Part shown: in pieces, positions 1 to 38,324 of the stretch
Layout: each line of letters opens with the position of its first letter
How positions within the stretch are numbered: position 1 is the stretch's first letter
Made by a program: the position numbers and the translations under genes
NCBI GenBank assembly: GCA_030638335.1
Contig: DAOWET010000001.1
Location: 1-38,324 of the forward strand
Source of the DNA: Nitrospirota bacterium
GTDB lineage: Bacteria > Nitrospirota > Thermodesulfovibrionia > Thermodesulfovibrionales > JdFR-86
Direction of reading: 5' to 3'
Length of the DNA: 38,324 nucleotides
The notes under the pieces: model-generated
What the model was told of the DNA's origin: nothing
Seen by the model: only the letters and a program-made list of their open reading frames with translations
Database searches by the model: none

Positions 1-63
1 CAGACTCGATCCGAGGGGTGGGAACCACCCCGCTTAAGAATATGATGTTATACATTATTGAAC

Positions 64-98
64 AAGCAAGACAGCCTGATATTGTGGCGGCCTTGCTT
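64..98. terminator. Hairpin overlapping the truA stop codon, possible terminator
   Basis: AAGCAAG (64-70) is the inverse of CTTGCTT (92-98), with GCC/GGC pairing inside. Confidence 0.4.
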
Positions 99-868
99 TA
101 AAACCAAACTTCCTTTAGGAATAACCCCTGTGCGGGCGCTGTGGGGCCAGCGGCATCACGAGATTTGGCATCCAGGACTCCAGGGATATCCGAAGGGGCT
201 AGCTTTCCTCTGCCCACCGCCACAAGCGTACCCGCCATGTTCCTGACCATGTGCCTTAAAAACCCCTCACCCGCGATCTCAAACCTTATAAAACTCCCTG
301 CAAGGGTGAAACCCATGAAACCTATCTCTCCTGTCTGCTTGCAGCTTACCTCAGTCACATTACGCACCGTGTCCTTCACATCCGAGCCAGCGGCCATGAA
401 GGACTTAAAATCGTGCCTGCCCTGAAAATGCCTTGCCGCCTCCGCCATGGCAGCAGTATCCAGTGGAATTGCATGGTGCCACACATAGCGGGAGATAAAG
501 GGAGAAACGTTGTCTGAATTAGCGATCAGATACACATAGCGCTTTCCGGCAGCATCCCTTATGGGATGGAAGTTCTCAGGAACATCTTCCGCCTCAAGCA
601 CACGAACGTCAGGCGGGAGGTTCGCGTTCAGGGCTTTGCGCATGGTCGGCTCGTCAAGGTTCGAATCCGTTTGAAAACATACAGCCTGCCCCAAAGCGTG
701 CACTCCCGAGTCCGTTCTTCCGGCAGCGACAACAGATGCATCCTCTCCGGTCACAGTGCTTACGGCCCCTGCGAGCACGTCCTGCACAGTGCGCTCCCCC
801 TGTGCCTGGCTCTGCCACCCGGCGAATTCCGTCCCGTCGTACTCGATTACCAGCTTGATATTTCGCAC
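98..868 (-). CDS. truA: tRNA pseudouridine synthase A (GTG start)
   Basis: ORF with TruA motifs: IEYDGTEFAGWQSQ, AAGRTDSGVHALGQ, GEGFLRHMVRNMAGTLV. Confidence 0.95.
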   Translation of the reverse strand: MRNIKLVIEYDGTEFAGWQSQAQGERTVQDVLAGAVSTVTGEDASVVAAGRTDSGVHALGQAVCFQTDSNLDEPTMRKALNANLPPDVRVLEAEDVPENFHPIRDAAGKRYVYLIANSDNVSPFISRYVWHHAIPLDTAAMAEAARHFQGRHDFKSFMAAGSDVKDTVRNVTEVSCKQTGEIGFMGFTLAGSFIRFEIAGEGFLRHMVRNMAGTLVAVGRGKLAPSDIPGVLDAKSRDAAGPTAPAQGLFLKEVWF

Positions 869-893
869 AATACAATTTTACCCTAAAACCATG
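866..893. promoter_or_regulatory. Compact divergent promoter region between truA(-) and the 891 gene(+)
   Basis: Only 22 bp separate the two start codons. TACAATTTTA (871-880) reads as TACAAT on + and TAAAAT on -. Confidence 0.45.
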
Positions 894-1958
894 GCGAAGG
901 ATCTGCTAAAGAGCTTACTGCCTCAGGTCAGGGAAAACTGCAATATCTCCGACGCAGGGCACTGGGGCTTCTACTCCACATGCGGACTACTCCTGAGACT
1001 GCGGGAGCTATACCGGTCGGAGCTTGGACTGCACCCGGGCGAATCCATAAAGAACGAGAACGTACTCCCCTGGATAGGAAAGCGCGAGGAACTCTGGGCG
1101 GAGCTTGAGGACGAAGAACTCAAGGACATAACAATAGGCGACAAGACCTTCGGGCCCTTTGACACAGATGGTGTCAATCGCTCCATAGAAGCCGCTGGGT
1201 TCATATACGGGGCCGGGCTTGGACAGTTCATGAAGCCTATTTTCTTTCTTGCCGAACTGGAATCAGCTTCTGAGATGAATGGCTTCCGTGTTCTTGTTGC
1301 AGGGAAGGAACATGCCCGCGACCTCTCCGTAAATCCCGCAATGTCGCGCGGTGCGACCATAATAGCCAGGCGCGACATTACGCAAACGCTCATATACGGC
1401 AGGTTCGAGGAGTTCCTCTCATCACGGAACAGAAAAGGTGCACTTGTCCTGGGCTTTAACCACTACGGCATAAACGGGCCCGATGACATGGAGGCGCTGG
1501 GAAATGTTGTAGACAGCGAGCTCTTGAGTTTCATTCACCACGAGATCGGAGAGATGCATGTCTCAGCCAATACCAACCTCAGGCTTTCAGAACTCATCTC
1601 CTCCCTTGCCCCGCACGGAAGGGCTCCCTCGGCAGTGCGCGATATAAAGGACGTGCTTGCCGACACGGTTGACGGAGGAATGCTCAGGCATATAACTGAC
1701 AATAAAAAATCAGGCTCTCTGGGACTTTACATATCCTCGCTCTCAGGGCTCAGGTACTCGCTGTCCCTGCCCCTGAGAAAGGCCTGGCAAGGCTTTGGCA
1801 CAGACGTGAGATGGGACAAGGTGGAGGAGGCCCGGGCCAACATTTACAGTGCAACTCTGGAGCTTGCCTGCAGGCTCTCCGAGCTTACCGCCAAAAGACA
1901 TGGCTCACCCGAAAACCTCGCTGCCAATGTCGAAGGTCTTCTTCCATGTAATAGTTGA
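891..1958 (+). CDS. Uncharacterised protein, Sfum_1244-like family
   Basis: In-frame ATG at 891 within the 756-1958 ORF; the first 45 codons overlap truA antisense and are unlikely to be translated. Family call from overall sequence only. Confidence 0.7.
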   Translation: MAKDLLKSLLPQVRENCNISDAGHWGFYSTCGLLLRLRELYRSELGLHPGESIKNENVLPWIGKREELWAELEDEELKDITIGDKTFGPFDTDGVNRSIEAAGFIYGAGLGQFMKPIFFLAELESASEMNGFRVLVAGKEHARDLSVNPAMSRGATIIARRDITQTLIYGRFEEFLSSRNRKGALVLGFNHYGINGPDDMEALGNVVDSELLSFIHHEIGEMHVSANTNLRLSELISSLAPHGRAPSAVRDIKDVLADTVDGGMLRHITDNKKSGSLGLYISSLSGLRYSLSLPLRKAWQGFGTDVRWDKVEEARANIYSATLELACRLSELTAKRHGSPENLAANVEGLLPCNS

Positions 1959-2030
1959 CCTGCCACTGCTTGCGCCCGTATACTTAACACCTATGAAACG
2001 GGCGGTTGAAAATGCACTGGGATAAGCCCT
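1955..2030 (+). pseudogene. Decayed duplicate of the argS promoter and first codons
   Basis: Ungapped alignment with 3203-3278, 57/76 identical by hand count. TTGACC, 18-nt spacer, TATACT, then ATGAAACGGGCGGTTGAAAATGCACTGGGATAA (MKRAVENALG*), versus argS TTGACT, 18 nt, TAAACT, ATGAAACGAGCGGTTGAAAAAGCACTC (MKRAVEKAL...). Confidence 0.8.
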
Positions 2031-2045
2031 GAAAGCCGATAAAAT

Positions 2046-2075
2046 TGAAGCGCCCAGCTATCTTACTATATAATA
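2046..2075 (+). promoter_or_regulatory. Predicted promoter for the SGNH hydrolase gene
   Basis: TTGAAG (2046-2051), 18-nt spacer, TATAAT (2070-2075), 12 nt before the ATG at 2088. Confidence 0.5.
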
Positions 2076-2087
2076 TATTCTGAAACT

Positions 2088-3176
2088 ATGAAAAAAATAT
2101 CAGCAAAAACCCTTATAACGAACCTGGCCCTCTCACTCATGGCCACACTTCTATGCATTGCTGTGGTCGAAGGGGCCTTCAGGGTAAAGGCATACCTTTA
2201 CGAGAGCGATCTGTATGCGAAAAAGGACAAGATAAAAGAGAACCTGCAAAATAAAGGTTTCCTTTCGAACACTGATTTTGGAACAAGGATCCAGCCCAGC
2301 AAATACGAAGACATATTCTTCGAACTCAAACCCCTCCAGCAATGGAACTACCTTGGCGCCGATGTGTCCACGAGCAGCATGGGCTTCAGGGACAGGGAGT
2401 ACACTGTGGAGAAGGCTCCCGGCACTTTGCGCATATTCGGTATCGGGGATTCCATAATGTTCGGACAGGGCGTGCCTCAGGAAGAAACTTACCTTTCACT
2501 GCTTGAGGCCATGCTGAACAAACGCCACCCGGAATATAACTGGGAGGTCATAAACTCCGCAGTGCCTGACTACAACACCTCGGCGGAAGTGGAAACACTT
2601 CGCTACAAGGGGCTGAAGTACAAGCCCGACCTGGTGGTCATGGGGATATGCACCAATGATTTCGACATGCCTGCCCTGGTTTTCTACATGGGACTGCCCG
2701 ACGAGCGCAACATGGGCCGCTATTTCTCGCTACAACATTCTTTTTTCGTCCAATATATCAGACACAGGATGAAGCGGGAACCATTTCTTATTCCAGGGTT
2801 CACTCACAAATACGTCGAGATGTCAGGCGGAAAAGGAGTGTTTAAGGCGATAAAGGAACTCAAGAGAATATCTATCATAGGAGATTTCCCTGTGCTTGTG
2901 TTCCACCTTGCCAATGACACCAACAAGAACGTCATGGACCTCATGAAGACCGCAAACGCCTATGGCATGCCTGCTGTAGACGTCTCACCTATGATCCAGA
3001 GATACATGAAATATCAGGGCATAAAGGATTACTTCGACTCCGCGCTCTCCGTATCCGACGGGCACCCCTCATCCACCAGCCATGAAATAGCTGCAAACGC
3101 CCTTTTTGAATATCTTGAAAGCAGCGGGCTTGTCAGCATGTTGCTCTCCAAAGAACCCGGCCCTTCATCACGGTAA
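2088..3176 (+). CDS. Membrane-anchored SGNH/GDSL-type hydrolase
   Basis: N-terminal hydrophobic anchor; block I GIGDSIMFGQGV, NSAVPDYNTS, GICTNDFD, C-terminal SDGHPSSTSHEIAA (catalytic D-x-x-H-like). Confidence 0.8.
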   Translation: MKKISAKTLITNLALSLMATLLCIAVVEGAFRVKAYLYESDLYAKKDKIKENLQNKGFLSNTDFGTRIQPSKYEDIFFELKPLQQWNYLGADVSTSSMGFRDREYTVEKAPGTLRIFGIGDSIMFGQGVPQEETYLSLLEAMLNKRHPEYNWEVINSAVPDYNTSAEVETLRYKGLKYKPDLVVMGICTNDFDMPALVFYMGLPDERNMGRYFSLQHSFFVQYIRHRMKREPFLIPGFTHKYVEMSGGKGVFKAIKELKRISIIGDFPVLVFHLANDTNKNVMDLMKTANAYGMPAVDVSPMIQRYMKYQGIKDYFDSALSVSDGHPSSTSHEIAANALFEYLESSGLVSMLLSKEPGPSSR

Positions 3177-3202
3177 GCTCACAGCAAACCGGGCATCTTG
3201 AT

Positions 3203-3232
3203 TTGACTTACCCCATCGGTCAGCCGTAAACT
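3203..3232 (+). promoter_or_regulatory. Predicted argS promoter
   Basis: TTGACT (3203-3208), 18-nt spacer, TAAACT (3227-3232); the ATG at 3241 is 8 nt after the -10. Confidence 0.6.
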
Positions 3233-3240
3233 TAATCCCT

Positions 3241-4890
3241 ATGAAACGAGCGGTTGAAAAAGCACTCAGAGACGCCCTCTCGGCCATTGGGGCTGATGCC
3301 TCGGGCCCTATCGAGATACAGATCCCAAAGGACGAGACACACGGAGACCTGGCCTCCCCAATAGCCATGGGCCTGGCCAAGGAGCTCCGGAAGTCGCCAC
3401 GTGCGATCGCGGAGGACATTGCCGCACATATAAGCGAGCGGGCAGCAGACACCTTTACCCGAGTGGAGGTGGCGGGGCCGGGTTTTCTGAACTTCACCTT
3501 TTCCCCTGACTTCCTGCACAAGGGCGCGCTTGGCATACTGAACAAGGGTAAGGAGCATTTCAGCTCTGACGTGGGTGCCGGCACACGCGTACAGGTGGAG
3601 TTCGTAAGCGCCAACCCCACAGGCCCCCTGCACCTTGGGCACGGACGCGGAGCAGCACTTGGGTGCGCGCTCTCAAACCTGCTTGAGGCCGCAGGCTATG
3701 AAGTTGTTCGCGAGTACTATGTCAACGACGCCGGGCGGCAGGTGAGCCTGCTTGGCCAGAGCGTCTTTGCGCGCTACCAGGAGCTTCTTGGCAACTCATA
3801 CCCCATCCCCGAGGACGGGTACAAGGGCGACTACATATCGGATGCGGCCCAGTCCATCCTGGACAAGGAAGGCGATAAACACAAGGGCTCCTCCTTTGAA
3901 GATGCCTCCAGCTTCTTCATAGATACCTCCCTGGGGCTCATGCTGGACGTAATAAAAGAAGACCTCGCGGACTTTGGTGTGTCCTTCGACTCCTGGCAGA
4001 GCGAACGGGCGTTGCACGACGAGGGGGCTGTAAAGCACGCTATAGATTTCCTCGCGGGCAAGGGCCTGATCTACGAAGAAGGCGGCGCAAGATGGTTCCG
4101 CGCCGAGGACTTTGGAGATGACAAGAACCGCGTGGTCATAAAGGCAGACGGCAACCACACATATTTCGCCTCGGACATAGCCTACCACCTCAAAAAGGTG
4201 GAAAGCGGTTTTACGGAAGTGATAGACATATGGGGCGCTGACCACCACGGCTACGTGCCGAGAATGGAGGCGGTCATGGACGCCCTTGGCCCGGGGCGCG
4301 AACACCTGAAGGTCCTGCTTGTGCAGATGGTCTCCCTCCTGAGGGGCGGAGAGCCGGTGCAAATGTCAAAACGCTCCGGGAACTTCGTGCCCCTCAAGGA
4401 AGTAATGGAAGAGGTAGGCGCGGACACCACCAAGTTCATCTTCCTCACACGCCGGCACGACAGCCAGCTCTCCTTTGACCTGGAGGTGGCAAAGGCCGAG
4501 TCCTCCGAGAACCCGGTCTTCTACATCCAGTACGCAAACGCCCGCATCTCAAGCATATTCAGGAAGGCCAGTGACGTGGGCGTATTAACTAATAACCTGG
4601 AAAACGCCGACTTAAGCCCTCTCACCGATAACGACGAGCTGCGGCTCATACGCAAGCTCCTCAGTTACCGCATGACCCTGGAGGGCGCCGCACTTGCGCG
4701 CGAGCCACACCGGCTGACCTTCTACCTGCAGGAGCTTGCTGGACTCTTCCACCCCTTCTACAAGCACCACCGCGTGCTCACAGAGGACGCCGGGCTCACC
4801 ACTGCCCGCCTGGCCCTTTGCGAGGCAGTGCGCGTGGTCATACGCCACGCCCTTGGCGTGCTCGGCATCTCGGCCCCTGACCGCATGTAG
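3241..4890 (+). CDS. argS: Arginyl-tRNA synthetase
   Basis: VEFVSANPTGPLHLGHGRGAALG (HIGH-type motif), YYVNDAGRQ, QMSKRSGNFV (KMSKS-type), C-terminal ALGVLGISAPDRM. Confidence 0.97.
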   Translation: MKRAVEKALRDALSAIGADASGPIEIQIPKDETHGDLASPIAMGLAKELRKSPRAIAEDIAAHISERAADTFTRVEVAGPGFLNFTFSPDFLHKGALGILNKGKEHFSSDVGAGTRVQVEFVSANPTGPLHLGHGRGAALGCALSNLLEAAGYEVVREYYVNDAGRQVSLLGQSVFARYQELLGNSYPIPEDGYKGDYISDAAQSILDKEGDKHKGSSFEDASSFFIDTSLGLMLDVIKEDLADFGVSFDSWQSERALHDEGAVKHAIDFLAGKGLIYEEGGARWFRAEDFGDDKNRVVIKADGNHTYFASDIAYHLKKVESGFTEVIDIWGADHHGYVPRMEAVMDALGPGREHLKVLLVQMVSLLRGGEPVQMSKRSGNFVPLKEVMEEVGADTTKFIFLTRRHDSQLSFDLEVAKAESSENPVFYIQYANARISSIFRKASDVGVLTNNLENADLSPLTDNDELRLIRKLLSYRMTLEGAALAREPHRLTFYLQELAGLFHPFYKHHRVLTEDAGLTTARLALCEAVRVVIRHALGVLGISAPDRM

Positions 4891-5055
4891 CTAATTGCTT
4901 TGAGACGATCTTCGGGGCTGGATACAGCGCATATACTGCGCAATGGAGGACTCGTGGTATAGGGATACAACTTCGTCCTCCATTGCTTGTCTCTGCACTA
5001 TCCCAACCCCGAATCTCTACGTCAGACGCGCGAACTTCCGCTGAACTCAGGAAAA
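4891..5055 (+). ncRNA. Candidate structured RNA or diverged copy of the dispersed element
   Basis: Nested pairings: GACG/CGTC (4904-4907, 5020-5023), TTCGGGG/CCCCGAA (4911-4917, 5007-5013), GGATA/TATCC (4920-4924, 4999-5003), perfect 12-bp GCAATGGAGGAC/GTCCTCCATTGC (4940-4951, 4975-4986). Ends CGCTGAACTCAGGAA, like the other element copies. Confidence 0.45.
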
Positions 5056-5112
5056 CTACTAATTAAAAACATTTCTATAACAATATGCTAAAGGGGTAAG
5101 GCCACTACAACA

Positions 5113-5140
5113 CCCAGAGAAGTGCCCGTGGCACTCTTTT
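5113..5140 (+). terminator. Rho-independent-like terminator downstream of argS
   Basis: AGTGCC-CGT-GGCACT (5121-5135) followed by CTTTT. Confidence 0.6.
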
Positions 5141-5280
5141 AACTGGTGGCTGTCTGCCCCAACCGCATGCAATTCATCTTTTCCCTTTAAAAGAATCTTC
5201 TAATAAGGAATTAATGTTCAGGTTCTGTAGCGCATGAGATAAAACTGAACACGGTTTCTGATTCGTTCATATACAAGTAA

Positions 5281-5303
5281 GGGGCCACGGGCCCTTTTAT
5301 TTA
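5281..5303 (+). terminator. Rho-independent-like terminator
   Basis: GGGCC-ACG-GGCCC (5282-5294) followed by TTTTATTTAT. Confidence 0.6.
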
Positions 5304-5344
5304 TCTTTGCCGTAGGTTCGAATTATCGCAGACCCCCACGGTTT

Positions 5345-5446
5345 CTGATTTAGTGTAGATGCAAAGAAGAAAGTATGAAGGAGTACTTCTTCGTACTTCG
5401 AATGCTTTATTCTGCCGCAGATGCGCTGAATCAGGAAGCGTGGTTA
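5345..5446 (+). repeat. Dispersed structured element, copy 1
   Basis: Aligns over its length to 19340-19441 (shared GAAGAAAG, ATGAAGG, TCGAATGCTTTATTC, GCCGCAGATGC, TCAGGAAGCGTG). Long imperfect hairpin with outer stem CTGATTTAGTG/CGCTGAATCAG. Confidence 0.8.
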
Positions 5447-6181
5447 CTCTTCTTGGTAGCCGCAGGAGTAACACCCCCACTTCTCATACAACTCATACCA
5501 GGCAAGTTCTCCCCCGCACTGCGGGCACGGCTTCTGATCCGCTGATGCTTCGTCCGGCTCCTGCGTTTCAGCCACATCAAAATCCAGCGAACTCACAAGT
5601 GTCTCCATCTTCTCGTCAGACGGGGCTGAGGGCGCTGATTTGAGATTCTTGTGGTTAAGCTTGTCCTTGAAGGCCACCATTTCATCGTCGAGCATCCTGG
5701 CGGCCTCGTCCATCCTCTGCTCGGCCTTCTTGATCATGCTCTCGCCGTCCGTGGCCTCGGATTTGGCCTGCTCGTACTCGTCATTGAGCTGGCGCACCTC
5801 GTCATTGAGATCCTCTATCCGGGCCTTCAGCTCCTTTGCGCGCCTGGCCGAGTTGCTCATCTCATCCCTCTTTTCGTCAAGGGCTTGGGCGAATAGCTTC
5901 TGCTGTTTCTTGAGGGTTGTGCGCTGCTGCTCGGCAGAGGCCAGGATGTCGTCCTTGTCAAGGTCCGCGGCGTGCTCCATGGCCTTCAGGGCCGCGCTCA
6001 CGCGCTTGCCCTCGTCAGGGATCTCTCCACGGAAGGATTCCATCATCTTGATGAACTTCACGACCGTTCCGCCCGCCTTGGCCATCTCGCGCCTGAGGCG
6101 GTCAGCGATCTGCTCCCTGCTCAGCTCAAGTATGCCCGGCTTTTTGGCAGACAAGCTTTTCCTATCCCCGGATTTCCCCAT
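5444..6181 (-). CDS. Coiled-coil protein with C-terminal zinc ribbon
   Basis: Long charged heptad-like region, then CPQCGGELAWYELYEKWGCYSCGYQEE (two CxxC pairs). Confidence 0.75.
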   Translation of the reverse strand: MGKSGDRKSLSAKKPGILELSREQIADRLRREMAKAGGTVVKFIKMMESFRGEIPDEGKRVSAALKAMEHAADLDKDDILASAEQQRTTLKKQQKLFAQALDEKRDEMSNSARRAKELKARIEDLNDEVRQLNDEYEQAKSEATDGESMIKKAEQRMDEAARMLDDEMVAFKDKLNHKNLKSAPSAPSDEKMETLVSSLDFDVAETQEPDEASADQKPCPQCGGELAWYELYEKWGCYSCGYQEE

Positions 6182-6254
6182 AAGTCATTATACCTTAAGA
6201 ATATTTTACCATCAAGATGCTGGGCAATGTTATTTTATTTGCCCGATTGCCCGA

Positions 6255-6287
6255 TTGACAATACTGAGCCGCTATTGTTATAACAAT
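6255..6287 (+). promoter_or_regulatory. ilvE promoter with overlapping palindromic operator candidate
   Basis: TTGACA (6255-6260), 17 nt, TTATAA (6278-6283); perfect 14-bp palindrome ATTGTTATAACAAT (6274-6287) over the -10; ATG at 6292. Confidence 0.6.
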
Positions 6288-6291
6288 TGCC

Positions 6292-7206
6292 ATGTCCGTG
6301 AAGGCTGATAAGATATGGATGGACGGGAAACTCGTCAACTGGGACGACGCCAAGGTCCATGTCCTTACCCATACCCTGCACTACGGCCTGGGAGTGTTCG
6401 AGGGCATCCGCTGCTACGAGACCCCTGAGGGCCCGGCCATCTTCCGCCTTGACGAGCACGTGGAGCGCCTCATAAAGAGCGCGTCCATATTCCAGATGGA
6501 GATACCCTTCTCGCACACGGAGATCTGCGAGGCCATCAAGGTCACGGTTAAAGAGAACAAACTACAGGAATGCTACATCCGGCCCATCGCCTTCATAGGC
6601 GCGGGCGCAATGGGCCTTTACGCCAAAGAAAACCCCATCCAGCTCTCAATTGCCGCCTGGAACTGGGGCGCGTACCTTGGCGAGGACGGCATAAATAACG
6701 GCATAAAGGTAAAGACCTCTTCATTCATCCGGGGCCACGTGAACTCGAACATGACCATGGCCAAGGTATGCGGCTATTATGTAAACAGCCAGCTTGCAAA
6801 GAACGAGGCCATCTCCTGCGGGTATGACGAGGCCCTGCTTCTTGACACCGAGGGCTACGTGAGCGAGGGCAGCGGGGAGAACGTCTTCATAGAGCGCGGC
6901 GGAGCGCTCAAGACCACCCCGCTTACGAGCATCCTGGAGGGCATCACCCGCGCAAGCGTCATCACCATGGCGCATGACGAGGGCATAGAGGTCAGCCAGG
7001 AGCGTTTCACGCGCGACGAGGTCTACATATCCGACGAGGCATTCTTCACAGGCACTGCGGCGGAGATCACTCCCATTCGCGAGCTTGACGGGCGCACCAT
7101 CGGGTCAGGCAAACCAGGCCCCATCACCAAGAAGATTCAGTCCACCTTCTTCGACACAGTAAAAGGGAAAAACAGCAAATACAGCTCCTGGCTCTCCCAC
7201 ATTTAA
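6292..7206 (+). CDS. ilvE: Branched-chain amino acid aminotransferase (class IV)
   Basis: [78 protein letters not shown]. Confidence 0.95.
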
Positions 7207-7291
7207 GCCCGAAACACCCGCATACAACACCCCTGGCAGCATACTCCCTGGATCGAGTCCTGTCATGCCAATTCACTGGAATGAAACAATA

Positions 7292-7325
7292 AAAATGGCC
7301 TCCGGCACACAGCCGGAGACCATTT
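7292..7325. terminator. Bidirectional terminator between convergent genes
   Basis: AAATGG.CTCCGGC-acaca-GCCGGAG.CCATTT symmetric hairpin with A/T flanks. Confidence 0.8.
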
Positions 7326-7348
7326 GAAGTCTTCGCTATTTAAGGATA

Positions 7349-7873
7349 TTACTGTGCAGGAGCTTCCTTATCAGGGGCGGGCGCTGCCTCGGACTCCTGT
7401 GCCGGGGCATCAGCCGCAGGCTCTGCATCCGCGCTCTGTGCTTCCTGTGCCTGTACAGCCGGGGCATCTTCAACAGGCGCGGCCGATTCGCCCGCAACTG
7501 GCTTCAGCGCTGCAACTGCATCAAGGGCATCCAGCCTCAGGGAGCTGTCAGGATATTCCTTGAGGAACTCCTCAAAGGCCTTCAGGGAATCGGCATTGTC
7601 ACCCTGTACCGCCATGTTAAGGGCATCGTTGAACTTCTGGAGTTCCACCTCGTCGATCTCGATGACTTCCTTGCCCTTCCAGTAGACAGCGTCAGCTTCA
7701 TCAGAGGCCGCACCACGCACGCCTCCCACTGCCGTTGTCACTGATGCCTTTTTCTTCGGCGTGATCCCCTGAACCCTGCTTTTGAGGCTGCTCCAGAAGG
7801 ACTTGCCCGCGGCCATGCTCGTGGCAGGGACGAACAGGGATAATGCGATTATGAGAATAATTGCATGTTTCAT
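7349..7873 (-). CDS. Small secreted protein with a TPR-like segment and Ala/Pro/Glu-rich tail
   Basis: Signal peptide MKHAIILIIALSLFVPATSMAAGK; LKAFEEFLKEYPDSSLRLDALDAV; low-complexity C-terminus. Confidence 0.7.
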   Translation of the reverse strand: MKHAIILIIALSLFVPATSMAAGKSFWSSLKSRVQGITPKKKASVTTAVGGVRGAASDEADAVYWKGKEVIEIDEVELQKFNDALNMAVQGDNADSLKAFEEFLKEYPDSSLRLDALDAVAALKPVAGESAAPVEDAPAVQAQEAQSADAEPAADAPAQESEAAPAPDKEAPAQ

Positions 7874-7953
7874 GATACGTTCACCTCCAAGGTGTTCTCA
7901 AAAGCTGTTTCAGGGAACCATAGACATTTTCCCGTTTCCTATATTCTACCATG

Positions 7954-7984
7954 CCCCCATGGCCCCTGGAAGGGGCCATGGGGG
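7954..7984. terminator. Very strong GC-rich hairpin between the 7998-11720 gene and the 7349-7873 gene
   Basis: CCCCCATGGCCCCT-gga-AGGGGCCATGGGGG, 14-bp perfect stem; T-run only on the + side. Confidence 0.65.
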
Positions 7985-7997
7985 TTTTAGAGTCATA

Positions 7998-10900
7998 TTA
8001 AATGGGGCCAAGCAGCTGGAGCGACATGCCCCTGAACTTGGTCGACACATGCGGGTCAAGCTCGTATGCCTTGGTAAAGGCCTCCTTGGCCTCCTTCTTC
8101 ATATCGAGCCTGATGTACGCTCTGCTCAGGTTGATCCAGATGTATGGGTCTTGCGGCTCCAGCGCCAGGGCGTCCTCATATGATTTGCGGGCCTTGCCAT
8201 ACATGCCGTCCATGAAATGCAGGTTGCCGAGGTTGTTGACAACCGAAGAGTTCCCAGGCTCAAGCTCATAGGCTTTTCCCAGGGATTTCATGGCCTCCTT
8301 GGTCTCCCCGCTCTCGGCAAAGACTATGCCCAACTGCAGGTACGCGTTAACGTCCTTGGGGTTGTCCTGGATCGCCTTGATAAAGCGCTTGCTGCGGAGC
8401 TTCACCCTGATCTGCCTGAGGTTCTGGAACTCCTTGTTGAACTTCTCCTCGATGCCCGCGCGGGTGACCTCTCCGGGCCGCCATTCCGATTCCGGAAGGT
8501 TCGCGGGCTTGAACATGGCCCAGGCATCGCGGAGGTCCATTATACCCACAAGCTCCTGAGGCTTCCACTTGTAGTACTTCCTGCTGCCTTCCTCCCACGC
8601 CTCCATGAAGGTCTTGCCCATGAGGGTGGCCTCTACCGGTACCCATACAGAGTCCTCGTACACAACGAAAAGGTTGTCGTGGGTGTCAGTGCCCAGAGCC
8701 TCTACCTTGCCCACCTCGAACATCATGAACATATGGCCCGGGATGTCCAGGATCTTTGTCCTTATGCCAAGGCTCTCAAGTGAAGCTGCGTATAGGGTCA
8801 CCAGGTCGTCGCAGTCGCCGCTCTTGCGCTTGAGGGTCTCTCGCGGGTACTGGAGGTAGTCCACCAGGTCAATATTGTTGGAGGTCTCCTGGTACGGGGT
8901 GCTCGGGTCAATTATGTATGTCATGCCCAGCACGCCAAGGGCGTCAAAGAACACGCTGCCGTAGAGCAGCGGGTCGCTGGTGTCCCTGTATTGCGTGATG
9001 ATGCCGCGGGTGAACTCCAGCACCACCGTGTCCTTTGTGGTGACAAAGGCGGCCATGCGCTCTCGCACGTCCCACTTCATCTTGTGCTTCTCAAAGACAT
9101 TGATAGCGTGGTTGGAGCTGTAGCTCCTGAGCTCCTGGTTGGCATAGTAGGAGACCGTTATCTCGGTCTGCACCGGGGTGTCCTCAGTGACCTTGAGTAT
9201 TTGGTTGTTGAACACTGCCTTCAGGTCCACCTCGACCTCGCCCCTGGGGGCAAGGTCCCTGACCTCGGTCTCCCATGGGAAGTCCATGAAGTCCTTGATC
9301 TTAAAAGCGACCTTCAGGCGGGCGATCTTGTCCATGGTGTTGTTCGTGATCTTTATACGCCCGACACCGTCGCTCTCGTAGTTCTTGTATGTGTTGGAGA
9401 ACAGGTCCTCCATCTTGATGATGTCCATCTCTATGGGAGGACGCGTGGCAACCAGGGTCTTGGTATCAATGGACACCTTGTCGCTCTCCAGTTCGTCGGA
9501 ACTCACGGCCGAGACAAAGAAGGTGTACTCGGAATCAGGCGATAGGCCACCGGCAATATAAGTCGTCTCCTCCGACCTTCCGGTCTCCACGAGTTTGCCG
9601 TCCTCCTGGCGGTAGATTGCGTAGTAGGCAATATGGCCGCCCCTAACAGGCTTCCATGACAGACTCACAGACCACTCCTGCGGCTCTACCGCAAGGTTCA
9701 GAGGTGCTGCGGCCGTATATTTGGCAGGTATGGCCTCAATGGAGGCGCTCAACTTGCCCTCGTTGCCCTCATCAGCCCGGGCGGACACGCGGTAATAGTA
9801 GGGCCTGTCAGGCTCCAGGTCGCGGTCCACATAGCTGTTGCCGCTCACCTCGGTGACCTTCTCATACGGGCCGGCGGCATCGTCAGACCGGTAGACAATA
9901 TATCCTACGACAAAAGACGCATCGCTCCTGTCCCAGAAGACATTGGCAGAGCGCGTTCCGCCACGCGCCCTGATCCCCCGCAACACAGGAGGCGTATACA
10001 CGTTCACAAGCTCCTGGACACGGTTACTGTCCGGGTCGGACACAAAGAGCCTTATGTTGTTCTTTGCAATCAAGGCCAGGGGCTTTACCATCTCGCCGTT
10101 GCCGCGGACCTTCTTGTCTCCGGGAGAACCGAATTCCCTGACATAGGCGCCCTGCTTGTCAAAGACCTTTATGGTGGGCCCGCCCTGGTCGAGCACCAAT
10201 ATCTCGTTGTCTGTCACGGTAAGGGCCACGGGCTTGTCGAAATATGAACCCTTCTCCCCGCGCTCTCCAAACTCCTTGATCATCATGCCGCTGGTGGCAA
10301 AGATCAGGACGGACTTCTTCTTGTCGTCGAGCACATAGAGCATGTCGTTGGAATCAAACTCCATGTCCGTAGGGCCCTGCAGCAGGTCGTCCGAGCCGCC
10401 TTTGCCAAGCACGCCTATGAACACCCCGTCGGAGCTGAAGGCCTGCACCCTCTTGCTTGCCTTGTCAGATATGAACACGTCACCCGAGCTTGAGACGACA
10501 ATATCGGATGGGCTCTTGAAATAGCCCTCCCTGCTGCCTGAACCGCCGAAGTGGAAGTCCACATCCAAGGAGTCGGGTTTCAGTTTGTATACGTTCTTCT
10601 TCTTGCCGTCAACGACCCAGAGACCTCCGTCATGTGCGACAGCCACCGCAACAGGCACGACCTTGTCAAGGGTGATCTTCTTAAGGAGCTTGCCGTCCTT
10701 TATTGCCAGGACAGCCTTTTCCTTCGTGTTTATCCCGTAGACGATCCCCTTCTTGGAATCCCACGCGAGAGTCTCTAAAGAGAAATCCTGGTCAGAGGCC
10801 CATACCACCGAGGTGGGAGGAGGCGCGTACTCCAGTTCCACCTCGCCGTTTTCCCTCTGCGGAAGGAATATCTGGATTATGCCGCGCTTGGGATCGGCCA

Positions 10901-11720
10901 CAAACACCTTGCCGTCCCTGGACACGTCCATTCCCGCAATGCTCTCGAACTGCGCCCGGCCCGTGCCCTTTGTGCCAAAGGCCTCCTGGAACCGGAAACC
11001 ATAATTGAATTTCTTGACGCTGAAGGTCTCCACATCGGACACAAAGATACCGTCCATGTCAAGGGCAAGTGAGGAGGGTTCTCTGATGCCCTTTATCCTC
11101 TCGATGTAGTCCCCGTTCTGACTGTAGACCTTGACGAACTCGTCCTGGACGTCTACGACATATATATATCCCCTGTGGTCTACAACCAGGTCCACGGGCT
11201 TTTTAAGTACCTCTTCGCCCTCGCCCCGGTTGCCAATGGAGCCAAGGTAGACGCCGTTTGGGCCTATGACCTGCACCCGCTTGTTTCCGGTGTCAGCGAC
11301 GTATATTATTCCCTTGTATACGAAAATGCCGTTAGGAGAGCTGAACTGGCGGGGCTTGCTGCCCTTTGAGCCAAAGGAGCTTATGAACTTGCCGTCCTTG
11401 CCAAAGACCGTTACCCTGCCAAGGCCCGCGTCCACCACATAGAGCGTGTCACCGTACAGCGCTATGCCGCGGGGCTCTTTTATTATTCCCTTCCATTTCT
11501 TGTCCTTGCCCCCGAGGAAGAACTTGATATTGCCGCTGGCGTCCATGACAGAGACCTTCTTGTTCTTCTGGGATGTGTATATGGTCCCGTCATCATCCAC
11601 CTCTATGAACAAAGGGTTTCCGGCAATGATCTCGCCCTCATAGCCAACCTTCGACATCATCGCCCAAGAGGTAAACGGTAGTGCCACAAGCAGAACAGCA
11701 ACCAGGAATAAACGTCTCAT
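7998..11720 (-). CDS. Large secreted NHL beta-propeller / FN3 / transglutaminase-like / TPR protein
   Basis: Start moved to ATG at 11720 (GGGGGG upstream, then signal peptide MRRLFLVAVLLVALPFTSWA). NHL-like repeats (GDTLYVVDAGLGRVTVFGKDGKFISSFG...), FN3-like segments, SGDCDDLVTLYAASLESLGI...PGHMFMMFEV transglutaminase-like core, C-terminal TPRs. Confidence 0.85.
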   Translation of the reverse strand: MRRLFLVAVLLVALPFTSWAMMSKVGYEGEIIAGNPLFIEVDDDGTIYTSQKNKKVSVMDASGNIKFFLGGKDKKWKGIIKEPRGIALYGDTLYVVDAGLGRVTVFGKDGKFISSFGSKGSKPRQFSSPNGIFVYKGIIYVADTGNKRVQVIGPNGVYLGSIGNRGEGEEVLKKPVDLVVDHRGYIYVVDVQDEFVKVYSQNGDYIERIKGIREPSSLALDMDGIFVSDVETFSVKKFNYGFRFQEAFGTKGTGRAQFESIAGMDVSRDGKVFVADPKRGIIQIFLPQRENGEVELEYAPPPTSVVWASDQDFSLETLAWDSKKGIVYGINTKEKAVLAIKDGKLLKKITLDKVVPVAVAVAHDGGLWVVDGKKKNVYKLKPDSLDVDFHFGGSGSREGYFKSPSDIVVSSSGDVFISDKASKRVQAFSSDGVFIGVLGKGGSDDLLQGPTDMEFDSNDMLYVLDDKKKSVLIFATSGMMIKEFGERGEKGSYFDKPVALTVTDNEILVLDQGGPTIKVFDKQGAYVREFGSPGDKKVRGNGEMVKPLALIAKNNIRLFVSDPDSNRVQELVNVYTPPVLRGIRARGGTRSANVFWDRSDASFVVGYIVYRSDDAAGPYEKVTEVSGNSYVDRDLEPDRPYYYRVSARADEGNEGKLSASIEAIPAKYTAAAPLNLAVEPQEWSVSLSWKPVRGGHIAYYAIYRQEDGKLVETGRSEETTYIAGGLSPDSEYTFFVSAVSSDELESDKVSIDTKTLVATRPPIEMDIIKMEDLFSNTYKNYESDGVGRIKITNNTMDKIARLKVAFKIKDFMDFPWETEVRDLAPRGEVEVDLKAVFNNQILKVTEDTPVQTEITVSYYANQELRSYSSNHAINVFEKHKMKWDVRERMAAFVTTKDTVVLEFTRGIITQYRDTSDPLLYGSVFFDALGVLGMTYIIDPSTPYQETSNNIDLVDYLQYPRETLKRKSGDCDDLVTLYAASLESLGIRTKILDIPGHMFMMFEVGKVEALGTDTHDNLFVVYEDSVWVPVEATLMGKTFMEAWEEGSRKYYKWKPQELVGIMDLRDAWAMFKPANLPESEWRPGEVTRAGIEEKFNKEFQNLRQIRVKLRSKRFIKAIQDNPKDVNAYLQLGIVFAESGETKEAMKSLGKAYELEPGNSSVVNNLGNLHFMDGMYGKARKSYEDALALEPQDPYIWINLSRAYIRLDMKKEAKEAFTKAYELDPHVSTKFRGMSLQLLGPI

Positions 11721-11797
11721 GCGTGCACCCCCCCGATATTTTCTATATTGGTTCTCCATGTTGGGATATTACACCTGCCAAACACATCTCTATTGTC

Positions 11798-11803
11798 ATT
11801 ATA
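11798..11803 (-). promoter_or_regulatory. Extended -10 promoter candidate for the NHL/transglutaminase-like gene
   Basis: Minus strand TGCTATAAT, about 78 nt upstream of the ATG at 11720; no clear -35. Confidence 0.35.
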
Positions 11804-11870
11804 GCAGAATTCCCTTGCCAGATAAATTAATAAAAATATGGTATAGAATATAGATATATATAGGTATTAT

Positions 11871-12329
11871 ATGAGAAAAACCCTGCTAAAAGTGCTTCTG
11901 GCGGTATCAGTAGCAGTGGTCCCGGTCCCGGCCATGGCTGGTGAGTCCTGTAAGATGAACATGGAGATCGCCGATGCCCTGTTCTCAGTGGTTGGAGACA
12001 TCGGAGTGCCTGTCCAGTTCAGCGATATCGGCTGCACGGTCTTAATGCGCGATGAGATGTGCGCGATGGAGCAGATCGGCTTTGACGAATCGGCCGTGGT
12101 CAAAGACTTCTCAACTGGAGAGGAGACCCCGATGAGCACGGCGTATTTCGTGGTTGCCTCTGGCGTTGAGACACCCCTTGGCTCAGGCGTCATAGCCTTT
12201 GCCAACAGGGACAGTGCGGAGAAGTTTGTATCAGACATGGGCAAGGGAGAGGTCATGGACTACGCCGACTTCATTCTGAGCAAGGTGGACCTCATCCGGG
12301 GGGTGGACAAAGCAAGGGAGCGGCTGTAG
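11871..12329 (+). CDS. NosL-like secreted protein
   Basis: Signal peptide, CKMNM, FSDIGCTVLM, VKDFSTGEETPMSTAYFVVASGVETPLGSGVIAFANRDSAEKF resembling the NosL family pattern. Confidence 0.65.
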   Translation: MRKTLLKVLLAVSVAVVPVPAMAGESCKMNMEIADALFSVVGDIGVPVQFSDIGCTVLMRDEMCAMEQIGFDESAVVKDFSTGEETPMSTAYFVVASGVETPLGSGVIAFANRDSAEKFVSDMGKGEVMDYADFILSKVDLIRGVDKARERL

Positions 12330-12479
12330 CGGATAGCAAACAACCCTTTGTAACTTAAGGTTTTTCCAATGCATAAGGGGAGGTTGTGCCGCATGGCCTG
12401 AAGCTCAACCCTGAGGGGTGTCTTCTCCATTAACCGGCCCGGTAACTGGCCCGGCAATTATGTTACAATTGGTATTCTT

Positions 12480-12920
12480 ATGGAAGAAGTGGGCGTAGTC
12501 ACCAAAGTGGACGGCATCACCGCCCACGTCTCGGTCGAGCGCAAAACCGCTTGTGAGCACTGCACTGCGGGTACGTGCAGCCTTACGGCGGATGACGCGA
12601 GATTAGAGGCCATAAACGAGGCCGGAGCAGTTGCGGGCCAGCGTGTGCGCGTCAGCCTGCGGGATTATACATATGTCTCCGGGTCTTTGTTCTTCTATGG
12701 GGTGCCGGCCCTGGCGCTGATCATGGGCGCTCTTCTGGGCCTGGGAGTATTCAGCGAATGGTTCCCGGGCAAGGATCCGGAGGCCGTAGCAGCAGTGTCA
12801 GCCTTCGTGTGCATGGTGCTGTCGCTGGCAGTGGTGAAACTCTGGAGCCGGAAGGCAGAGCGCAAGAGCGCTTACCAGCCGGTTGTAGTGGAAATCCTTG
12901 ACAATGGTGGAAGTTCATAA
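12480..12920 (+). CDS. RseC/MucC-family membrane protein
   Basis: MEEVGVVTKVDGITAHVSVERKTACEHCTAGTCSL, two hydrophobic segments (FFYGVPALALIMGALLGL; VAAVSAFVCMVLSLAVVKL). Confidence 0.75.
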   Translation: MEEVGVVTKVDGITAHVSVERKTACEHCTAGTCSLTADDARLEAINEAGAVAGQRVRVSLRDYTYVSGSLFFYGVPALALIMGALLGLGVFSEWFPGKDPEAVAAVSAFVCMVLSLAVVKLWSRKAERKSAYQPVVVEILDNGGSS

Positions 12921-12955
12921 ACTGCAATGATACATTGAGAGGGGGACATACCTGA

Positions 12956-15049
12956 ATGCCGATGATCGAAGTCGAGAATATTCGCAACATTGTGGTTACC
13001 GGCCACGCCAAGGCCGGCAAAACCTCACTTGTAGAGGCCATTCTCCACAACTCCGGCGCCATCAACAGGCTCGGGAAGGTAGAGGAAGGCACCACCATCA
13101 CTGATTATGAACCCGAGGAGATAGACCGTCAGATAAGCCTGTCCTCGGCCCTGGCCTTCTGCCAGTGGAAGGACCACAGGATAAACATCATAGACACCCC
13201 GGGGTTCATCAACTTCCTGGAGGACACCAAGGGTTCCATGCGTGCCGCTGACGGCGTGGTGCTCATGATAAGCGCGCTTTCCGGCATCAAGGGAGAGACC
13301 GAGAAGATATGGGGCTTTGCCACGGATTTCAACCTTCCGGTGGTTGCCTTTGTAAACAAGATGGACAAGGAGTCCGCTGACTTTCAGAACGCGCTGGACG
13401 GGATAAAGAGCCTTCTGAACACCGAGCCCCTGCCCTTGCAGATGCCCATTGGCGAGGCCCAGGGTTTCAACGGTGTTGTAGACCTTCTGGACATGAAGGC
13501 CTATACATACGCGGACGGAAAGGCCACTGAGGGCGAGGTCCCCGCCGATATAAAGGACAGGGCCGATGAGCTCAGGAACGTCATGATCGAGCGCGTGGCC
13601 GAGGCTGACGACGAGCTGCTGGAGAAATACCTCGAAGGCGGTGAGCTCAGCCGGGATGAGATCGTAAATGGCATAAAGGCCGGGACCATTGCCAAACAGT
13701 TCGTGCCGGTCACATGCGGCGCTCCCAACCTTAACATCGGCATAAAGGAGCTCATGGACGCCGTAACCATGTGCCTGCCCTCCCCTGTGGAGATGGCCGG
13801 GGCCAACCCGATAAAGGGCATAAACCCCAAGGACGACTCCGAGGCAGAGCGCAAGCCCTCGGAGGACGAGCCCTTCTCAGCCTATGTGTTCAAGACCGTA
13901 GCCGACCCCTTTTCGGGAAAACTCTCATTTTTCAGGATACTCTCAGGCAAACTCGCGCCTGATTCTTCCGTAATGAACGCATCCACCGATAACAAGGAGC
14001 GCATAGGCCAGGTCTTCTACCTCCAGGGGAAAAAGCACGAAAATGCCGAAACACTCACAGCTGGAGAGATCGCTGTTGTAGCCAAGCTCAAAGGGACATC
14101 CACTGGAGACACCCTGTGTGACGCCTCAGACCCCATACGCTATGAGACCGTAAAGTTCGCCGAGCCCCTTATCTCATACGCCATTGCCCCAAAGAGCAAG
14201 GGCGACGCGGACAAGGTGGGCTCAGGGCTGCATCGCATACTCGAAGAGGACTCGTCCCTTGACTTCCACATGGACGAAGAGGCCCATGAGATGATTCTGG
14301 CCGGCATGGGCCAGCTCCACCTGGAGGTCACGCTGGACAAGCTCAAACGGAAGTTCGGCGTTGAGGTGGAGATGAAGTCGCCGAAGATCCCCTATCGCGA
14401 GACCATCACCATAGCAGCCGATGCCAAGCACAAACACAAGAAGCAGTCCGGCGGCAAAGGCCAGTATGGCGAGTGCGCTATCAGGGTTGAACCGCTACCG
14501 CGTGGCAGCGAATACGAGTTCGAGAACAAGATCGTAGGAGGCGCCATCCCCCGCGGCTTCATACCCGCCGTTGACAAGGGCATTCAGAAAGCAATAAATG
14601 AGGGCATCTACGCCGGGTACAAGATGGTAGACCTGAAAGTATCTCTCTATGACGGCTCTTACCACGCAGTGGACTCCTCGGAGATGGCCTTCAAGATAGC
14701 CGGCTCCATGGCTATAAAAAAGGCCGTGGAACAGGCCAAGCCCATTGTTCTGGAACCTGTCATGAACGTGAACATAACAGTGCCGGACGAGTTCCTTGGC
14801 ACTGTTATAGGCGACCTCAACGGCAGGCGCGGCAAGGTACAGGGCATGGACCAGGCGCCAAACTCAACGAACCAGAAGGTCTCGGCAGCGGTCCCCATGG
14901 CCGAGATGCTCACATACGCAAACCAGCTTCAGAGCATGACAGCCGGACGCGGCATTTACACGATGGAATTCTCCCACTACGATCCTCTTCCCAAGCAGCT
15001 CACGCAGAGACTGCTGGAGGAGAAAGCAGCCCAGGAGGAGGAGAAGTAG
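12956..15049 (+). CDS. Elongation factor G-like translational GTPase (EF-G2-type paralogue)
   Basis: GHAKAGKTSL (G1), DTPGF (G3), NKMD (G4), EF-G domains III-V (RRGKVQGMD, MTAGRGIYTMEFSHYDPLP). G1 differs from the canonical AHIDAGKTT. Confidence 0.85.
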   Translation: MPMIEVENIRNIVVTGHAKAGKTSLVEAILHNSGAINRLGKVEEGTTITDYEPEEIDRQISLSSALAFCQWKDHRINIIDTPGFINFLEDTKGSMRAADGVVLMISALSGIKGETEKIWGFATDFNLPVVAFVNKMDKESADFQNALDGIKSLLNTEPLPLQMPIGEAQGFNGVVDLLDMKAYTYADGKATEGEVPADIKDRADELRNVMIERVAEADDELLEKYLEGGELSRDEIVNGIKAGTIAKQFVPVTCGAPNLNIGIKELMDAVTMCLPSPVEMAGANPIKGINPKDDSEAERKPSEDEPFSAYVFKTVADPFSGKLSFFRILSGKLAPDSSVMNASTDNKERIGQVFYLQGKKHENAETLTAGEIAVVAKLKGTSTGDTLCDASDPIRYETVKFAEPLISYAIAPKSKGDADKVGSGLHRILEEDSSLDFHMDEEAHEMILAGMGQLHLEVTLDKLKRKFGVEVEMKSPKIPYRETITIAADAKHKHKKQSGGKGQYGECAIRVEPLPRGSEYEFENKIVGGAIPRGFIPAVDKGIQKAINEGIYAGYKMVDLKVSLYDGSYHAVDSSEMAFKIAGSMAIKKAVEQAKPIVLEPVMNVNITVPDEFLGTVIGDLNGRRGKVQGMDQAPNSTNQKVSAAVPMAEMLTYANQLQSMTAGRGIYTMEFSHYDPLPKQLTQRLLEEKAAQEEEK

Positions 15050-15050
15050 G

Positions 15051-15827
15051 ATGCTTCAGCGCACATGCCTTATTGCCATAGCGCTTATGGCACTGTGCGC
15101 GCCGGCGCTTGCGGCCCAGACGGCACAGGCGCCCCGGACAGACGAGACGGCCCAGCCATCCCGGATGGATGAAATGACCGGAATGACCGGGGGCGTGCTT
15201 GCAAACAGCACCACGCCGCTGCTGGAGGAGGACATTGACGCGATAATTGCAAACTCCGTCCCTCCTCCCCTTACAGAACCCGTGCGAGTAAGGAGCGGCA
15301 TGCTCTCGGTCAAGCTCGAAAGCGCCTCCTTTGGCCTTACGCTTGAAGAGATAGGCAGGCAGGCGGGCTTTGAGGCGATCATCACACCGGAGGTCGCAAG
15401 CAAGGAGCTGAGCACAACGTTCCGTGACATGGAACTGCAAAAGGGCATCCAGCGCCTGCTCTCGCTCATCAGCCACCGGAACTTCTTCATCTACTACGGC
15501 GCGAACGATTCCATAACGAGGATAGAGGTATACGGCACGGGCACGGTCCAGAAGCCCGGCAAGGGGCGGCAGACCTATACGCCCTCAACAAGCCCCGCAA
15601 GGAGCCGCTCAGGCAGGAGGGTTGTGACACCTTCGACCACATTTAAGAGGCCGAGCGTTTCACGCCGCACCGTGCCGGCCCGCGAGCCCGCAAGGACAAC
15701 TCCTCCGGTCACGAGGGTGTCGCCTGAGAGCAGGACGGATAATGCCGATGGCGATGACGTGGAGGTGCCATATATCGTGCCCCAGCAGGAGCCGCAATAC
15801 GTACCGCCCTACAATAGAAGACGGTAA
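15051..15827 (+). CDS. Secreted protein with a short secretin/TonB N-terminal (STN)-like domain
   Basis: Signal peptide; LSVKLESASFGLTLEEIGRQAGFEAIITPEVASKELSTTFRDMELQKGIQRLLS; basic/Pro-rich C-terminus. Starts 1 nt after the preceding stop. Confidence 0.6.
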   Translation: MLQRTCLIAIALMALCAPALAAQTAQAPRTDETAQPSRMDEMTGMTGGVLANSTTPLLEEDIDAIIANSVPPPLTEPVRVRSGMLSVKLESASFGLTLEEIGRQAGFEAIITPEVASKELSTTFRDMELQKGIQRLLSLISHRNFFIYYGANDSITRIEVYGTGTVQKPGKGRQTYTPSTSPARSRSGRRVVTPSTTFKRPSVSRRTVPAREPARTTPPVTRVSPESRTDNADGDDVEVPYIVPQQEPQYVPPYNRRR

Positions 15828-15876
15828 GAGGATATGAAATACAGACCGGAGAGCACTGAAAGGACCACCCGAGACG

Positions 15877-18681
15877 ATGGACCCCAAAGACTACAAGGAC
15901 ACCCTTAACCTCCCCTCAACAAGCTTCCCCATGAAGGCAAACCTCCCAAACCGAGAGCCCGAGATGCTGAAGCAATGGGAAGAGGACGGTCTGTATGAAA
16001 AAATGCTCAAGCGCAACGAGGGCAAAGACACATACGTGCTGCACGACGGCCCTCCCTATGCCAACGGGAACATCCATATCGGCCACGCGCTGAACAAGAT
16101 ACTCAAGGACATCATAGTCAAATACAAATCCATGACAGGCCACTATACGCCCTATGTGCCGGGATGGGACTGCCACGGCCTGCCCATCGAGCACCAGGTG
16201 GACAAGAAGCTGGGCAAGAAAAAACGCGAGATAAGCATAGCCGACAAGCGTCTCCTGTGCAGGCAGTACGCGGATAAGTTCGTGGACGTGCAGCGCGAGG
16301 AGTTCAAGCGCCTCGGTGTGCTTGGAGACTGGGACAACCCGTACATAACCATGAGCTTTGATTACGAGGGCGCGATTGTAAAGGAATTCCTCGAGTTCTA
16401 CAAAAAGGGCTACGCATACCTGGGCAAGAAACCCGTGCACTGGTGCCCCTCATGCGTTACCGCGCTTGCGGAGGCAGAGGTGGAGCACGCGGATAAAACT
16501 TCGCCCTCGGTGTTCGTTAAGTTCAAGCTAGAAGCAAAAGAATCTTCTAATAAACTAAATCTGCCTGCTGGCAAAGAAGCTTTTATTGTTATCTGGACCA
16601 CTACTCCATGGACGCTTCCGGCAAACCTTGCGCTAGCCGTAGGAAACAACATTGAATATGCAGCAGTCCTTAACGAAAAGAAGGACGAATTCATAATCGT
16701 GGCAAAAGACCTTGTCTCAAAGCTCCATGAAAAGGGAGTCCTGCCAACGGATAATATATACAGGACTTTCCCTGGCTCAGACCTTGTAGAAATGGAAGCA
16801 TCACATCCTTTCATAGACAGGAAATCAAAGATAATTGACGCATATTTTGTCTCAACCGAAGAGGGTTCGGGAATTGTCCACATAGCTCCCGGCCACGGTC
16901 AGGACGACTACCAGGCCGGCCTCGCCCACGGACTTGAGATACTTGCCCCGGTAAACGATTACGGCAAGTTCGAGGGAAGCGGAGTGGAGGAGATAGAGAA
17001 CCAGTTCGTCTTCAAGGCCAACGATACCATCATAGAAATACTTAAAACAAAAAACGCCCTGCTTTTGAGCGAGGACTACCCGCACTCCTACCCCCACTGC
17101 TGGCGATGCAAGAAGCCGGTCATCTTCCGGGCCACGGAGCAGTGGTTCATCTCCATGGAGCATGAGGGCCTGAGGGAAAAGAGCCTCAAGGAAGTGGAAA
17201 AGACCCGCTGGATACCCGAGTGGGGACAGGACCGCATCCACGGCATGATCGAGGGCCGGCCGGACTGGTGCATATCCCGCCAGCGCTCATGGGGCGTGCC
17301 CATAGCGGTGCTCAAATGCACGTCCTGCAAAGAGCTTGTAAGGGATGACCGGGTAAACGAGATAATTGTCAAGGAGTTCACAGAGCATGGCGCGGACGTA
17401 TGGTATACAAAAGGCGCTGGCGCCTTTATGCCCGAGGGGTTCAAGTGCAAATGCGGCTCAGGGGAGTTCGAGAAAGAGACGGACATACTTGACGTATGGT
17501 TCGATTCGGGCGTGAGCTATGCGGCCACGTTAATACCTGAGCGCGGTTTTCCCAAGCGCGACCCAAGTGAGCCCCCCGCGGACATGTACCTTGAGGGCTC
17601 AGACCAGCACAGGGGATGGTTCCAGAGTTCCTTGCTCGCATCCGTTGGCACACGTGGACACGCCCCATACAAGACCGTGCTCACCCACGGCTATACCGTG
17701 GACGGCAAGGGCAAGAAAATGTCCAAGAGCCAGGGCAACGTGGTGGCCCCACAGGACGTGATCAAGATGACCGGGGCTGACATACTGCGCCTCTGGGTCT
17801 CTGCCGAGGACTATCGCGGGGACGTGCGGATCTCAAACGAGATACTGGCCCGCCTTACAGAGGCATATAGAAAGATAAGAAACACGTCGAAATACCTGCT
17901 CGGGAACCTCCACGATTTTGACGGCGGCGATTATTCATCTGACCTGCTGGAGATAGACCGATGGGCAATGAGCAGTCTACAGCATCTTATAAAGAACGTG
18001 AACTCGGCTTACGAGAACTACACCTTCCACGAGGTCTACCACCGTCTGCACCACTTCTGCATAGTGGACATGAGCAACCTCTACCTCGACATTCTAAAGG
18101 ACAGGCTCTATACCTTCAAGGCTGACTCAAAGGAGCGCCGCGCGGCGCAATGGGTGCTGAACGAGATACTCATGAGCATGACCCGCCTCATGGCCCCGGT
18201 GCTCTCCTTCACCGCTGAGGAGATATGGCAACACATTGAGAACACACCATCGGAAAGCGTGTTACTGACCGACATGCCCGCGCCCCGCGACGAGTTCATT
18301 GACGACGAGCTTGAGGCCCGGTGGGTGAGTATTCAGTCCGTGCGTGATGAGGCGAACAAGGCCCTTGAGCTAAAGCGCGCTGAGAAGTTCATCGGAAACT
18401 CCCTTGAGGCCAAGGTAACGATACATACCAGCGACAGCGGGCTGCGCGAACTCCTTGAAGCCCATGCCGCGGACCTCCCCACCATCTTCATCGTCTCGCA
18501 GGCCGGTGTCACCTCGGAGGGAGAGGGTACTTACAGGAGCGAAGAGATTGCCGGGCTCTCCATCTCCGTGGAAAAGGCCGACGGCGAGAAATGCGCCCGG
18601 TGCTGGAACCGCAGCCTGAGCGTAGGCACAATCACCGGGGCGCCGGATATCTGCGAGCGCTGTAACAAGGCTGTTGCATGA
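15877..18681 (+). CDS. ileS: Isoleucyl-tRNA synthetase
   Basis: DGPPYANGNIHIGHALNKILKD, WDCHGLPIE, VIWTTTPWTLPANLA, GKKMSKSQGN, C-terminal zinc finger CARCWNRS...CERCNKAV. Confidence 0.97.
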   Translation: MDPKDYKDTLNLPSTSFPMKANLPNREPEMLKQWEEDGLYEKMLKRNEGKDTYVLHDGPPYANGNIHIGHALNKILKDIIVKYKSMTGHYTPYVPGWDCHGLPIEHQVDKKLGKKKREISIADKRLLCRQYADKFVDVQREEFKRLGVLGDWDNPYITMSFDYEGAIVKEFLEFYKKGYAYLGKKPVHWCPSCVTALAEAEVEHADKTSPSVFVKFKLEAKESSNKLNLPAGKEAFIVIWTTTPWTLPANLALAVGNNIEYAAVLNEKKDEFIIVAKDLVSKLHEKGVLPTDNIYRTFPGSDLVEMEASHPFIDRKSKIIDAYFVSTEEGSGIVHIAPGHGQDDYQAGLAHGLEILAPVNDYGKFEGSGVEEIENQFVFKANDTIIEILKTKNALLLSEDYPHSYPHCWRCKKPVIFRATEQWFISMEHEGLREKSLKEVEKTRWIPEWGQDRIHGMIEGRPDWCISRQRSWGVPIAVLKCTSCKELVRDDRVNEIIVKEFTEHGADVWYTKGAGAFMPEGFKCKCGSGEFEKETDILDVWFDSGVSYAATLIPERGFPKRDPSEPPADMYLEGSDQHRGWFQSSLLASVGTRGHAPYKTVLTHGYTVDGKGKKMSKSQGNVVAPQDVIKMTGADILRLWVSAEDYRGDVRISNEILARLTEAYRKIRNTSKYLLGNLHDFDGGDYSSDLLEIDRWAMSSLQHLIKNVNSAYENYTFHEVYHRLHHFCIVDMSNLYLDILKDRLYTFKADSKERRAAQWVLNEILMSMTRLMAPVLSFTAEEIWQHIENTPSESVLLTDMPAPRDEFIDDELEARWVSIQSVRDEANKALELKRAEKFIGNSLEAKVTIHTSDSGLRELLEAHAADLPTIFIVSQAGVTSEGEGTYRSEEIAGLSISVEKADGEKCARCWNRSLSVGTITGAPDICERCNKAVA

Positions 18682-19178
18682 GGGGAAAGGCCCTACTCGT
18701 TGCTGCCACGGTTATAGTAGTGACAGCGCTTGACCTTGTGACCAAACACCTGGCCGCAACTCGCATAAGCCATTATGAGCCCATCGAGGTCCTGCCGTTT
18801 TTCAACCTCGTGAACGTGCAGAACAGGGGCGCGGCCTTTGGGATGTTCTCGGCCCTTGGAAGCTGGTTCTTCATCGCCATAAGCCTCGCAGCCATAGCCT
18901 TCATCATATACCTGCTGGTCAAGACGGACGAGAGCCCCTTGGCACTGGCCCTCATAATATCCGGGGCGCTTGGCAACCTTGCCGACCGCCTGTTATTTGG
19001 CTATGTAAGGGATTTTCTAGACATACATGTGGGAGAGCACCACTGGCCCGCCTTCAACCTGGCCGACTCCGCCCTTACCGTTGGGCTTGCGCTTATTATC
19101 ATCCTTCCACTGATCCACGGCTTCAGGGACAAAAAAGAGGCCGGGCCTTCAGAGCCTTCAAAACCGGGCACGCAATAA
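18678..19178 (+). CDS. lspA: Signal peptidase II (lipoprotein signal peptidase)
   Basis: NLVNVQNRGAAFGMF, GALGNLADRLLFGYVRDFLDIHVG, HWPAFNLADSALTVG; overlaps the ileS stop by 4 nt. Confidence 0.95.
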   Translation: MRGKALLVAATVIVVTALDLVTKHLAATRISHYEPIEVLPFFNLVNVQNRGAAFGMFSALGSWFFIAISLAAIAFIIYLLVKTDESPLALALIISGALGNLADRLLFGYVRDFLDIHVGEHHWPAFNLADSALTVGLALIIILPLIHGFRDKKEAGPSEPSKPGTQ

Positions 19179-19190
19179 AAAACTCCCTGC

Positions 19191-19214
19191 CGCAGGGCCA
19201 CGGGCCCATTTTAA
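19191..19214 (+). terminator. Rho-independent-like terminator downstream of lspA
   Basis: GGGCC-ACG-GGCCC (19195-19207) followed by ATTTTAA. Confidence 0.55.
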
Positions 19215-19324
19215 CCGGAGGCTTCCGCCCCGACCGTATTCAGGATATGCAACGTAGGACCTGATCTTGTATTGAAGGTGTTTATTTAGGAGGATGCAGA
19301 TCGGGTCGACTCGACCTATTACGG

Positions 19325-19340
19325 GGTGCCCGTTGGCACC
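19325..19340 (+). terminator. Hairpin directly upstream of element copy 2
   Basis: GGTGCC-CGTT-GGCACC. Confidence 0.4.
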
Positions 19341-19441
19341 TGATTTGCTGTAGCTGGTAGGAAGAAAGCATGAAGGCGTATAAACATACGTCGAATGCTT
19401 TATTCCGCCGCAGATGCAGTAAACTCAGGAAGCGTGAGCTA
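19340..19441 (+). repeat. Dispersed structured element, copy 2
   Basis: Homologous to 5345-5446; outer stem CTGATTTGCTG/CAGTAAA(c)TCAG, apical stem GGCGTAT/ATACGTC. Confidence 0.8.
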
Positions 19442-19924
19442 CTTTTTTGTGCCGACTCTGGTAATCGCAACCTTACCCGTGCGCACAAGCTCCTTGATGC
19501 CCATGGGCTTCATCATATTAACAAAGGCAGTCAACTTGTCCTCGGTGCCCGTGATCTCGATGGTCAGGGTCTTCTCAGAGGAGTCCACCACCTTGCCCCG
19601 GAAGATATTCGCGATCTCGATGGCCTCAAGCTTCCTGTTGGCCTGAGGGGCGATCTTCAGCAGTATCATCTCGCGCTCCACGTGGTCCAACTCGAGCATG
19701 TCCGTGACCTTTATCACGTCGATGAGCTTGTTGAGCTGCTTGGTGATCTGCTCGATGATCTGGTCGTCACCGCTTGTGACAATGGTCATCTGGGAGATCT
19801 TCGAGTCCAGGGTCTCGCCAACCGAGATGCTCTCGATATTGTAGCCTCGACCGCTGAAAAGCCCGGCAACACGGGACAGCACCCCGAATTTGTTCTCAAC
19901 CAGAAGGGATATCGTATGTCTCAT
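19439..19924 (-). CDS. ilvN: Acetolactate synthase small subunit
   Basis: MRHTISLLVENKFGVLSRVAGLFSGRGYNIESISVG, ACT domain. Confidence 0.95.
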   Translation of the reverse strand: MRHTISLLVENKFGVLSRVAGLFSGRGYNIESISVGETLDSKISQMTIVTSGDDQIIEQITKQLNKLIDVIKVTDMLELDHVEREMILLKIAPQANRKLEAIEIANIFRGKVVDSSEKTLTIEITGTEDKLTAFVNMMKPMGIKELVRTGKVAITRVGTKK

Positions 19925-19925
19925 A

Positions 19926-21665
19926 TTACTTCACCGCCCTGAGTTTTTTCTTTTTCGCACTTTTCTCTATCGACTCGTCGAAAAGCATATGGTCTATGGA
20001 AGCTCCTGCAGGCACCATGGGGTAGACCTTTTCGTGCCAGTCCACCTCAAAGTCCATGAACACGGTTTTATTGATCTTGAATGCCTCCTTGAGCACGGGC
20101 ACCACCTCAGAGGGCTTGGTGGCCCTCAGGCCCACGGCGCCGTATGCCTCCGCCACCTTCACGAAGTCCGGGGTCACGTCCAGGCCCGTATGGGAGTAGC
20201 GCTCGTCAAAGAACAGCTCCTGCCACTGGCGCACCATACCCAGGAACCGGTTGTTGAGTATTGCCACCTTCACGGGAAGCTTGTTTATCACTGCGGTGGC
20301 AAGCTCCTGTATGTTCATCTGTATGGAGCCGTCTCCGGCGATGTCTATGACAAGTTTGTCAGGTGCCGCAAACTGCGCCCCGATGGCCGCGGGAAAACCG
20401 TAGCCCATGGTGCCCAGGCCGCCCGAGGTCAGCCATTGGCGCGGTTTCTCGAACTTGTAAAATTGCGCTGCCCACATCTGGTTCTGGCCCACCTCCGTGG
20501 TGATGATGGCGTCGCCCTTTGTCAGCTCGTGGATCTTCTCCACCACGAACTGGGGTTTGATAACGTCATCGCTTTCCGCGTAACTCATCGGGTGCTCAGC
20601 CTTCCATGCGTCTACCTGCTTGAGCCACTTTTTCCTCACCGGGGCCCACTGCTTCTGGTCGTTGTCCTTAAGCAACTTGTTAAGGACCGTAAGCACGCGC
20701 TTTACGTCACCGACTATGGGCACGTCCACCGGGATGTTCTTCCTTATGGATGTGGGATCTATGTCGATGTGGATGATCTTTGCATTGGGCGCAAAGGTCT
20801 CTATGGTTCCCGTGACACGGTCATCAAAGCGCATGCCCACGGCAACAAGCAGGTCGGCGTTCTGTATGGCCATGTTTGCATAGTAGGTGCCATGCATGCC
20901 CGGCATGCCCAGAGAGAGCTTGTGGGAGCCCGGGAAACATCCAAGGCCCATGAGCGTCATGGTCACCGGGGTATCCGTGAGCTTGGCAAGGGCCGTAAGC
21001 TCCTTGGACGCACCGGAGAGGATCACTCCTCCGCCTGCAACGATCACCGGCTTCGTGGCCTTTGAGATAAGGTCCGCGGCCTTTTTGATCATGAACTTGT
21101 TGCCCTCGTATTTTGGACGGTAGCTCCTGATGTCCACTTTTTCGGGCCAGATGAACTCGGTCTTGGCCACGGTCACGTCCTTTGGCAGGTCCACCAGCAC
21201 CGGGCCGGGCCTGCCGCTTGTGGCAATATGGAAGGCATCGCGTACGATCTCCGCCAGGTCTTCTATATTGTTTGCAAGGAAGTTGTACTTGCAGCATGGG
21301 CGGGTTATGCCCACGATGTCAGCCTCCTGGAAGGCGTCGTTTCCAATGAGCATGGTGGGGACCTGGCCGGTAAACACTACCATGGGGATCGAGTCCATCG
21401 ATGCCGTGGCAATGCCTGTGACAGTGTTGGTTGCACCCGGCCCTGAGGTGACCAGCGCCACCCCTGCCTTGCCGCTTACCCTGGCGTAGCCGTCTGCGGC
21501 ATGCACAGCGCCCTGCTCGTGCCTGGTAAGAATGAGCTGCAGTTTCTTGTCATCATACAGGAGGTCGAAAATATTAAGTACAACGCCTCCGGGGTATCCG
21601 AAAATATGCTTTACCTTCTCGCGTTTCAGGGATTCGAGAAAGATCTCTGCTCCGGTCATTTTCAT
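19926..21665 (-). CDS. ilvB: Acetolactate synthase large subunit
   Basis: Start at [13 protein letters not shown] (GAGGAGAG upstream); [46 protein letters not shown]. Confidence 0.95.
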
Positions 21666-21824
21666 AGTTGAATCTCTCCTCTGTCCATCGTAGTGCCGGT
21701 TAATCTGTAAAAAATATTCTACCACAAAAGGGGTGGGCCTTCGCCATTCGTGCGCCAATACTGTCCATAGATGCACTACAGATGCACTACACCGGGCCAG
21801 TATGCGCCTTTTGGAAAGGGAGGG

Positions 21825-21852
21825 AGGGGCCTCCCTGGGGGAGGAGGCCCCT
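21825..21852. terminator. GC-rich hairpin between ftsZ and ilvB
   Basis: GGGGCCTCC...GGAGGCCCC followed by TTT on the + strand. Confidence 0.5.
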
Positions 21853-21877
21853 TTAGAGAAATGAGTGAAACGTTGAC

Positions 21878-21914
21878 GGCCCGCCCGCCTTTATATAGGG
21901 TCGGCAGGCGGGCC
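21878..21914 (-). terminator. Hairpin downstream of ftsZ
   Basis: GGCCCGCCcGCC...GGCaGGCGGGCC, 10 nt after the ftsZ stop codon. Confidence 0.55.
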
Positions 21915-21923
21915 GGGACAGAC

Positions 21924-23429
21924 TTATGTGTCGCGCCTCGTACCCACAGGCTTCCTGAGGAAGGTGGGTATGTCCAGCGGGTCTTCCTCGTTCAGAAGGC
22001 TCCCCGAAGACAGAGAAGACAGTGATTTCGAGAGTATGCGCTCCGAGCCCCGGTAGCCAATGTTGCGCTTGCGCTTGGGACGGCCTGTCGAGCCGACAGT
22101 GGCCGGAGCCTCATTCTTCCGGGACTCCTTGGCCTCAATGCCGGCAAATGCCGGAAGCTCGGGCTCAAGCGCGGGCTGCTCCATCACAGAAGCGGCTTCC
22201 GGCACAGGAGCGGCTTCCGGAGCCTTTTCAGTGGCTGCGGTCCTCTCAGCGGTGGCCACGGTCTCATGCGCCATGACCTCCTCAAGCACCTCTGCGTCAT
22301 GCATCTCCATCACAGGCTCTTCCTCGCTGCAAAGCTCCTCAAGCACCCCCTCGCCAGCTTCGCGCACAACGATGCTCTCCCTGTCATGGGTGGGCTCCGG
22401 TCTCACTGGAAGCGCCTTCACAGATGCGGCCTTGGCAGCTTCCATTACGTCCCCGGTGGCAATTTTAGAGTCCTCGAACTGCGTGGCTATCACCGTTACC
22501 CTTATCTCCTCCTTGAGGTCGGGGTCAATGACCGCTCCAAGCATTATGTTCGCGCCGTCCTTTGAGGACTCGTACACCGGGGCAGTTGCTTCCTGCACGT
22601 CGTTCAGAGACAGCGAAAGGCCGCCGGTGATGTTTATAAGCACTCCCTCCGCTCCCTCGATGGAGTTGTTCTCCAGAAGCGGGTTCGATATGGCCTTCTT
22701 GGCAGCGTCGTAAGCTCCGCCTTCTCCCTTGCCGCTTCCCATGCCTATTACCGCGCGCCCCGCGTTCTGGACCACTGTCTTTACATCGGCGAAGTCCAGG
22801 TTTATGAGGCCCGGGATCAGCACCAGGTCGGATATGCCCTGCACCGCATGGCGCAGCACGTCGTTTGCGATGGCAAAGGACTCTAATAAAGGCGTGCCCT
22901 TCTCAACGACCATGGATATCCTGTCGTTGGGGATAACTATCATCGTGTCAACCATGTCCTGCAACTCAAGAATGCCTGCTGTTGCGTTGCGCTTTCTCAC
23001 CCCGCCCTCGTAGAAAAAGGGCTTCGTGACCACGGCCACCGTGATAGCGCCAAGGCTGTGGGCCACCTCAGCCACCACCGGGGCCGCGCCCGTGCCGGTG
23101 CCTCCGCCCATGCCCGCCGTGATGAAGACCATGTCCGCGCCATCAAGGGCGCCCGCGATAATGTCCCTGTCCTCAATTGCGCTCTCGCGCCCCACCTCGG
23201 GCTTGGAGCCAGCGCCAAGCCCCCTTGTGATGCTGTGGCCGATCTGAAGTTTCTCGCTTGCCATGGACGTGTCAAGCACCTGCGCGTCCGTGTTGATGGC
23301 AATGAAATCCACGCTGCGGATGTTCGAGGCGATCATGTTGTTCACCACGTTTCCGCCAGCTCCACCGACCCCTACTACCTTGATGCTTGCGTGCTGTTTC
23401 CCCCCTTGTGCTTCTTCAAGTTCAAACAT
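21924..23429 (-). CDS. ftsZ: Cell division protein FtsZ
   Basis: KVVGVGGAGGNVVNNMI, GMGGGTGTGAAPVVAEVA tubulin signature; long linker; C-terminal DIPTFLRKP. Confidence 0.97.
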   Translation of the reverse strand: MFELEEAQGGKQHASIKVVGVGGAGGNVVNNMIASNIRSVDFIAINTDAQVLDTSMASEKLQIGHSITRGLGAGSKPEVGRESAIEDRDIIAGALDGADMVFITAGMGGGTGTGAAPVVAEVAHSLGAITVAVVTKPFFYEGGVRKRNATAGILELQDMVDTMIVIPNDRISMVVEKGTPLLESFAIANDVLRHAVQGISDLVLIPGLINLDFADVKTVVQNAGRAVIGMGSGKGEGGAYDAAKKAISNPLLENNSIEGAEGVLINITGGLSLSLNDVQEATAPVYESSKDGANIMLGAVIDPDLKEEIRVTVIATQFEDSKIATGDVMEAAKAASVKALPVRPEPTHDRESIVVREAGEGVLEELCSEEEPVMEMHDAEVLEEVMAHETVATAERTAATEKAPEAAPVPEAASVMEQPALEPELPAFAGIEAKESRKNEAPATVGSTGRPKRKRNIGYRGSERILSKSLSSLSSGSLLNEEDPLDIPTFLRKPVGTRRDT

Positions 23430-23474
23430 GTTCCCTCCTGACGTTTCGGTTTTCCCGATCTATTGAATTCCTGG

Positions 23475-24725
23475 TCAATTCCTCGATATTCCGTATTCGC
23501 TCCGCGACCTCCTGAAACCAAGGCTCACAGGTTGTGTCAACACCCTCTTAATACCCCTGAGCCTGTTTCTCATGCTCTCCATGAGGTCGTCGTATTCGCT
23601 CCATTCCTCCTGCACACCGTGGAGTACAAGCCCCACTGCCGTGGAATACATGGGGTCCGTGGGGACGTCCACGCCTGTCATGTTCTCCGGCACTCCTATG
23701 CGTACGGGTATGCCCAGCTTGGCCTCGGCAACCCTGTCCATTCCTTTAAGCAACGCGGCACCGCCAGTGAGCACCACGCATGAGGTCTCGGCAGAGACGA
23801 GCGCATCCACCACCTCTTCCCTGAGCAGATCGAATATCTCCTCACAGCGAGGCAGTATGATCTCACCGAGGTTTGCGCGCCGCATCTTCACCGCCCTGCC
23901 GTCCATGGCGGTCACGTCCATCTGAGAGGGTCCATCGAAGCTGTCTATGGCATAGCCGTATGCCTTCTTCACCCTCTCGGCCTCATGCTGCGAGACCTTC
24001 AGCCCTATTGCAATGTCATTTGTAAAGTGGTTCCCGCCCACCGGGATACTTGCGGCATGACATAGCCCGCCCTGGCGGAATACCGTAACGTCAGTGCTTC
24101 CCCCGCCGATGTCCACCACAGCGACACCGTTTTCCCGCTCATAGTGCCTGAGGACCGCCTTTGCAGAGGCTATGCCCTCAAAGACCACGTCCTTTACGTA
24201 GAGCCCGGCGCGAGTACAGCACTTTGTAACGTTCTCAACACAGGAATGCGCCGCTGTAATGAGCATCACGTTGGCCTCAAGGCGCACGCCCGCCATACCC
24301 ACGGGCCGGACTATGCCGTCCTGGCCGTCCAGGACATAGTCCGTGGGCATAACGTGCAGCACCTCCCGGTCCAGAGGCACAAGTACCGTGCCGGCAGAGT
24401 CGATCACATCGTCCACGTCCTGCTCAGTGACCTCGCGGCCCCTTATCCCGGTGGTGCCATAGCTTTTCATGCACCCCATGTGAGAGCCGCTGACCCCGAC
24501 ATAGACGTGTCTGATATTCACTCCAGAGGACTCCTCCGCCCTTTTAAGAGCCTCGCGTATGGAGCCGGTCACGGCCTCCATGTCCACGACCACACCTTTC
24601 CTCATGCCCGCCGACGGCGCAATACCAATGCCCGTCACCTCCGCAGCCCCGCCCATCTGGCGTGCCACCACCACGCATACCTTTGTGGTGCCAAGGTCAA
24701 GGCCGACTATGTGCCTGCGGCTCAC
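23475..24725 (-). CDS. ftsA: Cell division protein FtsA
   Basis: HIVGLDLGTTKVCVVVA, VVDIGGGSTDVTVF, VVLTGGAALLKGM; follows ftsQ. Confidence 0.95.
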   Translation of the reverse strand: MSRRHIVGLDLGTTKVCVVVARQMGGAAEVTGIGIAPSAGMRKGVVVDMEAVTGSIREALKRAEESSGVNIRHVYVGVSGSHMGCMKSYGTTGIRGREVTEQDVDDVIDSAGTVLVPLDREVLHVMPTDYVLDGQDGIVRPVGMAGVRLEANVMLITAAHSCVENVTKCCTRAGLYVKDVVFEGIASAKAVLRHYERENGVAVVDIGGGSTDVTVFRQGGLCHAASIPVGGNHFTNDIAIGLKVSQHEAERVKKAYGYAIDSFDGPSQMDVTAMDGRAVKMRRANLGEIILPRCEEIFDLLREEVVDALVSAETSCVVLTGGAALLKGMDRVAEAKLGIPVRIGVPENMTGVDVPTDPMYSTAVGLVLHGVQEEWSEYDDLMESMRNRLRGIKRVLTQPVSLGFRRSRSEYGISRN

Positions 24726-25477
24726 TGGATCACCTCCGCCACCGGCTTGACTATGACCCTGTTTGCGAACCTGAGGTCTATGTAGTCCACCTGTATGGGC
24801 CGTCTCCTTATCTCCTCGATAAGGTCAAAAAGCCTTGTGAGCTTCTGCTCATAGGAACCTTCCCCCACCTTTATCTCAAGGCCGTCTATCCTCACGGCAA
24901 GGTCCTTTGCATCTCCGTCAAGGCCCACGATCTCAACACTTCGAGCACGCTTTGCAATGCCCGCGTCGTTGATGACGGTTGCCAGACGCAGGGCCTCCCG
25001 GAACTCCTTCGTGTCCCTGGTGTCATAGGCCTCTATCACAGGGAGGAACCTCTCCTGTCTTCCAAGTATGCGGTCGAGCTCAATGCCCTCATCGTCAACT
25101 ATCAGGTAGCCGTTACTTCTTTTAAGCAGGGCCTGGGGCTGGCTCTCCTCCACCCTCACCACAAGGGTGTGCGGCAGTTCCTTGCGTATGCTCACCCGCC
25201 TTATCCACGCGGATGAGTGCAGCCTGTCATAGAGCCTCTCGGTGGAGAGCAGCAGCAGGTTCTCCTTGCCCGTGACCCTCATCAGCGCCATAAGCTCTGC
25301 ATCCGACAGATGCTGGTTGCCGTGGATCTCCACACGCCTCAGCTCGAACACGTCGCTTGCGGCGAACATGTAGAGCCCGCCCACGGCCAGTCCCACTACG
25401 AACATCACCAGTACTGCCTTCATGCCAAGCACAAGCAGCCTTGCCTTGAGCCTGGACTGGGCATTCTTTTTCCTCAT
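24722..25477 (-). CDS. ftsQ: Cell division protein FtsQ
   Basis: Start at MRKKNAQSRLK (4-nt overlap with ddl); TM segment; POTRA-like FELRRVEIHGNQHLSDAELMALMRV. Confidence 0.9.
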   Translation of the reverse strand: MRKKNAQSRLKARLLVLGMKAVLVMFVVGLAVGGLYMFAASDVFELRRVEIHGNQHLSDAELMALMRVTGKENLLLLSTERLYDRLHSSAWIRRVSIRKELPHTLVVRVEESQPQALLKRSNGYLIVDDEGIELDRILGRQERFLPVIEAYDTRDTKEFREALRLATVINDAGIAKRARSVEIVGLDGDAKDLAVRIDGLEIKVGEGSYEQKLTRLFDLIEEIRRRPIQVDYIDLRFANRVIVKPVAEVIQ

Positions 25478-26394
25478 TTCATTTTCCTTTCGCCTGCTCG
25501 TCCGGCCAGAGCGTCTTTTACTATCTCCTCCAGAAGGGCCTTGAAATCCAGGCCCGACAGGGCGGCGATCTTCGGAAGCAGGCTCGTTTCCGTCATGCCA
25601 GGAATAGTGTTGACTTCCAGGGCGTAAATGTCGTTGCCATCCACCAGGAGGTCCACCCTCGTGGCACCGCCGCACCCAAGGGCGCGGTGGGCCGCAAGCC
25701 CGGCCTCCATGGCGAGCGCGTATGACCTTTCATCCATCTCCGGCGGCAGGATGTACTGTGTCTTGCCGGCCGTGTACTTTGCCTCGTAATCGTAAAATTC
25801 ATTTGTGGGCCTGACCTCAACGCCACCAAGGGCGCGCTCGCCAAGCACTCCTATCTGCACTTCCTTGCCCTTTATGTACCGCTCCACGAGCGCTGGGCCC
25901 TCATACTCAAGCGCAGCCTCGAGCGCGTCTTTTAGCTCTTCCTTTTGGGTAACGATAAATACCCCTATGCTTGAGCCCTCGCGCGAGGGTTTCACGACAA
26001 CGGGCAAGGGCATCTTTACTTTCTCATCCATCGAGCTTATGACCTCATACCCGGGCACCTTGATCCCTGCGCGCTCGAACAGTGTCTTTGAGAACACCTT
26101 GTCCATGGCGACAGCTGAGGCAAGCACACCCGAGCCCGTGTATGGGATGCCCATGACCTCCAAGAGCCCCTGCACCGAGCCGTCCTCTCCCGTGCCTCCG
26201 TGAAGCGCGATAAAGGCAAGCTCCACACGCTCTTGCCTGAGCCTTGCGCAGAGGTCCGCCCCCACGTCTATGTCCACGACATCGTATCCAAGCTCCCTCA
26301 GGGCTCCGGATACGGCGGCACCGCTCTTAAGAGAGACCTCCCTTTCCGCAGAAGTCCCACCAAGAAGCACTCCTATGCGAAGGCCGTCTTTCAT
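25474..26394 (-). CDS. ddl: D-alanine--D-alanine ligase
   Basis: LLGGTSAEREVSLKSG, ALHGGTGEDGSVQGLLEVMGIPYTGSGVLASAVAMDK, EVNTIPGMTETSLLP. Confidence 0.96.
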   Translation of the reverse strand: MKDGLRIGVLLGGTSAEREVSLKSGAAVSGALRELGYDVVDIDVGADLCARLRQERVELAFIALHGGTGEDGSVQGLLEVMGIPYTGSGVLASAVAMDKVFSKTLFERAGIKVPGYEVISSMDEKVKMPLPVVVKPSREGSSIGVFIVTQKEELKDALEAALEYEGPALVERYIKGKEVQIGVLGERALGGVEVRPTNEFYDYEAKYTAGKTQYILPPEMDERSYALAMEAGLAAHRALGCGGATRVDLLVDGNDIYALEVNTIPGMTETSLLPKIAALSGLDFKALLEEIVKDALAGRAGERKMK

Positions 26395-27329
26395 TTACCT
26401 ATCACCCTTATCTCAGGATCCAGCCTGATGCCGTGGACCTCTTTCACTTTTCCAGCCACAGCATCCATGAGGATCATGAAACTGCCGGCACTGCCCCTGC
26501 CCCTGTTTATGAAAAAGTTCGCATGAAGCCTGCTCACGACTATCCCCTTCTCCTCCATGGACTTGCACCCGGCGCTATCGATGAGTTCCCCGGCCGATTT
26601 CCCTTCCGGGTTCTTGAACACACACCCTGCGCTTCTCTCGCCAACCGGCTGCGCGGACTGCTTGCGCCTCAGGAACCCATCCATACGCTTTGCCACATCG
26701 GCCGGGTCGTCACTCCTCAGGCAAAGCGTGACCTCCGTCACCACGCCGGCCCCGGAAAGAGAACTCCCCCTGTACACAAAGCCCGCGTCTTCCACACCAA
26801 GCTCACGTACCGTGCCGTCAAAGCCCACAAGCCTTATCATCTGCACAACGTCCTTTATCTCAGTGCCGTAAGAGCCCGCGTTTCCGGCAACAGCGCCCCC
26901 GAGCATGCCGGGAATGCCTGCCAGTGCCTCGATGCCGGAGAGGCCCTCGCGCCTGCAATATGCAAGCAGCTGCTGCAACCTCACTCCCGCCCCCGCGCGG
27001 ACCCTGACCTCAGCCCCTTCACCGCCGGTTGCCTCAAGCGACTTGAGCGCGCCCACATGGACCACAAGCCCGGGCACCCCTCCGTCCCGCACAAGCAGGT
27101 TCGTGCCGCCGCCAAGGGCGACAACCGGGGCCCCGCACTCCATGGCAGCCCTCATCACCCGCACAAGCACGTCTTCGCTCTCAGGCACGGCAAAGACCTC
27201 GGCCGGCCCGCCTATGCCAAGCGCGGTATGGCTGGCCATGGGCTCTCCGAACCTGACCCCCGCGGATGGGCCAAGTGCGCCAAGGGCATCTTTTAAAAAT
27301 CCGGCCTTACTCCCTGCCTTACCCATCAT
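26391..27329 (-). CDS. murB: UDP-N-acetylenolpyruvoylglucosamine reductase
   Basis: Start at MMGKAGSKAG within the longer ORF; VALGGGTNLLVRDGGVPGLVV, IPGMLGGAVAGNAGSYG, AGCVFKNPEGKSAGELIDSAG. Confidence 0.93.
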   Translation of the reverse strand: MMGKAGSKAGFLKDALGALGPSAGVRFGEPMASHTALGIGGPAEVFAVPESEDVLVRVMRAAMECGAPVVALGGGTNLLVRDGGVPGLVVHVGALKSLEATGGEGAEVRVRAGAGVRLQQLLAYCRREGLSGIEALAGIPGMLGGAVAGNAGSYGTEIKDVVQMIRLVGFDGTVRELGVEDAGFVYRGSSLSGAGVVTEVTLCLRSDDPADVAKRMDGFLRRKQSAQPVGERSAGCVFKNPEGKSAGELIDSAGCKSMEEKGIVVSRLHANFFINRGRGSAGSFMILMDAVAGKVKEVHGIRLDPEIRVIGK

Positions 27330-28686
27330 TAAGCTTCCTGACAATGTCCTCTCCAGCCTTCCATACGTTGCCCGCCCCGAGGGTAAGCACCATGTCACCT
27401 TGCTTTGCCTTTTGGCAGACCATCTGCACAGCCTCTTGCATCGAGGTCGCATATTCCACAAGCCCCTTGTCCATTTGTGCGGCAAGGGCCTTTGAGTCCA
27501 CACCCTCAATGGGCTGTTCGCTTGCAGCGTAGATATCAAGCAGCACCACCTTGTCGGCCGACCCGAAGCTCTGCGCGAACTCATCCATGAGGTCCTGGGT
27601 GCGCGAATATCGGTGGGGCTGGAACACGACAATGAGCCTGCCGCCGGAGAAGGCTCCGCGCGCGGCCTCAAGCGTGGCCGTTATTTCCGTAGGGTGGTGT
27701 CCGTAGTCGTCATAGACCCGTACTCCATGGCCCTCACCCTTGAACTCCATCCTGCGCTGTATGCCCTCGAACCCTTTAAGCGCCTCGCGGATCTTCTCCA
27801 CCGGCACCTTAAGCTCCATGGACACGGCTATGGTGGCAAGGCAGTTAAGCACGCTGTGCCTGCCAGGCACCGGAAGCTCAAAGCGGCCAATGGACACGCC
27901 CCTTAGGAAGGCTTCAAAACTCTGCTTCATGAAACCCTGCTCCACGTTAGCGGCCCTGAGTTCCGCGTCTTCAGAGAAACCATATGTCAAAAGTTTTCTG
28001 TGCACCTCAGGCACAAGGTCCTTGACGTTGGGGTCGTCCACGCAGACCACCGAGAGCCCATAGAAGGGCACGTTGTTCATAAAGGTCAGGAAGGCCTCCT
28101 TCAGCGTGTCCATGTCCCTGAAGTAATCCATATGCTCCCTGTCAATGTTCGTGACTATTCCCACCGTGGGGTTCAGCTTCAGGAAGGAGCCGTCAGACTC
28201 GTCAGCCTCGGCCACGAGGAACTCACCGCTTCCAAGCACCGCGTTGGTGCCCAGGGCCTTGAGTTTCCCGCCGATGACCACCGTCGGGTCCAGGCCGGCA
28301 TGTGCAAGGATGGTGGACAGCAGGCTCGTGGTCGTGGTCTTCCCGTGGGAGCCGGCCACAAGCAGCGAGTACTTGAGCCTTCCTAGCTCCGCAAGCATCT
28401 CCGCCCGCGGTATGACCGGTATGTGCCTCTTTGCGGCCTCCACCACCTCGGGGTTGTCGTCCTTTACGGCAGAGGAGACAACCACCACATGGGCCCCCTC
28501 CACGTTGAGCGCTTCATGGCCAATATGCACCTTGATACCAAGCCCCGCAAGCCTTTCGGTCGTGGCGGTGGCGCGGATGTCCGAGCCCGTGACCTCGTAG
28601 CCAAGGTTCTTAAGCACCTCTGCTATGCCGCTCATGCCTATGCCGCCTATGCCTATAAAATGTATGACCTTGTATCTCTCAAACAT
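27319..28686 (-). CDS. murC: UDP-N-acetylmuramate--L-alanine ligase
   Basis: HFIGIGGIGMSGIAEVL, AGSHGKTTTTSLL, YDDYGHHPTEI. Confidence 0.97.
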   Translation of the reverse strand: MFERYKVIHFIGIGGIGMSGIAEVLKNLGYEVTGSDIRATATTERLAGLGIKVHIGHEALNVEGAHVVVVSSAVKDDNPEVVEAAKRHIPVIPRAEMLAELGRLKYSLLVAGSHGKTTTTSLLSTILAHAGLDPTVVIGGKLKALGTNAVLGSGEFLVAEADESDGSFLKLNPTVGIVTNIDREHMDYFRDMDTLKEAFLTFMNNVPFYGLSVVCVDDPNVKDLVPEVHRKLLTYGFSEDAELRAANVEQGFMKQSFEAFLRGVSIGRFELPVPGRHSVLNCLATIAVSMELKVPVEKIREALKGFEGIQRRMEFKGEGHGVRVYDDYGHHPTEITATLEAARGAFSGGRLIVVFQPHRYSRTQDLMDEFAQSFGSADKVVLLDIYAASEQPIEGVDSKALAAQMDKGLVEYATSMQEAVQMVCQKAKQGDMVLTLGAGNVWKAGEDIVRKLNDG

Positions 28687-29785
28687 CGTTTTTCCCCTTC
28701 TTGACCAGGCTTATCGCAAGATCAACAACTTTTGAGGACGCGTCCACACGCCCAAGGCCGCGCGCCGCCCTTCTCATCTCGCCCCTCAACTCCTCCGAGC
28801 CGTACAGCTTCCTGATCTCGGCCGCAAGCACCCCGCCCTCAAGCTCCCTGTCCGGGATATGTATGCACGCCCCGGCATCACTGAGCCTCTGGGCGTTGTA
28901 TGACTGGTGACCCCCGGCATAAGGATATGGGATGATGATCGCCGGGCGGCCAAGGGTCGTGATCTCCGCAAGGGAGGTCGCCCCGGCCCTGGATACCACG
29001 ATATCCGCAACAGCGTAGGCCTCGGCCATCTCCCTGATAAAAGGCGCCGCCATTGCGCGGAAACCCATATTGAGGTAGGCCTTCCTGACGCGCTCAAAGG
29101 ACTGCTCCCCGCACTGGTGCACGAACTGTATGTGTTCCCTGATATCCAGCATCATCGTAAGCGCGCTCACAACAGCCTCGTTTATCCTCAGCGCCCCGGC
29201 ACTGCCCCCGATAACCAGCACGGTAATACGCTGGGGGTCGAGCCCGAAGAGCTCAAGGGCATGTTCCCTGCGCCCGGAAAGCACGCTTGCTCGCACCGGG
29301 TTCCCTGTCAGGTGGGTCTTGTGCCTCGGAAGGTCGGACATGCTGTCATAGTATGTGACCGCTATGATGTCAGCCACGTTTGCAAGCATCCGGTTGGCAA
29401 GACCAGGCACAAGGTTCTGCTCAAGGATAAGCGTTGGGATGCCCAGCATGCGCGCGGCCATCACCGGGGCGGCGGAAACATAGCCCCCGGTCCCGATAAC
29501 TATGTCAGGCCTTGTGGCGCGGAAGAACCTCAGCGAGCTCCATGTGGCAATCATGAGCCTGAACACGGACACCGCCTTCTGGAGAATTGATTTCCCAAGC
29601 ATGCCGCTTGCCTGCACAAAGCGTATAGGGTAACCAAGCTCCGGGATCACCCGTGCCTCAAGCCCCTGCTGTGTTCCCATGAACAGCACTTCGTTAAGCC
29701 CGTCCCTTTCCTTCAGTTCCTCCGCAACAGCCACCCCGGGGAACAGATGTCCGCCAGAGCCGCCTCCAGCTATGACTATCTTCAT
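28679..29785 (-). CDS. murG: UDP-GlcNAc transferase MurG
   Basis: IAGGGSGGHLFPGVAVAEEL, IGTGGYVSAAPVMAA, VSRAGATSLAEITTLGRPAIIIPYPYAGGHQSYNA. Confidence 0.96.
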   Translation of the reverse strand: MKIVIAGGGSGGHLFPGVAVAEELKERDGLNEVLFMGTQQGLEARVIPELGYPIRFVQASGMLGKSILQKAVSVFRLMIATWSSLRFFRATRPDIVIGTGGYVSAAPVMAARMLGIPTLILEQNLVPGLANRMLANVADIIAVTYYDSMSDLPRHKTHLTGNPVRASVLSGRREHALELFGLDPQRITVLVIGGSAGALRINEAVVSALTMMLDIREHIQFVHQCGEQSFERVRKAYLNMGFRAMAAPFIREMAEAYAVADIVVSRAGATSLAEITTLGRPAIIIPYPYAGGHQSYNAQRLSDAGACIHIPDRELEGGVLAAEIRKLYGSEELRGEMRRAARGLGRVDASSKVVDLAISLVKKGKNDV

Positions 29786-31026
29786 TTCTTCCGACCATAT
29801 ACGGCCCTCTTGGCCTTCTTGCGCTCTAGGATGTCAGTGAACTTGTCTTCCTTCTGAGCGATGTAGCTCTCGTTCCGCTGCGCGGAGCGGGAGTAGTTCA
29901 GAAGCAGCCCGACCGCGGTCATGTTCACGAGCATGGAGGAGCCCCCATAACTTATAAAGGGAAGCGGAAGCCCCTTTGTGGGGAGCAGCCCCGTGACCAC
30001 TGCCACGTTCACCAGGGCCTGCATCGCTATCATCAGCGAGAGCCCGTAGGCCATGTAGTACTCAAAGCTCCCTTCCTTCCACCTTCCAGAGACCATCAGG
30101 CCGCGCACGAAGATGAGAGAAAAGAGCATCAGGATGCCTATTGCCACTATCAGGCCAAGCTCCTCCCCCACCATCGAATAGATGAAGTCCGTATGCACCT
30201 CCGGGAGGAAATCCAGCTTCTGCCTGCTCTTGCCAAGGCCCCTTCCGGTGAGCCCCCCGCTTCCAAAAGCTATAAATGACTGCACCAGCTGGAACCCGCT
30301 GTCGTGGCGGTGCTGCCACGGGTCAAGGAACGTTACCACCCTCTGAAGCCTGTAGGGCTTCATCAGGAGCATTACCACCGCTGGCAGCCCAAGCACCAGA
30401 AGGGAAAACATATACCTTATCTTCACGCCCGAGATGAACAGTATCCCTACTGTAAGGGCGCCAAGGCTGATCGCCGCGCCGAAGTCAGGCTGGAGCAGGA
30501 ATATCATCTGGAAGACCAGCATAACGGACACCGGCATGAGGAAATACATGAACTGCGGGTCCACGCCCTTTTCCCCGGCCATGCGCCTGGCCCTGGAACC
30601 AGCCACCGCATTTTTAAATCCCTCCGAGGACAGGAACCACGCAAGGTACATCACCATGGCGAGCTTCACAAGCTCCGAGGGCTGGAAGGTGGAAGGCCAG
30701 AGCCTGAGCCAGCGCCGCGCTCCGCCCGCTTCCACGCCAAGGCCCGGCACGAAAACAAGCATCAGGAGCAGCATAGAGACCACAAGCACCGGCACCGGCA
30801 GGCGTTTGAGCGTCTCCTTGTCAAAGACAAAGGCCACCCACATGGCGGCAAAACTTATCAGGACAGTGAAGAGATGCTTCTTCAGGTAATGGAACTCGCT
30901 CACGTGCTTTTTGGCAAGGGTGGGCGTGATCACGGAGGTCGAGCTGTAGACCATCAGGACCCCCAGAAACACAAGGGTCAAGGTAGCAAGCAGCATCCAC
31001 CTGTCATATGTGCGTACCCCTATCAC
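29782..31026 (-). CDS. ftsW: SEDS-family glycosyltransferase FtsW
   Basis: Multi-TM; RRWLRLWPSTFQPSELVKLAMV, HTDFIYSMVGEELGLI, GLPLPFISYGGSSMLVNM. Confidence 0.95.
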   Translation of the reverse strand: MIGVRTYDRWMLLATLTLVFLGVLMVYSSTSVITPTLAKKHVSEFHYLKKHLFTVLISFAAMWVAFVFDKETLKRLPVPVLVVSMLLLMLVFVPGLGVEAGGARRWLRLWPSTFQPSELVKLAMVMYLAWFLSSEGFKNAVAGSRARRMAGEKGVDPQFMYFLMPVSVMLVFQMIFLLQPDFGAAISLGALTVGILFISGVKIRYMFSLLVLGLPAVVMLLMKPYRLQRVVTFLDPWQHRHDSGFQLVQSFIAFGSGGLTGRGLGKSRQKLDFLPEVHTDFIYSMVGEELGLIVAIGILMLFSLIFVRGLMVSGRWKEGSFEYYMAYGLSLMIAMQALVNVAVVTGLLPTKGLPLPFISYGGSSMLVNMTAVGLLLNYSRSAQRNESYIAQKEDKFTDILERKKAKRAVYGRKK

Positions 31027-32378
31027 AGCGCCCTCACCGCCTCCTTGAACCTCCTGCCCCGCTCTTCAAAATCCCTGAACATGTCAAAACTCGCGCAGGC
31101 CGGAGACAGGAGCACAGCGTCCCCCGGACTGGCCAGCCACGATGCCATTCGTACCGCCTCGTCCATGTCAACCGCATACTCGCACCTTGTGTTGCCGGAA
31201 AGGGCCGCTCCCATCTTCTGCGCGGCCTCTCCTATCAGGACCATGGCCCTGCATCTGGCGTCCACCACCTCTTTAAGCGGAGAAAAATCAGAGCCCTTGT
31301 CCCTGCCGCCTGCTATGAGAACGACCTTCTGATTACTAAACCCCTCAAGGCTCTTCATGACCGCATCCACGTTCGTGCCCTTTGAATCGTTTAAGTAACT
31401 CACTCCCTCGGCCTCGCGCACGAACTCCACCCTGTGCTCAAGGCCAGGGAATTCCCGAAGGGCCTCTGCTATTTCCGCAGGAAGGCAGCCCGAGCTTATG
31501 GCAAGCAGTGAGGCTGCCATTGCGTTTTCAAGGTTGTGCACTCCCTTTATGCGGATATCCTCACAGGCAATAAGAGCGCCGTCGTGCTCGCCTCCGGTGT
31601 TCAGATAAAGATGTCCGTCCCTGACAAAACACCCCCTGACCTCACCGGCCCTGCTGAAATAAAGCACCTCACGCCCCGGCACATCCTTTATATGGCGGTC
31701 CTTGAGGCTGGCGCATCCCGGGTCGTCCGCGTTCAGCACAAGCACGTCCCCTTCTGACTGGTTCCTGCATATCTCCGCCTTTGCCGCCATGTACCCCTCC
31801 ATCGAGTCATAGCGGTCCAGGTGGTCGGGCGTTACGTTTAAAACCGCAGCCCCCTGAGCGTGGAACCGGTCTATGGTCTCAAGCTGGAAGCTCGAGACCT
31901 CCACCACGACACAGTCCGCGCTCTCCCCGGCGGCTGCTTCAGCCGACAGCGGTTTTCCGATATTCCCGCCCAGGAGGCATTTGCGTCCAGAACTCTCTAT
32001 CATCAAGGCAAGGAGGCTCACCACAGTGGACTTCCCGTTGGTCCCGGTTACGGCATGGAAGGGCGTGTGCTCAAAGGCGCGCCAGGCGAGTTCAAGCTCG
32101 CCGATGACCTCTACCCCCCCTTTGCGCGCACGGCTCACGGGGTCAATGTCAGAGGGCACGCCGGGGCTCATCACAACGAGCTCCGCGCCTTCAATAAGGC
32201 CGTCGGGGTGCCCGCCAAGGGCAAGGCGCACCGAGGGCTCAAGCCCTTTTACCGCATCCCTGAGCTCTGCCTCTGCCTTCATGTCAGTGACCACCACCTG
32301 CCGCCCCTGGCGGACAAGCAGGTTTGCAGCCCCAACGCCGCTTCTTGCAAGACCAACTACCACTGAGTAACCTCCCAC
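31023..32378 (-). CDS. murD: UDP-N-acetylmuramoylalanine--D-glutamate ligase
   Basis: VTGTNGKSTVVSLLALM, LNVTPDHLDRYDSMEGY, LSPACASFDMFRDFEERG. Confidence 0.96.
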   Translation of the reverse strand: MGGYSVVVGLARSGVGAANLLVRQGRQVVVTDMKAEAELRDAVKGLEPSVRLALGGHPDGLIEGAELVVMSPGVPSDIDPVSRARKGGVEVIGELELAWRAFEHTPFHAVTGTNGKSTVVSLLALMIESSGRKCLLGGNIGKPLSAEAAAGESADCVVVEVSSFQLETIDRFHAQGAAVLNVTPDHLDRYDSMEGYMAAKAEICRNQSEGDVLVLNADDPGCASLKDRHIKDVPGREVLYFSRAGEVRGCFVRDGHLYLNTGGEHDGALIACEDIRIKGVHNLENAMAASLLAISSGCLPAEIAEALREFPGLEHRVEFVREAEGVSYLNDSKGTNVDAVMKSLEGFSNQKVVLIAGGRDKGSDFSPLKEVVDARCRAMVLIGEAAQKMGAALSGNTRCEYAVDMDEAVRMASWLASPGDAVLLSPACASFDMFRDFEERGRRFKEAVRAL

Positions 32379-32382
32379 CTTC

Positions 32383-33465
32383 CTACCTCACCTTCAATGT
32401 GGCAAGGCTTAAAAGAGCAAGTACTATTCCCACGATCCAGAAACGCACAATGACCTTTGACTCTGGCCAGCCCTTGAGCTCGAAATGGTGGTGCAGGGGG
32501 GCCATAAGGAATATCCTCTTTCCAGTGAGCTTGAACGAGGCCACCTGCAAGATGACCGAGAGGGTCTCCGCAACGAATACCCCTCCCACAAGGGCAAGCA
32601 CTATCTCCTGTTTTGAGATAACTGCCAGCGTACCAAGCGCCCCGCCAAGACCTAAAGAGCCCACGTCTCCCATGAAGACCTCGGCCGGATGGCTGTTGTA
32701 CCAGAGGAAGCCGAGGGCCGAACCGAACATGGCCCCGCAGAAGATGGCAAGCTCTCCGGTATGTGGCAGGTACAGGAGCTGAAGGTAATCGGCAAGGCCC
32801 TTGTGTCCCGACATATAAATAAGCGCCCCGTTTGCAAGGGCCGCAACCGCAATAAGCCCGATGGCCAGCCCGTCGATCCCGTCCGTGAGGTTCACCGCGT
32901 TTGAGGAGCCCACGATGACCAGTACGATAAAGGGCAGATAGAACCAGCCCAGGTTAACGAGCCACTTCTTGAAAAATGGCACGCTGAGCATGGACGTGTA
33001 CTGGTCCAGATGGTTCGCGCTCAGGAAGAGCCCTATGCCAAGGGCGCATATGATCTGGAGCGAGAACTTCAGCCTCGAACTCAGCCCCTTGGAGTTCCTC
33101 CGGGATATCTTCAGGTAATCGTCCAGGAAGCCTATGCCTCCAAAGAGCCCCAGGGAGACCAGCATGATCTGCACATAGGTGTTTGAAAGGTCGCCCCACA
33201 GCAGCATTGACACAAAGATGGAAAGCAGAATTATCAGCCCGCCCATCGTGGGAGTGCCTTCCTTTGTCTTGTGGCCTTCGGGCCCGTCGTCCCGTATCTG
33301 CTGGGTCAGGCTCATGCCCCGGAGCCAGCGTATGATGACAGGGGCGAAAACAAAGGTGACCAGCATGGCGGTCAGCACCGCAAGCGCGCTCCTGAAGGTG
33401 ATATACCTGAAAACGTTAAACGGAAAATATACGCTATGAAGACTGTATAGGAATTTATATAGCAT
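32383..33465 (-). CDS. mraY: Phospho-N-acetylmuramoyl-pentapeptide-transferase
   Basis: TKEGTPTMGG, NLTDGIDGLAIG, MGDVGSLGLGGALG, FLMAPLHHHFELKGWPESKVI. Confidence 0.97.
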   Translation of the reverse strand: MLYKFLYSLHSVYFPFNVFRYITFRSALAVLTAMLVTFVFAPVIIRWLRGMSLTQQIRDDGPEGHKTKEGTPTMGGLIILLSIFVSMLLWGDLSNTYVQIMLVSLGLFGGIGFLDDYLKISRRNSKGLSSRLKFSLQIICALGIGLFLSANHLDQYTSMLSVPFFKKWLVNLGWFYLPFIVLVIVGSSNAVNLTDGIDGLAIGLIAVAALANGALIYMSGHKGLADYLQLLYLPHTGELAIFCGAMFGSALGFLWYNSHPAEVFMGDVGSLGLGGALGTLAVISKQEIVLALVGGVFVAETLSVILQVASFKLTGKRIFLMAPLHHHFELKGWPESKVIVRFWIVGIVLALLSLATLKVR

Positions 33466-34844
33466 TAGCCGTTGCCTCCCCCTTCGGCGTTAAAGGCATA
33501 GCCGTTTACCTCCTTGAGCACGTTCTCCATCTTCATGCTCCTTGAGCCCTTTATAAGCACCGTATCTCCCTGCCCGAGCATCTGGCGCAGGAGCACCCCG
33601 GCACGGCTGGCGTCATCTGCGCAGACTGCCTCTCCGCCAGCCTTCTGGAACTCCTCGGCAGCGGCACGCATCTCCTTGCCCACTGCTATAAGAACATCCA
33701 CCTTCAGCTCTGCCATCCACCTGCCGAGCTTCCTGTGCGCTGTCTCTGAATAAAGCCCAAGTTCGAGCATGTCCCCAAGCACCGCTATCGCGCGTTTACC
33801 CCTCTGGCGGAGAAGCTCCTTTATGGCCTCCTCCATGGAAGAGGGGTTGGCGTTGTAGACATCGCTGATTATCGTGCTGCCGTTTATGTCCTTGAATTCC
33901 AGGCGCATGGGAAGGCCTTTAAAACCCTCAAGCCCGCCACTTACGTCCTCTGCGGAGAAACCGAACAGATACCCGGCCGAGGCAGCGGCCAGAGCGTTAT
34001 AGACATTGAACATGCCGCTCAGGCGAAGCCTTACAGGGGCATCCCCGTTTGGCATGTGCAGGTGGAAGCTTGTCTCCCTCTGTCCAAGGGCCACGTCAGA
34101 TGCGCGCACGTCAGCATCATCAGAGGTGCCAAAGCGAAGGAGGCTTCCTTTATATAGGGAGATCCCCTCCATCAGAAACTCGTCATCAGCGTTCACCGCT
34201 GCCGAGCCCACGGCCTCCAGAAGCTCCATCTTCGCCAGCCTCACCGAGGCTATGTCCCTGAAACCCTCTATGTGCGCATAGCCTATATTTGTGATTATCC
34301 CGAAATCGGGCTCCGCGATGCCGCAGAGCTCCCTTATGTCGCCAGGGGCGCTTGCGCCCATCTCAAGGACCGCAGCCTCGTGGTTCTCATCCATATCCAG
34401 CATGCTAAGCGGCAGCCCGATCTGGTTGTTGAGGTTCCCGGAGTTCTTGAGCACGCTTAGCCTGGTGGAAAGGATGGACGCTGACATCTCCTTTGTCGTG
34501 GTCTTGCCGTTTGTGCCCGTGATGCCCAGCACCTGTGGGTCGTACTTTATCCTTATATAGCGGGCGATATTCTGAAGCGCCTTTAACGTGTTGTCCACAT
34601 GTATCACGGTCTTGTTCGAAGGCGGTGCCACCGGGGGAATGCTCACGATGGCGCCGGCGCTTTTCTTAAGCGCATCGGCAACGAAATCGTGGCCGTCAAA
34701 ACGCTCGCCCTTTAGAGCCACGAAGAAATCCTTCTCTCCTATGGAGCGGGAGTCGATGGAGATGCCCTCAACGCCATTGTGCCTGCCAAAGAGGACCCTG
34801 CCCCCCGTGGCCTCAAGCACTTCTTCAAAGGTCAGCCGCTGCAT
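33465..34844 (-). CDS. murF: UDP-N-acetylmuramoyl-tripeptide--D-alanyl-D-alanine ligase
   Basis: ITGTNGKTTTKEMSASIL, DVYNANPSSMEEAIKEL, AVLGDMLELG. Confidence 0.96.
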   Translation of the reverse strand: MQRLTFEEVLEATGGRVLFGRHNGVEGISIDSRSIGEKDFFVALKGERFDGHDFVADALKKSAGAIVSIPPVAPPSNKTVIHVDNTLKALQNIARYIRIKYDPQVLGITGTNGKTTTKEMSASILSTRLSVLKNSGNLNNQIGLPLSMLDMDENHEAAVLEMGASAPGDIRELCGIAEPDFGIITNIGYAHIEGFRDIASVRLAKMELLEAVGSAAVNADDEFLMEGISLYKGSLLRFGTSDDADVRASDVALGQRETSFHLHMPNGDAPVRLRLSGMFNVYNALAAASAGYLFGFSAEDVSGGLEGFKGLPMRLEFKDINGSTIISDVYNANPSSMEEAIKELLRQRGKRAIAVLGDMLELGLYSETAHRKLGRWMAELKVDVLIAVGKEMRAAAEEFQKAGGEAVCADDASRAGVLLRQMLGQGDTVLIKGSRSMKMENVLKEVNGYAFNAEGGGNG

Positions 34845-36319
34845 CAGCCCCCCTTCTCCATCGAGTGTATGGCCTCGCGGGCCACCTCGATGTCGCTGAA
34901 CATGGTGCGCACACCGGAGATTTCCTGGTAATCCTCATGGCCCTTGCCCGCTATAAGGACAGTGTCCCCGGGAGATGCTTCAGCCATGGCCGCATGTATC
35001 GCTTTAGCGCGGTCCGGCTCTACCATGTAATTGCCGTTTCCTGCACCGCGAACAATATCCTCAATGATCGTCTCCGGGTCCTCGCTGCGCGGGTTGTCCG
35101 AAGTGATTATGCTGAGATCGCTCAACTGGGTTGCCGCAGCCCCCATTACGGGCCTCTTTGCCTTGTCCCTGTCTCCCCCACAGCCAAAGACCGTGATAAC
35201 CCTGCCGCCCTTGCGGGTAAACTCGCGCGCGCTCTCGATCAGCCTACTGAGGGCGTCTCCGGTATGGGCAAAATCGATGATACAGAGGAATCCCTGACCT
35301 TCCTCCACCTTCATGAACCTCCCATTAACTGCACCGGCCTTTGAGATCGCTGAAAGGGCCTCTGGCATATCAAACCCCAGAGACACACAGGCCCCGGCTG
35401 CGGCCAGGATGTTCCAGACATTGGGGCGCCCAAGCATAGAGGTCCTGACCTCATGGCTCCGGCCCTCGAAAGATACGGTGAAGCTGAGCCCCTCCTGAGC
35501 ACTGTGTATATCGCGTGCCACTATGTCCGCATCCTCCGTGGTTGCGTAAGTGATGACCTTTCCTTCACATAACCGGGCAAGCTCGCGCCCATAGGGGTCG
35601 TCCACGTTAATGATCGCCGGCCCATCGAGGAGTTCAAGGAAGAGCCTGCTTTTGGCTCTAAAATACTCTTCCATCGTGTGATGGAAATCCAGGTGCTCGC
35701 CTGTGAGGTTCGTGAACACCGCCGAGGCAAACCTTGTTGAGTCAGCCCTCCTCTGGGCAAGGGCATGGCTTGATACCTCTGAGGCCACGTGCGTGCAACC
35801 TGCCTTGAGCATCTCGGCCAGCAGGCCCTGGAACTCCGGCGCTTCGGGCGTTGTGAAGGGAGCCGGGAGGGTCTTGTCCCCAATAAAGTAATTGATCGTG
35901 CCCACCATGCCTACCTTCTTCCCTGCGGCCGACAGGGCGGAGCGCATCATATGTGCAGTGGTGGTCTTGCCGTTTGTGCCCGTGATACCCACAACATCCA
36001 TGCGCTCTGATGGGCGGCCATGGAACACGCTCGAAAGATGGGCAAGCGCGCTCCTTGCCCCTGCTACCCCGACATAAGGTGTCTGCGTGTCCATCGCCTC
36101 CGGACGCGTTGGGCCCTCTGCAACTACGGCTGAGGCGCCTTTTAGAAGGACATCACCTATGTAGGCGGCCCCATCGAAGCTCTCGCCCCTGAGCGCCACA
36201 AAGACATCTCCGGCCTCAAGCCTGCGCGAGTCGTACGCAACCCCGGCGACTTCCACGTCAACCTGTCCGCTTATGCTGTCCACGCCTTTCATGGCCTCTA
36301 TCATCTCCCCGAGCCTCAT
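34844..36319 (-). CDS. murE: UDP-N-acetylmuramoyl-tripeptide synthetase (MurE)
   Basis: ITGTNGKTTTAHMMRSALS, TSDNPRSEDPETIIEDI, LIAGKGHEDYQ. Confidence 0.95.
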   Translation of the reverse strand: MRLGEMIEAMKGVDSISGQVDVEVAGVAYDSRRLEAGDVFVALRGESFDGAAYIGDVLLKGASAVVAEGPTRPEAMDTQTPYVGVAGARSALAHLSSVFHGRPSERMDVVGITGTNGKTTTAHMMRSALSAAGKKVGMVGTINYFIGDKTLPAPFTTPEAPEFQGLLAEMLKAGCTHVASEVSSHALAQRRADSTRFASAVFTNLTGEHLDFHHTMEEYFRAKSRLFLELLDGPAIINVDDPYGRELARLCEGKVITYATTEDADIVARDIHSAQEGLSFTVSFEGRSHEVRTSMLGRPNVWNILAAAGACVSLGFDMPEALSAISKAGAVNGRFMKVEEGQGFLCIIDFAHTGDALSRLIESAREFTRKGGRVITVFGCGGDRDKAKRPVMGAAATQLSDLSIITSDNPRSEDPETIIEDIVRGAGNGNYMVEPDRAKAIHAAMAEASPGDTVLIAGKGHEDYQEISGVRTMFSDIEVAREAIHSMEKGG

Positions 36320-36323
36320 TGAC

Positions 36324-38033
36324 CTAGAAATCCCCGTTCCTGACCAGAAGGATGTTCTTGTCCCGGAAATCGTCCCTTGGCACGTTCATGTAAGCCAGTG
36401 CCTGCGAAGCTATAGCACTGAACGCAGGGGCTGCCACACGTCCGCCGTAGTACTGCTTCTTTGGCTCGAACACCACAACTACAAGGGCAAAGCGGGGATT
36501 GTCAGCCGGCACAAAACCCACAAAGGAACTTACATAACGTTCATGGGAGTACTCTCCAGAGTCAGGGTCGATAAGCCTGGTGGTGCCGGTCTTGCCAGCC
36601 ACGAGGTTTCCGCTCACCGCCGCCTCGCGCGCGGTGCCGCCCTCCTGGGTCACGGAGATCAGGATGTCCTTCAGGATGTTGGTCGTATGGGTGGAGATTA
36701 TCTGGTCACCGAGGCCGGGATTGAACTGCTTGAGAACCGTACCGTCAGATGCCACCACCTCTCTGACCACATGCGGAGAAACAAGCCAGCCGCCGTTTGC
36801 AACCACGGCGTATGCCCTCAGGATCTGAAGCGGGGTGACCGCGACCTCGTATCCGATGCTTATTGCGGCTTGGGATGTCTCAGACCATCGCTTGGAATCC
36901 CTCACTATGCCCGGGGCCTCCCCTGGCAGGTCCACGCCCGTGCGAGAGCCGAACCCGAACTTGCTGATGTAGTCATGGAAGGTGCGGTTGTCCAGCAGGC
37001 TGCCCATCTGGATCGTCCCCACGTTTGAGGAGGTCTTGATCACCTCTGTAAACAGAATCCTGTCCTGGCGTCTGGAATCGTACACCCTCATGGGCCCCAC
37101 GTCGATGAAACCATCGCTTACGTCAAACTCCGTGTGCGGGGTAACCACTTCCTCTTCAAGCACGGCAGCTGCCGTCACCACCTTGAAAGTGGAGCCCGGC
37201 TCATACGGGTCGGTAATTGCCCGGTTTCTGCGGCTTGAGATCCTGGAGCCGCCGGGGTCATTGAGGTCATAGGTGGGCCTGCTTGCCATGGCGAGTATCT
37301 CGCCGTTATAAGGGTCCATCATGATAGCGATGGCAGAGGCCGCTTCCCATTTCTCGATCGCGTCATCCAGTGCCTGCTCGGAGATATACTGAAGCCCCTC
37401 GTCTATGGTGAGCACAAGCCCGTTGCCCCGGCTCTGCACATCCAGGCCCTCGGAGAGCGTTCTTCCGGCAGCGTCCTTTGAGACAAGGATCTTCTTGACC
37501 TCTCCTTGCAGGTCCTCGTTATATTCAAGCTCCACCCCCTCAAGGGGCTGGTTATCCACTCCCACAAAACCGATAAGGTGCGAGGCGAGCCTTCCCTTTG
37601 GATACAGCCTCTTGGACTCCGGGAGGAAACCCACCCCCTCAAGTCCCAGGCCCCTCAGGCGCTCGGCAGGCGCGGCCTCCATCTTGCGCTTTATCCATAC
37701 GAAATTCCTGTTTGACCGCAGAGAGGCCAGCACACGGTCGTAACTGCGTCCTGTAGCGTCTGAAAGCGCTGAGGATACCGCACCCGGGCTCTGAACTCTG
37801 AAAGGCCTGCCGTATACTGAGTAGGAGTCAACGTTCACGGCCAGAGCCCTGCCGCGCCTGTCAAGGATCAGGCCGCGGTTTACGGAGACGTCCACCTGCA
37901 CCTGCTGCTGATTGCGCGCCTTGGCGGCCAGGGCATCATGGTCCAGAAGCATCAGGTCAGCAAGACGAATGCCTACCAGCAGAAAGCCGAACATCACTGC
38001 TGTGCTCAGTACTGCCGCGCGCTTGCTCTCCAT
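36324..38033 (-). CDS. ftsI: Division-specific peptidoglycan transpeptidase (penicillin-binding protein)
   Basis: NRGLILDRRGRALAVNVDSYSVYG, EPGSTFKVVTAAAVL (SxxK), SSNVG (SxN), AGKTGTTRLID (KTG). Confidence 0.95.
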   Translation of the reverse strand: MESKRAAVLSTAVMFGFLLVGIRLADLMLLDHDALAAKARNQQQVQVDVSVNRGLILDRRGRALAVNVDSYSVYGRPFRVQSPGAVSSALSDATGRSYDRVLASLRSNRNFVWIKRKMEAAPAERLRGLGLEGVGFLPESKRLYPKGRLASHLIGFVGVDNQPLEGVELEYNEDLQGEVKKILVSKDAAGRTLSEGLDVQSRGNGLVLTIDEGLQYISEQALDDAIEKWEAASAIAIMMDPYNGEILAMASRPTYDLNDPGGSRISSRRNRAITDPYEPGSTFKVVTAAAVLEEEVVTPHTEFDVSDGFIDVGPMRVYDSRRQDRILFTEVIKTSSNVGTIQMGSLLDNRTFHDYISKFGFGSRTGVDLPGEAPGIVRDSKRWSETSQAAISIGYEVAVTPLQILRAYAVVANGGWLVSPHVVREVVASDGTVLKQFNPGLGDQIISTHTTNILKDILISVTQEGGTAREAAVSGNLVAGKTGTTRLIDPDSGEYSHERYVSSFVGFVPADNPRFALVVVVFEPKKQYYGGRVAAPAFSAIASQALAYMNVPRDDFRDKNILLVRNGDF

Positions 38034-38324
38034 TAATCCGCTCTCCCCTGTCTTGTCTCTGAGGCCTGTCTCACAGAGACATAGTCACGCTTTACGTAAA
38101 CAACACGTTCCCTGTCAGGTATGCTCAGCGCCAGGCCCTTGTCCCGCATGTGCTGGATGGAGCGTAAAGAAAAAAGCTCCGCCTCCATGGTTTTTCTTTC
38201 CTTGAGGGCCTGTGCCTTGCGGCTCTCCAGCTCTCCTATCTGGTATTCGAGCGTCGTAATGCCGGAGACCGTCCATACAATTCCGAATATCCCGGCAAAA
38301 AGCGTCAAGGCAAGCACAAAGGTC
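38033..38324 (-). CDS. ftsL: FtsL-like division protein, probably 5'-truncated by the window end
   Basis: Short N-terminal TM plus coiled coil, adjacent to ftsI at the head of the dcw series; the frame stays open to the window end. Confidence 0.7.
   Translation of the reverse strand, partial: TFVLALTLFAGIFGIVWTVSGITTLEYQIGELESRKAQALKERKTMEAELFSLRSIQHMRDKGLALSIPDRERVVYVKRDYVSVRQASETRQGRAD

What the first reader, a model, noticed from the sequence alone, without database searches (positions are those of the whole stretch)
5345..5446. Dispersed ~100-nt structured element abutting the 3' end of a convergent gene (copy 1)
The sequence recurs at 19340-19441 in the same orientation, about 14 kb away. 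In both places the shared right end (TCAGGAAGCGTG) lies 1-2 nt from the stop codon of a minus-strand gene (zinc-ribbon gene here, ilvN there), and a plus-strand housekeeping gene (argS, lspA) lies on the other side. It folds as one long imperfect hairpin: CTGATTTAGTG/CGCTGAATCAG, AGAA/TTCT, AAAGTAT/ATGCTTT, GGAGTAC/GTACTTC. It contains no ORF that explains it and matches no element I can name; attC, REP or a specialised convergent terminator are all possible.
Basis: seen in the sequence. Interest (0 to 1): 0.75.

Follow-up and report, generated by a model that had tools for sequence, protein, structure and literature searches.

The report
Antisense-strand hairpin repeats behind stop codons
This uncultured Nitrospirota genome carries well over a hundred copies of a ~110-base repeat that folds into a finely conserved hairpin, usually right behind a gene's stop codon and only on the strand opposite the gene; it behaves like a mobile REP-type repeat, but its size, structure and placement fit no described family and its job is unknown.

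Summary
Both copies exist; a third, missed copy lies at 4916-5009 (minus) behind argS. The genome holds at least 135 copies by covariance model. Forty divergent copies keep 92% of pairs, with 229 double-change cells against 74 +/- 9 shuffled; helices vary while internal loops (GA/GA, AA/GCN, G/A, GAA/GA) persist. The fold belongs to one strand: 347 G.T against 32 A.C cells, mean MFE -42.9 against -27.3 on the other strand, near shuffled -25.6. That strand is antisense to the abutting gene: the right neighbour is antisense in 81 of 91 copies, its stop codon within 38 nt in 63. Five same-family genomes lack it; the conserved lspA/ilvN junction is 40 nt in one, 260 nt here. Nested copies show turnover. 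No Rfam, phage or plasmid match; no RAYT; no integron integrase. Best reading: a new, large REP/BIME-like mobile hairpin family, its loops and covariation suggesting recognition as folded RNA or ssDNA. Mover and function unknown. attC, intrinsic-terminator and mRNA-stabiliser readings are disfavoured.

The parts
5336..5443 (+). hairpin copy 1 (class A outer stem), ends directly before the stop codon of the minus-strand gene
   Evidence: fold; CM R1 103.5 bits
19337..19430 (+). hairpin copy 2 (class A), ends about 8 nt before the ilvN stop codon
   Evidence: CM R1 94.1 bits; BLAST (80% identical to copy 1)
   Evidence: CM R1 61.6 bits, R3 78.7 bits; fold
5250..5280 (+). remnant: left arm of a further copy, same 31 nt as the left arm of the copy in L016, cut off by the GGGGCCACGGGCCC stem
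   Evidence: read; short BLAST match
5279..5298 (+). terminator-like stem GGGGCCACGGGCCC followed by TTTTATTTAT, a dispersed module seen upstream of many copies
5121..5135 (+). terminator-like stem AGTGCCCGTGGCACT followed by CTTTTAA, between copies 3 and 1
5444..6181 (-). gene abutting copy 1: coiled-coil protein with C-terminal zinc-ribbon-like end, no Pfam family
19439..19924 (-). ilvN, acetolactate synthase small subunit, abutting copy 2
3241..4890 (+). argS, abutting copy 3
18678..19178 (+). lspA, convergent neighbour of ilvN

Best explanation
The finding is one copy of a large family of dispersed, non-coding, non-autonomous repeats (at least 135 copies in this genome) that work like REP/BIME or MITE-type mobile hairpins. 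SHOWN: the unit is a ~110-nt imperfect hairpin on one strand, with conserved helix lengths and conserved G.A-rich internal loops but freely covarying helix sequences; that strand is antisense to the gene whose stop codon it abuts; the mRNA strand of the same DNA folds hardly better than shuffled sequence; copies are nested inside older copies and form decaying arrays; the five same-family genomes searched have no match. INFERRED: the unit spreads in trans through recognition of the folded single strand (ssDNA, or RNA because of the many conserved G.U pairs) by an enzyme not identified; it inserts, or survives, at gene 3' ends in the orientation that leaves the mRNA unfolded next to the stop codon, the sense orientation being harmful because hairpins within ~15 nt of a stop codon stall ribosomes (reported for E. 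coli REP). A further inferred step is that the folded strand is sometimes transcribed as antisense RNA.
For: Copy number: BLAST ~50 each, CM 115 and 135. Covariation: 92.0% cells paired vs 73.5 shuffled, 229 double-change cells vs 74 +/- 9, score 0.581 vs at most 0.143 for slid partners. Strand: G.T 347 vs A.C 32; hairpin strand more stable in 92 of 93 copies, mean -42.9 vs -27.3 (shuffle -25.6). Placement: neighbours (left +, right -) 44, (-,-) 26, (+,+) 5, (-,+) 4; antisense stop within 38 nt in 63 of 81 on the right vs 2 of 50 sense stops on the left; stop codon from 22 nt inside to 31 nt outside the stem end in most. Mobility: none in G001-G005; ileS-lspA-ilvN order kept in G002 with a 40-nt lspA/ilvN gap instead of 260 nt; nested copy in L010; array of five, mostly decayed, in L218. 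Structure kept: unpaired cells 0.62 vs 1.84 expected neutrally for close pairs, 2.41 vs 4.68 for more distant. REP precedents: PMC3733652, PMC12306157 citing Liang 2015.
Against: No mover found: no Y1/RAYT gene (assembly 92% complete), and one group-II-like RT with no hit on its contig. No target-site duplication: flanking direct repeats average 3.75 nt vs 3.64 in mismatched flanks. REPs are 20-40 bp and are usually discussed as folding in mRNA; these do not. Unpaired cells below neutral expectation suggest selection on standing copies, which pure selfish spread does not require. Class C (about 12 copies) lies differently, often just past a sense-strand stop.
Confidence: 0.6

Rival explanations
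1. Antisense-RNA guard: the hairpin is selected as RNA in transcripts that run toward the 3' end of the gene (read-through of a convergent gene, or antisense transcription), where it is bound or cut and keeps antisense transcription out of the gene.
For: Fold only on the antisense strand; position at the gene's 3' end; wobble pairs are about 18% of standard cells, with T.G and G.T favoured at two adjacent positions in unlike stems; unpaired cells fewer than neutral.
Against: No promoter-like site near the window copies; most genes have no copy; no copies in same-family genomes; no expression data.
Confidence: 0.17
2. mRNA 3'-UTR element (REP-like stabiliser or stop-codon-proximal translation regulator) acting in the transcript of the abutting gene.
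For: Median distance to the stop codon 11 nt, 50 of 81 within 15 nt, the range in which E. coli REPs act.
Against: The mRNA strand folds little better than shuffled sequence (-27.3 vs -25.6), and wobble pairs lie on the other strand.
Confidence: 0.07
3. attC-like recombination sites behind genes, folded on the bottom strand and used by a tyrosine recombinase.
For: Geometry (hairpin just past the stop codon, folded strand antisense to the gene, sequence-variable but structure-conserved); a different dispersed hairpin in genus g8 has ATAAC...GTTAG(G)C ends.
Against: No R-box pair in this family; no IntI over cut-off in the genome; neighbours include housekeeping genes; no cassette arrays.
Confidence: 0.06
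4. Intrinsic (bidirectional) terminator of convergent genes.
For: Convergent neighbours are the commonest context (44 of 79).
Against: No T-run after the hairpin; 26 copies between codirectional genes; separate terminator-like stems nearby; very long stem with conserved internal loops.
Confidence: 0.04

Closest known systems
REP / BIME elements (GTAG- and CGTC-tagged palindromes; RAYT-associated)
   Same: Over 100 extragenic copies, hairpins, mosaics and nesting, located downstream of genes between convergent or codirectional ORFs; class B copies carry CGTC at the right foot in 26 of 33.
   Different: ~110 nt instead of 20-40; several conserved internal loops; fold on the strand antisense to the gene and nearly absent in mRNA; no RAYT; CGTC is paired with GACG rather than an unpaired tag; GTAG is inside the stem.
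MITEs such as ERIC, YPAL, NEMIS
   Same: 70-300 bp, imperfect palindrome, non-coding, near genes.
   Different: No target-site duplication detected; no parent insertion sequence found; helices covary instead of a conserved terminal inverted repeat.
Multicopy intergenic nucleotide sequences of Geobacter metallireducens / bemidjiensis / Pelobacter carbinolicus
   Same: Families of palindromic intergenic repeats of unknown function; one family of 24 has the central palindrome GRCGTAGCGCTGCTACGCC, similar in appearance to some apical hairpins here (PMC2700814).
   Different: Homology untested (supplements not readable here); R3 has no match in 1.3 Mb of named Nitrospirota, Geobacter and deltaproteobacterial loci.
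Integron attC sites
   Same: Structure-recognised, antisense-strand hairpin behind a gene.
   Different: No R boxes, no IntI, no cassettes.

Membership tests
REP/BIME | High-copy extragenic palindrome | tested here: met
   at least 135 hits; intergenic placement
REP/BIME | 20-40 bp unit with unpaired GTAG or CGTC tag at one end | tested here: not met
   median hairpin 109 nt; CGTC mainly in class B and paired with GACG
REP/BIME | Associated RAYT (Y1_Tnp) gene | tested here: not met
   no PF01797 match in the genome; assembly 92% complete, so absence is not final
MITE (ERIC-like) | Target-site duplication | tested here: not met
   flanking direct repeats as in mismatched flanks
MITE (ERIC-like) | Terminal inverted repeats shared with a parent insertion sequence | tested here: inconclusive
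   outer stems are inverted repeats but fall into several unlike classes; no parent found
attC | R'' RYYYAAC and R' GTTRRRY boxes | tested here: not met
   read from the aligned ends; only sporadic GTCTAAC on one side
attC | Integron integrase in the genome | tested here: not met
   TIGR02249: only sub-threshold tyrosine-recombinase matches
Intrinsic terminator | Hairpin followed by a T-run on the hairpin strand | tested here: not met
   terminator scan finds other stems only; sequence after the hairpin is the stop codon
Known RNA family (Rfam 15) | Covariance-model match | tested here: not met
   no gathering match in the window; at E up to 5 on nine loci only chance mir-153 matches
Geobacter multicopy intergenic sequences | Sequence/structure homology | tested here: inconclusive
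   no R3 match in named loci; published alignments not readable

The most novel reading that the evidence does not exclude
A genome-wide antisense RNA layer: more than a hundred copies of one structured RNA module, each folding only in transcripts antisense to a gene's 3' end, are maintained by selection and recognised by a dedicated protein or nuclease through their G.A loops, controlling antisense transcription; it may have spread through an RNA intermediate, as a bacterial SINE-like element.
Probability: 0.12. Interest if true: 0.85.

Novelty: new variant of a known kind. Interest (0 to 1): 0.52.

Why it matters
REP-type repeats are usually discussed as hairpins in the host mRNA. Here the structure is kept only on the antisense strand and set against the stop codon, so folding of the mRNA cannot be the point. 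That separates two often-mixed questions for such repeats: what moves them and what, if anything, they do. The covariance model makes the family searchable, and the conserved G.A loops predict a specific binding partner.

Tried and rejected
Rfam on window and loci: nothing meaningful. Y1 transposase, integron integrase, reverse transcriptase as mover: absent, sub-threshold, or one unlinked gene. Model R2 was built with my off-by-one structure and was discarded; R3 is the corrected one. A fixed-geometry descriptor found 8 copies in 211 kb against 14 or more with the models. A GATGCAAG...GCAGATG pattern in 1.3 Mb of named relatives: none, R3 likewise. Phages, plasmids and IMG/VR: none. Same stop-codon rule in other genomes carrying related hairpins: not seen, orientations mixed.

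Full report
OBSERVATION. Covariance model R1 adds a third copy at 4916-5009 on the minus strand, 25 nt past the argS stop. So the argS / zinc-ribbon convergent region carries one hairpin per gene, each on the strand antisense to its gene. A 31-nt left-arm remnant at about 5250-5280 shows that a further copy once lay there.

SCALE. The window lies in a 2.78-Mb, 300-contig assembly; the nearest named IleS relatives are Nitrospirota. BLAST with each copy finds about 50 places; R1 finds 115, R3 135 at E up to 0.1 although only 150 of 760 candidates were scored. In 211 kb of long stretches R3 finds 14 convincing copies, about 180 if extrapolated to the genome; most of those stretches were chosen because they held hits, so this extrapolation may be too high.

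STRUCTURE. From outside in: a variable outer stem, GA/GA loop, 3 bp, AA/GCN loop, 4 bp, G/A mismatch, 7 bp, GAA/GA loop, apical stem. On 40 divergent copies 92.0% of cells pair (shuffled 73.5), 22 of 28 pairs show double changes, 229 double-change cells (shuffled 74 +/- 9), covariation score 0.581 against at most 0.143 when partners are slid. Loops are the conserved part: GA on the inner right 88 of 93, GA on the outer right 87, GAA 75, GA on the outer left 74. Some copies carry insert modules at the apex (GTCGAAGACTCGATCCGAGG, or a ~75-nt CCAGCCACGGGCTGG...GGGGTCCGTGACCCC module). Outer stems fall into classes A, B, C and others, with class-specific leaders.

STRAND. Pairs that are not Watson-Crick are G.T 347 times and A.C 32 times, so the fold is kept on one strand only. 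Mean MFE is -42.9 there, -27.3 on the other strand, -25.6 shuffled; 92 of 93 copies favour the first strand. That strand is antisense to the abutting gene.

PLACEMENT. With genes called by a codon model trained on the window, the right-hand neighbour is antisense in 81 of 91 copies; neighbour pairs are (+,-) 44, (-,-) 26, (+,+) 5, (-,+) 4. The antisense stop codon is within 38 nt in 63 of 81 on the right; a sense stop is that near on the left in 2 of 50. It lies at or within the stem end in about a third of copies. Copies share descent, so P values are nominal. Class C (about 12 copies) is an exception, often close behind a sense-strand stop.

ORIGIN. R1 finds none in the five same-family genomes. 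In one, G002, the order ileS-lspA-ilvN is the same but lspA and ilvN are 40 nt apart, against 260 nt here. In L010 a copy sits inside the outer stem of an older one; L218 has five in a row, four of them poorly folded, and the one at the stop codon well folded. Structurally similar but sequence-diverged hairpins occur in several other Nitrospirota genomes and in genus g8, without the stop-codon rule; homology with these is plausible, not shown. Compared with the nearest copy, unpaired cells are fewer than neutral substitution predicts (0.62 vs 1.84; 2.41 vs 4.68), so structure is being kept, through selection on standing copies or because only folded copies spread. The copies in that test were parsed with some preference for pairing, which favours this result.

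MECHANISM. I favour a non-autonomous mobile hairpin, spread in trans through its folded strand and tolerated at gene ends because the mRNA side stays open. The mover is unknown: no Y1/RAYT, no IntI over cut-off, one RT with a group II maturase domain, single copy, with no hairpin hit on its contig. No target-site duplication. The high share of conserved wobble pairs leaves open that RNA, not ssDNA, is the folded species, and hence an antisense-RNA role.

LITERATURE. GTAG/CGTC REPs lie mostly downstream of genes between convergent and codirectional ORFs, and CGTC REPs lack a known transposase (PMC3733652). REPs within 15 nt of a stop codon can stall ribosomes (PMC12306157 citing Liang et al. 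2015). Geobacter and Pelobacter genome papers report unexplained palindromic multicopy intergenic families (PMC2700814, PMC2996986, PMC3543383). Searches of the library found no description of this family, which does not prove there is none.

LIMITS. One metagenome-assembled genome; no expression data; genes called by a simple model; copies found by structure-aware search (A3 itself is a MAFFT alignment). The statement that the sense orientation is selected against is inference.

Noticed in passing
window 5279-5298, 5121-5135 and many loci: Short stems with an ACG-type loop (GGGGCCACGGGCCC, GTGCCCGTGGCAC, GGGGTCCGTGACCCC), often followed by TTTTA, recur upstream of or inside the hairpins; they look like a second dispersed module, perhaps terminators.
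   Followed up: partly
L231, L239, L240, L043: A ~75-nt module CCAGCCACGGGCTGG...AAATTAAAGGGGGTCCGTGACCCC sits at the apex of several hairpin copies at the same place.
   Followed up: no
L152, L160, L161, L204, L209, L210, L211: Class C hairpins share a conserved ~60-nt right extension (GGTGAAGGGCGGG...AAAGGTACAAAACGCGACTTTGCAATATTTGCAAAATTATGC) and a different position relative to genes.
   Followed up: partly
L168-L189 (genomes G007, G019, G030): A dispersed ~125-nt hairpin with TACCAAGTTGCAGTC ends and an attC-like ATAAC...GTTAG(G)C inner part, in intergenic regions in both orientations.
   Followed up: partly
L264, L265, L277: In family f28 genomes, hairpins with the AGATGCAAGG...GACGCCGCAGATG motif lie just before what read like tRNA genes.
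   Followed up: no
L313:1081-2340 (-), G000:C233: A 419-aa reverse transcriptase with a group II maturase domain, best PADLOC matches RT and RT_UG17; the only RVT_1 match in the genome.
   Followed up: partly
window 1955-2030 and 3203-3278: A 76-nt direct repeat (75% identical) covering the argS start region and a copy of it just past the end of an upstream ORF, as if the argS start had been partly duplicated.
   Followed up: no
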